From contig NZ_CP127247.1 of assembly GCF_030285785.1 (NCBI RefSeq), forward strand, positions 744,001-808,000: DNA of 64,000 nt, given 5' to 3'. The position numbers and the translations under genes are program-made. The notes beneath the pieces were generated by a model. It had not been told where the DNA came from and made no database searches. It saw only the letters and a list, made by a program, of their open reading frames with translations. This DNA is from Parasedimentitalea psychrophila. Lineage in GTDB: Bacteria; Pseudomonadota; Alphaproteobacteria; Rhodobacterales; Rhodobacteraceae. This document shows, in pieces, positions 1-64,000 of this stretch (positions are counted from its first letter, which is position 1; each line of letters opens with the position of its first letter).

Positions 1-2
1 TG

Positions 3-611
3 GCCAAGGCAGAGCATCTGTTTGGCAAAGGCCGCAATGTCAGCAACTTCGTGGTCATCACCATTGAGCACGGCGTCGGCATGGGCATTGTTATCGACAA
101 TCAGATCTACCGTGGCACACGCGGGTGTGGCGCTGAATTTGGCCACACCAAGGTGCAGCTAGAGGGCGCCCTTTGCCAATGTGGCCAACGCGGCTGCCTG
201 GAGGCCTATGTCGGCGACTACGCGTTATTGCGCGAGGCCAATATCACCAATGGAGGGATCGGCCACCGGGATTTGGGACAATTGGTCGAGGCCGCCAAGT
301 CCGGAGATCAGATGGCCTGCTCTATTTTTGACCGGGCCGGGCGGATGTTTGCCATGGGTCTGGCCAATGTGGTCAATATCTTTGACCCCGAACTGATCAT
401 CCTTTCCGGTGCGCGATTGTCCTTTGATTATCTCTATTCAGATCAGGTGATCGAAGAAATGCGCCGCTGGGTGGTGCAGATTGATGCCCCCCCGCCAAAG
501 GTTCGCGTCCACAATTGGGGTGACCTGATGTGGGCAAAAGGCGCCGCCGCCTATGCCATAGAAGAAGTCTCAACATTGGCCATTCGGGAGCTTGCATCCA
601 GTGACACTTAA
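3..611 (+). CDS. ROK-family transcriptional regulator, XylR-like (5' end outside window)
   Basis: This is the C-terminal part of a ROK (repressor, ORF, kinase) protein; the frame is open from base 3, so the N-terminal HTH lies upstream. The ROK zinc signature is visible as CQCGQRGCLE around codons 58-67 of the visible part, preceded by GAEFGHTKV, the usual histidine-containing strand. ROK repressors bind a sugar at this kinase-like fold and release operator DNA. A xylose operon begins 6.5 kb away on the other strand, with an inverted repeat over its promoter (7225-7247), so a xylose repressor role is likely but inferred. A glucokinase-like enzyme is less likely, though the DNA-binding domain cannot be seen here. 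Confidence 0.8.
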   Translation, partial: AKAEHLFGKGRNVSNFVVITIEHGVGMGIVIDNQIYRGTRGCGAEFGHTKVQLEGALCQCGQRGCLEAYVGDYALLREANITNGGIGHRDLGQLVEAAKSGDQMACSIFDRAGRMFAMGLANVVNIFDPELIILSGARLSFDYLYSDQVIEEMRRWVVQIDAPPPKVRVHNWGDLMWAKGAAAYAIEEVSTLAIRELASSDT

Positions 612-2115
612 ACTGACCCTGGCCTTGGCGCTGATTGCCCCCCCGGCCTTTGCCGATGTGACCTATATCCAGCGGCCTCTCCCCGATCATGTCTACGCTG
701 GGGGATGGGAACATTTTGTCGGCGGTGGCGTCGCCGCATTTGACTGCAATGGGGATCAGTTCCCCGAACTTTATGTGGCGGGAGGCGAGAACCCGGCGCA
801 GCTTATGCGCAATGTGACGACAGGCGTGGGCGAAGACCTGGTATTTGATGCCCGCACGCCAGAGGCGCTGGCGGTGAGCGGGGTGATCGGGGCCTATCCG
901 CTGGATATCGACGGCGATGCCATTCTGGATCTCGCGATCCTTCGCAATGGTCCCGATCTGCTGATGCAGGGGCTGGGAGACTGCGCCTTCGCGCCGTTTG
1001 CTGATCTGGACTTTACCAGCGGCGACCATTGGACCACCGCATTTTCCGCCACCTGGGAGGCCGGAAATACGCTGCCGACACTGGCTTTTGGCACCTATGT
1101 GGACCGCACAGATCCCGACGGCCCATTTGGGACATGTGATGCCACCCTGCTGTACCGCCCCCAGGGTCAGTCTTATCCCGCCGCCACACGCCTAGAGCCG
1201 GGTTTTTGCGCCCTGTCCATGCTGTTCACCGATTGGTCCCGCACCGGTCGCGCCGATCTGCGGGTCAGCAATGACCGGCATTACTATGTGCGCGGTGGCC
1301 AGGAACAGATGTGGGCAATGGAAGACACTCCGCGGCTGTTTTCCCAGGATGACGGCTGGCAGCCCTTTATGCTCTGGGGCATGGGCATTGCGTCACGCGA
1401 TTTGAACGGAGATGGCTACTCTGATGTCTATCTGACCTCGATGGGAGATCAGAAACTCCAGTACTTTGCCCCTGATACAGGTGGCCCGTCTTATCGCGAT
1501 GCCACTTACGCGCGGGGCACAACCGCGCATCGCCCCTATACGGGCGGCGATGGGCGCCCCTCAACCGGCTGGCACGCGGGTTTTGGCGACGTCAACAACG
1601 ACGGGCTGGACGATATATTTGTGAGCAAGGGCAACGTCGAACAGATGCCGGGTGCGGCGATGGAAGACCCGAACAACCTGCTGATCCAATCCGCAGATGG
1701 CAGTTTCACCGAAAGTGGCCTGGAAGCCGGAATTTCCAACCTGGCGCGCTCCCGTGGCGCCGCCCTGATGGATCTGAATATGGACGGGCGGCTGGATCTG
1801 GCCGTGGTTAACCGGCGCGCACAGATGGGCCTGTACCAAAACACATCCGCACAAGCCAACTGGCTGATCGTGCAACTTGCCTCGCCTGCCCCCAACACTG
1901 GGTCCGTTGGCGCCCATGTTGAGCTGCGCATCGGCGACCGCGTTCAAACGCGCGAGATCACCGTCGGTGGCGGCCATGCCAGCGGTCAGGCCGGGCAGAT
2001 CCATTTTGGCCTGGGCCAGGCGACAGCGGCCGAGATCAGGATCATTCAACCAGACCAAAGCGCATCTGACTGGCAGCAGGTCACGGCCAATCAGATTGTC
2101 ACATTAAGTCACTGA
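601..2115 (+). CDS. Secreted FG-GAP/ASPIC-UnbV (CRTAC1-type) protein
   Basis: About 504 residues with a signal peptide (hydrophobic LALALIAPPAFA, then the mature protein). Several FG-GAP/VCBS-like calcium loops follow, such as DCNGDQFPELY, DIDGDAILDLA, DLNGDGYSDVY, DVNNDGLDDIF and DLNMDGRLDLA, which predict a beta-propeller. The C-terminus (GSVGAHVELRIGDR, then GQIHFGLG) matches the ASPIC/UnbV domain. The GTG at 601 is preferred over an upstream TTG at 592, because GGGAG at 586-590 is correctly spaced only for the GTG. The start overlaps the end of the ROK gene. The function of this family in bacteria is not established; it is extracytoplasmic and probably binds calcium. Its 3' end overlaps the convergent peroxidase gene by 7 bp. 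Confidence 0.82.
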   Translation: MTLKLTLALALIAPPAFADVTYIQRPLPDHVYAGGWEHFVGGGVAAFDCNGDQFPELYVAGGENPAQLMRNVTTGVGEDLVFDARTPEALAVSGVIGAYPLDIDGDAILDLAILRNGPDLLMQGLGDCAFAPFADLDFTSGDHWTTAFSATWEAGNTLPTLAFGTYVDRTDPDGPFGTCDATLLYRPQGQSYPAATRLEPGFCALSMLFTDWSRTGRADLRVSNDRHYYVRGGQEQMWAMEDTPRLFSQDDGWQPFMLWGMGIASRDLNGDGYSDVYLTSMGDQKLQYFAPDTGGPSYRDATYARGTTAHRPYTGGDGRPSTGWHAGFGDVNNDGLDDIFVSKGNVEQMPGAAMEDPNNLLIQSADGSFTESGLEAGISNLARSRGAALMDLNMDGRLDLAVVNRRAQMGLYQNTSAQANWLIVQLASPAPNTGSVGAHVELRIGDRVQTREITVGGGHASGQAGQIHFGLGQATAAEIRIIQPDQSASDWQQVTANQIVTLSH

Positions 2116-3404
2116 TCAACGGGCAAGCCGCTGGGGACCTTTGCCGGAACCCCCAGCCGCCCCTTGGCTGCACCTGTGTCCGTCAGACTGTGCAAAAAGG
2201 CGAGTAGATCGGACAGATCATCATCGCCCAGCGCGATCGGCGTCAGTTCATTTGCGGCCGCTATGCGCGCCAGTTCTTCGGTGTCTGCTAAAATGCGCCA
2301 ATCATCGGCTGACTCGATTTGATGCAACACCGCCTGACCAGGATCATAGGCATACAGCCCCGCAACCGGATCCAGATGATGGCGCACCACAGCCCGCAGG
2401 CTGCCATAGGCGCCATTGTGACCATAAGGGCCGGTTTGCGACACATTGCGCAAAGACGGGGTCAGGAACTTGTACTGGTCAGAGGGCTCTCCGGTGACCC
2501 GCATCCGCCCCGTGTCGCGCGCATGGGTTTCAAATGCTGCCGCCTTGCCGGGGCCAATCTGAGGCATGGCAATCGCGTGAAAACTGTGATCGGTCTGCAA
2601 CCAACCTGAATGACAACTTGAGCAGCCCGCCGCGCCATAAAACAGATCCTGACCGCGGGCGGCTTGCGCTGACAACGGCGCTCCGCCCATCATCGCGCGA
2701 TCAAACGGGCTGTCATCGGCCCGCCACTCAACCAGTGTAAAATCAGCGATGACATTGGCGATATCGGTGAATTTGATAGGCACCTGATCGCCCAGAACGG
2801 CATCAAATGCGCGCCGGTATTCCGGTATCGCCTCGACCCGTGCGGCAATCCGGTCCCATGCGCCACCCTTGATGCTCAGATGTCCCAGACGCACCGCCTG
2901 TGACACCTCGTTTTCCGAATACTGCCCGGCCATTTCATCGCCTGCCAGAACCGGGAACATGGCTTGGGCTGCCAGAACACTGTCAAATCCTGCTGCCATT
3001 TCAGAGCCTAAGGGCGTGCGGATACCGTCTGGTTTCTGCGGGTCCGCCTCTAACCGGCCATCATGAAAAAACGAGGTGAACTCGGTCGCGCCAACATTCC
3101 ACAGCCCCGGAGCGTTGCGGGGCAAGCGTTGCTCGGGCGGGTTCGTTGGATCCACCCGGCGATCCGGGCCCAACCCCAATCCGCCCTCACCAATGGACAG
3201 CGACATCCCATCAGAGGTGCCAAGTCGCGGATGATGGCAGGTGCCGCAACTGATGTTCCGGTTGCCGGACAGGATTGGGTCAAAGAACAACAACTGGCCC
3301 AGTTGCACCCGTGCAGGGTCCATCTCTGGGAACACAGGCCGAGGCCCCAGATCCTGCGCCTCGGCTGCGGTGGCCAGTAGCGCGCCGACAATCATCCATT
3401 TCAT
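2109..3404 (-). CDS. Di-haem cytochrome c peroxidase / MauG-family protein
   Basis: 431 residues with a Sec signal peptide (MKWMIVGALLATAAEA) and two c-haem motifs: CGTCH near residue 52 and CSSCH near residue 262. This is the arrangement of bacterial di-haem peroxidases and MauG relatives, which act in the periplasm, reducing hydrogen peroxide or oxidising a protein substrate. The gene begins 3 bp after the galM stop, so it is probably the last cistron of the xylose operon, an unusual place for such an enzyme. True CcpA and MauG-like members cannot be separated with certainty by eye. Confidence 0.88.
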   Translation of the reverse strand: MKWMIVGALLATAAEAQDLGPRPVFPEMDPARVQLGQLLFFDPILSGNRNISCGTCHHPRLGTSDGMSLSIGEGGLGLGPDRRVDPTNPPEQRLPRNAPGLWNVGATEFTSFFHDGRLEADPQKPDGIRTPLGSEMAAGFDSVLAAQAMFPVLAGDEMAGQYSENEVSQAVRLGHLSIKGGAWDRIAARVEAIPEYRRAFDAVLGDQVPIKFTDIANVIADFTLVEWRADDSPFDRAMMGGAPLSAQAARGQDLFYGAAGCSSCHSGWLQTDHSFHAIAMPQIGPGKAAAFETHARDTGRMRVTGEPSDQYKFLTPSLRNVSQTGPYGHNGAYGSLRAVVRHHLDPVAGLYAYDPGQAVLHQIESADDWRILADTEELARIAAANELTPIALGDDDLSDLLAFLHSLTDTGAAKGRLGVPAKVPSGLPVDQ

Positions 3405-3407
3405 TGG

Positions 3408-4421
3408 TTAGTCCCCTTTGATCTCGACCTGCAGTTTCTGAGCATATGGCATATCCGGTGAGATAAGAACCGATGGGAACGACGCGATATTGACCGCATT
3501 GGGAAACCCCTGCGGTTCAAAACAAAACCCACTGGCCGCGCCATAGGCCTGCCCGTCCAGCCCACCGTCCTGCGGCTCCATTGCCGCGGCGGTATAAAGC
3601 TGCGCACCGGGTTGATCGCTCCAGAGTTTCAGGCGCAGTCCATTGGCAGCGCTCACTTCGCAAACCGGCTGACTGACATCGCGGCCAGCTTCAAAAACCA
3701 GATTATGATCAATCCCAAGCCGCGTTGCATCCGCCTGCGCAAAAGACCGCATTTTTCGGAAATCAAACCGGGTGCCATCAACCGGCGAGATGTCACCGCT
3801 CATGATGCCCTGATCATCCATTTCCAACACCCGGTCCGCCGTGCAGCGCAGGTGGTGGTCCCAGATGGCTCCACCGCCACCGAGATTGTAGTAATTGTGC
3901 TGCGCCAGGCTGATCGGGGTTACACAATCGACTTCGACGCGCATGTCATAGGTGACGCAGAAGCCATCCAACTGGATATCCACAGTCACCCTGGCACGGC
4001 CGGGAAATCCGTTCTCTCCGGCGGGAGAGTCATAGCGCAGACGCAGCGCAGACGGCCCGTTGGGTTCAATTTCCCAGAACACCCTGGACAGGCCGACAGG
4101 ACCACCGTGCAATTGGTTACGCCCGTCATTCGGAGCCAGATGATAGGTCTGACCCTGCATGGAGAACCGCGCATCGCCAATCCGGTTGGCCACCCGTCCG
4201 GCAATGGCCCCGAAATAGCTGGTGCCGCTCAGATACTGCGCCGGATCGTGGTAGCCCAGAACCACAGGAACACGCTGCCCGCTCAAAGGCACCCGCCAAT
4301 CCCGGGTTGTTGCCCCGTAGTTAAGGACCGCCAGCGAGACATCACCATCGCTGATGGTGACCTCCCGCAGGCTGTGGCCGCTAAATCGTCCGTAGTCCTG
4401 AATGGTCACCAGACCACTCAC
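3408..4421 (-). CDS. galM: Aldose 1-epimerase
   Basis: 337 residues of the galactose mutarotase family, interconverting alpha and beta anomers of aldoses. Visible family features are [10 protein letters not shown] near the N-terminus, NQLHGG with the first active-site histidine, [10 protein letters not shown] with the second histidine, and [10 protein letters not shown] with the catalytic glutamate. The start codon overlaps the xylA stop by 4 bp (ATGA), so it is translationally coupled. In this operon it would supply the alpha-anomer used by xylose isomerase. No signal peptide is seen, so the enzyme is cytoplasmic. Confidence 0.93.
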
Positions 4422-5728
4422 ACGAAGCGGTTGACGACATTTTCCAGGTATTCCTGCCGTCCCGAACGCGGCGCCGGGTTCAGCCCTGTTGCCTCAACCT
4501 GGGCTGCGATCTGTTCCAGAGACTGTTTGCCCTGCAACATCATCTGCGCCTCGGGGGTCTGCCAGCCAGCATAGCGATCGGTGACAAACTGATCCATGGT
4601 GCCATCCTCGATCATCGCAGCGGCGGCCTTCAAGCCGCGCGCACAGACATCCATGCCGCCCACATGCGCCATCAGCAGATCTTCGGCATCCAGCGACTGG
4701 CGGCGCAGTTTGGCGTCAAAATTGGTGCCGCCGGTGGTGAAGCCGCCCGCCTTCAGGATGTGAAAATAGGCCAGCGCCACTTCGGGCACGTTATTGGGGA
4801 ACTGGTCGGTGTCCCAGCCGGATTGGTAGTCATTGCGGTTCATATCAACCGAACCAAAGATCCCCAGCGCCGAGGCAGTGGCAATCTCGTGCTCAAACGA
4901 GTGACCGGCAAGGATCGCGTGCCCCTGCTCGATGTTCATCTTGACCTCATTCTCCAGCCCATGACGTTTCAGGAAGCCGTAAACGGTGGCGGTATCATAG
5001 TCATACTGGTGCTTGGTTGGCTCTTGTGGCTTCGGCTCAACCAGAATGGCGCCTTTGAAACCGATCTTGTGCTTATACTCGACCACAAGGTTCAGCATCC
5101 GGCCCATTTGCTGGTCTTCCTGACCCAGATCGGTGTTCAGCAGCGTCTCATAGCCTTCGCGACCGCCCCACAGAACATAGTTCTCGCCGCCCAGACGATG
5201 GGTGGCATCCATACAGGTTTTGATGGTCGCGGCACTAAAGGCAAAGACATCCGGGTCCGGGTTGGTCGAGGCGCCGGACATGTAGCGGGCATTTGAAAAC
5301 AGGTTGGCCGTGCCCCAGAGCAGTTTCATTCCGGTCTGTGCCTGCTTCTCGGCAAAATAATCGACCATCTCGTTCAGGTTACGAGTGTTTTCGGCAAAGT
5401 CAGCGCCCTCGGGCCGCATATCCGCATCGTGGAAGCAATAGTAGGGCGTCTTCAGTAGCTGGAACATTTCAAAGGCAACATCCGCCTTCAGTTTTGCCGC
5501 CTCCATGGTGTTACTGAACCAGGGGCGCTCAAAAGTCTGGCCACCAAACGGATCGCCGCCAGGCCAGCCGAAGCTGTGCCAATAGCAGGTGGCAAAGCGC
5601 AGATGGTCTTCCATCCTCTTGCCCATGACAATCTCATCCGGGTTGTAGTGACGAAACGCCAGAGGGTTGGTGCTGTCGGCCCCTTCAAAAGGGATTTCGG
5701 TGATGTCGCGGAAAAATCCAGTGGTCAT
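4418..5728 (-). CDS. xylA: Xylose isomerase
   Basis: 436 residues, the length of class II xylose isomerases, converting D-xylose to D-xylulose in the cytoplasm. Active-site segments are clear: [12 protein letters not shown] (catalytic His and Asp), [17 protein letters not shown] (metal-binding Glu), [15 protein letters not shown] (metal His region) and [19 protein letters not shown] (metal Asp cluster). It sits between xylB and galM with 4-bp overlaps on both sides, forming a compact operon. Confidence 0.97.
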
Positions 5729-7185
5729 GTCAGAGCAGCCTTCAGATTGGGGTAAAGCGCGCGATACCGCGCATGAGTTTCAGCATATCGGTCGACCAGA
5801 TCGCTGCGCGGCTCAACCGTCTCCGCGACTTTGGGCGTGGTCATAATCATAGACAGGTCAGCATTGGTGTCAGCGGCAATGGCCAACCGCGCAGCGCCTA
5901 AGGCCGCGCCAAAGTCGCCTTTCTCCGGCAGGTCCAGCGGCAGATCCAATGTGGTGGCCAAAGTCTCCAGCCAGAACCGGGATTTTGCCCCGCCGCCAAT
6001 CGCCAGAATGCGCGACAGGTTGGTTCCCGTCGTCTTTAACGCGTCGAGGTTATCGCGCAGAGCAAACGACACGCCCTCCATCACCGCCTGGGTCAGGTCT
6101 TCGGGTGAGGTGGCGATGTCCAGCCCGACAAAAGATCCCCGGATCTGGCTGTCATTATGCGGCGTGCGTTCGCCCGACAGGTAGGGCAGGAACATCGTGC
6201 GCGATGGCCCGGAAATCTCGGCCTTCATCGTCCCGGCCAACTCTGCCGGGGTGCGCCCCAGAATGCGCGACAGCCAGTTCAAGCAATCCGTCGCCGCCAG
6301 GATAACCCCCATCTGATACCAGGTGTCGGGGACCGCGTGGCAGAAGGTGTGAACGGCCGTTTCCGGAGCTGGGGCAAAGCTGTTCTTGGCGGCAAGCAGC
6401 ACACCAGAGGTGCCAAGGGACACAAAACCATCGCCATCGCGAAAACAGCCGACGCCACAGGCCGCAACCGCATTATCGCCGCCACCGCCCGCAACGGTGA
6501 CCGGCCCAGCCAAGCCCCAGTCGGACCGCAGTTGCGCCCGCACAGTGCCCGAACTTTCCGAGCCTTCGACCAATCGGGGCATCTGGTCCAGACGCATATG
6601 ACCGGCCTCCAACAGCTCTGGTGACCACTCGCGTTTGCCCACGTCCATCCATGAGGTGCCGGCGCTGTCGGACATATCGCCAACATAGTCCCCGGTCAGC
6701 CAATAGCGCAGGTAATCCTTGGGCAGCAGCACCTTTGCCACCCTGGCAAAGATCTCCGGTTCGTTTTCCTCGACCCATGTCAGCTTGGGGGCGGTAAAGC
6801 CGGGAAATACGATATTTCCCGACAGGTTCCGCACATTTGCAGTCTGGTCCAGCATAGCAGCCTGCGCCGCCGAGCGGCTGTCATTCCACAAAATACAGGG
6901 CCGCAGCACCTGGCCGCCGGCATCGACCAATGTGGCGCCATGCATATGGCCGCTTAACCCGATGCCGCGCAACGCGCTGAATTCAACTGGGTGTGCTGCC
7001 TTCAGCGCCGCCATCACTGTTTTGCAGGCCGTAACCCAATCCGATGGATCTTGCTCGCTCCATCCAGGATGGGGGGTCGATACAGAATAAGCCGCGTCAG
7101 CGGTGGCAATAATCGCCCCCCCCTCGTCAGCCAGCAAAGCCCGTAAGCCGGAGGTGCCCAGATCCAACCCGATATACATCCGCAT
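5725..7185 (-). CDS. xylB: Xylulokinase
   Basis: 486 residues of the FGGY kinase family, phosphorylating D-xylulose to xylulose 5-phosphate. Visible are the N-terminal phosphate loop [13 protein letters not shown], the xylulokinase substrate motifs [13 protein letters not shown] and CILWNDSR, the catalytic Asp region [12 protein letters not shown], and the C-terminal GGGAKSRFW adenosine motif. It is the first gene of the xylose operon. ATG codons at 7185 and 7179 are both possible; GGGAG in the leader is better spaced for the second. The promoter and a likely operator lie at 7225-7269. Confidence 0.96.
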
Positions 7186-7224
7186 TCACTCCCTTCACCT
7201 GACTCCACCCCGGAACCAAATACA

Positions 7225-7247
7225 TTTATTTTGGAAGTCAAATTAAA
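7225..7247 (-). promoter_or_regulatory. Imperfect inverted repeat over the xylB promoter, candidate XylR operator
   Basis: Read on the minus strand, TTTAATTTG and CCAAAATAAA form inverted arms separated by 4 bases, with 8 of 9 core positions matching. The repeat overlaps the predicted -10 region of xylB. ROK repressors such as XylR bind A/T-rich inverted repeats of this kind. Assignment to the ROK gene at the window start is inference. Confidence 0.5.
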
Positions 7248-7269
7248 ACGAAACACCAGTCAATGTCAA
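7241..7269 (-). promoter_or_regulatory. Predicted sigma-70 type promoter of xylBA-galM
   Basis: On the minus strand TTGACA (7269-7264) is followed after 17 bases by TTAATT (7246-7241), a good -35 with a moderate -10. This leaves a leader of about 50 bases before xylB. Confidence 0.5.
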
Positions 7270-7310
7270 CACATGTCAGCCGCCTGTATTAACTGGGAAA
7301 ACGCAATAAT

Positions 7311-7331
7311 CCCTTTGACCGCGTCAAAGGG
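7311..7331. repeat. Perfect 9-bp hairpin between xylB and the rpiR-like gene
   Basis: CCCTTTGAC and GTCAAAGGG flank a 3-base loop. It lies 56 bp beyond the stop of the leftward RpiR-type gene, so it could help terminate that transcript. No T-run follows on that strand, so it may instead be a protein-binding site. Confidence 0.45.
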
Positions 7332-7386
7332 ACAGTCTGGGACTGAGGATATTTTAAGCAGGCCTGTCAAAGGGCCTGAAGGGGCG

Positions 7387-8259
7387 TCAGGAAAATTTTC
7401 GGAACAGACGGGTCATGTCGAACAGCTCATCCAGACGCTCATAGCGGTCGCGGGTTTCGCTCCAGCTTTCTTCCTGAGTGGCCGCAATCATCGCTTCAAG
7501 CAGCATCATGGTCGCGATATTGGAATCCCAGGCCGAAGGGATCTCGACCCAGCAGTTAAAACTATACTGTGCCACAGATGCAATTGGGCTGGCCCACTGA
7601 TCGGTGATCAGAATAACCTTCACCCCACGTTCCGCCGCCAGTTCAGCCAGACGTTGCAAGTTGGTCTCGTAGCGCCGCACGTCGAACAACAGCAGAGTGT
7701 CGCCCTCGACCATGTCCAGCACATAATGCGGCCAGGTTGCGGCAGAGGAGGTCATCGTGGTCACCCGCTGCCGGACCGCCTGAAAGTGGGTAAAGGCATA
7801 ATCGGCCAATGCCCGGGTGATCCGGCCGCCGACCACATAAAGCCGCCCGTCGGTGTTGGCCAATTGCCTCACCGCCGCGTCAAAGCTCGCGGAATCGATA
7901 TTGGAGAAGGTCTGCTCCAGGTTTTCGGTCACCGCTTGGGAAAATCTGTTCAGAAGATGGCCTTCGGGGGCCTCGGTAACCCAATTGGCGCGCCTCTGGG
8001 TTGGCCCCGAGACCTGAGCCTGCAGCTCTTTCAACAATGCCTGATGGAACTGAGGATAGCCCTTGAACCCCAGCTTTTGCACCATCCGCGCCACCGTCGG
8101 CGTCGAAACCCCTGCATTGGCAGCGACGATGGTGATCGAGGCAAGCCCCGCCGACGGATAGTTTTCCAGCAATGAATTCGCGAACTTACGCTCTGATTGC
8201 GTCAGCGAGGAATACTGCTCACGGATCAGCTCTCGAACGGTGGCCGCTGGTTTACTCAA
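7387..8259 (-). CDS. MurR/RpiR-family transcriptional regulator
   Basis: 290 residues with an N-terminal RpiR HTH (residues about 1-80; LTQSERKFANSLLENY and VSTPTVARMVQKLGFKGYPQF are typical) and a C-terminal SIS domain (about 120-260; LYVVGGRIT, then LLLFDVRRYE). RpiR regulators bind phosphosugars or other small metabolites through the SIS domain. Its start is a TTG at 8259, supported by AAGGA 8 bases upstream. It is divergent from the FGase/TRAP operon, which makes it the likely local regulator. The usual SIS serines are poorly conserved (FDVRRYE), which would fit a non-sugar ligand. Confidence 0.88.
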   Translation of the reverse strand: MSKPAATVRELIREQYSSLTQSERKFANSLLENYPSAGLASITIVAANAGVSTPTVARMVQKLGFKGYPQFHQALLKELQAQVSGPTQRRANWVTEAPEGHLLNRFSQAVTENLEQTFSNIDSASFDAAVRQLANTDGRLYVVGGRITRALADYAFTHFQAVRQRVTTMTSSAATWPHYVLDMVEGDTLLLFDVRRYETNLQRLAELAAERGVKVILITDQWASPIASVAQYSFNCWVEIPSAWDSNIATMMLLEAMIAATQEESWSETRDRYERLDELFDMTRLFRKFS

Positions 8260-8344
8260 GCTCTCGGTCCTTTTCCATTTGCCCGCAATTTAAGCACCTA
8301 CCCTGTATCTTGATCAAACCGATACACCAAGTGCTTCTGCCGAC

Positions 8345-8383
8345 TGAAAAGATATTGACACAACTCAATCCTCATGAAAAGAT
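8345..8383 (+). promoter_or_regulatory. Direct repeats and promoter ahead of the FGase/TRAP operon
   Basis: TGAAAAGAT occurs at 8345-8353 and again at 8375-8383, exactly 30 bp apart (about three helical turns). Between them lies TTGACA (8355-8360); the second repeat falls where a -10 would be. This is a plausible binding region for the divergent RpiR-type regulator. The link is inference. Confidence 0.4.
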
Positions 8384-8407
8384 TTTTCCAAAATGGGGAG
8401 AACGTGA

Positions 8408-9193
8408 ATGTCACGGAGCGATTCCAACGCTCGTACACAGGCCGTAGAGGTCAGCAACCCGGAGGGATCCGGGCCTGCGCTGATTCTCTGCGAGCACGCC
8501 AGCAATCATTTCCCGGCGCAGTTTGGCGACCTGGGACTTGCGGCTGGCGACCAGAAAAGTCACGCCGCCTGGGACCCGGGCGCGCGGGCCATTGCGCTGC
8601 ATCTCAGCCAGGTGCTGAATGCACCGATGGTGGCAAGCCAGGTGTCGCGACTGGTCTACGACTGCAATCGCCCCCCCGAGGTGGCCTCGGCGATGCCGGT
8701 GAAATCAGAGCTGATCGAAATTCCCGGCAATCGCGATCTGACCGATGACCAGCGGCTCCAACGGGTTGACGCGGTCTATCGCCCCTTCTGTGACGCCGTC
8801 AGTGAGGTGATCAAAGCCCGCCAGGATGCTGGCCTGGACACCGTACTGATCACCATCCACAGCTTCACACCCGTCTACTACGGCCAGCCCCGCGCCGTCG
8901 AAATCGGCATTCTGCACGATGATGACACGGCGATGGCTGATGCCATGCTGGCCCATGCGCCGTCGCTGCCGCACCGGCGGGTCGAGCGCAATCAGCCCTA
9001 CGGTCCACAGGATGGTGTCACCCATTCGCTGAAGCTGCACGGTATCGCCCACGGGTTGGCCAACGTGATGATCGAGGTTCGCAATGATCTGCTGCGCACG
9101 CCGCAACAAGAAACCGCGATGGCCGAGGAACTTTTGACCCTGATCCGGCCCGCTCTCGCCGCATTGGTGCAACAAGGGGGCGACAATGCCTAG
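8408..9193 (+). CDS. N-formylglutamate amidohydrolase-family protein
   Basis: 261 residues. The N-terminal LILCEHASNHFP (metal-binding Glu and His), AAWDPGARAIA and the later TIHSFTPV and VMIEVRNDLL blocks match the FGase (HutG-type) fold, a zinc-dependent amide hydrolase that releases glutamate from N-formylglutamate. The start is well defined: GGGGAG lies 7 bases before the ATG. There is no histidine-utilisation gene nearby, so the natural substrate is probably not N-formylglutamate. In this operon an amide hydrolase releasing glutamate from a gamma-glutamyl product would make sense, but that is inference. It overlaps the TRAP small permease by 8 bp. Confidence 0.87.
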   Translation: MSRSDSNARTQAVEVSNPEGSGPALILCEHASNHFPAQFGDLGLAAGDQKSHAAWDPGARAIALHLSQVLNAPMVASQVSRLVYDCNRPPEVASAMPVKSELIEIPGNRDLTDDQRLQRVDAVYRPFCDAVSEVIKARQDAGLDTVLITIHSFTPVYYGQPRAVEIGILHDDDTAMADAMLAHAPSLPHRRVERNQPYGPQDGVTHSLKLHGIAHGLANVMIEVRNDLLRTPQQETAMAEELLTLIRPALAALVQQGGDNA

Positions 9194-9782
9194 AATAATA
9201 ACCGGATATATCCGGGGTGTGGATGCCATGAACCGCTTCATTGGTCGGTTTGCCATGTATCTGATCTTTGTGTTGATCGGGGTGCTGCTTTGGTCCTCCA
9301 TTTCCAAGACCTTTTTCTATCCCTCGATCTGGACGCTTGAGATGGCGCAGTTTGTGATGGTTGCCTATTATATCCTGGGCGGGCCCTATTCGATCCAGAT
9401 GGGGTCAAACGTGCGCATGGACCTGTTCTATGGCGGCTGGTCGACCAAAACCAAAGCCTGGATTGATGCCTTCACGGTGTTTTTCCTGATCTTCTACCTC
9501 GGGGTGCTGCTGTTTGGCGCGGTGGGCTCCACCGCCTATTCACTGGGCTATTTCGGGGTCGAGCCGTTCTCGTTCTTCTGGGATCTGTTCCTCACGCTGT
9601 TCACCGACGGAATGTCGGGTGTCGCTGAGAAAATCGGCCATATGGAACGCAGCCCAACCGCCTGGCGACCCTATCTGTGGCCGGTGAAATCCATGTTGTG
9701 TTTTGGCGTCATTCTGATGCTGGCACAAAGCCTTGCAGAACTGTTCCGGGATATCGGACGTCTTCGCGGAGTAGACCTCTGA
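9186..9782 (+). CDS. TRAP transporter small permease (DctQ family)
   Basis: 198 residues with hydrophobic segments near residues 17-35, 45-65, 92-115 and 165-190, the four-helix pattern of TRAP small membrane subunits. It pairs with the large permease, whose start overlaps its stop (TGATG), and with the periplasmic protein 1.5 kb downstream. A hydrophilic loop of about 50 residues before the last helix (DGMSGVAEKIGHMERSPTAW) makes it longer than many DctQ proteins. Confidence 0.9.
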   Translation: MPRIITGYIRGVDAMNRFIGRFAMYLIFVLIGVLLWSSISKTFFYPSIWTLEMAQFVMVAYYILGGPYSIQMGSNVRMDLFYGGWSTKTKAWIDAFTVFFLIFYLGVLLFGAVGSTAYSLGYFGVEPFSFFWDLFLTLFTDGMSGVAEKIGHMERSPTAWRPYLWPVKSMLCFGVILMLAQSLAELFRDIGRLRGVDL

Positions 9783-11284
9783 TGTCTTATGAAATGATTG
9801 CTATCTTGATGTTCAGCGGCATGATGCTGATGCTGATGACCGGCCAGCGGGTGTTTGGCGCCATCGGCTTTATTGGCGCTGCCGCGGGCATGGCGCTCTG
9901 GGGTGTTGGTGGTTCCGACATTCCCTTTGCAGCGGCGATGAAGCTGATGAAATGGTATCCGATGCTGACGCTGCCGATGTTCATCTTCATGGGCTATGTG
10001 CTGTCGGAATCCAAAATCGCCGACGATCTATACAAGATGTTCCACGTCTGGATGGGCCCGGTCAAAGGCGGCCTGGCCATCGGCACCATTGGCTTGATGG
10101 TGCTGGTCTCGGCGATGAACGGGTTGTCGGTGGCGGGTATGGCCATTGGCGCCACCATCGCCCTGCCCGAGCTGTTGCGCCGTGGCTATGACAAAATCCT
10201 GGTCACCGGCGTGGTGCAGGCGGGCTCGTCACTGGGCATTCTGGTGCCGCCGTCGGTGGTGCTGGTGCTCTATGCGATGATCGCCCGCCAGCCGGTGAGC
10301 CAGCTGTGGCTGGCCGGGGTGCTGCCGGGGTTGATGATGGCGGTGATGTTCATCGTCTACATCTATGTCCGCGCCCGCCTGCAGCCTGATCTTGGCCCGG
10401 CGATGTCACCCGAAGATCTGGCAGAATACGAGCAGATCTCAGAACACCCCCTGCGGCTGAATTATATCGTGCTGGGAACTCTGGTGCTGCTGCCGCTGCT
10501 GATGATGGCCGGGCTGTCCGGACCAAAGACCTCGGCAACAATTGCCCTTACCGCCTCGGCTGCCGCGTTTATCCTGCGCCATGACCCGAGGGTCTTTAGC
10601 GACATCTTCATGAAGGAAAAGCACCGGCTGCTGTTCTCGGGCGTGTTGCCGCTGGCAATCTTTGCCGCGATGATGGTGCCCTTCATCAACGGCTGGACCT
10701 CGCTGGTGGAAAGCTCGGCAATTGGCGCCATGGCTGCCTTTATCGCCGCAGTTCTCAAGGGCCGGATGAACCGCGACGTGTTTGAGACGACCCTGCGCTC
10801 GACGCTGGGGATTTCCTGCATGTTCATGTGGATCATCCTGGCTGCACTTGGCTTTGGCGCCATCTTTGACGGGCTCGGCGCGGTCAATGCGATCAAGGAC
10901 CTGTTCACCAGCCAGCTGGGCCTGTCGCCTTGGATGATCCTGATCCTGATGCAGGTGAGTTTCCTGCTGATGGGGACTTTCCTGGATGACACTGCCATGC
11001 TGGTGATCGTGGCGCCGCTCTATGTGCCATTGGTGGGCGAACTTGGGTTCGACCTGATCTGGTATGGCGTCCTTTACACCATCACCACCCAGATCGCCTA
11101 TATGACGCCGCCGTTTGGCTATAACCTGTTTCTGATGCGCGCCATGGCACCGCCGGAAATCAGCCTGCGCGACATCTATATTTCGATCATCCCCTTTGCC
11201 CTGATTATGGTTCTGGCCTTATCACTGGTGATGATCTTCCCACAGATCGCCCTGTGGCTGCCCGACTATGTTTACGGAAAATAA
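9782..11284 (+). CDS. TRAP transporter large permease (DctM family)
   Basis: 500 residues, highly hydrophobic throughout, with DctM hallmarks such as GSSLGILVPPSVVLVLYA, NGLSVAGMAIGATIALPELL and FLDDTAMLVIVAPLYVP. The subunit forms the sodium-driven transport channel. The ATG at 9782 is chosen because it overlaps the small-permease stop; longer in-frame starts would run through that gene. Substrate specificity is set by the periplasmic protein and cannot be read from here. Confidence 0.95.
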   Translation: MSYEMIAILMFSGMMLMLMTGQRVFGAIGFIGAAAGMALWGVGGSDIPFAAAMKLMKWYPMLTLPMFIFMGYVLSESKIADDLYKMFHVWMGPVKGGLAIGTIGLMVLVSAMNGLSVAGMAIGATIALPELLRRGYDKILVTGVVQAGSSLGILVPPSVVLVLYAMIARQPVSQLWLAGVLPGLMMAVMFIVYIYVRARLQPDLGPAMSPEDLAEYEQISEHPLRLNYIVLGTLVLLPLLMMAGLSGPKTSATIALTASAAAFILRHDPRVFSDIFMKEKHRLLFSGVLPLAIFAAMMVPFINGWTSLVESSAIGAMAAFIAAVLKGRMNRDVFETTLRSTLGISCMFMWIILAALGFGAIFDGLGAVNAIKDLFTSQLGLSPWMILILMQVSFLLMGTFLDDTAMLVIVAPLYVPLVGELGFDLIWYGVLYTITTQIAYMTPPFGYNLFLMRAMAPPEISLRDIYISIIPFALIMVLALSLVMIFPQIALWLPDYVYGK

Positions 11285-11295
11285 TCACAAGAAGA

Positions 11296-11310
11296 GCCCC
11301 GTCAGGGGGC
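11296..11310 (+). repeat. Small stem-loop between TRAP permease and binding-protein genes
   Basis: GCCCC-GTCAG-GGGGC forms a 5-bp GC stem directly after the permease gene. With no T-run it is more likely an mRNA processing or stability element than a terminator. Confidence 0.35.
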
Positions 11311-11335
11311 CGGAATTTCAAATAGGAGAGACAAC

Positions 11336-12370
11336 ATGACCACAAGACGTAAGTTTATTGCCGCTGCTGGTGCTGGCGCAATCGCCGCGCCATTGGCGAC
11401 ACCGGCGCTGGCGCAATCCACCATCAAATGGCGGATGCAGACCTATGCAGGTGCTGCTCTTGGTGAGCACGTGATCAAGCCTGCCATCGACATGTTCAAC
11501 AAGATCGCAGGCGACCGCATGCAGATCGAACTGTTCTATGCCGACCAGCTGGTGCCAACCGGCGAGCTGTTCCGCGCCATGCAGCGCGGCACAATCGACG
11601 CTGTTCAGTCCGACGATGACTCGATGGCCTCGCCGACCGAAGTTACCGTGTTTGGCGGCTACTTCCCGTTTGGTTCGCGCTACTCGCTCGACGTGCCGGT
11701 GCTGTTCAACCAGTACGGGTTGAACGAGATCTGGGACGAAGAATACTCCAAGGTGGGCGTCAAGCACATCTCGGCCGGGGCCTGGGATCCCTGCCACTTT
11801 GCCACCAAAGACCCAATCCGCAGCCTAGCTGACCTGAAGGGCAAGCGGGTCTTTACCTTCCCAACTGCTGGACGTTTCCTGAGCCAGTTCGGCGTTGTTC
11901 CAGTGACACTGCCATGGGAAGATATCGAAGTTGCGGTTCAAACAGGCGAGCTGGACGGCATCGCATGGTCGGGCATCACCGAGGACTACACTGTTGGTTG
12001 GGCTGACGTGACCAACTACTTCCTGACCAACAACATCTCGGGCGCATGGGCCGGGTCGTTCTTTACCAACATGGATCGTTGGAACGAGCTGCCAGAAGAC
12101 ATGCAGACCCTGTTCCGCGCTTGCTGTGACCAGTCGCATTACTATCGTCAGTGGTGGTACTGGGGTGGCGAAGCCTCGCTGCGGGTCAATGGCCCCAAGA
12201 TGGAGCTGACCACCATTCCTGACGAAGAGTGGAAAACCGTCGAAGACGCAGCGGTCAAGTTCTGGGATGAGATTGCCGACGAAAGCCCCACCAAGGCCAA
12301 GGTTGTCGAGATCTTCAAGAAGTACAATGCCGACATGCAGGCGGCTGGCCGTCCTTACCGTTACGGCTAA
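11336..12370 (+). CDS. TRAP transporter substrate-binding protein (DctP family)
   Basis: 344 residues. The N-terminus TTRRKFIAAAGAGAIAAP is Tat-like (twin Arg followed by a hydrophobic stretch), with likely cleavage after TPALA. The mature protein has DctP features: the Tyr/Phe-rich ligand pocket, LADLKGKRVFTFPTAGRF with the Arg usually contacting a carboxylate, and the GELDGIAWSGITEDYTVGW hinge region. A good RBS (TAGGAGAG) precedes the ATG. The conserved pocket Arg suggests an organic acid or zwitterion. Linked enzymes point to an amine or amino alcohol, so the ligand remains open. Confidence 0.93.
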   Translation: MTTRRKFIAAAGAGAIAAPLATPALAQSTIKWRMQTYAGAALGEHVIKPAIDMFNKIAGDRMQIELFYADQLVPTGELFRAMQRGTIDAVQSDDDSMASPTEVTVFGGYFPFGSRYSLDVPVLFNQYGLNEIWDEEYSKVGVKHISAGAWDPCHFATKDPIRSLADLKGKRVFTFPTAGRFLSQFGVVPVTLPWEDIEVAVQTGELDGIAWSGITEDYTVGWADVTNYFLTNNISGAWAGSFFTNMDRWNELPEDMQTLFRACCDQSHYYRQWWYWGGEASLRVNGPKMELTTIPDEEWKTVEDAAVKFWDEIADESPTKAKVVEIFKKYNADMQAAGRPYRYG

Positions 12371-12379
12371 TATGACAAT

Positions 12380-12403
12380 GCCCCGGCGCATCAGTGCCGG
12401 GGC
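12380..12403 (+). repeat. GC-rich stem-loop after dctP
   Basis: GCCCCGGC and GCCGGGGC form an 8-bp perfect stem around an 8-base loop just past the binding-protein stop. It has no T-run. It probably protects the upstream mRNA 3' end, as known for intergenic hairpins behind periplasmic binding-protein genes. Confidence 0.6.
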
Positions 12404-12424
12404 TCCCTTGATACAACAGGAATA

Positions 12425-13792
12425 ATGCCGATGTCTGGTGTTCTTAGTTTTGATGATCTGAAGGCCCAAGTCGCGTCCGGCGACGTGGATACTGTTCTGG
12501 TCTGTCTTGTCGACATGCAGGGCCGCCTGATGGGCAAACGCTTTCATGCCCAACATTTCTTGAACGGCGCCTGGGAAGAGACCCATTGCTGTAACTATCT
12601 TCTGGCCACCGATCTGGAGATGGCCACACCGGATGGCTATGCCTCGACCAGCTGGGAGTCGGGATATGGTGACTATGTGATGAAACCCGACCTGACCACC
12701 CTGCGGCCAATGCCGTGGCTGGAAGGAACGGTGATGGTGCTCTGCGATGTGCTCGACCACAACACCCACCAAGATATCCCCCATTCCCCCCGCGCGGTGC
12801 TGAAAAAGCAGCTGAAGCGGCTGGAGGCACTGGGACTGGATGCGATCATGGCCACCGAACTGGAGTTTTTCCTGTTCGAGAAGAGCTTTGATGAGATCCG
12901 TAAGGGTCAGTTCCGCGATCTGGCGCCGATCTCTGGCTACAACGAAGATTACAACATCCTGCAAACCACCCGCGAAGAGCACGTGATGCGGCCGCTGCGC
13001 AATCACCTGTGGAACGCCGGAATTCCGGTGGAATGCACCAAGGGTGAGGCCGCGGCGGGTCAGGAAGAGCTGAACATCAAATATGATGCGGCGCTGAACA
13101 CCGCCGATTTTCACACCATCGCCAAACACGCCACCAAGGAGATTGCCTGGCAGCAGGGTCACGCGGTCACCTTCATGCCAAAATGGGATCAGCACAAATC
13201 CGGCTCGTCGAGCCATGTGCACCAGTCGTTGTGGCAGGATGGCAAACCCGCCTTTTATGATGAGAGTGACGCGTTGGGCATGTCCCAGCTGATGAAGCAC
13301 TATCTGGCTGGGATGCTGAAATACGCCCCCGACTATACCTATTTTCTGGCGCCCTATATCAACAGCTACAAACGCTTCATGAAGGGCACCTTTGCGCCGA
13401 CCCGGATCATCTGGTCGGTGGACAACCGCACCGCCGGCTATCGTCTCTGTGGAGCGGGCACCAAGGGTATCCGGGTGGAATGCCGCGTTGGCGGCTCGGA
13501 CCTGAACCCCTATCTGGCCTGTGCTGTACAGCTGGCCGCCGGCATTGCTGGTATCGAGGAGAAGCTGCAGTTGCAGGCCCCGAGCACCGGCGATGTCTAT
13601 CAGGGCGATACCGGCATGATCCCGTCGAACCTGCGCGATGCACGGGTTGCACTGCAGGGCTCGGAAATGCTGAAGGCCGCATTGGGGGAGGATGTTGTGC
13701 TGCACTACGCCCGCGCTGCCGAGTGGGAAATCGAAGAATTCGAACGCGTCGTCACCGATTATGAGGTGGCGCGCGGGTTTGAACGCGCCTGA
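12425..13792 (+). CDS. Glutamine synthetase-like gamma-glutamyl ligase
   Basis: 455 residues (453 if the second ATG at 12431 is used). The catalytic core of class I GS is present: ATELEFFLFE and EAAAGQEELNIKY carry metal-binding glutamates, GSSSHVHQSLW the metal histidine, and VECRVGGSDLNPYL the substrate Arg loop. The N-terminal beta-grasp part (LVCLVDMQGRLMGKRF) is the form seen in PuuA, GMAS and related ligases that couple glutamate to amines rather than ammonia. The GS DGSS ammonia-loop motif is not apparent. Located between a TRAP transporter and two dehydrogenases, it is best read as a gamma-glutamyl-amine or gamma-glutamyl-amino-alcohol synthetase; substrate unknown. Confidence 0.85.
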   Translation: MPMSGVLSFDDLKAQVASGDVDTVLVCLVDMQGRLMGKRFHAQHFLNGAWEETHCCNYLLATDLEMATPDGYASTSWESGYGDYVMKPDLTTLRPMPWLEGTVMVLCDVLDHNTHQDIPHSPRAVLKKQLKRLEALGLDAIMATELEFFLFEKSFDEIRKGQFRDLAPISGYNEDYNILQTTREEHVMRPLRNHLWNAGIPVECTKGEAAAGQEELNIKYDAALNTADFHTIAKHATKEIAWQQGHAVTFMPKWDQHKSGSSSHVHQSLWQDGKPAFYDESDALGMSQLMKHYLAGMLKYAPDYTYFLAPYINSYKRFMKGTFAPTRIIWSVDNRTAGYRLCGAGTKGIRVECRVGGSDLNPYLACAVQLAAGIAGIEEKLQLQAPSTGDVYQGDTGMIPSNLRDARVALQGSEMLKAALGEDVVLHYARAAEWEIEEFERVVTDYEVARGFERA

Positions 13793-13803
13793 GCCGTCCA
13801 GAA

Positions 13804-13875
13804 CCGCGCCGTTTGTATTGGCGGCGCGGATAGGAGCCTCCGGCGGAGGTATTTAAAACAAGAAGAAGCAGGGGG
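13804..13875. repeat. Dispersed palindromic intergenic element, copy A
   Basis: Two hairpins follow the ligase gene: CCGCGCCG/CGGCGCGG (13804-13829) and CCTCC-GGC-GGAGG (13837-13849). After them comes GGTATTTAAAACAAGAAGAAG. The last segment reappears in inverse orientation at 33331-33354 (GAGGTATTT...ACAAGAAGAAG shared) and in diverged form at 19922-19944. This is a repeat family; the hairpins may act as terminators or mRNA stabilisers. Confidence 0.6.
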
Positions 13876-13907
13876 CCTGGGCGCCTTGTGAACCTGGAGT
13901 AGATGGC

Positions 13908-15290
13908 ATGGGCCAGACATTGAAATGTATCTCGCCGATCGATGGGTCGGTATATGCGGAGCGCGATGTGCTCTCAAACGAGGCGGCGTTTGACGCGGCG
14001 GCCCGCGCCCGAGCGGCGCAGGCGGATTGGGCGGCGCGGCCATTGGCTGAGCGTATCAGCCTGGTGATGGCAGGCGTCGCCGCGGTTGGCGCGATGAACG
14101 ATGAGATTGTGCCGGAACTGGCCCATATGATGGGGCGCCCGGTGCGGTTTGGCGGTGAGTTTGGCGGCTTCAATGAACGTGCCAGCCACATGGCGGAGAT
14201 CGCTGTGGAGGCCTTGGCGGATATCAAGGTCAGCGAAGACGCGACATTCAAGCGTTATATCAAGCATATTCCGCATGGCGTTGTACTGGTGGTGGCGCCG
14301 TGGAACTATCCCTATATGACCGCCATCAACACGGTGGCGCCGGCCCTGATTGCCGGAAACACTGTTGTGCTAAAACACGCGACCCAGACCCTGCTGGTGG
14401 GTGAGCGTATGGCGGCGGCGTTCCACGCGGCAGGCGTGCCCGAAGATGTGTTCCAGAATGTGTTCCTGGATCACGACACCACCTCGGCGCTGATTGCCGG
14501 CAAGGCGTTCAACTTTGTCAACTTCACCGGCTCTGTTGGCGGCGGCAAGGCGATGGAGCGCGCAGCGGCAGGCACCTTCACCGGCGTCGGCACCGAACTG
14601 GGCGGCAAAGATCCCGGCTATGTGATGGAGGACGCCGATCTGGAGGCCGCCGTTGAGACGCTGATTGACGGTGCCATGTTCAACTCGGGCCAGTGCTGTT
14701 GCGGCATCGAGCGCATTTATGTGCATGAAAGCCACTATGATGCCTTTCTGGAAAAAGCCGTGGGCATCGTCAATGGCTACACCTTAGGCAACCCACTGGA
14801 TCGCGACACCACCATTGGGCCGATGGCCAATGTGCGCTTTGCGCAAGAGGTGCGCGAGCAGATCTCGGAGGCTGTTGCCGCAGGCGCGGTGGCCCATATT
14901 GAGACCATGGCGGCGGATGATGGGGGCGCCTATCTGACACCGCAGATCCTGACCAATGTGACCCACGAGATGCGGGTGATGCAGGACGAGAGCTTTGGCC
15001 CGGTGGTTGGCATAATGAAGGTATCCTCCGACGAAGAAGCCATTGCGCTGATGAACGACAGTAATTTTGGCCTGACCGCGTCCCTGTGGACCAAAGACGT
15101 TGAGCGCGCCCAGCGTGTTGGTGATTTGATCGAGACCGGCACCGTGTTCATGAACCGCGCCGACTACCTGGATCCGGGCCTGTGCTGGACCGGCTGCAAA
15201 GACACTGGCCGCGGTGGCGGCCTTTCGGTAATCGGGTATCATAACCTGACCCGCCCCAAATCCTACCATCTGAAGAAGGTAACAAGCTGA
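13908..15290 (+). CDS. Aldehyde dehydrogenase (NAD(P)-dependent)
   Basis: 460 residues of the ALDH superfamily. APWNYPYM (cofactor pocket), NFTGSVGGGKAM, TELGGKDPGYV (general-base Glu) and NSGQCCCGIERIYV (nucleophilic Cys) are all present. It oxidises an aldehyde to the acid in the cytoplasm. It overlaps the downstream alcohol dehydrogenase by one base (TGATG), so the two probably carry out consecutive oxidations of one substrate. The chain is a little shorter than typical betaine-aldehyde or PuuC-type enzymes (about 490). Confidence 0.92.
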   Translation: MGQTLKCISPIDGSVYAERDVLSNEAAFDAAARARAAQADWAARPLAERISLVMAGVAAVGAMNDEIVPELAHMMGRPVRFGGEFGGFNERASHMAEIAVEALADIKVSEDATFKRYIKHIPHGVVLVVAPWNYPYMTAINTVAPALIAGNTVVLKHATQTLLVGERMAAAFHAAGVPEDVFQNVFLDHDTTSALIAGKAFNFVNFTGSVGGGKAMERAAAGTFTGVGTELGGKDPGYVMEDADLEAAVETLIDGAMFNSGQCCCGIERIYVHESHYDAFLEKAVGIVNGYTLGNPLDRDTTIGPMANVRFAQEVREQISEAVAAGAVAHIETMAADDGGAYLTPQILTNVTHEMRVMQDESFGPVVGIMKVSSDEEAIALMNDSNFGLTASLWTKDVERAQRVGDLIETGTVFMNRADYLDPGLCWTGCKDTGRGGGLSVIGYHNLTRPKSYHLKKVTS

Positions 15291-16435
15291 TGAGCCTTGT
15301 TGGAAACTGGTCCTACCCGACCGCAATCAAGTTCGGCGCTGGCCGGATCAAAGAACTGCCCGAAGCCTGTGCCTCGGCTGGCATCACAAAGCCGCTGCTG
15401 GTCACCGACAAGGGCCTGGCCGCGCTGCCGATCACCAGCGCCACGCTGGATATCATGGAGGCTGCGGGCCTGGGCCGGGGCCTGTTCAGCGACGTAGACC
15501 CGAACCCAAATGAGAAGAACCTGGAAGCCGGGGTCGCCGCCTATAATGCGGGTGGCTATGACGGTGTGATCGCCTTTGGCGGTGGCTCGGGCTTGGATCT
15601 GGGCAAGATGGTGGCCTTTATGGCGGGCCAGACCCGTCCGCTATGGGATTTTGAGGATATTGGCGACTGGTGGACCCGCGCTGATGCGGATGTGATCGCA
15701 CCGATCATCGCGGTGCCAACCACCGCCGGCACCGGATCGGAAGTTGGCCGCGCCAGCGTCATCACCGACAGCGTTACCCACGCCAAGAAGATCATATTTC
15801 ACCCCAAGGTGCTGCCGGCAGTGGTGATCTGTGACCCTGAGCTGACCGTGGGTATGCCCAAGTTCATCACGGCGGGTACCGGTCTGGATGCCTTTGCCCA
15901 TTGCGTCGAGGCGTTCTCTAGCCCGCATTACCACCCGATGTCGCAGGGCATCGCGCTGGAAGGCATGCGCCTGGTCAAGGACTACCTGCCACGCGCCTAC
16001 AGCGATGGCAGTGATATCCAGGCCCGTGCGCAGCTGATGTCAGCGGCCACAATGGGCGCCACCGGGTTCCAAAAGGGGCTGGGCGCCATTCACGCCATGA
16101 GCCACCCGATTGGGGCGCATTTCAACACCCACCACGGCACCACCAACGCGGTCTGTATGCCTGAGGTTTTGAAATTCAACGCCAGCGCCATCGCCGACCG
16201 CTTTGGCAAGGTGGCGGCCTATCTTGGCATCGACGGCGGCTTTGATGGATTTTGCGCCTATGTGGATGAGCTGAACGACAGCATGGGCATTCCGCGCAAA
16301 CTGTCGGAACTGGGGGTCACCGAGGCCAGCATTCCTGAGCTGGTCAAGGGCGCGATCATTGATCCAAGTTGCGGCGGCAACCCGATTGAGCTGACCGAAG
16401 AAAACCTGACGGCCCTGTTCAAAGCCGCTCTTTAA
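15290..16435 (+). CDS. Iron-containing alcohol dehydrogenase
   Basis: 381 residues of the group III (Fe-dependent) alcohol dehydrogenase family. NAD-binding GGGSGLDLGKMVAFM, VPTTAGTGSEVGRASVIT, and metal ligands in GLDAFAHCVEAF and IHAMSHPIGAHFNTHHGTTNA are clear. It oxidises a primary alcohol to an aldehyde, or the reverse. Coupled to the upstream ALDH, it would convert an alcohol group to a carboxylate in two steps. It is the last gene of the operon; a strong terminator follows. Confidence 0.93.
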   Translation: MSLVGNWSYPTAIKFGAGRIKELPEACASAGITKPLLVTDKGLAALPITSATLDIMEAAGLGRGLFSDVDPNPNEKNLEAGVAAYNAGGYDGVIAFGGGSGLDLGKMVAFMAGQTRPLWDFEDIGDWWTRADADVIAPIIAVPTTAGTGSEVGRASVITDSVTHAKKIIFHPKVLPAVVICDPELTVGMPKFITAGTGLDAFAHCVEAFSSPHYHPMSQGIALEGMRLVKDYLPRAYSDGSDIQARAQLMSAATMGATGFQKGLGAIHAMSHPIGAHFNTHHGTTNAVCMPEVLKFNASAIADRFGKVAAYLGIDGGFDGFCAYVDELNDSMGIPRKLSELGVTEASIPELVKGAIIDPSCGGNPIELTEENLTALFKAAL

Positions 16436-16455
16436 ACGCCGACCCAACAGAAGCC

Positions 16456-16494
16456 AAAGCCGCCCTTTTGCCAACTGGCAAGGGCGGCTTTTTT
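16456..16494 (+). terminator. Rho-independent terminator after the TRAP/ADH operon
   Basis: AAAGCCGCCC pairs with GGGCGGCTTT, extended by GCC/GGC around a short loop, and is followed by a run of T. This ends the operon starting at 8408. Confidence 0.88.
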
Positions 16495-16568
16495 GTGCGG
16501 TGGTCGTTTTGTACTGTGCCGATTACTGAGCCCGCAGAGTGTCGCGATTGGGGTTGATTTCCGTCACT

Positions 16569-16580
16569 GTTAGCGATAAC
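16569..16580. promoter_or_regulatory. LacI-type operator upstream of gap
   Basis: GTTAGCGATAAC is a near-perfect inverted repeat with a central CG, as in LacI-family operators. It differs by one base from GTTAGCGCTAAC in front of pgi (46118-46129). It lies 68 bp upstream of the gap start. Confidence 0.55.
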
Positions 16581-16647
16581 GATACGGCAAACGCTGACGA
16601 TATCGACCTACCAGCGCCAAAATCTGAATCCCTGCGGAGTTGACCCT

Positions 16648-17676
16648 ATGCCTCTTAAAATCGCGATCAATGGATTTGGCCGCATCGGCCGTGGTGTTTT
16701 GCGCGCGCTGATCGAGAATGACACCAGCGACATCGAAGTGGTGGCCATCAATGATCTGTCGCCGCCGGAAACCCTTGTGCATCTGCTGAAATACGACAGT
16801 GTTCATGGCCGGTTGCGGACCCCGATCACCCTGTCCGGCGGCCAGCTGACGGTCGGCCGTCACAGCATTAAACTGACCGCCATTCGCAACCCGGAAGAGC
16901 TGCCATGGCAAGAGGTCGACGTTGCCTATGAATGCACCGGATTGTTCACCACCGGCGAATCGGCAGGAAAACACCTGAAGAATGGCTCCAAGCGGGTGTT
17001 GATTTCAGCGCCTGGCAAAGACATCGACCGCACCGTGGTATATGGCGTCAACCACCACGAGCTGACCGCTGAAGACATCATCGTGTCCAACGCCTCTTGC
17101 ACCACTAATTGCCTGGCGCCGATGGCCAAGGTTCTGGACACTGCGTTTGGCATCAAAACCGGCTACATGACGACGATCCACGCCTTTACAGGCGATCAGC
17201 CAACCCATGACACCAGCCACAAGGACCTGTACCGGGCCCGCGCCGCATCGGTGTCGATGATCCCGACCTCCACCGGCGCAGCGGCCGCCATCGCCGAAGT
17301 TCTGCCACATCTAAAGGGCCGCCTGGAAGGCTCTGCGATCCGTGTTCCGACCCCCAATGTATCGCTGGTGGATCTCAGCTTTGTTCCCGAGCGCCCCGCC
17401 ACAGTCGAGGCCATCAACCAGGCGATCCGCACCGCAGCCGCCGGTGATCTGGCGGGGATTCTGTCCTATGAGGAAGATCCGATGGTATCGATCGACTTCA
17501 ACCATGACCCACATTCCTCCTGCTTTGCAGCAGCGCAGACAAAAGTCACCGAAGGCGGCCTGGTTCGGGTTGTCTCTTGGTACGACAACGAGTGGGGCTT
17601 CTCCAACCGTATGGTCGATACCGGTCGTAAAATTGGCCAGCTGATGCGGGCCGAGCGGCTGTCGCTGGTCAGCTAG
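16648..17676 (+). CDS. gap: Glyceraldehyde-3-phosphate dehydrogenase
   Basis: 342 residues, a type I phosphorylating GAPDH that interconverts glyceraldehyde 3-phosphate and 1,3-bisphosphoglycerate. NAD-binding INGFGRIGRGVLRA, the active-site ASCTTNC, TIHAFTGDQ with the catalytic His region, and SWYDNEWGFSNRM are present. Asp in VAINDL favours NAD over NADP. It is monocistronic, with its own terminator and a LacI-type operator upstream. Erythrose-4-phosphate dehydrogenase is a less likely alternative. Confidence 0.93.
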   Translation: MPLKIAINGFGRIGRGVLRALIENDTSDIEVVAINDLSPPETLVHLLKYDSVHGRLRTPITLSGGQLTVGRHSIKLTAIRNPEELPWQEVDVAYECTGLFTTGESAGKHLKNGSKRVLISAPGKDIDRTVVYGVNHHELTAEDIIVSNASCTTNCLAPMAKVLDTAFGIKTGYMTTIHAFTGDQPTHDTSHKDLYRARAASVSMIPTSTGAAAAIAEVLPHLKGRLEGSAIRVPTPNVSLVDLSFVPERPATVEAINQAIRTAAAGDLAGILSYEEDPMVSIDFNHDPHSSCFAAAQTKVTEGGLVRVVSWYDNEWGFSNRMVDTGRKIGQLMRAERLSLVS

Positions 17677-17719
17677 GCACAAAAGCGCGAGAGCCAGGCT
17701 CTGGCGCCTCCTCCTCTTC

Positions 17720-17757
17720 AAACCACCCGTTTGCCTTGGCTCGCGGGTGGTTTTGTT
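17720..17757 (+). terminator. Rho-independent terminator of gap
   Basis: AAACCACCCG pairs perfectly with CGGGTGGTTT around a 14-base loop and runs into a T-rich tail. Confidence 0.88.
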
Positions 17758-17882
17758 TTGGGGGTTTCGGGATTGGCCCAATCCAATGCTTGCTGTCTTA
17801 AATGGGGTCGCTGGCAGCGCCGCAAGCGCCACGACCTTGCCTGCCGCCAGCAGCAGTGCCACAGTGATCCTCAAGATGGGGC

Positions 17883-19886
17883 GTGCTATTGGCACAGGCC
17901 CGTGAACCATGGGAAACCATTTTGAGATCCGTCCGGCTCCGCCTTCTGCTCCTTGCCCTATTGCCACTCAGCGTATTGATGCCGCTGCTGCTGGTGCTGG
18001 CCATGACCCGTTGGAATGCCGACTATGACGACATGCTGATTGCCAATGTCGACAGTGACCTGCGCATTGCACAACAATATCTCGGGCGCATTTTGACAAG
18101 CACCGGCACCGACATTCGCAGCGTCGCGGAATCGCGCCTGTTCGGCGAAGTGCTGCGCGCCCCCAACCGTGAAAAGCAGCGTTTTCTGAACCAGCGCCGC
18201 ATCGCACTGCAACTTGATTTTCTGTATTTTCTCCCCCGTGAGGACCTGTCAGTCCCAACCTCTAACTGGCCGGTGATTGCCGCCGCCGCGGCCGGCACCC
18301 TAAACTCACAAATCGATATTTTCTCAGCCCGGGACTTGGCGGCGCGGTCCCCCGAACTTCAGCAACGGGCCCGCATTGGGTTGATCGAAACCGAGGCCGC
18401 AGTGCCGACATCCCGCGCCGCCGAAGATCGCGGCATGGTCGTGCATTCCGCCGCTCCGGTCACTGTGCTGGGCCAGGAAGGCGTGCTGGTGGGCGGCATC
18501 CTGCTGAACCGCAACCTCGATTTCATCGATACCATCAATGCGCTTGTCTACCTCAGCGACAGTGCCGGAGAAAACCGGCAGGGAACGGCCACCCTGTTTC
18601 TGGACGACACCCGAATATCGACCAACGTACGCCTGTTCGAAGACGTGCGCGCGCTTGGCACCCGTGTTTCTGCCTCCGTGCGCCACCGGGTATTGACCCA
18701 GGGGAAAACCTGGCTGGACCGCGCCTTTGTGGTCAATGACTGGTACATATCAGGCTACCTGCCCCTGACCGACAGCTTCGGACGCCATGTTGGGATGCTC
18801 TATGTCGGTTTTCTCGAGGCCCCCTATCAAGCGGCCAAACGGGCGGCCTATTGGACCATTGTGGCGGTGTTCATCGGTGTTCTGGTGATTTCCGCGCCGC
18901 TGTTTCTATGGCTGGCCAAGGGTATCTTTTCGCCACTGGAACAGATGACCCGGACCATGAAGCGGGTCGAGCGCGGTGACTTGGCGGCCCGCAACGGTAC
19001 CGTCGGCAGCCACGATGAAATCGGCCAGATGGCGGCGCACCTGGATGCTCTGCTGGACCAGATACAGGACCGCGATCAGGCCCTGCGGGATTGGGCCGGC
19101 GAGTTGAACGCCCGTGTCGACACCCGCACCGCCGAATTGCGCACTGCCAACAGCAAGCTCGAAGAAACCTTCAAGCAACTGGCGATGAGCGAAAAACTGG
19201 CTTCAATTGGTGAAATTACCGCCGGGGTGGCGCATGAAATCAACAACCCGGTGGCGGTTATCCAAGGCAATGTCGACGTGATCCGCATGACCCTTGCCGA
19301 TCACATCACCGAGATTGAAACCGAATTGGAACTGATCGACAATCAGGTGCTGCGGATCGATGCCATCGTCGGCAAGCTTTTGCAATTTGCCCGTCCAGCC
19401 GAATTTGGCACGTTTGAGGAAAGCGTCGACATTGCCCCCCTGGTCGAGGATTGCCTGGTTTTGGTTGATCACGTCCTGTCAAAACAGAACGTGACCATTT
19501 GCCGTGACTTCCAGCACACGCCGCCAGTCACCATCAATCCGGGCGAGTTGCAGCAGGTCGTCATAAATCTGGTGATGAATGCCGCCCAGGCCATGAAGAA
19601 CGCCGGCAAACTGGGGCTGAGACTGACCCCCGAGCCCCGGGATGGCCAGCCCGGAGTCCTGCTCACTGTCTCAGATAGCGGCCCCGGTATCGCCGACCAG
19701 GACATCGCCGCCGTGTTCAACCCCTTTTACACCACCAAACGCGGCGAGGGCACCGGTTTGGGACTTTCAATCAGCCAAACCCTTATCCAGCGGGCTGGCG
19801 GCTTGATCTCGGTGCGCAATGGAAGTCAGACCGGCGCTGAATTCAGCATCTGGTTGCCAGCGGCTGCCACCACCGAGGCCGCCTGA
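17883..19886 (+). CDS. Membrane sensor histidine kinase
   Basis: About 667 residues from GTG 17883 (a TTG at 17922 is a possible later start that still keeps the first membrane helix). Order: TM1 near residues 18-42, a periplasmic sensor of about 270 residues (Cache-like), TM2 near 322-345, HAMP, a coiled linker, HisKA with AHEINNPVAV (His near 451), then HATPase_c with N-box INLVMNAAQAM, G1 DSGPGIADQ and GEGTGLGLSIS. It is DctB-like in domain plan. It converges on the NtrC-type response regulator at 20005-21357, its probable partner. The signal is unknown; its place beside fdh suggests control of formate oxidation. Confidence 0.9.
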   Translation: MLLAQAREPWETILRSVRLRLLLLALLPLSVLMPLLLVLAMTRWNADYDDMLIANVDSDLRIAQQYLGRILTSTGTDIRSVAESRLFGEVLRAPNREKQRFLNQRRIALQLDFLYFLPREDLSVPTSNWPVIAAAAAGTLNSQIDIFSARDLAARSPELQQRARIGLIETEAAVPTSRAAEDRGMVVHSAAPVTVLGQEGVLVGGILLNRNLDFIDTINALVYLSDSAGENRQGTATLFLDDTRISTNVRLFEDVRALGTRVSASVRHRVLTQGKTWLDRAFVVNDWYISGYLPLTDSFGRHVGMLYVGFLEAPYQAAKRAAYWTIVAVFIGVLVISAPLFLWLAKGIFSPLEQMTRTMKRVERGDLAARNGTVGSHDEIGQMAAHLDALLDQIQDRDQALRDWAGELNARVDTRTAELRTANSKLEETFKQLAMSEKLASIGEITAGVAHEINNPVAVIQGNVDVIRMTLADHITEIETELELIDNQVLRIDAIVGKLLQFARPAEFGTFEESVDIAPLVEDCLVLVDHVLSKQNVTICRDFQHTPPVTINPGELQQVVINLVMNAAQAMKNAGKLGLRLTPEPRDGQPGVLLTVSDSGPGIADQDIAAVFNPFYTTKRGEGTGLGLSISQTLIQRAGGLISVRNGSQTGAEFSIWLPAAATTEAA

Positions 19887-19921
19887 GTCTCAAAAACCGA
19901 ACAGCCACCCTGATGATCCAG

Positions 19922-19985
19922 ACTTCATCTGGCCAAAAATATCCCAGGGTGAATTGCCCGAACGGGCAAGAGGGGCAGCGCCCCT
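19922..19985. repeat. Dispersed palindromic intergenic element, copy C
   Basis: Between the convergent kinase and regulator genes. It holds hairpins TTGCCCG-AA-CGGGCAA (19954-19969) and AGGGGC-AGC-GCCCCT (19971-19985), preceded by a segment whose complement (GGGATATTTTTGGCCAGATGAAG) resembles the tail of copy A. The GGGGCAGCGCCCC hairpin recurs at 33359-33375. Here it could serve as a bidirectional terminator. Confidence 0.6.
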
Positions 19986-20004
19986 CAACCTGACCTCGCG
20001 CGGA

Positions 20005-21357
20005 TCAAAACCCCCAGGAAGCACATTTGCGATCCACCGTCTTACGCGACACCCCAAGCCGACGCGCCGCCTCGGCCCGATTCCCCTCACAGGCATCCAG
20101 AACATGCATGATATGGCGTTGGGTCACCAAATCCAGGGTTTCTATTGCTGCGGTGCCAGTGATCGCCCCAGTGCCGGAAAACTCTTCCGGAATTTCGCCC
20201 AGTATCACCGAGCGTTCAATCAGGTTGCGCAACTCGCGCACATTGCCGGGCCAGTCATAGCGACTGAATTTCAACAGCGTCTCTTCGTTCAACTCCAGCG
20301 CCGGCATGCCCAGGCGAGTGGAAAACTGCTCCATGAACAGCGCGGCCAGTTCGACAATATCCTCAACCCTCTCGCGCAGCGGTGGCATAGCGATCTCCAC
20401 CACATTGATCCGGTGGTATAAATCAGCCCGAAACCGGCCCGCCGCCACTGCCTGTTGCAGGTCGGCATTGGTGGCAAACAGAAACCGCAAGTTCAATGGA
20501 ATTTCCCTTTCGGCCCCCACTGGACGGATCCGTTGATCCTCCAGCACCCGCAATAACGCCGCCTGCACTTGATCGGGCATCTGAGCGACTTCATCCAGGA
20601 ACAACGTGCCGCCGTCCGCATGCAAAAACAGCCCGTCTTTGCGCCGGTCCTGCTCATCCACCAAGCCAAACAACTCATGCGCTATCCGGTCTGGCGCAAT
20701 GGCCGCACAATTCACCGCAACAAACGGCATGGCGGCGCGCTCGGACAGCGAATGCAAAGTACGGGCGGCAATTTCCTTGCCGGTACCGCTGGCGCCAGTG
20801 AACAGCACCGGCGTCGGCAAGGGCGCCAGCCGCGTCAGCATTTCACGGGCCTGGCAAATCGCCGCCGATTTACCCAGCAACCGACCGCGCGCCGCGGTTC
20901 CTTCGGCAGAGAGCTCGTGTTTTAACAGATAATTTTCACGCCGCAGGTATTTTCGATCCAGCGCCCGCGCCACCGAATTGAGTATCTGGTTGGCGCGAAA
21001 TGGTTTTAGCACAAAATCGGCAACGCCAAGACGCAGCGCCTGAATAGCGGTTTCCAGATCCGCATAGGCGGTGACCAGGATGGTATCGGCAAACAACCCC
21101 ACACGGCGCTGTTCCTGCACCCATTCCAACCCGGTTTTACCCGGCATGATATTGTCCAGGATAATCAAATCAAAATGGGCCTGATCCAGAATAGCACTGG
21201 CCTCAATCGCCGAGGCCGCCTGCTCCACCCGCTTGCAACGCGGCATCAGGATCTTGGTCAGAAAATTGCGCATTCCGGGTTCATCGTCGATCACCAGGAT
21301 CGAAGCCGCCGCCAGGTTCTCTCCATATTCATCGCGCGCCGCAGAATTTTTCATCAT
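20005..21357 (-). CDS. NtrC-family response regulator lacking the GAFTGA loop
   Basis: 450 residues. The receiver domain (about 18-130) has the acidic pair IDDEPG, phospho-acceptor Asp68 in LIILDNIMPG, and Lys in LKPF. The AAA+ domain (about 160-390) has Walker A GASGTGKE and Walker B GGTLFLDEV. The C-terminal Fis-type HTH is NRAEAARRLGVSRKTVDRK. Where sigma-54 activators carry GAFTGA (after ELFG, near residue 232), this protein reads ELFGLVDEQDRRKDGLF, so the loop is missing. It may therefore work with sigma-70 or as a repressor, as described for other GAFTGA-less NtrC relatives. Its start overlaps a 44-codon ORF (ATGA). Confidence 0.92.
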   Translation of the reverse strand: MMKNSAARDEYGENLAAASILVIDDEPGMRNFLTKILMPRCKRVEQAASAIEASAILDQAHFDLIILDNIMPGKTGLEWVQEQRRVGLFADTILVTAYADLETAIQALRLGVADFVLKPFRANQILNSVARALDRKYLRRENYLLKHELSAEGTAARGRLLGKSAAICQAREMLTRLAPLPTPVLFTGASGTGKEIAARTLHSLSERAAMPFVAVNCAAIAPDRIAHELFGLVDEQDRRKDGLFLHADGGTLFLDEVAQMPDQVQAALLRVLEDQRIRPVGAEREIPLNLRFLFATNADLQQAVAAGRFRADLYHRINVVEIAMPPLRERVEDIVELAALFMEQFSTRLGMPALELNEETLLKFSRYDWPGNVRELRNLIERSVILGEIPEEFSGTGAITGTAAIETLDLVTQRHIMHVLDACEGNRAEAARRLGVSRKTVDRKCASWGF

Positions 21358-21488
21358 GTCGTCTCATTCAGCCGAACGACTGGGCCTGATCGCATATCAG
21401 CTGAGGTAAATCCTGCCTGCTGCAACAGCTGGTTGGCCGCCGTGCCAGTCAGCTGGATGGCCGCAACCCCGGTCAACATGGATTTCAT
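21354..21488 (-). CDS. Possible 44-residue small ORF coupled to the response regulator
   Basis: The ATG at 21488 is preceded by GGAG 10 bases upstream, and the TGA overlaps the regulator ATG (ATGA). The peptide begins MKSMLTGVAAIQLTGTAANQ and ends RLNETT; it has no membrane helix or recognised motif. The exact stop-start overlap and RBS argue for a translated leader or a genuine small protein. No homologue is known to me. Confidence 0.35.
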   Translation of the reverse strand: MKSMLTGVAAIQLTGTAANQLLQQAGFTSADMRSGPVVRLNETT

Positions 21489-21601
21489 CGTAACGGTTCT
21501 CCGACTTGGGACAATAATAAATAATTCGATCACCGGCGCTCAGCGAGGTGACGGTAACAGATCTGGCGGTGTTAGACGAACAGCCAATCAGCCCCAGCAG
21601 A

Positions 21602-22777
21602 TCACTCTGGCTTCGGCGGCCCGTTTTGCCCCTGCTGGATCTCTTCCAGCCAAAGACTGTGGTGCTGTTTCGCCCAGGCCTCATCCACTTCGCCGCTGCC
21701 CATGGCGTCATAGGCGCCCTCCATACCAACCGAGCCAATGTAGATATGCGCAATGACAATCGCCATCAGCAAAAAGGCCAGGATGGCGTGCCACATTTGC
21801 GCCAGCTGCATCTCTTCTTGCGGTGCCATCGTTTCCGACAGCTCGCCAAGCCGCAACAGCCCGGCCAGACCAATATCGTTGGCAAATGCAAAACTCTTGG
21901 CAAACAAAGGTAATTCATAGGGGAACAGCAGCGACACACCGGTGAGCGAGATCAAGGCGCCCAACAGGATAACCGACCAGAAGATCACCTTTTGACCGGC
22001 GTTGAATTTTTTGGCCGGCGGGTGCTTGCTGCCGACAATGCCTCCGGCCTGGCGGATCCAGACCAGATCCGTGCGATCAGGCAGGTTATGCGCCACCCAC
22101 ATCACAAAAATGATCACCAAGCCGACAATAAAGGCCCAGGCAACAGTGTTGTGCAGCCATTTCCCCAGTTCCAGCAGCGTTGAATTCACCTCTTTGCCCA
22201 AATAGGGTATGATCAAGACCCGGCCAAACAAGCTGGTCAATCCGGTGATCCCCAGCAGAATGAACGCACCGCCCAGCAACCAGTGGCCAAAACGCTCAAA
22301 GGCCTTGAAACGCATCACCATGCGGCCGGTCTTTTCCCCTTCAATGGCAATCGTGCCGCGCAGCAGATAGAACACCAGCAATAGGGCCATTGTGCCCAGC
22401 AGCAACCAGCCGCCATATTGGCGCAGCGGCCCGGCCCGAAACGCCAGCCAACGCAGGCCGCCATCCTGCACCAGAACCGTGGCGACCTCACCGCCAGCCG
22501 AGACCCGCACATCAGCCGAGCCATAGCGCAGGCCGCGCCAGAATTCAGGATCTGAAACCCCTCCCCGAGTGCCCAATTGTTGATCCAAAGCGGCGGCTTG
22601 GTCAGGGTCGCCGGTATTGTCACGCCGGAAACTGTCATCGACAGCTTCGCCGTTCTGGCGGGCCATGATATCCGCAAGAGTTTGGGCACCGCCAGTGGCA
22701 ATGCGTTCAGGTGTGGTTTGTGCCGCAACCGGCAAACCCATGATCAGACAAACCATAAGCCAAAGAAGAACGCGCAT
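21602..22777 (-). CDS. fdhC: Formate dehydrogenase gamma subunit, cytochrome b
   Basis: 391 residues from the ATG at 22777, which gives a signal peptide (LLWLMVCLIMGLPVAAQ). An extra periplasmic N-terminal segment of about 100 residues follows, then a helix (WLLLGTMALLLVFYLL), then the four-helix cytochrome b core starting FERFGHWLLGGAFILLGITG, with haem histidines in GHWL, KWLHNTVAW and QMWHAILAFLLMAIVIAHIY. This FdoI/FdnI-type subunit passes electrons from the periplasmic catalytic subunits to quinone. An upstream in-frame ATG (22810) is possible but would spoil the signal peptide. A 127-bp spacer with three hairpins separates it from fdhB. Confidence 0.92.
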   Translation of the reverse strand: MRVLLWLMVCLIMGLPVAAQTTPERIATGGAQTLADIMARQNGEAVDDSFRRDNTGDPDQAAALDQQLGTRGGVSDPEFWRGLRYGSADVRVSAGGEVATVLVQDGGLRWLAFRAGPLRQYGGWLLLGTMALLLVFYLLRGTIAIEGEKTGRMVMRFKAFERFGHWLLGGAFILLGITGLTSLFGRVLIIPYLGKEVNSTLLELGKWLHNTVAWAFIVGLVIIFVMWVAHNLPDRTDLVWIRQAGGIVGSKHPPAKKFNAGQKVIFWSVILLGALISLTGVSLLFPYELPLFAKSFAFANDIGLAGLLRLGELSETMAPQEEMQLAQMWHAILAFLLMAIVIAHIYIGSVGMEGAYDAMGSGEVDEAWAKQHHSLWLEEIQQGQNGPPKPE

Positions 22778-22810
22778 CTGGTCCTCGACATTCTGTAGAT
22801 TGAAAAGCAT

Positions 22811-22891
22811 CCGTTTTCTGAAACAGAAAACGGGACGGAATTTTAAAAATTCCGGTTAGTGTGCCACCGGCGGCCGCCACAGCCGCCGGTG
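22811..22891 (-). repeat. Three consecutive perfect hairpins in the fdhB-fdhC spacer
   Basis: CCGTTTTCTG-AAA-CAGAAAACGG (22811-22833), CGGAATTT-TAA-AAATTCCG (22836-22854) and CACCGGCGGC-N7-GCCGCCGGTG (22865-22891). They fill nearly the whole spacer on the transcribed side. None has a proper T-run on the minus strand. They could set segmental mRNA stability or partial termination between catalytic and membrane subunits. Confidence 0.7.
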
Positions 22892-22904
22892 TTACTATCC
22901 TCGC

Positions 22905-23498
22905 CTACTCGCCCTTTTGCCGATAGGCAGTGCCCCAACCCCAGGCACCGGCCCCAAAGCCACGGGCGACGATGCGCTCGCGGTAGACCGCAGAGACGGT
23001 ATCGCCGTCGCCGGCCAACAGGGCCTTGGTCGAGCACATCTCGGCGCAGATCGGCAGCTTGCCTTCGGCGATCCGGTTGCGGCCGTATTTGGCGAACTCG
23101 GCGGCCGAATGGTTCTCTTCCGGACCACCGGCGCAGAAGGTGCACTTGTCCATTTTGCCACGGCTGCCGAAATTGCCCGCCTGCGGATACTGCGGCGCGC
23201 CAAAGGGGCAGGCGTAGAAACAGTAGCCACAGCCAATGCACAGATCCTTAGAGTGCAGGACCACGCCATCCTCGGTCTGGTAGAAACAATCCACCGGGCA
23301 GACCGCCATACAGGGTGCGTCGGAACAATGCATACAGGCGACCGAGATCGACCGCTCGCCTGGCTTGCCATCATTGATGGTCACAACACGGCGGCGGTTG
23401 ATGCCCCAGGGCACTTCATGCTCGTTCTTACAGGCGGTGACACAGGCGTTGCATTCAATGCAGCGTTCGGCGTCGCAGAGGAACTTCGCTCTTGCCAT
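22905..23498 (-). CDS. fdhB: Formate dehydrogenase beta subunit, 4Fe-4S protein
   Basis: 197 residues with four cysteine clusters of the FdoH/DMSO-reductase beta type: CIECNACVTAC, CMHCSDAPCMAVCP, CIGCGYCFYACP, and CTFCAGG completed by a later Cys (PICAEMC). It relays electrons from the catalytic subunit to the cytochrome b subunit. There is no C-terminal membrane anchor, unlike E. coli FdnH/FdoH. It starts 12 bp after fdhA. The C-terminal sequence RGFGAGAWGWGTAYRQKGE is Gly/aromatic rich. Confidence 0.95.
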   Translation of the reverse strand: MARAKFLCDAERCIECNACVTACKNEHEVPWGINRRRVVTINDGKPGERSISVACMHCSDAPCMAVCPVDCFYQTEDGVVLHSKDLCIGCGYCFYACPFGAPQYPQAGNFGSRGKMDKCTFCAGGPEENHSAAEFAKYGRNRIAEGKLPICAEMCSTKALLAGDGDTVSAVYRERIVARGFGAGAWGWGTAYRQKGE

Positions 23499-23510
23499 CT
23501 TTCTTTCTCC

Positions 23511-26405
23511 TTATGCTGCACTGATTTTGCAGAGAGTACATTTTGTCTCCTGCATTTGGGTGACGCTGTCATAGCCATAGGTCTGGGCGGTGTTTGAGCT
23601 TTCGCCCAACACGTAAGGCGCAGCCCCGTCGGGATACTTGTCCCGCAGATCCTTGCCTTGAAAATGCCCACCAAAGTGAAACGGCATAAAGGCGACGCCC
23701 TCGCCGACCCGCTCCGTCACCATCGCCATCACCTTGACCTTGCCGCCCTCGGGGCTTTCCAGCCAGACCTGCGCACCGTCGCGCACCCCCAGATTATTGG
23801 CATCCCGGGTGTTGATCTCGACAAACATGTCCTGCTGCAACTCGGCCAGCCAGGGATTGGAGCGGCTCTCTTCACCGCCGCCCTCATATTCGACCAGCCG
23901 GCCAGAGGTGAGAATGAGCGGGAAGTCCTTGGATACGTCTTTCTTCTGGATCGAAGCATACATGGTTGGCAGCCGATAAAACTTACGGTCCTCATATGTT
24001 GGATAGTCTTCGACCAGATCGCGCCGGTTGGTGTATAGCGGTTCGCGGTGAACCGGCACCGGATCGGGAAAGGTCCATACAACCGCCCGGGCTTTGGCGT
24101 TGCCAAAAGGCGCGCACTCATGCTTGATTGCCACCCGCTGAATACCGCCCGACAGGTCGGTTTTCCAGTTGGTTTTGGGACCGGCAACCGCGTCAATCGA
24201 CGCCCGTTCCTCGGCGGTCAGATCGCCATCCCAACCCAGATCCATCAGCATCTGCATGGTGAATTCCGGATAGCCGTCCTGGATTTCCGAGTTCACCGAA
24301 TAGACACCCTCGGCCAGCAGGTTGTCGCCATCCCGTTCCACCCCAAAACGGGCGCGGAAGGTAAGACCCCCCTCAGAGACCGGCTTGGACATGTCATAGA
24401 GGTTGGGCGTGCCGGGATGGCCCATCTCGGGAGTGCCCCAACAGGGCCAGGGCAGACCGTAATAGTCCCCATCGGCCGGCCCACCAATCGCCCGCAATGT
24501 GGTGCGGTCAAAGGTGTGCTGGTTGGCCATATGCAGCTTCATCCGCTCTGGGCTTTGCCCAGTATAGCCGATGGTCCACAGACCCTTGTTGAACTCACGG
24601 GTGATGCTTTCGACGTTTGGCGTGTTTTCGTCTTCCATTTCGATATTGCGGAAGAAGCGATCAGCCCAGCCAAATTTATTCGCAAACATCCCCATGATCT
24701 CGTGATCAGGTTTGCTTTCAAACAGCGGATCAACAACCTTGTCACGCCACTGGAATGAGCGGTTTGATGCGGTCACAGAGCCTCGGGTCTCAAACTGGGT
24801 ACAGGCCGGCAGCAAATAACAGCCATCGGTCCGGTCATGCAAAACAGCCGAGACGGTGGGATACGGGTCGATCACCACCAGCATGTCCAGCTTCTCCATC
24901 GCGGTCTTCATTTCCGGCCCACGGGTCTGCGAGTTTGGCGCGTGGCCCCAAAGCACCATCGCCCGCACTTTGTTGGGCTGGTCGATGTTGTCCTTGTCCT
25001 CCAGCACCCCGTCGATCCAGCGACTGACCGGAATGCCGGTCAGGTTCTGCAGCGACTTGTCCTTGCCATCTGCGCCCTTCAGCATGTCGAACTGATTGGC
25101 CAGCCATTCGGGATCTTCATCCCAAACACGGGCCCAATGCGCCCAGGCCCCTTTCGACAACCCGTAGTAACCCGGCAAAGTATGGCTCAACACGCCAAGA
25201 TCGGTGGCACCCTGCACGTTGTCGTGGCCGCGGAAGATGTTGGTACCGCCACCGCTGGTGCCCATGTTGCCCAGCGCCAGTTGCAGGATACAATAGGCAC
25301 GGGTGTTGTTGTTGCCGGTGGTGTGCTGGGTGCCGCCCATACACCAGATCACGGTGCCGGGACGGTTGTTGGCCAATGTGCGGGCCACCCGGCGCAGCTG
25401 GGTGCCGGGAACTCCGGTGACGCGTTCGACCTCTTCCGGGGTCCACTTGCGCACTTCGTCTCTGATCTGGTCCATGCCCCAGACACGGGTGCGGATGAAC
25501 TCTTTGTCTTCCCAGGAATTCTCAAAGATATGGTAGAGAAGACCCCAGACCAGCGCTACATCGGTGCCCGGACGCAGACGCACATATTCGTCGGCATGGG
25601 CCGCTGTGCGTGTGAACCGCGGATCACAAACGATCAGTGGCGCGTTGTTCTCCTCTTTGGCCTTCAGGATATGCAGCAGCGAGACCGGATGTGCCTCGGC
25701 TGGATTGCCGCCAATGATGAAAATCGCCCTAGAGTTATGGATGTCGTTATAGCTGTTGGTCATGGCGCCATAGCCCCATGTATTGGCAACGCCAGCAACG
25801 GTGGTCGAGTGACAGATCCGTGCCTGATGATCGACGTTATTGGTGCCCCAATAGGCCGCGAACTTGCGGAACAGATAGGCCTGCTCATTACTGTGCTTGG
25901 CCGAGCCGAGCCAGTAGACACTGTCCGGTCCGCTCTCTTTGCGGATCTGCATCATGCCGTCGCCGATCTCGTTGATCGCCTGCTCCCAGCTGATACGCTT
26001 CCACTCGCCACCCTCTTTTTTCATCGGGTACTTCAGGCGGCGTTCGCCGTGCGCATGTTCGCGCACCGCAGCGCCTTTGGCGCAATGGGCGCCCAGGTTG
26101 AACGGGCTGTCCCAGCCGGGCTCTTGCCCGATCCAGACACCGTTTTGAACTTCGGCAATCACCGTGCAGCCAACCGAACAATGGGTGCAGATCGATTTCA
26201 CGGTTTCAACCGCATTGGCTGCAGCAGATTGCGCATTGGCCTGGGTCACCGATCCGCCGGTGGCGCTGATCGCCGTCAACCCACCAATGGCCAGACCAGA
26301 ACTGCGCAGAAACGCGCGACGGTCAACGGACGTGTCCGCGACCTTGGAGAGGATACTTGTCCGCTGGGGGCGTCTCGCAACCCCGTTGGTCTTTTTCCTA
26401 AGCAT
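23511..26405 (-). CDS. fdhA: Formate dehydrogenase alpha subunit, Mo/W-bisPGD, Tat-exported
   Basis: 964 residues. A twin-arginine signal (VDRRAFLRSSGLAIGG, RR at 29-30) indicates periplasmic location. The N-terminal 4Fe-4S site is C73, C76, C80 and C108. The metal-binding residue is a cysteine (C198 in ARICHSTTVAG), so this is a Cys enzyme, not a selenocysteine one. The molybdopterin domains follow (GGNPAEAHPV, CMGGTQHT, LTSGRLVEYEGGGEESRSNPW). It oxidises formate to CO2. The tungstate transporter at 33406-35623 suggests that W may be the metal. The preceding leader has a 15-bp repeat of its own coding sequence (26469-26483 against 26368-26382). Confidence 0.97.
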   Translation of the reverse strand: MLRKKTNGVARRPQRTSILSKVADTSVDRRAFLRSSGLAIGGLTAISATGGSVTQANAQSAAANAVETVKSICTHCSVGCTVIAEVQNGVWIGQEPGWDSPFNLGAHCAKGAAVREHAHGERRLKYPMKKEGGEWKRISWEQAINEIGDGMMQIRKESGPDSVYWLGSAKHSNEQAYLFRKFAAYWGTNNVDHQARICHSTTVAGVANTWGYGAMTNSYNDIHNSRAIFIIGGNPAEAHPVSLLHILKAKEENNAPLIVCDPRFTRTAAHADEYVRLRPGTDVALVWGLLYHIFENSWEDKEFIRTRVWGMDQIRDEVRKWTPEEVERVTGVPGTQLRRVARTLANNRPGTVIWCMGGTQHTTGNNNTRAYCILQLALGNMGTSGGGTNIFRGHDNVQGATDLGVLSHTLPGYYGLSKGAWAHWARVWDEDPEWLANQFDMLKGADGKDKSLQNLTGIPVSRWIDGVLEDKDNIDQPNKVRAMVLWGHAPNSQTRGPEMKTAMEKLDMLVVIDPYPTVSAVLHDRTDGCYLLPACTQFETRGSVTASNRSFQWRDKVVDPLFESKPDHEIMGMFANKFGWADRFFRNIEMEDENTPNVESITREFNKGLWTIGYTGQSPERMKLHMANQHTFDRTTLRAIGGPADGDYYGLPWPCWGTPEMGHPGTPNLYDMSKPVSEGGLTFRARFGVERDGDNLLAEGVYSVNSEIQDGYPEFTMQMLMDLGWDGDLTAEERASIDAVAGPKTNWKTDLSGGIQRVAIKHECAPFGNAKARAVVWTFPDPVPVHREPLYTNRRDLVEDYPTYEDRKFYRLPTMYASIQKKDVSKDFPLILTSGRLVEYEGGGEESRSNPWLAELQQDMFVEINTRDANNLGVRDGAQVWLESPEGGKVKVMAMVTERVGEGVAFMPFHFGGHFQGKDLRDKYPDGAAPYVLGESSNTAQTYGYDSVTQMQETKCTLCKISAA

Positions 26406-26515
26406 TATAACCTCCCTTGCGGCCCGTTAATTCGGGCTAGCTGGGTTACTGAAAATCAGCAGGCGGTCGGGCGTCTCGCAACCAGTTGCCTGCAGTGGAT
26501 CGTGGCGCGCGGTGT

Positions 26516-26707
26516 TTAGAACCGCAGGCTGTCAAGGTAAGCGCGGGTATGCGCCGTATCCTGCATCTTGGTCGATGACAGGTCGGGCTCTGCGGCCTGC
26601 GCCTCGCCCCCGCTCGTTGCGACAGCAACCGCAGCCAGCGGTGCCGTTGTTGCGGCCAGTTTTAGAAAGTCGCGGCGGCTGCTGGCCTCCTCGGTCTTCC
26701 GGGTCAT
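26516..26707 (-). CDS. Small Tat-signal protein of formate dehydrogenase regions
   Basis: 63 residues: SSRRDFLKLAATTAPLAAVAVA is a clean Tat signal, followed by only about 25 mature residues (AEPDLSSTKMQDTAHTRAYL). This matches the small formate dehydrogenase region Tat-target family found next to fdhA. Its function is not established; partnership with the catalytic subunit during export is a common guess. It lies between the TorD-like chaperone gene and fdhA in the same operon. Confidence 0.88.
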   Translation of the reverse strand: MTRKTEEASSRRDFLKLAATTAPLAAVAVATSGGEAQAAEPDLSSTKMQDTAHTRAYLDSLRF

Positions 26708-26759
26708 GTGAGTTTCCTCCCCACGGGTTGTGGACGGTGGCCCCGTCCGGCTGTGCAGA

Positions 26760-27386
26760 TCACTCTGCGCTCATCCTGTTTCCTTCGGCCTCGATCGCCA
26801 TGAACACCCGGCCAACCGCCCCCACGGCGGCATAGAGAACCGAGTTATTGGCCGCCTCCAGATCGGAAAAGAAGTGACCGGCCCAAGAGCCGATATGTTT
26901 GTTGAAGAAGGTTTTCTGGTCGCCCAGGCTGGCGGGGTCGCCAAAGCGGCCGATAATTAGCGCGCCCATCATTTCCATCAGCGAGGCGATGTTGTCCTCG
27001 GGCTCATAGACGTTCTGGGCGCGGGTCATGCCACGTGCCGCCATGTCACGACGCAGTGACGCCAGCGGCTTTTCATTCAGGAAACCGGTCAGATAATAGC
27101 TGGCATAGGGCAGCAATTCACCGCGTCCCAAGCCGATGAACAACCTGTTGAACTCGCTCTCGACCGTGCCCGGTTTGGACAGGCTTGCCAGTTTGGCTAA
27201 GGCATTGATCGCTATACCCAGCTCGCCATTGTCACCTGACAACCCTGCGGTTTGCTCCAGCAGTATCTGATCCGGCGGCGCCGCCAGCAACAGACCCAGG
27301 AAATTATAGAGATCCGCCCGCAAGCGGTCTTCCTCGCTCACGTGAACCTGCGCGGTCATGGCTGTCATCGACGTCTCCTGTGTCAT
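26760..27386 (-). CDS. TorD/DmsD-family molybdoenzyme chaperone
   Basis: 208 residues, mostly helical. RLRADLYNFLGLLLAAPPD near the N-terminus and EPEDNIASLMEMMGALI in the middle match the TorD family (conserved E-P-x-D). It should bind the FdhA Tat signal and hold it until cofactor loading is complete. The ATG at 27386 overlaps the DUF3306 stop (ATGA); internal ATGs at 27368 and 27359 are alternatives. Confidence 0.92.
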   Translation of the reverse strand: MTQETSMTAMTAQVHVSEEDRLRADLYNFLGLLLAAPPDQILLEQTAGLSGDNGELGIAINALAKLASLSKPGTVESEFNRLFIGLGRGELLPYASYYLTGFLNEKPLASLRRDMAARGMTRAQNVYEPEDNIASLMEMMGALIIGRFGDPASLGDQKTFFNKHIGSWAGHFFSDLEAANNSVLYAAVGAVGRVFMAIEAEGNRMSAE

Positions 27387-28024
27387 GTCTTGGCCGCCCC
27401 CTCGTCAAAGGTGAAACGCATCCGCCGGGGCGGGGGCGGGGCCGAGATCGGGGGCGCCATATAGGCGGGTATTTCAGCGGCCTCGGGTTGCGAAGGTGCT
27501 GCGGTCACTTCGGCGGTGAGAGCTTCGGCGGCTGGTTCTGGCTGCTCTGTAACGCTGTCCTCGACGGCCTCGGCTGCCGCTTTGTCAGCCTCCTGCGCCT
27601 CCTGCGCCTCGGCCTCTTCGGCAGCTTGGCGGGCCATCTCGTCGACATGAGCCGTCATGCCTTTGCCAACCTGATAGGCGGTCTGAATGTTCTCAACCGC
27701 GCAAGCGGCGTCGGTAAAGTCTTCGCCGTAGTCGACCAGCCCATCGACATTGGCCAGCACCGGGTTGCTCAGCCACAGTCGGCGCAGCGCGCGGGTGCGG
27801 ATGCGGGCCGGAATTGTCTCGGTCAGGAACACGGTGAAATCATCGCCCTCACCCAGGCTGTCCGGGTCGGGCAGCTGCAACTCCGCCAAAAGCTCGGCGT
27901 CGCTTTTATCACCCAGTTCAGCGGCGCGCTGCTCGGCCAACGCCACATCCTCGGCGCGGGCATCTGCGACAACCTCGGCCTCGACACCGGCCTTGCGGCG
28001 GGCCCAGAAATCACCGCCGCTCAT
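27383..28024 (-). CDS. DUF3306 family protein
   Basis: 213 residues. FWARRKAGVEAE at the N-terminus and IPARIRTRALRRLWLSNPVLANVDGL in the centre are typical of DUF3306. The C-terminal 80 residues are rich in Ala, Glu and Pro and look disordered, ending in a basic motif (PPPRRMRF). It is coupled to its neighbours by 4-bp overlaps on both sides. The family is found with formate dehydrogenase and TorD genes; its biochemical role is unknown. Confidence 0.88.
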   Translation of the reverse strand: MSGGDFWARRKAGVEAEVVADARAEDVALAEQRAAELGDKSDAELLAELQLPDPDSLGEGDDFTVFLTETIPARIRTRALRRLWLSNPVLANVDGLVDYGEDFTDAACAVENIQTAYQVGKGMTAHVDEMARQAAEEAEAQEAQEADKAAAEAVEDSVTEQPEPAAEALTAEVTAAPSQPEAAEIPAYMAPPISAPPPPRRMRFTFDEGAAKT

Positions 28025-28590
28025 TGCAGCCGCTCTTTCTTGGTCAGCGCGGGCGAGCGGTAGACATCCGCCAGCTGGACAATCCGCGCGTCGCCGATCC
28101 CGTCCTCGGTCGCGCCAATATCAGTCTTGTCACGGCGCCGTTTCTTGAACCGCTCGGCGTGATAGTGTTTCTGAGCAAAGTCCCGCACCCAGGCGATCAG
28201 CCCATCAGGCATTGGCACTTTCTCGACAATCTCTTCGCTGCTGTCGGCATAATCCTGCGCTTCATAGGGCGAGGCGGTGACCAGCGTCACCTCTAGCGGA
28301 TGTGGCGTCATCTCACTGTCGCGCAACACCACATAGACACAGGGGGGACTGGTGCTGAGCCCATGCAGATAGGCCTCAGCATCGGCGCCGTGCAGTTCCA
28401 GCGGCAGGGTTGCGGCGTGAAAGTCACTGACCCCGGCCTCGTGGCGCAGCAACAGCCAACGCGCCTCGGCGGCACCGGGCAGAACAGCAATCGCTTTCCA
28501 CGCGTATTTTGCCCATGGGGTCACCCCCGGCGCCCGTCGCAGGACGACGCCCATCGGCATAACATCGAATTTGTCTGGGTTGTGGATCAC
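28021..28590 (-). CDS. DUF3305 family protein
   Basis: 189 residues. MGVVLRRAPGVTPWAKYAWKAIAVLPGA is the DUF3305 opening motif (quoted in part; residues about 13-40), and PLELHGADAEAYL follows. A GTG at 28590 gives the longest form, an ATG at 28560 a shorter one; neither has a strong RBS. It is the first gene of the fdh operon reading left, opposite the ferredoxin gene at 28936. The function of the family is unknown; it is a consistent partner of DUF3306 and fdh. Confidence 0.86.
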   Translation of the reverse strand: MIHNPDKFDVMPMGVVLRRAPGVTPWAKYAWKAIAVLPGAAEARWLLLRHEAGVSDFHAATLPLELHGADAEAYLHGLSTSPPCVYVVLRDSEMTPHPLEVTLVTASPYEAQDYADSSEEIVEKVPMPDGLIAWVRDFAQKHYHAERFKKRRRDKTDIGATEDGIGDARIVQLADVYRSPALTKKERLQ

Positions 28591-28935
28591 GCGTCGATGG
28601 CCCCGTTGATCTGAATTACCCAGTCAGGTTGCAACGATAGGTTCCTGTTTCCAAAGCTGGAAATGCGGGTTTTGCAGGAATTTGTTCGATCGGGACAAAT
28701 TGGGGTGTCCATCTAACGATCACGTAACGGTCCGGTCGTTTTGTCTAATTCGACTAAATCGCTCAACAAATTGAAATTTGCCCGAAACCCCGAATCACCC
28801 TCGATGTTTCAGAGCTCTCTAGCCCCAGTCGCCGCCGTAAAACAGGTTTACGAGACCCGCGAATCGTGGCTAGCTTGAGGCCCGGACAGGGGTGAAACCG
28901 CCTCTTTCACCAGCCTGTTTACAAGCGAGGACAAT
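28591..28935. promoter_or_regulatory. Divergent regulatory region of the two fdh operons
   Basis: 345 bp without a credible gene. It contains an inverted repeat CGTAAA-N5-TTTACG (28836-28852) and a longer one, ACAGGGGTGAAA...TTTCACCAGCCTGT (28886-28918). The second lies just upstream of the RBS of the rightward ferredoxin gene, so it would be either an operator or a leader hairpin. I found no clear FNR, sigma-54 or molybdate-riboswitch signature. Confidence 0.5.
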
Positions 28936-30882
28936 ATGGGTAAGCAACTGATTATATGTGATTGTTCAGGGTCTCAACAGATCGACACCACGGCTCTTTC
29001 GCGGGCCACTGGGATCCCTTGCCCAAAGCTGCACAGCGCCCTTTGCACCGGTGAAATTGAGGCTGCGGCCGGGGCAATCGCAGATGGAGAGGCAATAATT
29101 TGCTGTGCTCAGGAGCAAAGCCTTTTTGAGCAACTAGCGGCTGAAATTGGCGCCCCTGCACCTGTTTGCCTGGACCTGCGGGACCGGGCCGGATGGACCG
29201 CCGATACCGGCGATACACTACCCAAAATGTCCGCATTGACCGCCGAGGCCGGTCTGCCTGTCGCCGCCGCCAAAAGTATCGACGTGATCTCGGAAGGGGT
29301 CTGCCTGATCCTGGGGCCTGCTGAGATCGCGCTGGCGGCGGCGGAAAAGCTGCAGGATGTATTGGCCGTTACCGTGCTACTCAACGAGACAGCCAGGCCA
29401 CCAATGACGCGGGCCTTTGAGGCTGTGCGGGGTCGCCTGAAACGCGCCTCGGGGGCGTTGGGGCAATTCGATGTGACCATTGACGCCTTTCAGCAGTTGA
29501 CCCCTGGGGGCCGACAGTGGGGCTGGAGCACGCCGCGAGATGGCGGCCAGTCAAACTGCGATATCATTCTGGACCTGAGCGGCGAAGCCTCCCTTTTCCC
29601 GGCGCCGGAAAAACGGATCGGCTATCTGCGCGGCGACCCCCGGCATGCGCCTTCGGTCGCCGATGCGCTGCTGCAAGCCGCACAGCTAGTCGGAACATTT
29701 GAGAAGCCGCTATATGTTCGCAACCAGCCTCTCCTGTGTGCCCACTCCCGCGCTGACCAGACAGGCTGTCGCAAGTGTCTGGATATCTGCCCCACCGGCG
29801 CCATCAGCGCCAGTGGGGATCATGTCAGCATCGACCCGATGATCTGTGCCGGCTGCGGCTCCTGCGCGACCCTGTGCCCCTCTGGCGCACTAACCTATGA
29901 CGCGCCCCCCACCGACAGCCTGATGCGCCGCATTCAAACTCTGGCAACCGCATTTCTTGGCGCGGGTGGCATCGCGCCACGTCTCTTGGTGGTGAATGGC
30001 CATGGCGGTGAGATGATCCGCTATGCGGCGCGCTATGGCACCGGCTTGCCCGCCAATGTCATACCGCTGGAACTTGAGGCCCTGAACCGTTTTGGCCATG
30101 CCGAAATTCTGGCCGCGCTTGCCGCCGGATTTGCCTGGGTGGATATCCTGCTGGCACCCGGCATTGAACAGGATGTACTGGAGCGCGAAGTGGCGCTGGC
30201 CAATGCGATCAGTGGCGAAAAATCGGCGCTGCTGGACCATTTCGACCCGGACGCGCTGAGCGAGACACTGTTTGGCGCAGCGGTTCCCACCGCCCTTGCT
30301 GACGTGGTGCGCCCACTGGGCAACCGCCGCCAAATCACCCGGCAAGCCGCCAAGGCCTTGACCCCCGGCACCGCAGTGCTGCCACTGCCCGCAGAGGCCC
30401 CTTACGGTGCGGTGCTGGTCGATACCAGCGCCTGCACCCTGTGCCTGTCCTGCGTATCGCTGTGCCCGTCAGGGGCTCTGGGGGACAATCCAGACCTGCC
30501 GCAATTGCGCTTTCAAGAGGACGCCTGCCTGCAATGCGGCCTCTGCGCCAATATCTGCCCCGAGGACGCGATCACCTATGAACCACGCCTGAATCTGGCC
30601 GACAGCGCCCTGTCACAGGTGGTATTGCACGAGGAAGAACCCTGCGCCTGCGTCGAATGCGGCGCTTTGTTCGGGGTCAAATCAACCGTCGACAAAATTG
30701 TCGGTATGCTGGCCGACAAGCACGCCATGTTCCAAGGGTCAGAGGCAGCCCGGATGATCCGGATGTGCGACAAATGCCGTGTCAACGCTCAGCACCACCA
30801 GGAAAATGCGCCCTTCAGAGGCGCTGATCGACCGCGGGTACGGACCACGGATGACTATCTCAGCAAGCGTCGCGATCACTGA
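28936..30882 (+). CDS. Four-cluster ferredoxin-type protein linked to formate dehydrogenase
   Basis: 648 residues, cytoplasmic (no signal). Four 4Fe-4S motifs are visible: CRKCLDICPTGAI and CAGCGSCATLCPSGAL near residues 280-320, and CTLCLSCVSLCPSGAL and CLQCGLCANICPEDAI near 500-550. Extra cysteines occur at the N-terminus (ICDCSG, ICCAQ) and C-terminus (CACVECG, MCDKCRVN). The N-terminal half has no motif I recognise. It probably shuttles electrons, perhaps for FDH maturation or for a soluble acceptor; this is inference from its position opposite the fdh operon. It is the first gene of the operon running on to 33328. Confidence 0.85.
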   Translation: MGKQLIICDCSGSQQIDTTALSRATGIPCPKLHSALCTGEIEAAAGAIADGEAIICCAQEQSLFEQLAAEIGAPAPVCLDLRDRAGWTADTGDTLPKMSALTAEAGLPVAAAKSIDVISEGVCLILGPAEIALAAAEKLQDVLAVTVLLNETARPPMTRAFEAVRGRLKRASGALGQFDVTIDAFQQLTPGGRQWGWSTPRDGGQSNCDIILDLSGEASLFPAPEKRIGYLRGDPRHAPSVADALLQAAQLVGTFEKPLYVRNQPLLCAHSRADQTGCRKCLDICPTGAISASGDHVSIDPMICAGCGSCATLCPSGALTYDAPPTDSLMRRIQTLATAFLGAGGIAPRLLVVNGHGGEMIRYAARYGTGLPANVIPLELEALNRFGHAEILAALAAGFAWVDILLAPGIEQDVLEREVALANAISGEKSALLDHFDPDALSETLFGAAVPTALADVVRPLGNRRQITRQAAKALTPGTAVLPLPAEAPYGAVLVDTSACTLCLSCVSLCPSGALGDNPDLPQLRFQEDACLQCGLCANICPEDAITYEPRLNLADSALSQVVLHEEEPCACVECGALFGVKSTVDKIVGMLADKHAMFQGSEAARMIRMCDKCRVNAQHHQENAPFRGADRPRVRTTDDYLSKRRDH

Positions 30883-30930
30883 TGCTGCCAGGGGGTCCGC
30901 AAATCATTCCAGCCCGGACTGCCCACCGCA

Positions 30931-30960
30931 CTGGCCTGTCATCTGGCCTGTCATCTGGCC
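30931..30960 (+). repeat. 12-bp tandem repeat upstream of mrp
   Basis: CTGGCCTGTCAT occurs twice in tandem and is followed by a third partial copy, CTGGCC. It lies in the 198-bp spacer between the ferredoxin gene and mrp. Confidence 0.75.
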
Positions 30961-31080
30961 GTGCAATCGGGACAAAACTCAGGCAGACATACATTATCAA
31001 ATCAGACGGGTGATGCGAAATGGCAAAAAAACCAAGGCCAGTTCGTCAAACACCCCCCTACCCATAGGAGCAAGGCCAAC

Positions 31081-32148
31081 GTGTCTCTCACCCGTGAAAC
31101 CGTCCTCGCCGCGTTGAAAACCATCTCTGACCCGATCAGCGGTGAAGACATCGTTGGCGCTGGCATCATGCGCGCTCTGACCGTAGAGGGCGCCGAGGTG
31201 CGCTTTGTCCTCGAAATTGACCCCGCCCAGGCCGAGGCCTACGGCCCGGTACGCGACGGCGCCGAAAAAGTGGTGTCGGCGCTTGCAGGGGTCGACAAGG
31301 TCTCGGCGCTGCTGACCGGGCATGCCGCCAAGGCGCCGCCGCCGGACCTGAAACCAGGCAAACCAGCCCAGCCGCAGGGGCCGCAGAAAATCCCCGGCGT
31401 CGATCGCATCATCGCGGTGGCTTCGGGCAAGGGCGGCGTTGGCAAATCCACCGTCTCGGCCAACCTGGCCTGTGCTCTGGCGGCTCAGGGCCGCCGCGTC
31501 GGGTTGCTGGATGCGGATGTCTACGGCCCGTCCCAGCCTCGCATGCTGGGTATCTCGGGGCGCCCGGCCAGCCCGGATGGCAAGACCATTCTGCCAATGC
31601 GAAACCACGGCGTCACCATGATGTCGATGGGCCTTATGACCAACGAGGGTCAGGCCGTGGTCTGGCGCGGCCCGATGCTGATGGGGGCGCTGCAGCAGAT
31701 GATGATGCAGGTGCAGTGGGGGGCTTTGGACGTGCTCATCGTCGATCTGCCGCCGGGGACCGGTGACGTGCAGATGACACTGGCGCAAAAGGCCGAAGTC
31801 GACGGTGCAATCATTGTGTCAACGCCGCAGGACATCGCCCTGATCGACGCCCGCAAAGGCATCGACATGTTCAATCAGCTGCACGTGCCGATCCTTGGCA
31901 TGATCGAAAACATGTCCACTCACATTTGCTCCAACTGCGGCCATGAGGAGCATATTTTTGGCCATGGAGGCGTCGCCGCTGAGGCCGCCAAACTGAACGT
32001 TCCCCTGCTGGCCGAAGTGCCGCTTCACCTGGATGTGCGGCTGGCCTCGGACAGCGGCGCGCCGATTGTGGTCGCCAAACCCGACAGCCCTCAGGCACAG
32101 GTGTTTCACGCCATCGCCCGGACATTGGTTGACCGGGGCGCCGCATGA
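31081..32148 (+). CDS. Mrp/ApbC-family iron-sulfur cluster carrier ATPase
   Basis: 355 residues from the GTG at 31081 (AGGAG 10 bases upstream); a longer frame exists but would start in the spacer. An N-terminal MIP18/DUF59 domain (TISDPISGEDIVGAGI) is followed by the P-loop ATPase with the deviant Walker A GKGGVGKST, then HICSNCGHEEHIFG with the CxxC that binds a bridging 4Fe-4S cluster. It delivers Fe-S clusters to target proteins. Its position suggests delivery to formate dehydrogenase or the ferredoxin, but Mrp proteins are often general carriers. Confidence 0.92.
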   Translation: MSLTRETVLAALKTISDPISGEDIVGAGIMRALTVEGAEVRFVLEIDPAQAEAYGPVRDGAEKVVSALAGVDKVSALLTGHAAKAPPPDLKPGKPAQPQGPQKIPGVDRIIAVASGKGGVGKSTVSANLACALAAQGRRVGLLDADVYGPSQPRMLGISGRPASPDGKTILPMRNHGVTMMSMGLMTNEGQAVVWRGPMLMGALQQMMMQVQWGALDVLIVDLPPGTGDVQMTLAQKAEVDGAIIVSTPQDIALIDARKGIDMFNQLHVPILGMIENMSTHICSNCGHEEHIFGHGGVAAEAAKLNVPLLAEVPLHLDVRLASDSGAPIVVAKPDSPQAQVFHAIARTLVDRGAA

Positions 32149-32849
32149 TCCAGGTCACCTTGCCTCCCTTGCTGTCCGGCCATCCGGTCAAGGGTCAGGA
32201 AGACCCGTTCGACACCGCCTGCAAAAAGGCAATTCTGGGCTGTGACAGCGGTTTGATGACCTACAACCTGGCCGCCGACAGCCTGGCTGCGGCGCTGGTC
32301 TTTGCCCCCGAGGTGCCCCTACGTCAGGCCATGGCGATGTTGCCCACCTGCGGTGTCGGCTTCCAGAACGCACTCGGGGCGCTGGCGCCGCCCGAAGTGG
32401 CGGTGCATCTGGAGTGGCAGGGGCAAATGCGCATCAATGGCGCCCGCTGCGGCGCCCTGCGCTGCGCCGCCAGCAGCACCGATGCCGACACCATCCCCGA
32501 TTGGCTGGTGATTGGCCTGCAATTGCCGCTCTGGCCCAGCTCCCAGGACGGCGGCGACACACCGGATAACACCGCGCTCTACGGCGAAGGCTGCGCCGAG
32601 GTCAAAGCCCCGGCGCTGCTGGAAAGCTGGGCCCGCCACAGCCTGCACTGGATCACCCGCTGGGAAAACGGTGACCGCCAGGCCCTGCACGCCGCATGGC
32701 GCGGCCTTGCCTGGGGCACCGGCGAAGACACTGTGCAGGTCGGCCTGTCCGGAACATTCCTTGGTATCGACGAAGACTTCGGCATGCTGCTGCGGGCTGG
32801 CGACACCACCCACCTGATCCCCCTGACCTCTCTGCTGGAGACCCCCTGA
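32145..32849 (+). CDS. Biotin/lipoate A/B protein ligase-family protein
   Basis: 234 residues. The fold signals are weak by eye: a catalytic-domain-like N-terminal part (LAADSLAAALVFAPEVPL, GVGFQNALGALAPPEVAVHLEW) and a small C-terminal beta domain (VQVGLSGTFLGIDEDFGMLL) resembling DUF4444. I identify it from memory of similar proteins beside fdh genes in Rhodobacterales. It overlaps mrp by 4 bp and the DUF6505 gene by one base. No lipoylated or biotinylated protein is encoded nearby, so the true reaction is unknown. Confidence 0.6.
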   Translation: MIQVTLPPLLSGHPVKGQEDPFDTACKKAILGCDSGLMTYNLAADSLAAALVFAPEVPLRQAMAMLPTCGVGFQNALGALAPPEVAVHLEWQGQMRINGARCGALRCAASSTDADTIPDWLVIGLQLPLWPSSQDGGDTPDNTALYGEGCAEVKAPALLESWARHSLHWITRWENGDRQALHAAWRGLAWGTGEDTVQVGLSGTFLGIDEDFGMLLRAGDTTHLIPLTSLLETP

Positions 32850-33328
32850 TGCAGCTCGCCCGTGCCATCCATCTCGACGACAGCGACCAACGTGTCTTTG
32901 CCAGCCAGGCCCGCACCGGCGAATGGTGCATCTCGGGTGGCTTTGAATTCTCCAACTGGGGCGAGTCCGACCTGATCGGCAAGCCGCGCCAGGCCTTTGC
33001 CAATGGCTGGATTGGCTTGGAAACCGCAGGCCGGGTTACCTTTGTCGCGGTCACCCGGATTGAACCGGAGGAATTCGACCGGCTGACCGATATGCTGGCG
33101 CAGCATTTTGTAAACTTCTACGGCGCCCCCAACCTTGAGGCCGCGCGCCCGTTTGCCACCGAGGAACTGCTGCAAATGCGCGACCTCTGCGCCACCCATG
33201 CGCCGAACACACTGCTCACGGTGTCGCGCCAGCTCACCGCTGCCGGTGTCAAAGAGGCGTTTCGGGTGATCGAGCCACAGCAGGCCGGGCTGGACCAGTT
33301 CGCGATCCACGGCGACATCGCGGGCTGA
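32849..33328 (+). CDS. DUF6505 family protein
   Basis: 159 residues from the ATG that overlaps the upstream stop (TGATG); longer in-frame starts run through the previous gene. The sequence MQLARAIHLDDSDQRVF, GEWCISGGFEFSNW and FVNFYGAPNLEAAR recalls DUF6505, a small uncharacterised family found with fdh accessory genes. It is cytoplasmic, with no cofactor motif. Last gene of the operon; a GC-rich palindrome follows. Confidence 0.6.
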   Translation: MQLARAIHLDDSDQRVFASQARTGEWCISGGFEFSNWGESDLIGKPRQAFANGWIGLETAGRVTFVAVTRIEPEEFDRLTDMLAQHFVNFYGAPNLEAARPFATEELLQMRDLCATHAPNTLLTVSRQLTAAGVKEAFRVIEPQQAGLDQFAIHGDIAG

Positions 33329-33330
33329 AC

Positions 33331-33375
33331 CTTCTTCTTGTCTGAAATACCTCGGGGTCCGGGGCAGCGCCCCGG
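33331..33375. repeat. Dispersed palindromic intergenic element, copy B
   Basis: CTTCTTCTTGT...AAATACCTC (33331-33353) is the inverse of the tail of copy A at 13844-13868. It is joined to the hairpin CCGGGGC-AGC-GCCCCGG (33359-33375), shared in sequence with copy C. It sits between convergent operons (DUF6505 and tupA) and may terminate both. Confidence 0.65.
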
Positions 33376-33405
33376 CAGCTCCCCGGCTCCACCAGATCCA
33401 AAGGC

Positions 33406-34212
33406 CTATTTCTGGGCGCCATTGAACACAAACAGTGTCTCACCCTTGATCTGATAGGTATCAATAAGCACCCTGGCGCGATCGGACACCAGCCAGATCT
33501 CCAAGGCCGCCGCCAGGGCGCTCTTCACATGGGGATGTTTGGCTGGGTTCACCGGGATATAGCTATACTGGTTGAACAAAACCGGATCGCCTGCAAACAA
33601 CAGCTGCAGATCTGCTTTATTGCCAAAATTCAGCCAACTGGCCCGATCTGCCAGGATATAGCCATTCAGCCCCGAGGCGGTGTTCAGCGCCGCTCCCATT
33701 CCCGCCCCAACAGAGGTATACCACGCGCCAAATTCCTCCACATCCAGCGCCGCTGAGGCCCAAAGGCTCAGCTCCTTTTTATGGGTGCCACTGTCGTCGC
33801 CACGGCTGACAAACACCGCCTCAGCCGCTGATATCTTTTGCAGGGCTTCGGCGGCATCACCAGCCGTTCCAATGCCCGCAGCATCGCCGCCGGGGCCGAC
33901 AAAGACAAAATCATTATACATGATTTCACGTCGGTGGGTGCCGTTGCCGCCTGCCAGAAATTTTTCTTCTGCAGCCTTTGAGTGGACCAGAATGGCGTCC
34001 ACATCACCGGCCTCGCCCAATCTTAGCGCCTGGCCAGTGCCCACCACCAGCAGCTGCACATCGAGGCCAAGATCGGCCTGAATGGCCGGCAGCAATACCT
34101 CCGACAGCCCCGAGTTGTGGAACGAGGTGGTCACCGCCAGTTTCATCTCTTCAGCCAGCGATGCGGTGGCCAATGTGAGCGCCGCAACCGCGCCCATCAA
34201 CGTCCGTTTCAT
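33406..34212 (-). CDS. tupA: Tungstate ABC transporter substrate-binding protein
   Basis: 268 residues with a signal peptide (LMGAVAALTLATASLA). TupA-specific segments are clear: TTSFHNSGL, VGTGQALRLGEAGDVDAILVHS, RREIMYNDFVFVGP and SRGDDSGTHKKE (oxyanion ligands). TupA proteins bind tungstate with very high affinity and discriminate against molybdate. It is the last gene of tupBCA and overlaps tupC by 4 bp. The adjacent formate dehydrogenase operons explain the need for tungsten. Confidence 0.94.
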   Translation of the reverse strand: MKRTLMGAVAALTLATASLAEEMKLAVTTSFHNSGLSEVLLPAIQADLGLDVQLLVVGTGQALRLGEAGDVDAILVHSKAAEEKFLAGGNGTHRREIMYNDFVFVGPGGDAAGIGTAGDAAEALQKISAAEAVFVSRGDDSGTHKKELSLWASAALDVEEFGAWYTSVGAGMGAALNTASGLNGYILADRASWLNFGNKADLQLLFAGDPVLFNQYSYIPVNPAKHPHVKSALAAALEIWLVSDRARVLIDTYQIKGETLFVFNGAQK

Positions 34213-34922
34213 TCGACAATATCCCCCCTCAGAAACGCCCGGCCCTGTTGGGTCGCGGGTCTGGCAAAAAACACCTCTGCCGGTGAAAATTCATGTATTT
34301 TGCCATGCAGCACAAATATGACCTCATCGGCCAGTCTCTGTGCCTGTCCCATGTTATGGGTCGACATGATCAGCCGGGTGCCATTGGCCGCAGCCCGGGT
34401 CAGGATTTCTTCGATCTCACGGGTGGCGCGGCCATCCAGAGAGGCGCAGGGCTCGTCCAGGAACAGCACCTGCGGATCGCGGATCAAGGCCCGCGCCAAT
34501 GCCAGCTTTTGCCGCTCGCCGCCGGACAGTATTGTGGCCTGCTGTTTCAGCGCATGGCCCAGACCGACCTGCCCGGCCCAGTCCTGCGCCCGCAGTCGGG
34601 CCTCAGCTTTTGCAACGCCAATCAGGCGCAGAGGATAGGCAATATTCTCTAGCACCGAGCGCCGCATCATCACTGGCGCCTGAAACACAAACCCCTGGTG
34701 TTTGCGCGCCTCCACCGTCGGGCAGGCCCAGTTCAGGCTGCCGCCGTTCAAGCGGACGATCCCATGCAGCATCTTCAGCAGCGAGGTTTTCCCGGCCCCG
34801 TTGGGACCAATGACAATGGTCACCCCCTGGCCTTGCAAGGTCAGGTCAATCGGCCCGGCCAGCACCTTGCCCTGACGCCGCACCACCGCCTGCTTTGCTT
34901 TCAGCGGGAACATCTGCATCAC
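34209..34922 (-). CDS. tupC: Tungstate ABC transporter ATP-binding protein
   Basis: 237 residues with Walker A GPNGAGKTSLL, signature LSGGERQKLALARAL, Walker B VLFLDEPCASLDG and the switch His in STHNMGQ. It energises import by the TupB permease. It overlaps both neighbours by 4 bp. Confidence 0.93.
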   Translation of the reverse strand: MMQMFPLKAKQAVVRRQGKVLAGPIDLTLQGQGVTIVIGPNGAGKTSLLKMLHGIVRLNGGSLNWACPTVEARKHQGFVFQAPVMMRRSVLENIAYPLRLIGVAKAEARLRAQDWAGQVGLGHALKQQATILSGGERQKLALARALIRDPQVLFLDEPCASLDGRATREIEEILTRAAANGTRLIMSTHNMGQAQRLADEVIFVLHGKIHEFSPAEVFFARPATQQGRAFLRGDIVE

Positions 34923-35623
34923 CAGCGCCCCTCGCTCTCGGTGTGGCTAAGCCGGTGGATCATCAGATTCACTGCGACCGCCAGGGCAATCAGCACAAAG
35001 CCCAGCGCCAGAGCCAGCGCAAAATCACCCTTACCGGTCTCCAAGGCAATCGCCGTCGTCAGCACACGGGTTGCATGGTCGATATTGCCGCCAACGATCA
35101 TAATCGCCCCGACCTCGCCAATGGCGCGACCGAACCCCGCCAGCGCCGCCGTCAACAGCGCCCGTCGACCATCCCAGAGCAACGCCTGAATGCGCTGAAA
35201 CTGGGTGGTATTCAAAGAGATCAGCAGGTCGTGGTAATCGCCCCACAATTCCCGCAGGGATTGATGCGCGATCGAGGCAATCAGCGGCACAATGATGATC
35301 ACTTGGGCAATAATCATTGCGGTTGGCGTGAACAGCAGCCCAAACACCCCAAATGGCCCGGACCGGGACAGAAACACATAGACCACAAGCCCAACCACCA
35401 CCGGCGGCAATCCCATCAGCGCATTCAGCACAGCAATGGTCATGCGGCGCAGGCGAAACCGGCGCACCACCAGAAAGGCCGCAAACGGCAGCGCAAGTAC
35501 AGAGGCCACCAGCAGCGCCGTCAAAGTCACCCGTAGCGACCGCAGGCTGATCTCGACCAGATCAGCATCCATCGTCGCCAGCAGCCAAAAGGCCTGTGTC
35601 AATCCTCCCCACAAGTCAGACAT
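34919..35623 (-). CDS. tupB: Tungstate ABC transporter permease
   Basis: 234 residues from the ATG at 35623, chosen because AGGAG lies about 12 bases upstream; an earlier in-frame ATG (35653) has no RBS. Hydrophobic helices and the cytoplasmic EAA-type loop (AALAGFGRAIGEVGAIMIVGG) are of the TupB/ModB type. First gene of the tup operon. Confidence 0.92.
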   Translation of the reverse strand: MSDLWGGLTQAFWLLATMDADLVEISLRSLRVTLTALLVASVLALPFAAFLVVRRFRLRRMTIAVLNALMGLPPVVVGLVVYVFLSRSGPFGVFGLLFTPTAMIIAQVIIIVPLIASIAHQSLRELWGDYHDLLISLNTTQFQRIQALLWDGRRALLTAALAGFGRAIGEVGAIMIVGGNIDHATRVLTTAIALETGKGDFALALALGFVLIALAVAVNLMIHRLSHTESEGRW

Positions 35624-35668
35624 CGAATATAGATTTCTCCTGGCAGGGGTCACGGTTTTCGGCAGTGT

Positions 35669-35680
35669 AACACGGGTGTT
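35669..35680 (-). promoter_or_regulatory. Small palindrome upstream of tupB
   Basis: AACAC-GG-GTGTT on the plus strand is a perfect 5-bp inverted repeat, 46 bp upstream of the tupB ATG. It is a possible operator for a tungstate-responsive regulator; evidence is limited to symmetry and position. The rest of 35681-35916 shows no gene. Confidence 0.3.
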
Positions 35681-35916
35681 GCCAGATCCAAATCACAGCA
35701 TCAGACCTAGCAATAGGCAAAAACGACCAACCCTGCCCAAAAGGTCAGATTGGCCCTCAAAAACACCCCCTGCTGAGATGGCGGGTCACATTGTACCGGG
35801 CGGGTACGGCTGTCTCTGAGTTTTGCTCAATTTCCCCGAAGAATGGCAATCACTGGCGGTCAGTGTAGCGCTAAAACCACCTGCTTGCCCTCCCCACGAT
35901 GGCAGAGCCGCACAAA

Positions 35917-37068
35917 TCAGACCGGGCAGCCGCGCTGCCAAACCGTTTGGATCTGCAGTGCCGCGTTCAAGTGCAGCACATCTGCCTGCCGCCCCGCGGC
36001 CAGAGAGCCCAGATGTGCCGCTCCAATCAGCGCAGCGGGAACCTCACCGGCCATAGCCAGAGCCTGCTCCAAAGAGAGCCCGCACATTTCAACTAGATTG
36101 CCCACAGCACTTGCCAGCTCCAGATGGGCCCCGGCCAGAGTGCCATCAGCAAGGCTCAGCCGGTTGCCGCTGCGGTGTATCTGGCGCCCGTTCAGGCTGA
36201 AACTCTCGATCTCCGACCCGGCAGTGGCCATAGCATCGCTGACCAGAAAAATCTGCCCCGGTCCGCATTTTGCCTGTAACGCCAGAGACATACTGGCAGG
36301 ATGCACATGGATCCCATCGGCAATCAGACCGGCAGATAACCCACCCAAGGCAAGCGCCGCACCAACGGTACCGGGCTCGCGTCCAGTGATCTGGCTTTGG
36401 GCGTTGAACAGATGAGTGACACAGCGGGCGCCGGCCTTGGCCGCGGCCGCGCAGGTGTCAAAATCTGCCTCTGTATGCCCCAGCGACACCAGAACACCGG
36501 CACCGCTCAGGGTCGCAATCTGGGCATTGGTGACGGTTTCAGGGGCAACGGTAATCTTCAAGACAGGCAGCCGCGACGCGGCCTGCAACAACAGCTCCAA
36601 ATCGGTATCGCTCATCGGGCGGATCAAGGCTGCATCATGGGCGCCCTTACGGGCCTTGGACAAATGCGGCCCCTCCAGATGCAGGCCCAGAATCCCCGGT
36701 ACGTCGGCGGCCAGCGCCGCCTCGACCGCCCTGATGGCAGCTTGCACATGTCCGGGAGTATCGGTGATCAGGGTTGGCAGAATAGAGGTGGCGCCGATTG
36801 CGGCATGGGCCTGCGCAATTGTCCGCAGAGTAGCCAAATCCTGGGTATCGTTCAGCATCACCCCGCCGCCACCATTGACCTGAAGATCGACAAATCCGGG
36901 CACCAGATAGCCGCCAGCCAGATCAATTTCAACGGCCTCGGGGGGCACCTGCTGATCCGAGACGATGCCCTCCAGCCGCGCCCCGCGCAGTAGCAGCACT
37001 TTATCCCGGCAGAACTGCCCGCCCTCCAGTATCGATGCTCCCTTCAGTGCGGTCAGCTGCTTCTTCAT
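35917..37068 (-). CDS. nagA: N-acetylglucosamine-6-phosphate deacetylase
   Basis: 383 residues. Amidohydrolase motifs in order: GFVDLQVNGGGG, LHLEGPHLSKARKGAHD (metal Glu), VSLGHTEADF (metal His), THLFNAQS (metal His), IADGIHVHP (substrate His) and LVSDAMA (catalytic Asp). It removes acetate from GlcNAc-6-P to give glucosamine-6-P. The start overlaps the nagB-II stop by 4 bp. Last gene of the leftward amino-sugar operon. Confidence 0.96.
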   Translation of the reverse strand: MKKQLTALKGASILEGGQFCRDKVLLLRGARLEGIVSDQQVPPEAVEIDLAGGYLVPGFVDLQVNGGGGVMLNDTQDLATLRTIAQAHAAIGATSILPTLITDTPGHVQAAIRAVEAALAADVPGILGLHLEGPHLSKARKGAHDAALIRPMSDTDLELLLQAASRLPVLKITVAPETVTNAQIATLSGAGVLVSLGHTEADFDTCAAAAKAGARCVTHLFNAQSQITGREPGTVGAALALGGLSAGLIADGIHVHPASMSLALQAKCGPGQIFLVSDAMATAGSEIESFSLNGRQIHRSGNRLSLADGTLAGAHLELASAVGNLVEMCGLSLEQALAMAGEVPAALIGAAHLGSLAAGRQADVLHLNAALQIQTVWQRGCPV

Positions 37069-38093
37069 ACCGTTTCCGTCACTTTCTTCAGATGCCGTGG
37101 CGCATCGGGATCGACCCCGCGCGATGTGGCTAAGGCCTCGACCATCGAGTAAAACGAAACGATCAGCGGCAGCGGGTCGGTCAGCCCATGATCACTGCGG
37201 ATATGGTCAATGCAGGTGGCGCCCTGCACCTTGGCGGTGGTGGCAAAAACCCGCGCGCCCTTACTGGCAATTTGATCGGCGACCTCTGCAAGCGCGCTTT
37301 CGGCGCCGTCCCCCGCAGCAAACCCCAGCACCGGAAACCCTGGCCCAACGATCGACACCGGCCCGTGCAGCACCTCAGCCGAAGAATAGCTTTCCGCGTG
37401 CAACTGGCAGGTCTCCTTGAACTTCAACGCCGCTTCGTTGGACACCGCAACAACAGGTCCCCGTCCCAAAGTGAACAGCGATTGCTGCCCGCCGATGGCG
37501 TCCCGCACCTCGGGCCAGTTGATCCTTGCGGCAGAGGCCAACTGCCCTGGCAGCGCCCGGATCGCCGCCAGCAGTTCTGCGTCTTGTTTCCATTCGGCCA
37601 GCAACCACAGCCCGGCAACCGCCGAGGTCACAAATGTCTTGGTGGCGGCAACACTCAGCTCGGGTCCGGCCTGGATATCAATGGACTGGGCGCTGAGCCT
37701 GGCCAGCGGCGAGGTCGCATCATTGGTCAGTGCAACAGTCAGGGCACCATCGCGCCCGGCGCTGCGCGTCATGGCCACAATATCCGGGCTCTGCCCCGAC
37801 TGCGACACCGCCAGACTAAGGCCGCGGTTCAGGTTGAGGCGAGCGTCATAGACCGAGGCAACCGACGGCCCGACCGAAGCAACCGGCACCCCCAGCAACA
37901 GTTCCGACGCATATTTCACATAGGTGCATACATGGTCCGAGGATCCGCGTGCAACGGTCGTGAGAAACGCCGGGTCCAGCTCCCTGGCCACAGCAGCAAC
38001 CCGAGCGATATCCGCTGCGCCCAGGGTGAGCAGCCGGTCTACGGCCTCTGGGATTTCATCAATTTCGCGGCGCATTTTGGTGTTCTGGGTCAT
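37065..38093 (-). CDS. SIS-domain glucosamine-6-phosphate deaminase (NagB-II type)
   Basis: 342 residues with two SIS domains: TVARGSSDHVCTYVKY and SLAVSQSGQSPDIVAM in the first, TLGRGPVVAVSNEAALKFKETCQLHAES in the second. It resembles the isomerase half of GlmS without the glutaminase domain, as in NagB-II, which converts glucosamine-6-P to fructose-6-P and ammonia. There is no classical NagB in the cluster, so this enzyme most likely fills that step. AgaS-like ketose/aldose isomerase is the alternative. Confidence 0.88.
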   Translation of the reverse strand: MTQNTKMRREIDEIPEAVDRLLTLGAADIARVAAVARELDPAFLTTVARGSSDHVCTYVKYASELLLGVPVASVGPSVASVYDARLNLNRGLSLAVSQSGQSPDIVAMTRSAGRDGALTVALTNDATSPLARLSAQSIDIQAGPELSVAATKTFVTSAVAGLWLLAEWKQDAELLAAIRALPGQLASAARINWPEVRDAIGGQQSLFTLGRGPVVAVSNEAALKFKETCQLHAESYSSAEVLHGPVSIVGPGFPVLGFAAGDGAESALAEVADQIASKGARVFATTAKVQGATCIDHIRSDHGLTDPLPLIVSFYSMVEALATSRGVDPDAPRHLKKVTETV

Positions 38094-38104
38094 ACTGTCA
38101 GGTC

Positions 38105-38863
38105 CTATTGGTCGGCCAGCCGCAACTCAGCCACAAAATCATAAGCATCGCCGCGATAGATAGAGCGGGTGAACTCGACCACCCGGCGGTTGGGCAGATA
38201 CGAGGTGCGCGCGATGCGCAGGCCGGCCGCGCCGGGTTCTACCCCCAACAACTTGGCATCCTCGCCCCCCAGATTTATCGCCGAAATCCGTTGCAGGGCG
38301 CGCACCGGACGGTTGCCGCTGGCCTCCAGCACCTTATACAAAGAGGTTTCCACCTGCAGCGGATTGGGCAGGATATCCACCGGCAACGAGGCCCTCTCGA
38401 TCGCCATAGGCCGGTTATCAGCCCGGCGTAGTCGCTCCACCCTGGCAACCGATTCACCCGGCGACAGGGCCAGCACCATTTCCTCTTCGGGCGATGGCAT
38501 ATGAATTCCACGCCCCAACCACTCACTGGAGGAACTCAAGCCGCGCCGCACCATGTCCTCGGTAAAGGAGGTCAGCAGGGACAGGGATTGTTCAACCTTT
38601 GGCGGCGCGTCTGAGACAAAACTGCCAGAGCCCTGGCGCTGAACAACGATGCCGCGATCCACCAGATCCTGCATCGCGCGACGCACCGTGACGCGCGACA
38701 AACCGGTCAGGCTTGCGATCTCACGCTCGGCCGGCAGGGGCGCGCCTTTGGGTAATAACCCATCCTGAATGGCCGCCTCGATCCTTGAGCGCAGCCGCAC
38801 ATAACGAGGGCCAGTCACGTCATCCAGCCACTCTCCGGGTTTAAAGAGGTCATCAGCGGTCAT
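38105..38863 (-). CDS. GntR/HutC-family transcriptional regulator
   Basis: 252 residues. N-terminal winged helix: PLPAEREIASLTGLSRVTVRRAM (quoted in part; residues 41-63), then DRGIVVQRQGSGSFVS. The C-terminal UTRA effector domain contains PMAIERASLP and FTRSIYRGDAYDF. NagR/NagQ relatives respond to GlcNAc-6-P or GlcN-6-P. It lies in the operon between nagK and nagB-II, suggesting autoregulation. The paired direct-repeat sites at 39753-39769 and 39887-39903 are its likely targets (inference). Confidence 0.92.
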   Translation of the reverse strand: MTADDLFKPGEWLDDVTGPRYVRLRSRIEAAIQDGLLPKGAPLPAEREIASLTGLSRVTVRRAMQDLVDRGIVVQRQGSGSFVSDAPPKVEQSLSLLTSFTEDMVRRGLSSSSEWLGRGIHMPSPEEEMVLALSPGESVARVERLRRADNRPMAIERASLPVDILPNPLQVETSLYKVLEASGNRPVRALQRISAINLGGEDAKLLGVEPGAAGLRIARTSYLPNRRVVEFTRSIYRGDAYDFVAELRLADQ

Positions 38864-39750
38864 ATCTGTTCCTGCCAGATCTGCATCGCAAAGCGACGCG
38901 CCAATTCCAACGCACCATCCAGCGCCTCGCCCTGAGGGGCCATCATGCCGGATGAAATTTCCGGCGGCAGGAAATCAACGTAATGCGCAGCAACGCCACC
39001 GATCGCACACAGGCACTCCCCCGGCTGACGGCCCAGCGCCACCAGCGCCTTGCAGATATAATCCGCCCCGGCGGCCATCAGGATACGCCCGGCGGCATCA
39101 CCGGACTTTGCCGCCCGCACCACCTGCGGCGCATAAACGCCATAGTCGGCGGGCTGGGCCGCAACTGTAAACCGCACGATCTGGGCCGCATCATGCTGGA
39201 ATTCACCCAGACAAGCCTCAACCAGATCGCTGCTACCCTCCACCCCGTCCAGCACCAGCAGCGCCCGGAGCAACAGCTCTTTGCCCAGCCAACCGGCCGA
39301 AGCCTGATCCCCCAGCACAGCGCCATAGCCGCCGACAAAGGCAACGGTCTCGCCGCATTGACGCGCCAAGAAAGAGCCGGTGCCAATCCCGATCAAACAG
39401 CCGGACCGCAGACCCAAAGCACCGACCACCGCAGCCCGGCGATCATCTTCGATCTGAACATGGCGACAGGGTAACTTGTCAGCCACCAATCGCGCCGAAC
39501 CCGCATCCGTCACCCCGGCCAGCCCCGCATAAAGCGGGATGTCAGCCAGTTGTGCCATATTGAGACCAGCCTGCGCGGCCAGCTCAGCAAGCCCGGAGGT
39601 CAACGTCTCTATCGCCGCATCAGGTGCGGAGAAAACATTGGCACTGCCGCGCCGGACAGTCACCATTCCCCCCGGCGCATTCAGCGCAAACCGGCACGAG
39701 GTGCCGCCGCCATCAATGGCAATATAGGGCCTATGCAGTGAATCGCTCAT
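38860..39750 (-). CDS. N-acetylglucosamine kinase, BadF/BadG/BcrA/BcrD family
   Basis: 296 residues from the ATG at 39750; the open frame extends further upstream but crosses the operator region. ATPase motifs: IAIDGGGTSCRFAL (phosphate 1), YAGLAGVTD, and GIGTGSFLARQ (phosphate 2). This family includes GlcNAc kinase and MurK, which acts on both GlcNAc and MurNAc. With murQ divergent, phosphorylation of both sugars is possible. The repeat AATACC...AATACC begins 3 bp upstream of the start codon and covers its RBS position. Confidence 0.88.
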   Translation of the reverse strand: MSDSLHRPYIAIDGGGTSCRFALNAPGGMVTVRRGSANVFSAPDAAIETLTSGLAELAAQAGLNMAQLADIPLYAGLAGVTDAGSARLVADKLPCRHVQIEDDRRAAVVGALGLRSGCLIGIGTGSFLARQCGETVAFVGGYGAVLGDQASAGWLGKELLLRALLVLDGVEGSSDLVEACLGEFQHDAAQIVRFTVAAQPADYGVYAPQVVRAAKSGDAAGRILMAAGADYICKALVALGRQPGECLCAIGGVAAHYVDFLPPEISSGMMAPQGEALDGALELARRFAMQIWQEQI

Positions 39751-39752
39751 AA

Positions 39753-39769
39753 AATACCTATACAATACC
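39753..39769 (-). promoter_or_regulatory. Operator 1 of the amino-sugar divergon, next to the nagK start
   Basis: On the minus strand GGTATT-GTATA-GGTATT is a direct repeat with an 11-bp period. It lies 3 bp upstream of the nagK ATG. It is the inverted counterpart of operator 2 with one base difference. Confidence 0.65.
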
Positions 39770-39820
39770 TTTGAGCGAAATAAAAGAGCCGCACCAAAGC
39801 CAATTTTCCGATTATCGTCG

Positions 39821-39852
39821 AAACCAAGCCAAATATCACCCAAACCAAGCCA
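39821..39852. repeat. Direct repeat AAACCAAGCCA, 21-bp period
   Basis: AAACCAAGCCA occurs at 39821-39831 and 39842-39852, two helical turns apart, between the two operators. A weaker copy (CACCAAAGCCA) lies at 39792-39802. It could be an activator or second regulator site. Confidence 0.45.
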
Positions 39853-39886
39853 GAAACCGATGCCGCCGAATAAATGGTGGACAAAA

Positions 39887-39903
39887 GGTATTGCATAGGT
39901 ATT
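39887..39903 (+). promoter_or_regulatory. Operator 2 of the amino-sugar divergon, upstream of murQ
   Basis: GGTATT-GCATA-GGTATT, the same 11-bp-period direct repeat as operator 1, ends 30 bp before the murQ ATG. Confidence 0.65.
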
Positions 39904-39933
39904 TACTAAACCCAACCTGGGAGGGAGAATCAC

Positions 39934-40827
39934 ATGGCTGCGACAGCATCGCCGCAAACAGAGACACTGCACGGTGACGCTGCCGGGCTGGACCTGCGTG
40001 CGGACGCTGAAATTCTATCGCAGCTGCTGCGCGCCCAGCAGGCGGCACTTGGCGCCATGACCAGCGCCCTCCCCGCGCTCGCCTCTGCCAGCGAACTGCT
40101 GGTCAGATCCATTCGCAAGGGGGGCCGCATCCACTATGTCGCGGCCGGCTCATCCGCCCTGATGGGATTGGCCGATGGCGCTGAAATTCCCGGCACCTTT
40201 GGCCTGAAGGCTGATCGCATCATGATCCATATGGCTGGCGGCGTGCCGATGAATGGCGACATGCCGGGATACACCGAAGATGATGCCGCCGCCGCACGGG
40301 TTGCCGCCGAGACCGTGCGGGCGCAGGACGTGGTCATTGCCATTTCCGCCAGCGGTTCCACCGCCTACCCTCTGCGCTTTGCGCAAGCAGCGCGCGATCG
40401 CGGCGCGGCCATTATATCCATCGCCAACAACGCCGACGCGCCGTTGTTTGCGCTGGCCGATGTCGCCATTCACCTGGACACTCCGCCGGAGTTGATTGCC
40501 GGCTCGACCCGACTGGGGGCAGCCACGGCCCAAAAGGTCGCCCTGAATATGATATCGACCCTGACCGGCATCCGCCTGGGCCATGTGTTCGATGGCATGA
40601 TGGTCAATCTGGTGGCCGACAACGAAAAACTGCGCGCGCGCGCAGTTGGAATTGTTACCCGCATTACCGGCGTTTCTGACGCCACTGCGCGAGACTGTTT
40701 GCAGCAAGCAGATGGTGCGGCCAAAGCCGCCGTTCTGCTGGCAGCCGGAGCCACATCCATTCAACACGCAAATAAACTCATTGAGCAGAGCAACGGAGAC
40801 CTGCGTGCCGCCATGCGGCACCTATAA
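39934..40827 (+). CDS. murQ: N-acetylmuramic acid 6-phosphate etherase
   Basis: 297 residues. SIS-domain motifs of MurQ are visible: RIHYVAAGSSALMGLADGAEIPGTFG (in part; substrate loop with Glu), GYTEDDAAAARVAAE (second Glu) and IAISASGSTAYPLRFA. It cleaves the lactyl ether of MurNAc-6-P to give GlcNAc-6-P and D-lactate. An RBS (GGGAGGGAG) precedes the ATG. First gene of the rightward amino-sugar operon. No anhydroMurNAc kinase is in the window. Confidence 0.92.
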   Translation: MAATASPQTETLHGDAAGLDLRADAEILSQLLRAQQAALGAMTSALPALASASELLVRSIRKGGRIHYVAAGSSALMGLADGAEIPGTFGLKADRIMIHMAGGVPMNGDMPGYTEDDAAAARVAAETVRAQDVVIAISASGSTAYPLRFAQAARDRGAAIISIANNADAPLFALADVAIHLDTPPELIAGSTRLGAATAQKVALNMISTLTGIRLGHVFDGMMVNLVADNEKLRARAVGIVTRITGVSDATARDCLQQADGAAKAAVLLAAGATSIQHANKLIEQSNGDLRAAMRHL

Positions 40828-40870
40828 AAATGGCCATAAAGCCAAAAAACGATTATTAAGGGAGAAAGAC

Positions 40871-42121
40871 ATGAACCGGAAACTACTCAGCCTGGCACTT
40901 CTGGGCTCGACCATTTTGGGTGGCGCTGCTGCTGCCGAAGTCACGCTAACGATTGAGAGCTGGCGCAATGACGACCTGATCCTTTGGCAGGACAAGATCA
41001 TTCCTGCCTTTGAAGCCGCCAACCCTGATATCAAAGTCAAATTCACCCCCTCGGCCCCGGCGGAATATAACGCTGTGCTGAACTCAAAACTGGATGCGGG
41101 CAGCGCCGGCGATCTGATCACCTGTCGCCCCTTTGATGCCTCACTGGCGCTGTATGACGCCGGCCACCTTGCCGACCTCTCGGACCTAGACGGCATGTCG
41201 AACTTCTCGGACGTTGCCAAATCAGCCTGGCAGACCGACGACGCCGCCGCCTCATTCTGTATGCCGATGGCCTCGGTGATCCACGGCTTTATCTACAACA
41301 AAGATGCCTTTGCCGAGTTGGGCCTTGAGGTTCCGGAAACCGAAGCCGAGTTCTTTGCCGCACTTGAGACCATCAAGGCCGACGGCAACTATATCCCGAT
41401 GGCGATGGGCACCAATGACCAGTGGGAAGCCGCCACTATGGGTTATAACAACATTGGCCCCAACTACTGGAAGGGCGAAGAAGGCCGTCTGGCGCTGATC
41501 GCTGGCGATCAAAAGCTGACCGATCCGCAGTGGGTTGCCCCCTATGAGGCGCTGGCCAAATGGGGTGAGTATCTGGGCGACGGCTATGAGGCACAGACCT
41601 ACCCTGACAGCCAGAACATCTTTACCCTGGGTCGCGCCGCGATCTATCCGGCCGGCAGCTGGGAGATCACCGGTTTTAACGCCCAGGCCGATTTTGCCAT
41701 GGGGGCCTTCAAGCCGCCAGTGATGAACGCCGGTGACACCTGCTACATCTCGGATCACACCGACATTGCACTGGGCATGAATGCTGCATCCCCCAATGCC
41801 GAGGCCGCCAAGACCTTCCTCAACTGGATGGGCACATCCGAGTTTGCCTCGATCTACGCCAACGCGCTGCCGGGCTTCTTCTCGCTGTCCAACCACGATG
41901 TGGCGATGGAAGATCCGCTGGCACAGGAATTCGTCAGCTGGCGCGGCGAATGTGAATCCACCATCCGCTCAACCTATCAGGTTCTGTCACGCGGCACTCC
42001 GAATCTGGAAAACGAGACCTGGGGCGCATCCGTGGCGGCTATCAAAGGCAGCAAATCAGCCAGCGATCTTGGCATGGAGCTGCAGGACGGCCTGGCCAGC
42101 TGGTACGCGCCACAGAAGTAA
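40871..42121 (+). CDS. Sugar ABC transporter substrate-binding protein
   Basis: 416 residues from the ATG at 40871 (GGGAGAAAG RBS). Signal peptide LLSLALLGSTILGGAAAA. The mature protein is a family 1 (MalE-like) solute-binding protein: TLTIESWRNDD, then NPDIKVKFTPSAPAEYNAVL, and later GRAAIYPAGSWEITGF. In this operon the ligand is probably GlcNAc, MurNAc or a muropeptide/chito-sugar; specificity is inferred from context only. Confidence 0.92.
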   Translation: MNRKLLSLALLGSTILGGAAAAEVTLTIESWRNDDLILWQDKIIPAFEAANPDIKVKFTPSAPAEYNAVLNSKLDAGSAGDLITCRPFDASLALYDAGHLADLSDLDGMSNFSDVAKSAWQTDDAAASFCMPMASVIHGFIYNKDAFAELGLEVPETEAEFFAALETIKADGNYIPMAMGTNDQWEAATMGYNNIGPNYWKGEEGRLALIAGDQKLTDPQWVAPYEALAKWGEYLGDGYEAQTYPDSQNIFTLGRAAIYPAGSWEITGFNAQADFAMGAFKPPVMNAGDTCYISDHTDIALGMNAASPNAEAAKTFLNWMGTSEFASIYANALPGFFSLSNHDVAMEDPLAQEFVSWRGECESTIRSTYQVLSRGTPNLENETWGASVAAIKGSKSASDLGMELQDGLASWYAPQK

Positions 42122-42139
42122 CACCACTCACGTATCAAA

Positions 42140-42166
42140 GTTCCGGGCCCTCTGTTGGCCCGGAAC
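42140..42166 (+). repeat. GC-rich stem-loop after the sugar-binding protein gene
   Basis: GTTCCGGGCC and GGCCCGGAAC form a 10-bp perfect stem with a 7-base loop in the 66-bp spacer before the permease gene. It likely stabilises the binding-protein mRNA. Confidence 0.65.
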
Positions 42167-42187
42167 ATTCAATAGGAAGAGGCTGGC

Positions 42188-43102
42188 ATGAAGAAAACAG
42201 GCATCAAATGGCACATCGTTGTATTCTTGGCGCCTGCCGTGCTGGTCTATACTGCCATCATGATCTTCCCGCTGTTCAATACATTGCGGCTAGCGCTGTA
42301 CACCGAGGTCGATCAGGTGCGCCACTTTGTCGGGCTGGATAACTTCCGCACCCTGTTTGGCAATCCCCATTGGTCGGGGCAGTTCTGGAATGCCCTGGGC
42401 AACAATATGTGGTTCTTCTTCGTCCATATGATCGTGCAGAACCCGATTGGCATTGCCCTTGCCGCCATCCTCAGCCATCCGCGCCTGCGCTTTGCCGCGA
42501 TCTATCGCACCGCCATTTTTGTGCCCACCATCCTGTCCTTTGTGATCGTCGGCTTTGCCTGGAAACTGATCCTGTCACCGATCTGGGGCATCACCCCGGA
42601 CATGCTGAAAGCAGTGGGGCTGAAGTGGCTTTTTGCGCCCTATCTGGGCAAAGAAGAATACGCGCTGACCACCCTGGCGCTGATCTCGGTCTGGCAATTT
42701 GTCGGCATCCCGATGATGCTGATCTATGCCGCCCTGCTGTCGATCCCCGAAGAGGTGCTGGAGGCCGGCGAAGTCGATGGTATCACCGGGTTCTCGGCCT
42801 TCTGGAAGATCAAACTGCCGCTGATCCTGCCGTCGATCGGCATTATCTCGATCCTGACCTTTGTCGGCAACTTCAACGCCTTTGATCTGATCTACACCAC
42901 CCAGGGCGCGCTGGCAGGGCCGGCCTTCTCGACCGATATTCTGGGTACCTTCATGTATCGCACCTTCTTTGGCTTCCAGCTGCAACTGGGGGATCCGCAT
43001 ATGGGATCGGCCATCGCCAGCGGCATGTTTGGCATCATCCTGATCGGCGTCTGCATCTACCTGTTTGGTATCCAGACCCGGCTACGCCGCTATCAGTTTT
43101 AA
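42188..43102 (+). CDS. Sugar ABC transporter permease (MalF-like)
   Basis: 304 residues with six predicted helices and the EAA loop EVLEAGEVDGITGFSAFWKIKLPLI (in part; near residues 192-216). First membrane subunit of the amino-sugar importer; 11 bp separate it from the next permease. Confidence 0.93.
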   Translation: MKKTGIKWHIVVFLAPAVLVYTAIMIFPLFNTLRLALYTEVDQVRHFVGLDNFRTLFGNPHWSGQFWNALGNNMWFFFVHMIVQNPIGIALAAILSHPRLRFAAIYRTAIFVPTILSFVIVGFAWKLILSPIWGITPDMLKAVGLKWLFAPYLGKEEYALTTLALISVWQFVGIPMMLIYAALLSIPEEVLEAGEVDGITGFSAFWKIKLPLILPSIGIISILTFVGNFNAFDLIYTTQGALAGPAFSTDILGTFMYRTFFGFQLQLGDPHMGSAIASGMFGIILIGVCIYLFGIQTRLRRYQF

Positions 43103-43113
43103 GGAGGCCATGG

Positions 43114-43953
43114 ATGTCCAACGCCCGCGCCAACCCGTTCAACAGCATTGCCGTGCATGTCGCGCTGCTGACCTATACCGCCATTGCGCTGTTCCCGGTA
43201 TTTGTGATCCTGATCAACAGCTTCAAGACCCGCAAAGCTATTTTTCGCGACCCATTGGCGCTGCCCGATGGCGATACCTTTACCCTGATCGGCTATCAGA
43301 CGGTGATGAAGCAGGGGGATTTCTTCCTCTACTTCCAGAACTCGATGATCGTCACTGTCGCCACTCTGTTCTTTGTGCTGCTGTTTGGCGCCATGGCCGC
43401 CTTTGCGCTGGCCGAGTATCGGTTCAAGGGCAATTTGCTGCTGGGGCTGTATCTGGCGCTGGGGATCATGATCCCGATCCGCATCGGCACCGTCGCCATT
43501 CTTGAAATGATGGTCGCCAGCGGGCTGGTAAACACGCTGTGGGCGCTGATCCTGGTCTATACCGCGCAGGGGCTGCCGCTGGCGGTGTTTATCCTGTCCG
43601 AGTTCATGCGCCAGGTCTCGGATGACCTGAAAAACGCCGGCCGCATTGACGGATTGTCGGAGTACACCATCTTTTTCAGGCTGGTATTGCCGCTGGTGCG
43701 CCCGGCGATGGCAACAGTGGCGGTGTTCAACATGATCCCGATCTGGAATGATCTGTGGTTCCCGCTGATCCTGGCCCCGGCCGAGGAAACCAAGACCCTG
43801 ACCCTGGGCAGCCAGGTGTTCATTGGCCAGTTTGTCACCGACTGGAACGCGGTGCTGTCGGCGCTGTCGATGGCGATCCTGCCGGTGATGATCCTCTATG
43901 TGATCTTCTCACGCCAGCTGATCCGGGGCATCACATCAGGAGCTGTGAAATGA
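43114..43953 (+). CDS. Sugar ABC transporter permease (MalG-like)
   Basis: 279 residues, six helices, EAA loop DDLKNAGRIDGLSEYTIFF near residue 170. Second membrane subunit of the importer. Its stop overlaps the next start (ATGA). Confidence 0.93.
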   Translation: MSNARANPFNSIAVHVALLTYTAIALFPVFVILINSFKTRKAIFRDPLALPDGDTFTLIGYQTVMKQGDFFLYFQNSMIVTVATLFFVLLFGAMAAFALAEYRFKGNLLLGLYLALGIMIPIRIGTVAILEMMVASGLVNTLWALILVYTAQGLPLAVFILSEFMRQVSDDLKNAGRIDGLSEYTIFFRLVLPLVRPAMATVAVFNMIPIWNDLWFPLILAPAEETKTLTLGSQVFIGQFVTDWNAVLSALSMAILPVMILYVIFSRQLIRGITSGAVK

Positions 43954-44978
43954 TCCGTGTTTTAATCGCTGGCCTTGGCAATATGGGGCTCTCCCATGCA
44001 CTGGCCCACCACCATCACCCCGAGGCGCAGATTGTCGGACTGGTCAATCGGTCCGGCGTGATCAGCCACCCCGATCTACAGGGCTATCCGCTGTTCAGCG
44101 ATTTCCAGACCGCGTTGGCCGAGGTCAAACCTGACCTTGTGGTGATCGCCACATATTCCGACAGCCACGCAGATTACGCCATCGCGGCGATGCAGGCCGG
44201 TGCGGATGTTTTTGTCGAAAAACCTTTGGCCACCACGCTCAGCGATGCCCAGCGGGTGACCGCCAAGGCCACTGAACTGAACCGCAAACTGGTGGTTGGA
44301 TATATCCTGCGCCACCATCCGTCGTGGATGCGGTTGATCGAAGAGGCGCGTGGCCTGGGCGGGCCTTTTGTGTTTCGGATGAACCTGAACCAGCAATCCA
44401 GCGGCGCCACCTGGGAGACCCACAAGGCGCTGATGCAGACCACCTCTCCGATCGTCGATTGCGGCGTGCATTACGTCGATGTGATGTGCCAGATCACCGA
44501 TGCCAAACCGCTGCGGGTCAACGGTATGGGGGTGCGCCTGTCGGACGAGATCGCCGAGGACATGTATAACTATGGCCAGTTTCAGGTGGTGTTCGACGAT
44601 GGCTCACTGGCCTGGTACGAGGCCGGCTGGGGACCGATGATGTCGGAAACCGCGTTCTTTGTAAAAGACGTGATCTCGCCCAATGGCTCGGTGTCTATCA
44701 CCGAAAAAGACAAAGCCGGGTCTGATGATGTGGACGGTCACACCGCCGTTGGGGCGCTGCTGGTGCATCGGCCTGCGGGAGATCAGCTGATCGAGCTGCC
44801 GGATGAGCCGGGCCACCAGCAGCTCTGCGACGCCGAGCAGGCCTATGTGCTGCGCGCCATTGTCGAGGACATCGATCTGACCCGCCATATGAGCGACGCG
44901 GTGTCGTCGCTGCAAATCTGTTTGGCTGCCGACCAGAGCATTCGCTCCGGCCGCCCCGTTGACCTGACTGGATCCTGA
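43950..44978 (+). CDS. Gfo/Idh/MocA-family oxidoreductase
   Basis: 342 residues from the ATG that overlaps the permease stop; longer in-frame starts lie inside that gene. Rossmann motif [18 protein letters not shown], then [14 protein letters not shown] (the EKP motif with catalytic Lys) and [10 protein letters not shown] with the catalytic-region His. These enzymes oxidise or reduce sugar hydroxyls with NAD(P). It sits inside the amino-sugar transporter operon, suggesting an oxidised or 1,6-anhydro derivative as substrate. The exact reaction is unknown. Confidence 0.9.
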
Positions 44979-44980
44979 TC

Positions 44981-45976
44981 ATGACCGCTCTCAAACTTAG
45001 CAATGTCTGCAAGTCCTTTGGCCAGGTCGAGGTGCTGAAAGACATCAACCTGACAGTTGAGGAAGGCGAATTTGTGGTCTTTGTTGGCCCCTCGGGCTGC
45101 GGGAAATCGACCCTGTTGCGGGTGATTTCCGGGCTGGAGGAAGCCAGTTCGGGCGAAGTCGAGATCAGTGGCAACCTGGTCAACGACGTGCCCCCCGCCA
45201 AACGTGGCATCGCCATGGTGTTCCAGTCTTATGCGCTCTACCCGCATCTGACGGTTCGCGACAACATGGCGCTGGCGCTGAAACAGGCGCGTATGCCCAA
45301 AGACAGGATTGCCGAGCGGGTCGCTGAGGCCAGCCGGATGCTGTCGATGGGCGACTACCTGGACCGGCGCCCCTCGGAACTGTCGGGCGGTCAGCGTCAG
45401 CGGGTCGCTATTGGCCGGGCGGTGGTGCGCGAGCCGGATCTGTTCCTGTTCGACGAACCCCTGTCGAACCTGGATGCCGCCCTGCGCATGAACACCCGGC
45501 TAGAGATCGCCCGGCTGCACCGCCAGCTTGGCACCTGCATGATCTACGTCACCCATGATCAGGTCGAGGCGATGACATTGGCCGACAAGATCGTGGTGCT
45601 GCGGGACGGAAAGGTGGAACAGGTCGGCTCGCCGATGGAGATCTACAACAACCCAGCCAACCGCTTTGTCGCGGAGTTCATCGGCTCGCCCTCGATGAAC
45701 TTTGTTCCGGCCGAACAGTTGGGCGGCACCACCGGCACCCAGATCGGCATTCGCCCCGAATATGCAAGGATCACCAAAGATGGCCGCCTTCCGGGCACCG
45801 TGGCTCACGTGGAAAAACTGGGCGGAGACACCAATATTCTGATCGATCTGGGCGACGGCTTGTCGTTCACCTCGCGGCAATTTGGGCAATACGATATTGC
45901 AATCGGCGATCAGGTTACCATCGACGTCGATGATTCGAAGTGTCTGACTTTTGATTCCGAGGGGCAGCGTGTATAA
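44981..45976 (+). CDS. Sugar ABC transporter ATP-binding protein (UgpC/MsmK type)
   Basis: 331 residues: Walker [12 protein letters not shown], signature [14 protein letters not shown], Walker [14 protein letters not shown], switch [10 protein letters not shown], and a C-terminal TOBE-like regulatory domain ([10 protein letters not shown]). It powers the importer. Last gene of the operon. Confidence 0.94.
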
Positions 45977-46094
45977 TGCCGCAACCGGGGTCTGATTGAC
46001 CACAAAACGGCATTTTTTGCGCAAATAACCTGCATTTCCACCCTCTGTTTAATGAAACAGCATCAAACTGTTTACTCTGGATAGCAATGGGTCC

Positions 46095-46129
46095 ATTAGC
46101 ATGACGCTAACGGGTGCGTTAGCGCTAAC
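46095..46129. promoter_or_regulatory. LacI-type operator cluster upstream of pgi
   Basis: Half-sites alternate: TTAGC (46096-46100), GCTAA (46106-46110), then the perfect palindrome GTTAGCGCTAAC (46118-46129). The palindrome has the central CG of LacI-family operators and is nearly identical to the site upstream of gap (16569-16580). It ends 55 bp before the pgi start. The rest of 45977-46184 contains no gene. Confidence 0.65.
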
Positions 46130-46184
46130 TTGATGGGCCTAATCGGCCTCAAGCGGTCTGCCGAGCAGCATAAAGGGTAAAACT

Positions 46185-47810
46185 ATGAGCGATATTTGGC
46201 AGCAACTGGAAACCCATCGCAGCCAAACGGCGGATACTCCGATACTGTCGCTATTCAAAGACACCAGCCGCTTTGACAGCTATTCGGCTGAGACGGACGG
46301 GTTGCTGCTCGATTTCTCCAAGACCAGCTTGGATGCAATGGCGATGGACCTTTTGGTTCGCCTTGCCCAAGCCGAGGGTCTGGACGCCAAGATCGCCGCG
46401 ATGTTCCGCGGAGATGCGATCAACAGCACCGAGGGCCGTGCGGTGCTGCACACTGCGCTGCGGGCGCAGGCAGACACCCCAATTCAAGTTGACGGAGCCG
46501 ATGTGTTGCCGGAAATCCGCGCCATCCGGCAGCAGATGCAGCATTTTGCCGAAGCCGTTCGCAGCGGAGACTTCGCGGCGGTAGATGGCGGGCGTTTCAC
46601 CGATGTCATCAACATCGGCATTGGCGGTTCTGATCTTGGTCCGGCGATGGCGACGCTGGCTTTGGCGCCCTATCACGATGGGCCGCGCTGCCATTTTGTC
46701 TCTAACATTGATGGCGCCCATATCCACGACACCCTTGCCGGGTTGGATCCACAGCGGACTCTGGTGATCATTGCCTCCAAGACCTTCACTACCATTGAGA
46801 CCATGACCAATGCCGAAACGGCGCTGGTCTGGTTGCAGGCAGCCTTGGGCGACAAGGCACCGGATCATCTGGCGGCGGTGTCAACCGCGCAGGATAAGAC
46901 CGCCGCGCTGGGGATTGCCCCTGAACGGGTGTTTGGCTTTGAGAACTGGGTTGGCGGGCGCTATTCCCTGTGGGGGCCAGTTGGCCTGCCCATCCTGCTG
47001 GCCATTGGCACCGAGAATTTCCAAGCGTTCCTGCGCGGCGCCGATGCCATGGACAGCCATTTCCAAAACGCCCCGCTGCACCAGAACTTACCGGTTCTGC
47101 TGGGGCTTGTCGGTATTTGGCACAATAACATCTGTGGCTATGGCAGCCGGGCCATCCTGCCCTATGATCAGCACCTGCAACGCCTGCCCGCCTATCTGCA
47201 ACAGCTGGATATGGAGAGCAACGGCAAGCGGGTCGCACAGGACGGCAGCCCCCTGCCCCGCGCCTCGGGGCCGGTGGTCTGGGGCGAGCCCGGCACCAAT
47301 GGCCAGCATGCGTTTTACCAGCTGCTGCATCAGGGCACCGCGGTTGTCCCGGCCGAGTTCCTGATTGCCGCCGAAGCGCATGAACCTGAACTGCAGCATC
47401 ACCACAACCTGCTAAAGGCCAACTGCCTGGCCCAATCCGAGGCACTGATGCGGGGACGATCCTTGGCCGAGGCCCGCGACGTCGCCGCCAAACGTGGCCT
47501 TGATGGCGCCGAACAGCAGCGCATGGCGGCGCATCTCAGCTTTCCCGGCAACCGCCCGTCGGTCACCATCGCCTACCCCAAACTGACCCCGTTTGTGCTG
47601 GGCCAGATCATCGCCCTGTATGAGCACCGCGTGTTCACCGAAGGCATGATCTGGGGGCTTAACCCATTTGATCAATGGGGCGTCGAACTGGGCAAAGAGC
47701 TCGCTGTCGCGCTGCTGCCAATGGTCGAAGGTGCGCCCGCCGACAGCAAAGACGGCTCGACCTGCGGATTGCTGTCGAAACTGACGCCCCGCCCCGCCAC
47801 ACAAACCTAA
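46185..47810 (+). CDS. pgi: Glucose-6-phosphate isomerase
   Basis: 541 residues. [28 protein letters not shown] and [17 protein letters not shown] are PGI signatures. It interconverts fructose-6-P and glucose-6-P. As first gene before zwf, edd and eda, it would feed fructose-6-P (including that from amino sugars) back to glucose-6-P for the Entner-Doudoroff pathway. Confidence 0.97.
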
Positions 47811-47837
47811 CCCCAGCTATATACGGCAGAGATAACA

Positions 47838-49289
47838 ATGGTTTCCCGAGTCATACCCGTCCAATCCTTTGATCTGGTGCTTTTTGGAGCGACCGGCGAT
47901 CTTGCCCGCCGCAAAATCCTGCCCAGTCTGTTCCATCGGTTCCAACTGGGCCAGCTCTGCGACAACTCGCGCATTATCGGCGCCTCGCGCAGTGATATGG
48001 ACGTGGACAGTTTTCGCGAAAAAGTGGCATCGGCGGTTCGCGAGTTCGGCCAGCAGGACGAGGTCAACGACAAAGACATCGCCGCCTTTGTCACGCTGCT
48101 GGACTATGTTGCCATTGATGCCAAAGGTGATCGCGGCTGGGATGAACTGGCCAGACACATGCGCCCTGATGTGGTGCGTGCCTTCTATCTGTCGGTGGCG
48201 CCCGGGCTTTTTGGCGACATTGCAAGCCGCCTGCGCAGCACCGGCATTGCAACCGATGACAGCCGCATTGTGGTGGAAAAACCCTTTGGTCACGATCTGG
48301 CCAGCGCTCAGGCGTTGAACAAGGCGCTGCGGGCCAATTTTGAGGAAAGCCAGATTTACCGGATCGACCACTACTTAGGCAAGGAAACCGTGCAGAACCT
48401 GATGGCGCTGCGCTTTGCCAATTCGCTGTTTGAGCCGCTGTGGAACTCCTCCCACATTGATCATGTGCAGATCACCGTCGCTGAAACCATCGGGGTTGAG
48501 GGGCGCGGCGAATACTATGACCGCTCGGGCGCGATGCGCGATATGGTGCAGAACCACCTGATGCAGTTACTGTGCCTGACCGCAATGGAGCCTCCGGGAA
48601 AATTCACTCCAGACGCGGTGCGCAACGAAAAGGTCAAGGTGATCGAGGCGCTGGAGCCGGTGGAGAACTCGGACATCGCCCGCGGCCAATACCGTGGCCA
48701 TGATGGTCAGGGCAGCTACCGTGATCATGCGGGAAATCCGGACAGCGAGACCGAAAGCTTTATTGCGATGAAAGTGCAGGTTGCCAACTGGCGTTGGGCG
48801 GGCACCCCGTTCTATCTGCGCACCGGCAAATGCCTGCGCGAGCGCGCGTCGGAAATCGCCGTGTTCTTCCGGGATCCTCCGCATAATATCTTTCAGGGTA
48901 GCGAACCGGCCAAGGGCAATGTGCTGGTGATCCGGTTGCAGCCTGACGAAGGCATTACCCTGCATACCACCATCAAGGATCCCGGCCCCGGCGGCATGCG
49001 CCTGACCCAGGCGGCGCTGGACATGACCTTTGCCGACAGCCTGCCCCATGATGAACGTCCACAGGATGCCTATGAACGGCTGATCATGGATGTGATCCGC
49101 GGCAACCAGACCCTGTTCATGCGCGGTGACGAAGTCGAGGCCGCCTGGGCCTGGGCCGATCCCATCATCGCAGGCTGGGACGGCAGCCGCCATGCTCCGC
49201 ACCCTTATGACATTGGCAGCTCAGGCCCCGAAGATTCTCTGCGGCTGCTTCATCGCGACGCACGCAGCTGGCGCAGTATCGGCAAATGA
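47838..49289 (+). CDS. zwf: Glucose-6-phosphate 1-dehydrogenase
   Basis: 483 residues. NADP-binding [13 protein letters not shown], active-site [13 protein letters not shown], and EKPFGHDL are present. It oxidises glucose-6-P to 6-phosphogluconolactone. It starts 27 bp after pgi. Confidence 0.97.
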
Positions 49290-49323
49290 CGACCCAAGGC
49301 ACCCAACAGAAAAGCGGCACCAA

Positions 49324-51132
49324 ATGACCCTGAATACCACCCTGGCCTCGGTAACCAAACGCATCATCAGCCGCAGCGCCCCCAGCCGACAGGCCTATCT
49401 GGAGCGGATGCGCGCGGCGCAACGCAAAGGCCCGGCGCGGGCCCATTTGACCTGTAGCGGACAGGCACATGCCTATGCCGCCGCGGGGCCAGATCAGGCC
49501 GCCCTGGCCGAGGCATCGGCGGGTCACCTTGGCATTGTCACCGCCTACAACGATATGCTGTCAGCCCATCAACCGTTTGAAACCTACCCGCAGCTGGTCC
49601 GCGATGCAGTGCGCGAGGTTGGCGGCACCGCGCAGGTTGCCGGCGGAGTTCCTGCCATGTGTGATGGCGTCACTCAGGGGGAGGCCGGCATGGAGCTGAG
49701 CCTGTTTTCGCGGGATGCCATTGCGATGGCCACAGCGATTGCGCTCAGCCACAACACCTTTGACGCGGCGGTTTTTCTCGGGGTCTGTGATAAGATCGTA
49801 CCGGGTCTGGTGATCGGCGCCCAGGTGTTTGGCCACCTGCCCGCCGTGTTCCTGCCTGCGGGTCCGATGACCAGCGGCTTGGCCAATGACGACAAGGCCA
49901 AGATCCGGCAGAAATTTGCCCTGGGCGAAGTTAGCCGCGAAGAACTGCTAAAGGCCGAAATGGCCGCCTATCACGGGCCAGGCACCTGTACCTTCTACGG
50001 CACCGCCAACACCAATCAGATGCTGATGGAGTTCATGGGGCTGCACCTGCCCGGCTCCAGCTTTATCAATCCAAACACCCCGTTGCGCGATGCGCTGACC
50101 AAAGAAGGCGGCTGTCGGGCGCTGTCCCTGAGCGCCCTGGGCAATGACTACACTCCGGTCTGCGATATTCTGGACGAAAAGGCCTTTGCCAATGGCATTG
50201 CCGGTCTGATGGCCACTGGCGGCTCGACCAATCTGCTGATCCACCTGATCGCCATGGCCCGTGCGGGTGGCATTATTCTGGACTGGCAGGACTTTTCTGA
50301 CCTCTCCGAGGTGGTGCCGCTGCTGGCCCGCGTATATCCAAATGGTCTGGCGGACGTGAACCATTTTCACGCGGCGGGTGGTCTGGGCTATATGATTGGT
50401 GAGATGCTCTCGGCTGGCCTGCTGCACCCGGACACCAAAACCGTCGCCGGTGACGGGCTGCACAACTATACCACCGAACCCTTCCTCAGCGACGAGGGCC
50501 TGACCTGGCGCAAAGGCACCGACAAAAGCCTGAACGAAAAAATTGTGCGTCCAGCCTCTAATCCCTTCCAGCCAACTGGCGGGCTAAGCCGCCTGACGGG
50601 TTCGCTGGGCACTGGCGTGATGAAGGTCTCGGCCGTCGCCGAGGAACACCGTATCGTCGAAGCCCCCGTCCGTGTCTTCCACGATCAGAATGAAGCCAAA
50701 GACGCCTTCAAGGCAGGTGAATTCACCAGCGATGTCATTATCGTGATCCGCTTCCAAGGCCCCAAGGCCAATGGCATGCCCGAGCTGCACAGCCTGACGC
50801 CAATGCTGTCGATCCTGCAGGGTCGCGGGCATAAGGTGGCGCTGGTCACCGATGGCCGCATGTCTGGCGCCAGCGGTAAAATCCCCGCCGCCATCCATGT
50901 GGTTCCCGAGGCGCTGGACGGCGGCCCGATCGCCTATATTCAGGACGGTGATATCCTGCGTGTTGATGCAATAGCCGGAACGCTCGACATCATGACCGCC
51001 GGGGTCACCGACCGCGAACCCGCCACTGCCGACCTGTCAGCCAATGGCTTTGGCATGGGACGCGAGCTGTTTTCCCCTTTCCGCCAGGCCGTCGGATCAG
51101 CCGACACTGGCGCCAGTGTATTTGGAGTTTAA
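49324..51132 (+). CDS. edd: Phosphogluconate dehydratase
   Basis: 602 residues from the ATG at 49324 (the frame is open further upstream but inside zwf). IlvD/Edd motifs: [18 protein letters not shown] (in part), [12 protein letters not shown] and [16 protein letters not shown] 4Fe-4S enzyme dehydrating 6-phosphogluconate to KDPG. Confidence 0.97.
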
Positions 51133-51135
51133 AGC

Positions 51136-51783
51136 ATGTCCATTTCCCCCCAAGCCGCCAGTGCGCGCAACCGCGAAATCTGCCAGATGGCGCCTATCAT
51201 TCCGGTGCTGGTGGTGCATGACATTGCCCATGCCCGCCCCCTGGCCGAAGCCCTGGTGCGCGGTGGCCTGCCCGCATTAGAAGTCACCCTGCGCACCCCT
51301 GCCGCCTTGGATGTGATCCGCGAGATGGCAAAGGTCGAGGGCGGCGTTGTTGGGGCTGGCACCTTGATCACCCCGGAAGACGTCGCCGCCGCAGTTGAGG
51401 CCGGTGCGAAATTCGGTGTCTCCCCCGGGGCCACCGACACCCTGCTGGATGCCTGCGAAGATATCGGCTTGCCGATACTGCCCGGTGTCGCCACCGCAAG
51501 CGAGGCCATGCACCTGCTGGAACGTGGCTATGACATGCTGAAATTCTTCCCTGCCGAGGCCTCAGGCGGGGCTCCTGCGCTAAAGGCCATCGGCGCCCCA
51601 CTACCGCAGATCTCGTTCTGCCCAACCGGTGGCATCAGCCCGTCCAATGTCACCACCTACCTGTCCTTGTCCAACGTGATCTGCGCCGGTGGCAGCTGGG
51701 TTGCGCCGCGCGATCTGATGAACAATGGCGAATGGGGCAAGATCGAAGAACTGGCCCGCGCCGCCAGCCAGTTGACGCGCTGA
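51136..51783 (+). CDS. eda: KDPG aldolase
   Basis: 215 residues. Schiff-base lysine in KFFPAEASGG, EVTLRTPAALD and GVVGAGTLI typical of KDPG/KHG aldolases; cleaves KDPG to pyruvate and glyceraldehyde-3-P. Three bp after edd. Confidence 0.97.
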   Translation: MSISPQAASARNREICQMAPIIPVLVVHDIAHARPLAEALVRGGLPALEVTLRTPAALDVIREMAKVEGGVVGAGTLITPEDVAAAVEAGAKFGVSPGATDTLLDACEDIGLPILPGVATASEAMHLLERGYDMLKFFPAEASGGAPALKAIGAPLPQISFCPTGGISPSNVTTYLSLSNVICAGGSWVAPRDLMNNGEWGKIEELARAASQLTR

Positions 51784-51795
51784 TCAAACCCCATA

Positions 51796-51836
51796 AAAAA
51801 CCCTTGAGCGGACAATCTATCTGCTCAAGGGTTTTT
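51796..51836. terminator. Bidirectional Rho-independent terminator after eda
   Basis: AAAAACCCTTGAGC and GCTCAAGGGTTTTT form a 14-bp perfect stem with A- and T-tracts on opposite sides. It can serve eda and the convergent HAD gene. Confidence 0.92.
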
Positions 51837-51841
51837 ACGGC

Positions 51842-52495
51842 TCAGGCTGCGACAAGCAATTCGTGAACAAGCCTCGGCAGCTCGGCAAAGTCGCTAAATG
51901 CTACGGTATGCGGCATCTGTTCGACCGGGAATTTTCGATAACCCTCGGTATACAGCAAGAACGGCACCCCGGCCCGCTGACCGGTCTCGGCGTCCACATC
52001 GCTATCACCGACATATAACTGCGGCCCGTCGCCCAGCGCGGCAAAGGCGGCGTGTAAAGGCGCCGGGTCCGGTTTGTGCACCGCTAGGCTGTCCCCGCCC
52101 CACATGGTATCAAAGTAATGGTCCATTTTTAGGTGCGCCAGTACCGCGCGACAGGGGCTGATCGGCTTATTAGTGCAAATTCCCAAACGGTGACCGCTGG
52201 CCTTCAGCTTGTCCAGCGCCGCCAATACCCCAGAATAGGGCAATGTCAGCGTAACCGCATCGTCATAGCGGGCTACAAAGTCGGTGTATAAACGCGCCTG
52301 CTCACTGTCGCCAATGCCACGCGCCGCGCGCATTTTGCTCACAAACACCGCCGCACCGTTACCGATAAAATCATGTGTCTGCGCAAGGGAGATACCCTCG
52401 CAGCGCTCTTGCTCTAGCACCTTGTTGGCAATGCCATGAATATCTGGAGCGCTGTCGATCAGCGTTCCGTCAAGGTCAAATACTATTCGCGCCAT
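51842..52495 (-). CDS. HAD-family phosphatase, phosphoglycolate phosphatase-like
   Basis: 217 residues. Motif I DLDGTLIDSAPDI, motif II TNKP, motif III/IV KPDPAPL and VGDSDVDAETGQRAG. Closest in style to Gph. Downstream of the PhnDCEE-type transporter and separated by a hairpin (52522-52552), it could release phosphate from an imported ester or dispose of phosphoglycolate. It lacks clear phosphonatase (PhnX) features. Confidence 0.9.
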   Translation of the reverse strand: MARIVFDLDGTLIDSAPDIHGIANKVLEQERCEGISLAQTHDFIGNGAAVFVSKMRAARGIGDSEQARLYTDFVARYDDAVTLTLPYSGVLAALDKLKASGHRLGICTNKPISPCRAVLAHLKMDHYFDTMWGGDSLAVHKPDPAPLHAAFAALGDGPQLYVGDSDVDAETGQRAGVPFLLYTEGYRKFPVEQMPHTVAFSDFAELPRLVHELLVAA

Positions 52496-52521
52496 CAGGC
52501 ACCCTCCTCAATCATCTCACG

Positions 52522-52552
52522 TCCGGCCCCAGACAATTATGCCGGGGCCGGA
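52522..52552 (-). repeat. GC-rich hairpin between the second phnE and the HAD gene
   Basis: TCCGGCCCC and GGGGCCGGA form a 9-bp perfect stem. There is no T-run on the minus strand; partial terminator or mRNA processing site. Confidence 0.55.
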
Positions 52553-52577
52553 ACCGCAAGCCTAAAAAGGTGATGCG

Positions 52578-53393
52578 TCAGATAATCGCGCCACGGACCT
52601 TGGCCGAGACCCATTCGCTGACCACCACCGCCAGCAGGATCACCAGCAGGATCAGACTGACCTGCGGCCAGGCCAGGGTGTTGAGAGAGCCCTGCAACTG
52701 CAAGCCAATACCGCCAGCCCCGACCAGCCCCAGAACCGTGGATTCACGCAGGTTGATGTCCCAGCGAAACACCGCAATGCCAGCAAAGGCGGGCATGATC
52801 TGCGGCACGATGCCATAGGCCATCACCTGCCAGCGACTGGCGCCGGTTGCGGTGATCGCCTCAACCTGGGCTTCGTCGATCTCCTCTATCGCCTCGTACA
52901 GCAGTTTTGCACAAAAGCCGATCGAGCGGATCGAAATGGCAATCAATCCAGCGAACACCCCGGGGCCCAGGATCTTGACCAGCAACAGCGCCCAGATCAG
53001 CGAGTTGATGGACCGGCTAGAGACAATGATCAGCAGCGCGATGGGACGCACAAACAGTGCCGACGGGGTGGTGTTGCGCGCCGCCATGAACGCCACCGGC
53101 ACCGCCATCATCAGCGCCATCACCGTGCCCAGAGTAGCGATATTCAAGGTATCCCACAGCGGCGCCCACAGCTTGTCCATATAAGACCAGCGCGGCGGTA
53201 GGGCGCGGCCACCGATATCGGCAGCAATGCGCGGCGCATCCCAGAAAAACGGCCAGGTGGTGGCCGCCGATATCTGCTGCCAGCACCACATGAAAATGGC
53301 AGTGCCGACCAACCAGAGCGCCCAGGTTCTCAGCTGGGTATTGCGATCACGGCGTTGCCAGACCTTCTGGCCATCAATTGTAGAAATAGCCAT
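52578..53393 (-). CDS. phnE: PhnE-type ABC transporter permease, second
   Basis: 271 residues, about six helices; the loop EEIDEAQVEAITATGASRWQ is the PhnE EAA region. Its start overlaps the previous permease stop (TAATG). Paired permeases form a heterodimeric channel. Confidence 0.92.
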   Translation of the reverse strand: MAISTIDGQKVWQRRDRNTQLRTWALWLVGTAIFMWCWQQISAATTWPFFWDAPRIAADIGGRALPPRWSYMDKLWAPLWDTLNIATLGTVMALMMAVPVAFMAARNTTPSALFVRPIALLIIVSSRSINSLIWALLLVKILGPGVFAGLIAISIRSIGFCAKLLYEAIEEIDEAQVEAITATGASRWQVMAYGIVPQIMPAFAGIAVFRWDINLRESTVLGLVGAGGIGLQLQGSLNTLAWPQVSLILLVILLAVVVSEWVSAKVRGAII

Positions 53394-54205
53394 TACTGAA
53401 CCCTCGCGCGGATAATGCCGGACAGGTACTCGAGCACCATGACAACGGCGATGATCACCAGCAGGATTGCCGCTGCGGTGTCAAATTCGTAGCGGTCAAA
53501 CGCCGTGTTCAGGGTGGCGCCGATACCACCGGCACCGACAATCCCCAGCACAGCACTTTCGCGGAAATTGATATCCAGCCGATAGATCGACAATCCAATC
53601 AGCCGCGGCACGACCTGAGGGTGGATGCCATAGATATAACGCTGCAACCAAGAGGCACCGGTGGCGCGCACCGCCTCGGCCTGCACCTTGTCCATGTCCT
53701 CAATTTCTTCGGCCAGCAGTTTCGACAGAAAACCGATGGTGGCAAAGCTAAGGGTCAGGAAACCCGCCAGCGGTCCAAAGCCAAAGATTGCCACCAGCAG
53801 GATCGCCACCACGATCTCGTTCAGCGCGCGGGACACCGCGACAATTGAGCGACAGACCAGATAGACCGGCAGGATCGAGATATTGCGCGCCGCGCCCAGA
53901 CCAATGGGGATGGAAATGGCGATGCCAACCACGGTGGAGGTCAGCGCCATCACCGCGCTTTCGATCATGCCATCCTTGATTTCAGCAGCCCGCGAGGTGA
54001 AATCCGGGTTGGCAAAGGCGACGACAAATTGCCAGCCCCGGTCCAGCCCGCGATAGACCCGCGACCAGTTCACTTCGATCGAATTCATCGCCAGAATCAA
54101 ATAGATCACCGTCCCGATGAGCAGCGTCCAGCGCAGCGCAGGCGAGCTGATAAGGGGTGGTTTTTTCCACGGCTTTCCCAGCCGCTCATCCAGTGCTGCG
54201 CTCAT
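53393..54205 (-). CDS. phnE: PhnE-type ABC transporter permease, first
   Basis: 270 residues, about six helices; [20 protein letters not shown] is the EAA-type loop, clearly paralogous to the next gene. Overlaps phnC by 4 bp. Confidence 0.92.
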
Positions 54206-55002
54206 TGTGCGGCATCCACTTCTTCATCTTCATCTTCGTCGACGTTCTGAATGGTCTCGGACCAGTCTTCGTCGCCATAAATCCGCGTCAGCACTTCTTC
54301 GGTCAGATCTGTTGGCGACCCATCAAACACCATGGTGCCCAGCTTCAGCCCCACAATCCGCGACACGAACATCTGCGCCAGCGCCACGTCGTGAATGTTC
54401 ACAATGGCCGCCAATTCACGTTCCTCGCAAAGCTCGACAATCAACCGCATGATCTGGCGCGAGGTTTTTGGATCCAGCGAGGCCGTGGGTTCATCCACCA
54501 GCAGCACCGAGGGATTTTGGATCAGCGCGCGGCAGATGCCAACCCGCTGGCGCTGGCCGCCTGACAGCTCATCAGCCCGCTTGTCGGCCATGTCGACCAG
54601 TCCAACCCGGTCCAGCAGACGAAAGGCCTCGTCCACATCGCTTTGCGGAAATTTGCGCAGGAAACTGCGCCAGAACCCGACATAGCCCAGTCGGCCGGAC
54701 AGTACGTTTTCCATCACTGTCAGCCGTTCAACCAGCGCGTATTCCTGAAAGATCATCCCCATGCGGCGGCGTTCCTTGCGCAATCCGCCAAGCCCCAGCC
54801 CGGTGAGTTCGACATCGCCCAGCCGCACCGTGCCCGAGGTCGGTTCGACCAATCGGTTGATACAGCGGATCAGGGTCGATTTTCCGGCCCCGGATGGGCC
54901 AATCAGTGCCAGCACCTGGCCCTTGGGCACTTCCAGATCGACGGCATTCAACGCCTTGTCACCGGTTTTGTAGATTTTAGTTAGTTTATCTAGACGCAGC
55001 AT
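54202..55002 (-). CDS. phnC: PhnC-type ABC transporter ATP-binding protein
   Basis: 266 residues: Walker [12 protein letters not shown], signature [15 protein letters not shown], Walker [13 protein letters not shown], switch NIHDVALAQ. The extra acidic C-terminus ([19 protein letters not shown]) is unusual for PhnC. Confidence 0.93.
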
Positions 55003-55029
55003 CTGGGCCTCACCCTAGGCAAAAAGGAG

Positions 55030-55055
55030 GGCGCCCCGATGGGTCGGGACGCGCC
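55030..55055 (-). repeat. Stem-loop after phnD
   Basis: GGCGC-CCCGA-TGGG-TCGGG-AC-GCGCC: a 10-bp stem with a 2-base bulge in the phnD-phnC spacer; likely a 3'-end stabiliser for the binding-protein message. Confidence 0.55.
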
Positions 55056-55075
55056 AATATCAGTTTTCGAATACT

Positions 55076-56047
55076 TTAGCTGCAAGAATAGCTGACGCCA
55101 TTGGCAGTATCGATCTTGCGGATCACATCCCAGAACTCTTTATAGTTCATATGCAGGAACTGACCCTCATTGGATTTCTCGAACTCTTCCTGCAACGCGG
55201 TGCCGTCCCACTCGAAGCTAAAGAAGGCATCTTGAATCGCCGCCTGCAATTCGGGTGTCAGGTTGTGCGCGGTGCCAAAGCCGGTGGTCGGGAATGTCTG
55301 CGATTTGTAGATCGAAACCACATCTTCCGCCTTCAACTCGCCGCGGCTGATCATCCGGTGCAACACCGAATTGGCGATTGAGGCCGCCATATAGTCCTGA
55401 TTGGCCACGCCCATGATCGAGTTGTCGTGCTTGCCCGAATATACCGGCTCAAAATCCCGGTCCGGGATCATGTCATAATCACCCTTGAGGATGGCGCTGG
55501 GGGCCTTGAAACCCGAGTTAGAGGTCGGCGAGGTAAAGGCCAGCTGCCCCCCTTTGATGTCCTCGACCTTTTCAATGCCCGAACCCGGATAGGTCAGGAT
55601 TTCCATCTCATAGCCAAAATGACCGTCCAGCGAGGCCATGATGGTGAAAGGACGGAAGCCCGCACAGTTCACTGCCAGCGGGTTTGAACCGGTGTTAAAG
55701 CCAGCAATGTGCAAACGCCCCGAGCGCATCGCCTCAATCTGGGCGGCATTGGACTGCACTGGGAAAAACTGAACCTTCTTGCCGGTCTTTGCGGCCAGAT
55801 GGTCCATGAACTCAGCCCAGACCGACACATAGACCGCAGGGTCTTCGACCGGGGTGTAGGTGAAAATCAATGTATCCGGGTCAACCAGTTCACTGGCATC
55901 GGTTGGGATATCCGCGATCAGATCGCCATCGATGTCGCAGAATCGATCATCCAGAGACCCGCGTTCACAATCCGCAGCAGCCGCGCCAGCAAGGGTCAGA
56001 CCTGCAATAAATGCAGCGGTTGACACCACTTTCGAAAATTCCAACAT
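55076..56047 (-). CDS. phnD: PhnD-family substrate-binding protein with an acidic loop
   Basis: 323 residues from the ATG at 56047 (GGGAGAAGG just upstream; the longer frame lacks an RBS). Signal peptide ends AGAAAA. The mature N-terminus contains two cysteines (CERGSLDDRFC) flanking DIDGDLIADIP, a dockerin/EF-hand-like Asp loop, before the PhnD core (FTYTPVEDPAVYVSVW, MRSGRLHIAGFNTGSNPLA, FTSPTSNSGFKAPSAIL). PhnD proteins bind phosphonates, phosphite or phosphate esters. No C-P lyase or phosphonatase is in the window, so the ligand is open. Confidence 0.9.
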   Translation of the reverse strand: MLEFSKVVSTAAFIAGLTLAGAAAADCERGSLDDRFCDIDGDLIADIPTDASELVDPDTLIFTYTPVEDPAVYVSVWAEFMDHLAAKTGKKVQFFPVQSNAAQIEAMRSGRLHIAGFNTGSNPLAVNCAGFRPFTIMASLDGHFGYEMEILTYPGSGIEKVEDIKGGQLAFTSPTSNSGFKAPSAILKGDYDMIPDRDFEPVYSGKHDNSIMGVANQDYMAASIANSVLHRMISRGELKAEDVVSIYKSQTFPTTGFGTAHNLTPELQAAIQDAFFSFEWDGTALQEEFEKSNEGQFLHMNYKEFWDVIRKIDTANGVSYSCS

Positions 56048-56569
56048 TTCCTTCTCCCTTTTGTTTTTAATTGGATAAATCCTAGCGGCAAAAACCCGTG
56101 CATCAAGTACTTTTCGCGCCTTCGTGACACTGCCCCGGCAGCATCCGTGTGGATTTGTGGAAAGTTGTGGGCGGCCGATTCTGCATTTGACGCCGTTTCG
56201 CAAGTATTTTTGTAGCGATCGGGTTGTGCGGCCTTAACTCTGATCGCCTGGATCTCGGTTGCGACTGCCATCCCATCGGCGCCCTTCCAACAGAACCCTC
56301 GCTGCTATCGCAAAAAAATTCGGTTATTCTCAACAGAGTTCTATGTTGTGGAGCATGTTTTATTTCGACAGCGAACTGAAAGATATTATCGAAAAATCGA
56401 CCATGCCCTTTTCACACAAATGGAGACGTTAAACAAATAACAAAGGCCGGCGCGCTGACTGAATGAAACCTGACGTCTTGGATTGATCTGCTATCTGACA
56501 AAAATACCGCACGCATCTTGCAGGACTTGGTGACACAAGACCCTTAGGAGACACGGTTATCTTCAAAAG
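56048..56569. other. Intergenic region between phnD and the nos cluster
   Basis: About 520 bp of comparatively AT-rich DNA without a convincing gene. The phnD leader shows no clear Pho box. One 29-codon ORF (56343-56432) is listed separately. Confidence 0.5.
56343..56432 (+). CDS. Possible 29-residue ORF
   Basis: Begins MLWSMFYFDSELKDIIEK and ends HKWRR. The composition is protein-like, but there is only a weak RBS and no recognised motif; it may be chance. Confidence 0.15.
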   Translation: MLWSMFYFDSELKDIIEKSTMPFSHKWRR

Positions 56570-56583
56570 TTGAGCCAGATCAA
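56570..56583 (+). promoter_or_regulatory. FNR/Dnr-type box of the nos operon
   Basis: TTGAG-CCAG-ATCAA matches the CRP/FNR-family consensus TTGAT-N4-ATCAA at 9 of 10 positions. A -10-like TATGAC at 56607-56612 puts a start site near 56618, so the box is centred near -41.5, the class II position for FNR-type activators. Confidence 0.75.
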
Positions 56584-56640
56584 AGAACGCCCAGTCATTC
56601 AAACGTTATGACGGCGATAACAAACAACCCTGGCTCCACA

Positions 56641-57111
56641 ATGTCTCCCTTTGGCTGCTCCTTTCATGATACGGCACTACGCTCCGCAGGCCTGACCTGG
56701 CTGCGGGCGCTGATTGGTATCTGTGCGCTGGCGCTGCAAATGCTGGCCCCAATTACCGCCCACTCGGAAAACTCGGGCGAGTGGATGGTGATCTGCGGCG
56801 AAGACGGGGCCGTACTGATGCAGGTGCAGCTTTCTGATGATGAGCCCGCCGCCTGCCCAATATGTGGAGACTGCAAGGCCTGCCAGTTGGGGGTGTCTGC
56901 GGGCGGCATTTTGACGCCGACACTACGCTCACGCGATTTTCCTGCGATCGAGGTTGTGCATGGAATGCACGGAGGGAGTGTTGCGCCCAACCCAGCACAA
57001 TTCTGGCACGAAAATCGTGGACCTCCCCTAGTGCACACAATCCTTAGCGACAGCGCCTGGCGACTGTTTCATGCCGTAACCCTTAGCCAAGGAGGTGCGC
57101 CATGGACGTAA
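56641..57111 (+). CDS. DUF2946-like exported small protein upstream of nosR
   Basis: 156 residues from the ATG at 56641. An earlier in-frame ATG (56608) falls within the predicted -10 element and is unlikely to be transcribed. A hydrophobic helix (WLRALIGICALALQMLAPITAHS) is followed by a Cys-rich segment, CPICGDCKAC, resembling the CPxC-type motif of DUF2946 proteins. Metal handling for the copper enzyme NosZ is plausible but inferred. It overlaps nosR by 10 bp. Confidence 0.6.
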   Translation: MSPFGCSFHDTALRSAGLTWLRALIGICALALQMLAPITAHSENSGEWMVICGEDGAVLMQVQLSDDEPAACPICGDCKACQLGVSAGGILTPTLRSRDFPAIEVVHGMHGGSVAPNPAQFWHENRGPPLVHTILSDSAWRLFHAVTLSQGGAPWT

Positions 57112-59297
57112 GACGCGCAATCCAAAGCCTGGTAAAAGCCACTGCTTATTTCTTCACGACATGCCTGTTCCTGATCGCCCATGCGGCCCTAGCAGACGAC
57201 CTGGCATCTTTCCTTTCCGACATTCCACCTTCTGAGCTGGCCCCCGGTGCCGATGGCTATGGCCCAATCTCGCGCGAGACCAAGGTGGCCCCGGTTCTCA
57301 AGGGCCGCGACACCGTTGCCTGGGCCTTTCTGACCTCTGACTTTGTCGGCACGACCGGATACTCGGGCAAGCCCATTCATGTTGTCGCCGCCATTGACAA
57401 GGATGCGATTCTGACCGGCGTCAAACTGGTCAAACACTCTGAGCCGATTATCCTGATCGGCATTCCAAACTCAAAAATGATCGCCCTGACCGAAGGCTAC
57501 AAGGGCCTGGATCTGAAGGCTGAGGCGGCCACAGGCGGCGAGGCCCATGATCTCGACATCATTTCCGGCGCTACCGTAACCATTATGATCATCGACGACA
57601 GCCTAGTGCGGGGCGGCATCAAGGTGGCGCGGGCATTGGGTCTTGGCGGTCTGGCACCGCGGCTTGATCGCGGACCGAAACGTGAAATCGATATGGCCCA
57701 TGAAGAGATCTCGGACTGGGGCACATTGGCTGGGGACGGCTCGGTTCGCCGCCTGACACTGGACATCGGTCAGATCAATTCCGCCTTTGAAGCCACCGGC
57801 GATGCGCGCGCCGCAAAACGGCCCGAGTCCGGTGAGCCGGATGATACCTTCATCGACATGCACATGGCGCTGGTTTCGGTGCCGTCGATTGGCAAAAGCC
57901 TGCTGGGCGAGGCCGAGTACAAAAACCTGACCACTTGGCTAAAAGAGGGCGAGCAAGCCATTCTCGTCTTGGGCCGGGGTGCCTATAGCTTCAAGGGGTC
58001 CGGCTATGTGCGGGGCGGCATTTTTGACCGCATTCAGCTGATCCAGGGCGACAACTCAGTCCGGTTCTTTGACAAACAACAACGCCGTCTTGGCGATCTG
58101 GCGACCGATGACAGCCCCAGTTTTACGGAACTTGATATCTTCAAAATCCCAGCTGATGCCGAATTTGACCCAGCTGAACCCTTTCGCCTGCAGTTGTTGG
58201 CCCAGCGTGCCGTTGGAGCCATCGAAAAGACCTTCCTGACCTTTGACCTGGGGTACAAGTTGCCTGGGCACTATCTGCTGCCAGTTGCGGCCCCCGTCCT
58301 GGTCAACAGCGATTCCGACGAGGCCGCTGCCAAGACCGCCCTGTGGCAACGCATCTGGAAAGATAAAACCGTTGAGATTGGCGTCTTGGCTGTCATGCTG
58401 TTGGTGCTGACGAGTGTCTTTTTCTTCCAGTTCCAGGCAACCGTAAATGCGCGTGTCTTTTACTGGTTCCGTATCGGCTATCTAAGTTTCACCCTGGTGT
58501 TTCTGGGTTGGTATGCCAATGCACAGCTGTCAGTTGTAAACCTGATGGCCTTGGCCGGATCCTTGCGCAGCGGTTTCACTTGGGACGCGTTCCTGATGGA
58601 CCCTCTGGTCTTTATCCAGTGGTTTGCCATCGCCGCCGCACTGCTGTTCTGGGGCCGCGGCGCCTATTGTGGCTGGCTGTGCCCGTTTGGGGCGCTGCAA
58701 GAGTTGCTGAACAAGGCGGCCCGCGCGCTGAAGGTGCCGCAATGGACCGTTCCATGGGGGCTGCATGAACGCCTGTGGCCGCTGAAATACATGATTTTCC
58801 TCGGGTTGTTCGGCCTGTCCATGGTCTCGATGCCGCTGGCCGAAACCTACGCCGAGGTGGAACCGTTCAAAACCGCGATCATCCTGAAGTTCGTGCGCGA
58901 GTGGCCCTTTGTTATCTTTGCCGTGCTTTTGCTGGTTGCGGGCCTGTTCATCGAGCGCTTCTACTGCCGCTACCTGTGCCCGCTGGGCGGAGCCCTGGCG
59001 ATCCCGGCCCGGATCCGCATGTTCGACTGGCTGCGTCGCTACAAGGAATGCGGCAGCCCCTGTCAGACCTGTGCCAACGAATGCCCGGTACAGGCCATCC
59101 ATCCCACCGGTGAGATCAACCCGAACGAGTGTGTCGACTGCATGCACTGTCAGGTTCTCTATCAATCGGAAACCAAATGCCCCGTGGTTATCAAACAGCT
59201 CAAGCGCCGTGCCAAAACTGGCTCAGCCGACCTGAAGATGCCACTTGGACAACCCCCGGCGAACCATCCTAACGCCAAAGAATCACCTATTTCCTGA
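57102..59297 (+). CDS. nosR: NosR, electron donor/regulator for nitrous oxide reductase
   Basis: 731 residues; strong RBS AAGGAGGTG. Signal peptide, then a periplasmic FMN-binding domain with the flavinylation motif SGATVT near residues 155-160, TM helices from about residue 420, CGWLCPFGALQELL and CRYLCPLGGALAIP (cytoplasmic CxxxCP motifs), and C-terminal ferredoxin clusters CQTCANECPVQAI and CVDCMHCQVLY. It passes electrons from the quinone pool toward NosZ and is needed for nos expression. Confidence 0.96.
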   Translation: MDVRRAIQSLVKATAYFFTTCLFLIAHAALADDLASFLSDIPPSELAPGADGYGPISRETKVAPVLKGRDTVAWAFLTSDFVGTTGYSGKPIHVVAAIDKDAILTGVKLVKHSEPIILIGIPNSKMIALTEGYKGLDLKAEAATGGEAHDLDIISGATVTIMIIDDSLVRGGIKVARALGLGGLAPRLDRGPKREIDMAHEEISDWGTLAGDGSVRRLTLDIGQINSAFEATGDARAAKRPESGEPDDTFIDMHMALVSVPSIGKSLLGEAEYKNLTTWLKEGEQAILVLGRGAYSFKGSGYVRGGIFDRIQLIQGDNSVRFFDKQQRRLGDLATDDSPSFTELDIFKIPADAEFDPAEPFRLQLLAQRAVGAIEKTFLTFDLGYKLPGHYLLPVAAPVLVNSDSDEAAAKTALWQRIWKDKTVEIGVLAVMLLVLTSVFFFQFQATVNARVFYWFRIGYLSFTLVFLGWYANAQLSVVNLMALAGSLRSGFTWDAFLMDPLVFIQWFAIAAALLFWGRGAYCGWLCPFGALQELLNKAARALKVPQWTVPWGLHERLWPLKYMIFLGLFGLSMVSMPLAETYAEVEPFKTAIILKFVREWPFVIFAVLLLVAGLFIERFYCRYLCPLGGALAIPARIRMFDWLRRYKECGSPCQTCANECPVQAIHPTGEINPNECVDCMHCQVLYQSETKCPVVIKQLKRRAKTGSADLKMPLGQPPANHPNAKESPIS

Positions 59298-59309
59298 AGG
59301 AGGAACACT

Positions 59310-61214
59310 ATGTCGGAACAAGACAATACACTGAATGTCACCCGCCGCGGCCTAATGAGCGCGACCGCCACCGGGGCCGTACTGGCCACCGCCGGTGTTG
59401 GCGCAACCTTGATGGGCGCGAAAGAGGCCAGCGCAGCCTCCAAAATCTCGCTCGCCCCTGGTGAGCTGGACGATTACTACGGCTTTTGGTCTTCGGGCCA
59501 GACCGGCGAGTTGCGCATCCTGGGCTTCCCCTCCATGCGCGAACTGATGCGGGTGCCGGTTTTCAACCGTTGCTCGGCCACTGGCTGGGGCCAGACCAAT
59601 GAATCGCTGAAGGTTCTGACCGAAGGCCTGTTGCCGGAAACCAAAGAGTTTCTCGCCAAGCGCCACGAGAAAACCTATACCAACGGCGATTTGCACCACC
59701 CGCATATGTCGTTCACCGATGGCACCTATGATGGCCGCTATCTGTTCATGAACGACAAAGCCAACACCCGTGTTGCGCGGGTTCGTTGTGATGTCATGAA
59801 AACTGACAAAATCATCGAAATCCCCAACGCTGGCGACATCCACGGCCTGCGTCCGCAGAAATTCCCGCGCACTGGCTATGTCTTTGCCAATGGCGAGCAC
59901 GAAATTCCGCTGATCAACGACGGATCTATCTTGGATGAGCCCGACAAGTATGTGAACATCTTCACTGCGATCGACGGCGACAGCATGGAGATCTCCTGGC
60001 AGGTGATGGTTTCGGGTAACCTCGACAACACCGATTGTGACTACCAGGGCAAATACGCCTTCTCGACCAGCTACAACTCGGAAATGGGCATGAACCTGCC
60101 CGAGATGACCGAATCCGAAATGGACCACGTGGTTATTTTTAACCTCAAGGAAATCGAAGCCGGTATCGCAGCGGGCGACTATCAGGAACTGAACGGCGTC
60201 AAGGTGATCGACGGACGTAAAGGCCAGAACAAGAAATACACTCGCTACGTTCCGATCCCCAACAGCCCGCACGGCGTTAACACCGCGCCGGACCAGAAGC
60301 ACATCATGATCAACGGCAAGCTGTCGCCGACCGTTTCGGTGATCGACGTGACCAAAGTGGACGCGCTGTTTGACGGTGCCGATGCGCGCTCCTGTATTGT
60401 TGCTGAACCAGAACTGGGTCTTGGCCCGCTCCACACTGCCTTCGACGGCAAGGGTCATGCGTTTACAACCCTGTTCCTGGACAGCCAGGTGGTGAAGTGG
60501 GATATCGACAAAGCCATCCGCGCCTATGCGGGCGAAGATGTCGATCCGATCATGCACAAAACCGACGTGCAGTATCAGCCAGGTCACAACCACACTTCGA
60601 TGGGTGAAACCAAAGAGGCCGATGGTCAGTGGCTGGTGTCGCTCAACAAATTCTCCAAGGACCGTTTCATTAACGTTGGTCCCCTGAAGCCGGAGAATGA
60701 GCAGCTTCTGGACATCACCGATCCGAAATTCCCTGTGGTACACGACGGCCCAACATTTGCCGAACCACATGACGTTATCATTGTACGTCGTGACATCGTG
60801 AACCCGGTCAATATCTGGGATCGTAACGACCCAATGTGGGAAGACGCCCGCGTTCAGGCTGCCGCTGACGGTGTTGATCTGGAAGATACTCCAGAAGAGC
60901 CCATCCGTGACGGCAACAAGGTGCGGGTCTACATGACCAGCCAGGCGCCGACTTTTTCGATGGAGAAATTCACCGTCAAGGAAGGCGATGAAGTCACCAT
61001 CTACGTCACCAACCTGGATGACGTGGACGACGTGACCCACGGCCTGACCATTTCCAACTATGGCGTCGCCATGGAAATTGGCCCAATGGCCACCGCATCG
61101 GTTACTTTCACTGCCGATCGTCCGGGTGTACACTGGTTCTACTGTCAGTGGTTCTGCCACGCGCTCCACATGGAGATGCGCGGCCGGATGCTGGTTGAAC
61201 CCCGCGAGGCTTAA
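59310..61214 (+). CDS. nosZ: Nitrous oxide reductase (clade I, Tat-exported)
   Basis: 634 residues. Tat signal [20 protein letters not shown]. Seven-bladed propeller with CuZ-ligand histidines in [32 protein letters not shown] and AEPHDV. C-terminal cupredoxin domain with the CuA site [12 protein letters not shown]. It reduces N2O to N2 in the periplasm. All expected copper-ligand regions are intact. Confidence 0.98.
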
Positions 61215-61218
61215 GAAC

Positions 61219-62475
61219 ATGCGCTGGCTCCTACCTTTAATGGCATTTGTCTGCTCTCCGGCTCTGGCCGCTGAATGGGCGGTGCCCAACCGGGCGGGGG
61301 CCATTGCTGAAACATTGGCGCAGGCGGCGGATGGTGACACCCTCCGCCTCGCCTCTGGTACCTATGCCGAGACTGTGCTGCTGGACCGCCCTGTCGTGCT
61401 GGATGGCGGCGGTGTCGCAACGCTCAAGGGCAATGGCACGGGATCGGTCATCACGGTGACCGGGCATAATATCACTGTCACCGGATTGACGATCATCGGG
61501 TCAGGCTCGGAACACGAAACCATCGACAGTGGCATCACCCTCACCAAAACGGCTAAGGCGCCGCGAATTATCGACAATACCTTGCTGGGCAACCTGTACG
61601 GAGTTGACGTCCACGGTGCCAAAGATGCCCTGATTGCCGGCAATCACATAGAGGGTCGCCAAGACCATCATATGAACGCCCGCGGCAACGGCATTTATGT
61701 CTGGAACGCGCCCGGCACCATTGTCGAAGACAACAGCGTCCGCTGGGGCCGCGACGGTGTCTTTGTAAACAGCTCCAAGAATAACATTTTCCGCAACAAC
61801 AGCTTCCGCGACCTGCGGTTTGCGGTGCATTATATGTATGCCGACAATTCCGAGGTGTCCGGCAATGTGTCGATCGGAAACCACCTTGGCTATGCGATGA
61901 TGTTCTCTACCCGGGTTCGGATCACTGACAACGTGTCATTGAATGATCGCGACCACGGCGTGATGATGAACTACGCCAACAAAAGCGTGATCACCGGCAA
62001 TTACGTCAAGAACGCCTCGGGCAAATGCACCTTCCTCTACAACTCTCACAAGAATGATTTCAGCGGCAACTGGTTTGAAGGCTGCGACATCGGCATCCAT
62101 TTCACCGCCGGGTCCGACGACAACCGCATAGTTGGCAACAGCTTTGTCGGCAACCGTACCCAGGTGAAATACGTATCCTCCAAATGGGTCGAATGGTCCG
62201 AACAGGGTCGCGGCAACTATTGGAGCGACTTTGCAGCCTTTGACGTCGATGGCAATGGCATTGCCGACGCGCCCTATCGCCCTAATGACAGCATGGATCA
62301 CGTGTTGTGGACTCAACCCGCTGCCAAGCTATTGCTGGGCTCTCCCGCTGTGCAACTGGTGCGCTGGTCGCAGTCCGCCTTCCCGGCCCTGTTGCCGGGC
62401 GGCGTGTTGGACAGCAATGCACTGATGGCCCCGGTTCGACCGGCGGCAAGCAAGAAGGTACTTCAGGATGGGTAA
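61219..62475 (+). CDS. nosD: NosD, periplasmic copper-site maturation protein
   Basis: 418 residues from the ATG at 61219, 4 bp after nosZ. Signal peptide LLPLMAFVCSPALA; right-handed beta-helix of CASH/NosD repeats (NTLLGNLYGVDVHGAKDALI, NNSFRDLRFAVHYMYADNSE and similar). It works with NosF and NosY to assemble the CuZ centre. Confidence 0.95.
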   Translation: MRWLLPLMAFVCSPALAAEWAVPNRAGAIAETLAQAADGDTLRLASGTYAETVLLDRPVVLDGGGVATLKGNGTGSVITVTGHNITVTGLTIIGSGSEHETIDSGITLTKTAKAPRIIDNTLLGNLYGVDVHGAKDALIAGNHIEGRQDHHMNARGNGIYVWNAPGTIVEDNSVRWGRDGVFVNSSKNNIFRNNSFRDLRFAVHYMYADNSEVSGNVSIGNHLGYAMMFSTRVRITDNVSLNDRDHGVMMNYANKSVITGNYVKNASGKCTFLYNSHKNDFSGNWFEGCDIGIHFTAGSDDNRIVGNSFVGNRTQVKYVSSKWVEWSEQGRGNYWSDFAAFDVDGNGIADAPYRPNDSMDHVLWTQPAAKLLLGSPAVQLVRWSQSAFPALLPGGVLDSNALMAPVRPAASKKVLQDG

Positions 62476-63361
62476 CACCCTGACAATCAAGTCGGTCAGC
62501 AAATTCCGTGGCAAAATCCAGATTCTGCAGGATGTAGATCTGGTGATCGCCCCGGGCGAGCGGCTGGCATTGCTGGGCCACAATGGCGCCGGTAAATCGA
62601 CCTTGATCAAGACAATTCTGGGCCTGACGCCGGTGCATCAGGGCAGCATCCAGATTTGCGGCGCAACACCTGGCTCGGCTGAGGCACGCCGAACCACCGC
62701 GTTTCTTCCGGAATCCGTCAGCTTTCACCCGGCGCTGACCGGCCGCGAGCAACTGGCCTTGTTTGCCCGCCTGTCCGGCGCAGGCGGCGATGTGGCGGGC
62801 CTGCTGGACCGCGTCGGCCTGAGCGACGCGCTGGATCGCCGGATCGGAACCTATTCCAAGGGGATGCGGCAGCGGCTGGGGCTGGCGCAGGTCTTGCTGG
62901 GGAGACCCAAACTGGCACTGCTGGACGAGCCGACCAGCGGGCTGGACCCGATTTCCCGGCAGGATCTCTATGCGATCATTGACGAGCTGGCGGCCCAGGG
63001 CACTGCCATTCTGATTGCCAGCCATGCCTTGACCGAGGTCGAAGCCCGCACCGACCGTATTGCCATCCTGCGCAAAGGTGTAAAAGTGGCCGATAATACG
63101 CTGGCAGCCCTGTCGCGAGCAGCCGATTTGCCAACCCATCTGCGCATCACCGCCCAAAGCGACCAGATCGAACAGCTGGCGGCCCAGATCGGCGGCAGAC
63201 GTATCAACGGGGCGGCGCTGGAAATCAGCTGTAGCGCCGACCAGAAAATGGATGAACTGCGCCGCATCGCGGCCATGGGCGACGCCATCGTCGATATTTC
63301 CATGACACCGCCGCGACTGGAAGACCTGTACCGCCACTTCTCCAAGGAAGACAGCCGATGA
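62468..63361 (+). CDS. nosF: NosF, ABC ATPase for NosZ maturation
   Basis: 297 residues: Walker [12 protein letters not shown], signature YSKGMRQRLGLAQ, Walker B LALLDEPTSGLDP, switch ASHALTE. Overlaps nosD by 8 bp and nosY by 4 bp. Confidence 0.95.
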   Translation: MGNTLTIKSVSKFRGKIQILQDVDLVIAPGERLALLGHNGAGKSTLIKTILGLTPVHQGSIQICGATPGSAEARRTTAFLPESVSFHPALTGREQLALFARLSGAGGDVAGLLDRVGLSDALDRRIGTYSKGMRQRLGLAQVLLGRPKLALLDEPTSGLDPISRQDLYAIIDELAAQGTAILIASHALTEVEARTDRIAILRKGVKVADNTLAALSRAADLPTHLRITAQSDQIEQLAAQIGGRRINGAALEISCSADQKMDELRRIAAMGDAIVDISMTPPRLEDLYRHFSKEDSR

Positions 63362-64000
63362 TGATCCCGCGCGCCCTTGCTATTGCTCAATCCGAACTGC
63401 TGATCCTGCGCCGCAATCGCTGGCTGTTCATGGCGACGCTGATCATGGTGCTGTTTGCGCTGGCCCTGACCTTTGCCGGCAGTGCGCCAACCGGCAGTCT
63501 GGGCGTTGACATGCTGACCATCTCGGTCGCGTCGATGACAACCCTGTCGGTCTATCTGGCGCCGCTGCTGGCGCTGATGATGTCGTTTGATGCCATTTCC
63601 GGAGACCTTGATCGCGGCAGCCTGTCGCTGCTGCTGTCTTATCCGCCCAGCCGCGGTGAAATCCTTGTTGGCAAATTCCTGGCGCAGCTAGCAGCGCTGA
63701 GCTTTGCGATGATCGTCGGCTTTGGCACCGCAGGGGCGCTGGCGACCTGGTCCGGGGGCTCTGGCCCGGAAAGCCTGCTGGCCCTGGCCCGTCTCATCGC
63801 CACCTCGATCCTGCTTGGGGCGGTGTTCCTGTCTTTGGGATACATGGTCTCCGCCCTAGCGGGGAGCTCCACAGCGGCCGCAGGCATGTCAGCGGCACTT
63901 TGGCTGATCTTTGTGGTGCTGTTTGATCTTGGATTGCTGGGCGCTGTTGTGATGGATCAAAGTGGCTATTTCACCCAGACGATATTCCCCTGGCTGATGG
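63358..64000 (+). CDS. nosY: NosY, ABC membrane subunit (3' end outside window)
   Basis: 214 codons visible. Helices near residues 22-40, 57-80, 102-125, 140-165 and 175-195; LSLLLSYPPSRGEILVGKF is typical of NosY/ABC-2 permeases. Either of two tandem ATGs (63358, 63361) may be used. nosL and nosX, if present, lie beyond the window. Confidence 0.93.
   Translation, partial: MMIPRALAIAQSELLILRRNRWLFMATLIMVLFALALTFAGSAPTGSLGVDMLTISVASMTTLSVYLAPLLALMMSFDAISGDLDRGSLSLLLSYPPSRGEILVGKFLAQLAALSFAMIVGFGTAGALATWSGGSGPESLLALARLIATSILLGAVFLSLGYMVSALAGSSTAAAGMSAALWLIFVVLFDLGLLGAVVMDQSGYFTQTIFPWLM

Follow-up and report, generated by a model that had tools for sequence, protein, structure and literature searches.

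Introduction

A close described relative of the locus analyzed here is the eto operon of Phaeobacter sp. MED193, which in the passages of the report on which we draw comprises eight genes, MED193_10021 to 10056 (Westermann et al. 2023, PMC10132767). According to those passages, EtoX, the binding protein of Phaeobacter, binds ethanolamine with a Kd of 7.88 ± 1.88 µM and leaves four other named compounds unbound; five operon proteins are raised on phosphorylethanolamine, EtoX rising in the no-phosphorus control as well; and etoX, which is highly expressed, is present in about 5–10% of ocean-metagenome bacteria (PMC10132767).

A second relative is the pathway of Chromohalobacter salexigens, for which a review table lists the families PF00120, PF00465, PF00171, and PF05013 (PMC9397018). 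Its binding protein, Csal_0678, is described as solved with bound ethanolamine (PDB 4uab; PMC12410723, PMC4646407), gripped by Glu220 (PMC12410723), and as being without the Arg that TRAP binding proteins typically carry (PMC4646407), in the passages we cite. Published accounts differ on the standing of this pathway: in one passage, which cites Vetting et al. 2015, the genes are demonstrated functional in both C. salexigens and Agrobacterium (PMC10132767), whereas in another the C. salexigens pathway is an in silico prediction, citing Gerlt 2016 (PMC6529630).

A third system is that of Streptomyces, in which a different ligase, GlnA4, was shown to synthesize gamma-glutamylethanolamide (PMC6529630), and whose pathway is stated to end in glycine and glutamate (PMC9397018). 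In the GlnA4 paper, the legend of a figure labels the S. coelicolor hydrolase (orf5) a glutamine amidotransferase, whereas the discussion assigns the enzyme to the formylglutamate amidohydrolase family (PMC6529630). The published passages on these systems name or propose the hydrolase step rather than assaying it (PMC10132767, PMC6529630, PMC9397018).

Architecture and conservation of the locus

We consider the locus to be a well-preserved copy of the known eto-type ethanolamine gamma-glutamylation operon, with a probability of roughly 94%. The window, by which we mean the whole 64,000-nucleotide stretch of DNA that was analyzed, holds within positions 7387–16435 every gene that the original prediction had named, as judged by the ORF list and Pfam (Table 1), and the coordinates confirm the one-base overlap it had noted between the ALDH (13908–15290) and Fe-ADH (15290–16435) genes. 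Successive genes of the plus-strand run, from FGase to Fe-ADH, are separated by −8, −1, 51, 54, 115, and −1 bases, the first two values being an 8-base overlap between FGase and DctQ and a 1-base overlap between DctQ and DctM. All four families PF00120, PF00465, PF00171, and PF05013 occur together at the locus, and its order of RpiR, GGAH, EtoV, EtoW, EtoX, ETAGA, GAADDH, and GETADH is that of the MED193 locus tags. Xylulokinase and xylose isomerase genes lie on the far side of the RpiR regulator, and a GAPDH-like and a sensor-kinase-like ORF lie 3′ of Fe-ADH.

Table 1. Genes of the eto-type locus, in window coordinates
Feature	Coordinates	Strand	Basis and remarks
RpiR-family regulator (HTH_6 + SIS)	7387..8259	−	Pfam; divergent; counterpart of MED193_10021; putative start TTG (ORF list)
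FGase-family hydrolase, PF05013, E 7.7e-39	8408..9193	+	Proposed gamma-glutamylglycine amidohydrolase (GGAH)
TRAP small permease DctQ (EtoV)	9186..9782	+	Pfam PF04290; gene order as MED193
TRAP large permease DctM (EtoW)	9782..11284	+	Pfam PF06808; gene order as MED193
TRAP binding protein DctP (EtoX), predicted ethanolamine-binding	11336..12370	+	Identity to 4uab_A
GS-like ligase, Gln-synt_C, E 6.6e-97; predicted ethanolamine gamma-glutamylase (ETAGA)	12425..13792	+	Pfam; 5dm3 identity
Aldehyde dehydrogenase, Aldedh PF00171, E 9.9e-113; counterpart of GAADDH	13908..15290	+	Pfam, gene order
Fe-ADH PF00465, E 1.3e-46; counterpart of gamma-glutamylethanolamide dehydrogenase (GETADH)	15290..16435	+	Pfam, gene order

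Conserved synteny, proposed as a check in the original prediction, is borne out among close relatives: all eight genes occur in an unchanged order, and the regulator is divergent, at 64 of 82 related loci. The set was picked by ligase, the 80 best of 525 ligase relatives being joined by two plasmid loci, and its counts rest on the best tblastn piece per gene. Because these 64 loci keep the eight genes in order, the gene set is not a product of chance. A few of them harbor an extra stretch within the run. The incomplete sets comprise eight loci with FGase–GS–ALDH–FeADH and no TRAP genes, four with GS–ALDH–FeADH alone, four other partial sets, and two in which the locus ends where Fe-ADH would be expected and the gene is missing. 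Several of these 18 sit at contig ends (e.g., L021, L033, L048, L053, and L083), and one full-length locus (L043) is without the FGase and TRAP genes.

Binding protein and cargo

The closest solved structure to the window EtoX in a PDB search is 4uab/4xf5 (E 3.8e-193), and 268 of the 318 residues aligned with chain 4uab_A are identical (84%), which places the protein in the Csal_0678 group. The platform Glu is retained as well: the motif GITEDY, with E216, is unchanged across a 72-row EtoX alignment, and the Glu220 of the published structure would correspond to index 217 of the 4uab_A chain and to window residue 216, the published and chain numberings being offset by three. This segment should contain the ethanolamine-gripping Glu. 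By eye, EtoX shows a Phe at the probable position of the TRAP Arg motif. An RR pair occupies residues 4–5 of EtoX.

The window EtoX is 92–94% identical to the EtoX proteins of three loci from named Phaeobacter (L019, L040, and L050), and 14 of 71 relatives are just 63–66% identical to it, so that the relatives form two identity groups. It follows from the more distant 14 that ethanolamine need not be the cargo of every such operon. One could ask whether the cargo here is another small amino alcohol, such as alaninol, 3-aminopropanol, or serinol, handled by the same chemistry with ethanolamine as a mere side substrate. The two identity groups lend this idea some support, as does the second PDB entry, 4xf5, for the 4uab chain sequence, an entry that presumably holds an alaninol. 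Yet the window protein stands at 92–94% identity to the Phaeobacter proteins and 84% to Csal_0678, and in the published passages Phaeobacter EtoX binds ethanolamine with a Kd of 7.9 µM and growth on phosphorylethanolamine raises five proteins of the operon (PMC10132767), so we hold a different amino alcohol to be very improbable. It is because of this binding-protein evidence that the predicted substrate narrows to ethanolamine.

EutB, whose presence would mark the ammonia-lyase (Eut) pathway, has no counterpart in the own genome by the same search that, among 14 control genomes, hit E. coli alone.

Ligase and hydrolase

The ligase is identical to PDB 5dm3 at 342 of 452 aligned residues (76%), and we take 5dm3 to be Csal_0679. 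It reads KGTFAP where the GlnA-like protein of the own genome has PGFEAP, the flap Glu being replaced by Phe; that Glu, a feature of ammonia-dependent glutamine synthetases, is presumably part of the ammonium site. The remark in the original prediction that an ammonia-loop motif is not evident holds in this sense. In Thermomicrobium, a 47%-identical ligase lies one gene from a gene annotated as an ethanolamine permease.

The hydrolase matches PDB 2odf (Atu2144) with an E value of 3.2e-81. FGase matches occur in 139 of 149 genomes of the same taxonomic order, own genome included, and their scores split into a high and a low group at 156 bits, a threshold set after the score gap was seen. Within 10 kb of this ligase lie 87 of the 92 high-scoring matches and, among the matches listed, none of the 58 low-scoring ones; one genome (G133) enters these counts twice, through two equally scoring places that lie on a single contig, about 4.0 Mb from each other. 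Viewed from the ligase, 87 of 108 matches have a high-scoring FGase within 10 kb and 21 do not, and since these 21 are without one nearby, the hydrolase is not universal. The high-scoring group tracks the ligase, and the ligase can exist without FGase. In genome G112, FGase, RpiR, DctM, and EtoX are grouped but distant from the ligase. A search for a substitute covered 15 of the 21 FGase-less ligase places and one stray FGase region (L136), using rough ORF calling that missed the ligase itself in several regions; among the 10 neighbor proteins scanned at six loci, no substitute hydrolase was obvious, these being four ABC transporter parts, an MFS protein, a GST, two class-III aminotransferases, and two proteins without a match.

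The alternative that the ligase is a normal glutamine synthetase acting on ammonia, the hydrolase the N-formylglutamate FGase of histidine breakdown, and their proximity a matter of chance has two points of support. The two best NCBIfam models for the ligase are glutamate–ammonia ligases, though both score far below their cut-offs, and HutG belongs to the FGase family in Pfam. Against it stand the eight-gene order at 64 of 82 loci, the co-location of just the high-scoring FGase group with the ligase, the replaced flap Glu, and the presence of further gene copies: of five GS-family matches in the own genome another gene scores best, and two of its three FGase-family matches lie outside the locus, the window copy being the third. 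Synteny, the additional gene copies, and the flap residue lead us to reject this explanation, to which we give next to no weight.

The window hydrolase is a PF05013 member, and its gene context points to gamma-glutamylglycine as the predicted substrate. An FGase-family deglutamylase, presented as new in the original prediction, is not so: the published passages already propose a formylglutamate amidohydrolase-family enzyme for the step (PMC6529630) and list the family as PF05013 (PMC9397018), and the novelty of the FGase step falls for that reason. The added value of our counts is modest, consisting of comparative support for the hydrolase, the least-tested step in those passages.

Proposed pathway and variation

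We infer that the window copy has the same function as the published operon, and likewise infer the oxidation order, the final hydrolysis, and the part played by the regulator, as set out below. Ethanolamine would enter via the TRAP importer, and the GS-like ligase would join it to the gamma-carboxyl of glutamate in an ATP-driven reaction. The Fe-ADH and then the ALDH would convert the alcohol to gamma-glutamylglycine, from which the FGase-family hydrolase would release glutamate and glycine, with the RpiR protein as the probable regulator of the operon. The route put forward in the original prediction, namely glutamylation, two oxidations, and glutamate release by an FGase-like enzyme, is supported and fits the ethanolamine gamma-glutamylation pathway as the published passages give it; the chemistry had been correctly deduced from raw sequence.

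The same four enzymes are found elsewhere with an amino acid permease or adjoining an EamA transporter, and on an Aminobacter plasmid they adjoin bhcR and bhcABCD, annotated for glyoxylate/glycolate catabolism. A doubtful, if broader, idea is that of a modular amino-alcohol platform in which the ligase and two dehydrogenases are constant, an FGase-type hydrolase is usual, and transporters vary, some members importing other amino alcohols or larger products of lipid headgroup breakdown. The transporters in this scheme would be TRAP with two binding-protein groups, the amino acid permease, EamA, and an oligopeptide-type ABC system.

Comparison with known systems

As the same operon and gene order are already described in Phaeobacter, a related bacterium, the window holds an ordinary copy, not a new operon, and adds one more carrier of a system for using membrane-lipid ethanolamine, a marine source of nitrogen and carbon. 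The general scheme of glutamylation, oxidation, and hydrolysis is that of the Puu and Ipu pathways as well, whose substrates are polyamines or isopropylamine rather than ethanolamine; the fold of PuuD is that of a class-I amidotransferase, not FGase.

Among ethanolamine pathways, that of S. coelicolor GlnA4 resembles the window in beginning with a gamma-glutamylethanolamide synthetase and in the formylglutamate amidohydrolase-family hydrolase proposed for its end; it differs in having a short-chain dehydrogenase (orf2) where the window has an Fe-ADH, and a TRAP importer is not among the genes listed in the passages available (PMC6529630). We infer orf2 to be SCO1611 and orf5 to be SCO1615. The C. 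salexigens pathway shares all four enzyme families with the window, with 84% identity in the binding protein and 76% between the ligase and 5dm3. The MED193 eto operon, in the published passages, agrees with the window in all eight gene types and in their arrangement, its regulator likewise standing on the hydrolase side. This is a likeness of gene order, the sequences having been compared with the other Phaeobacter loci L019, L040, and L050; from its place and name there, the MED193 GGAH would likewise be an FGase-family protein.

Variation among related loci

First, the binding protein of the TRAP importer, EtoX, falls into sequence groups: in alignment, 14 of its 71 relatives are only 63–66% identical to the EtoX of the window. 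The five printed members of this group (L011, L013, L017, L056 and L082) carry AAGQDPCNF where the window's protein has AGAWDPCHF, and GITEDY, the segment containing E216, is unchanged in all five. Judged by sequence, the group may represent a second ligand group within the same operon type.

Second, the ligase and the FGase, the proposed gamma-glutamylglycine amidohydrolase, are not always neighbors. Across 149 genomes of the order, 21 ligase matches have no high-scoring FGase within 10 kb, and a search for a substitute deglutamylating enzyme among 10 neighboring proteins at six FGase-less loci yielded no candidate. One genome (G112) holds a split operon, its ligase lying 1.6 Mb from the group that contains the FGase (L136), and another (G097) may carry a second copy that is broken or cut short. 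Separately, a record titled Nocardioides marinus (L010) contains a Rhodobacteraceae-like copy whose ligase is 84% identical to that of the window, probably reflecting a wrong name or a wrong assembly.

Related loci with altered gene content
Locus	Source	Position	Genes
L136	G112	C1:1696000-1708000	FGase, RpiR, DctM and EtoX; ligase not among them
	G097	C14:98123-99594	second FGase, then ligase match spanning residues 4-246 only
L086	Ruegeria conchae plasmid	4764-13895	four enzymes (FGase, ligase, ALDH, Fe-ADH); adjoining EamA transporter, inositol monophosphatase-family and sulfatase-like hydrolase genes in place of TRAP genes
L093	Aminobacter aminovorans pAA03	8184-18366	four enzymes; adjoining bhcR and bhcABCD
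L095	Paraburkholderia phymatum pBPHY02	6440-10353	ligase (56% identity) close to gamma-glutamyl-GABA hydrolase-family gene

Finally, plasmid-borne relatives keep other company. The Ruegeria set is possibly a lipid-headgroup variant. The pBPHY02 ligase has nif genes farther upstream and, in an incomplete gene table, no annotated dehydrogenases adjoining it. On pAA03, typed as conjugative, the bhc genes are annotated for glyoxylate/glycolate catabolism, and their position beside the four enzymes would fit glycine as the end product of the pathway.
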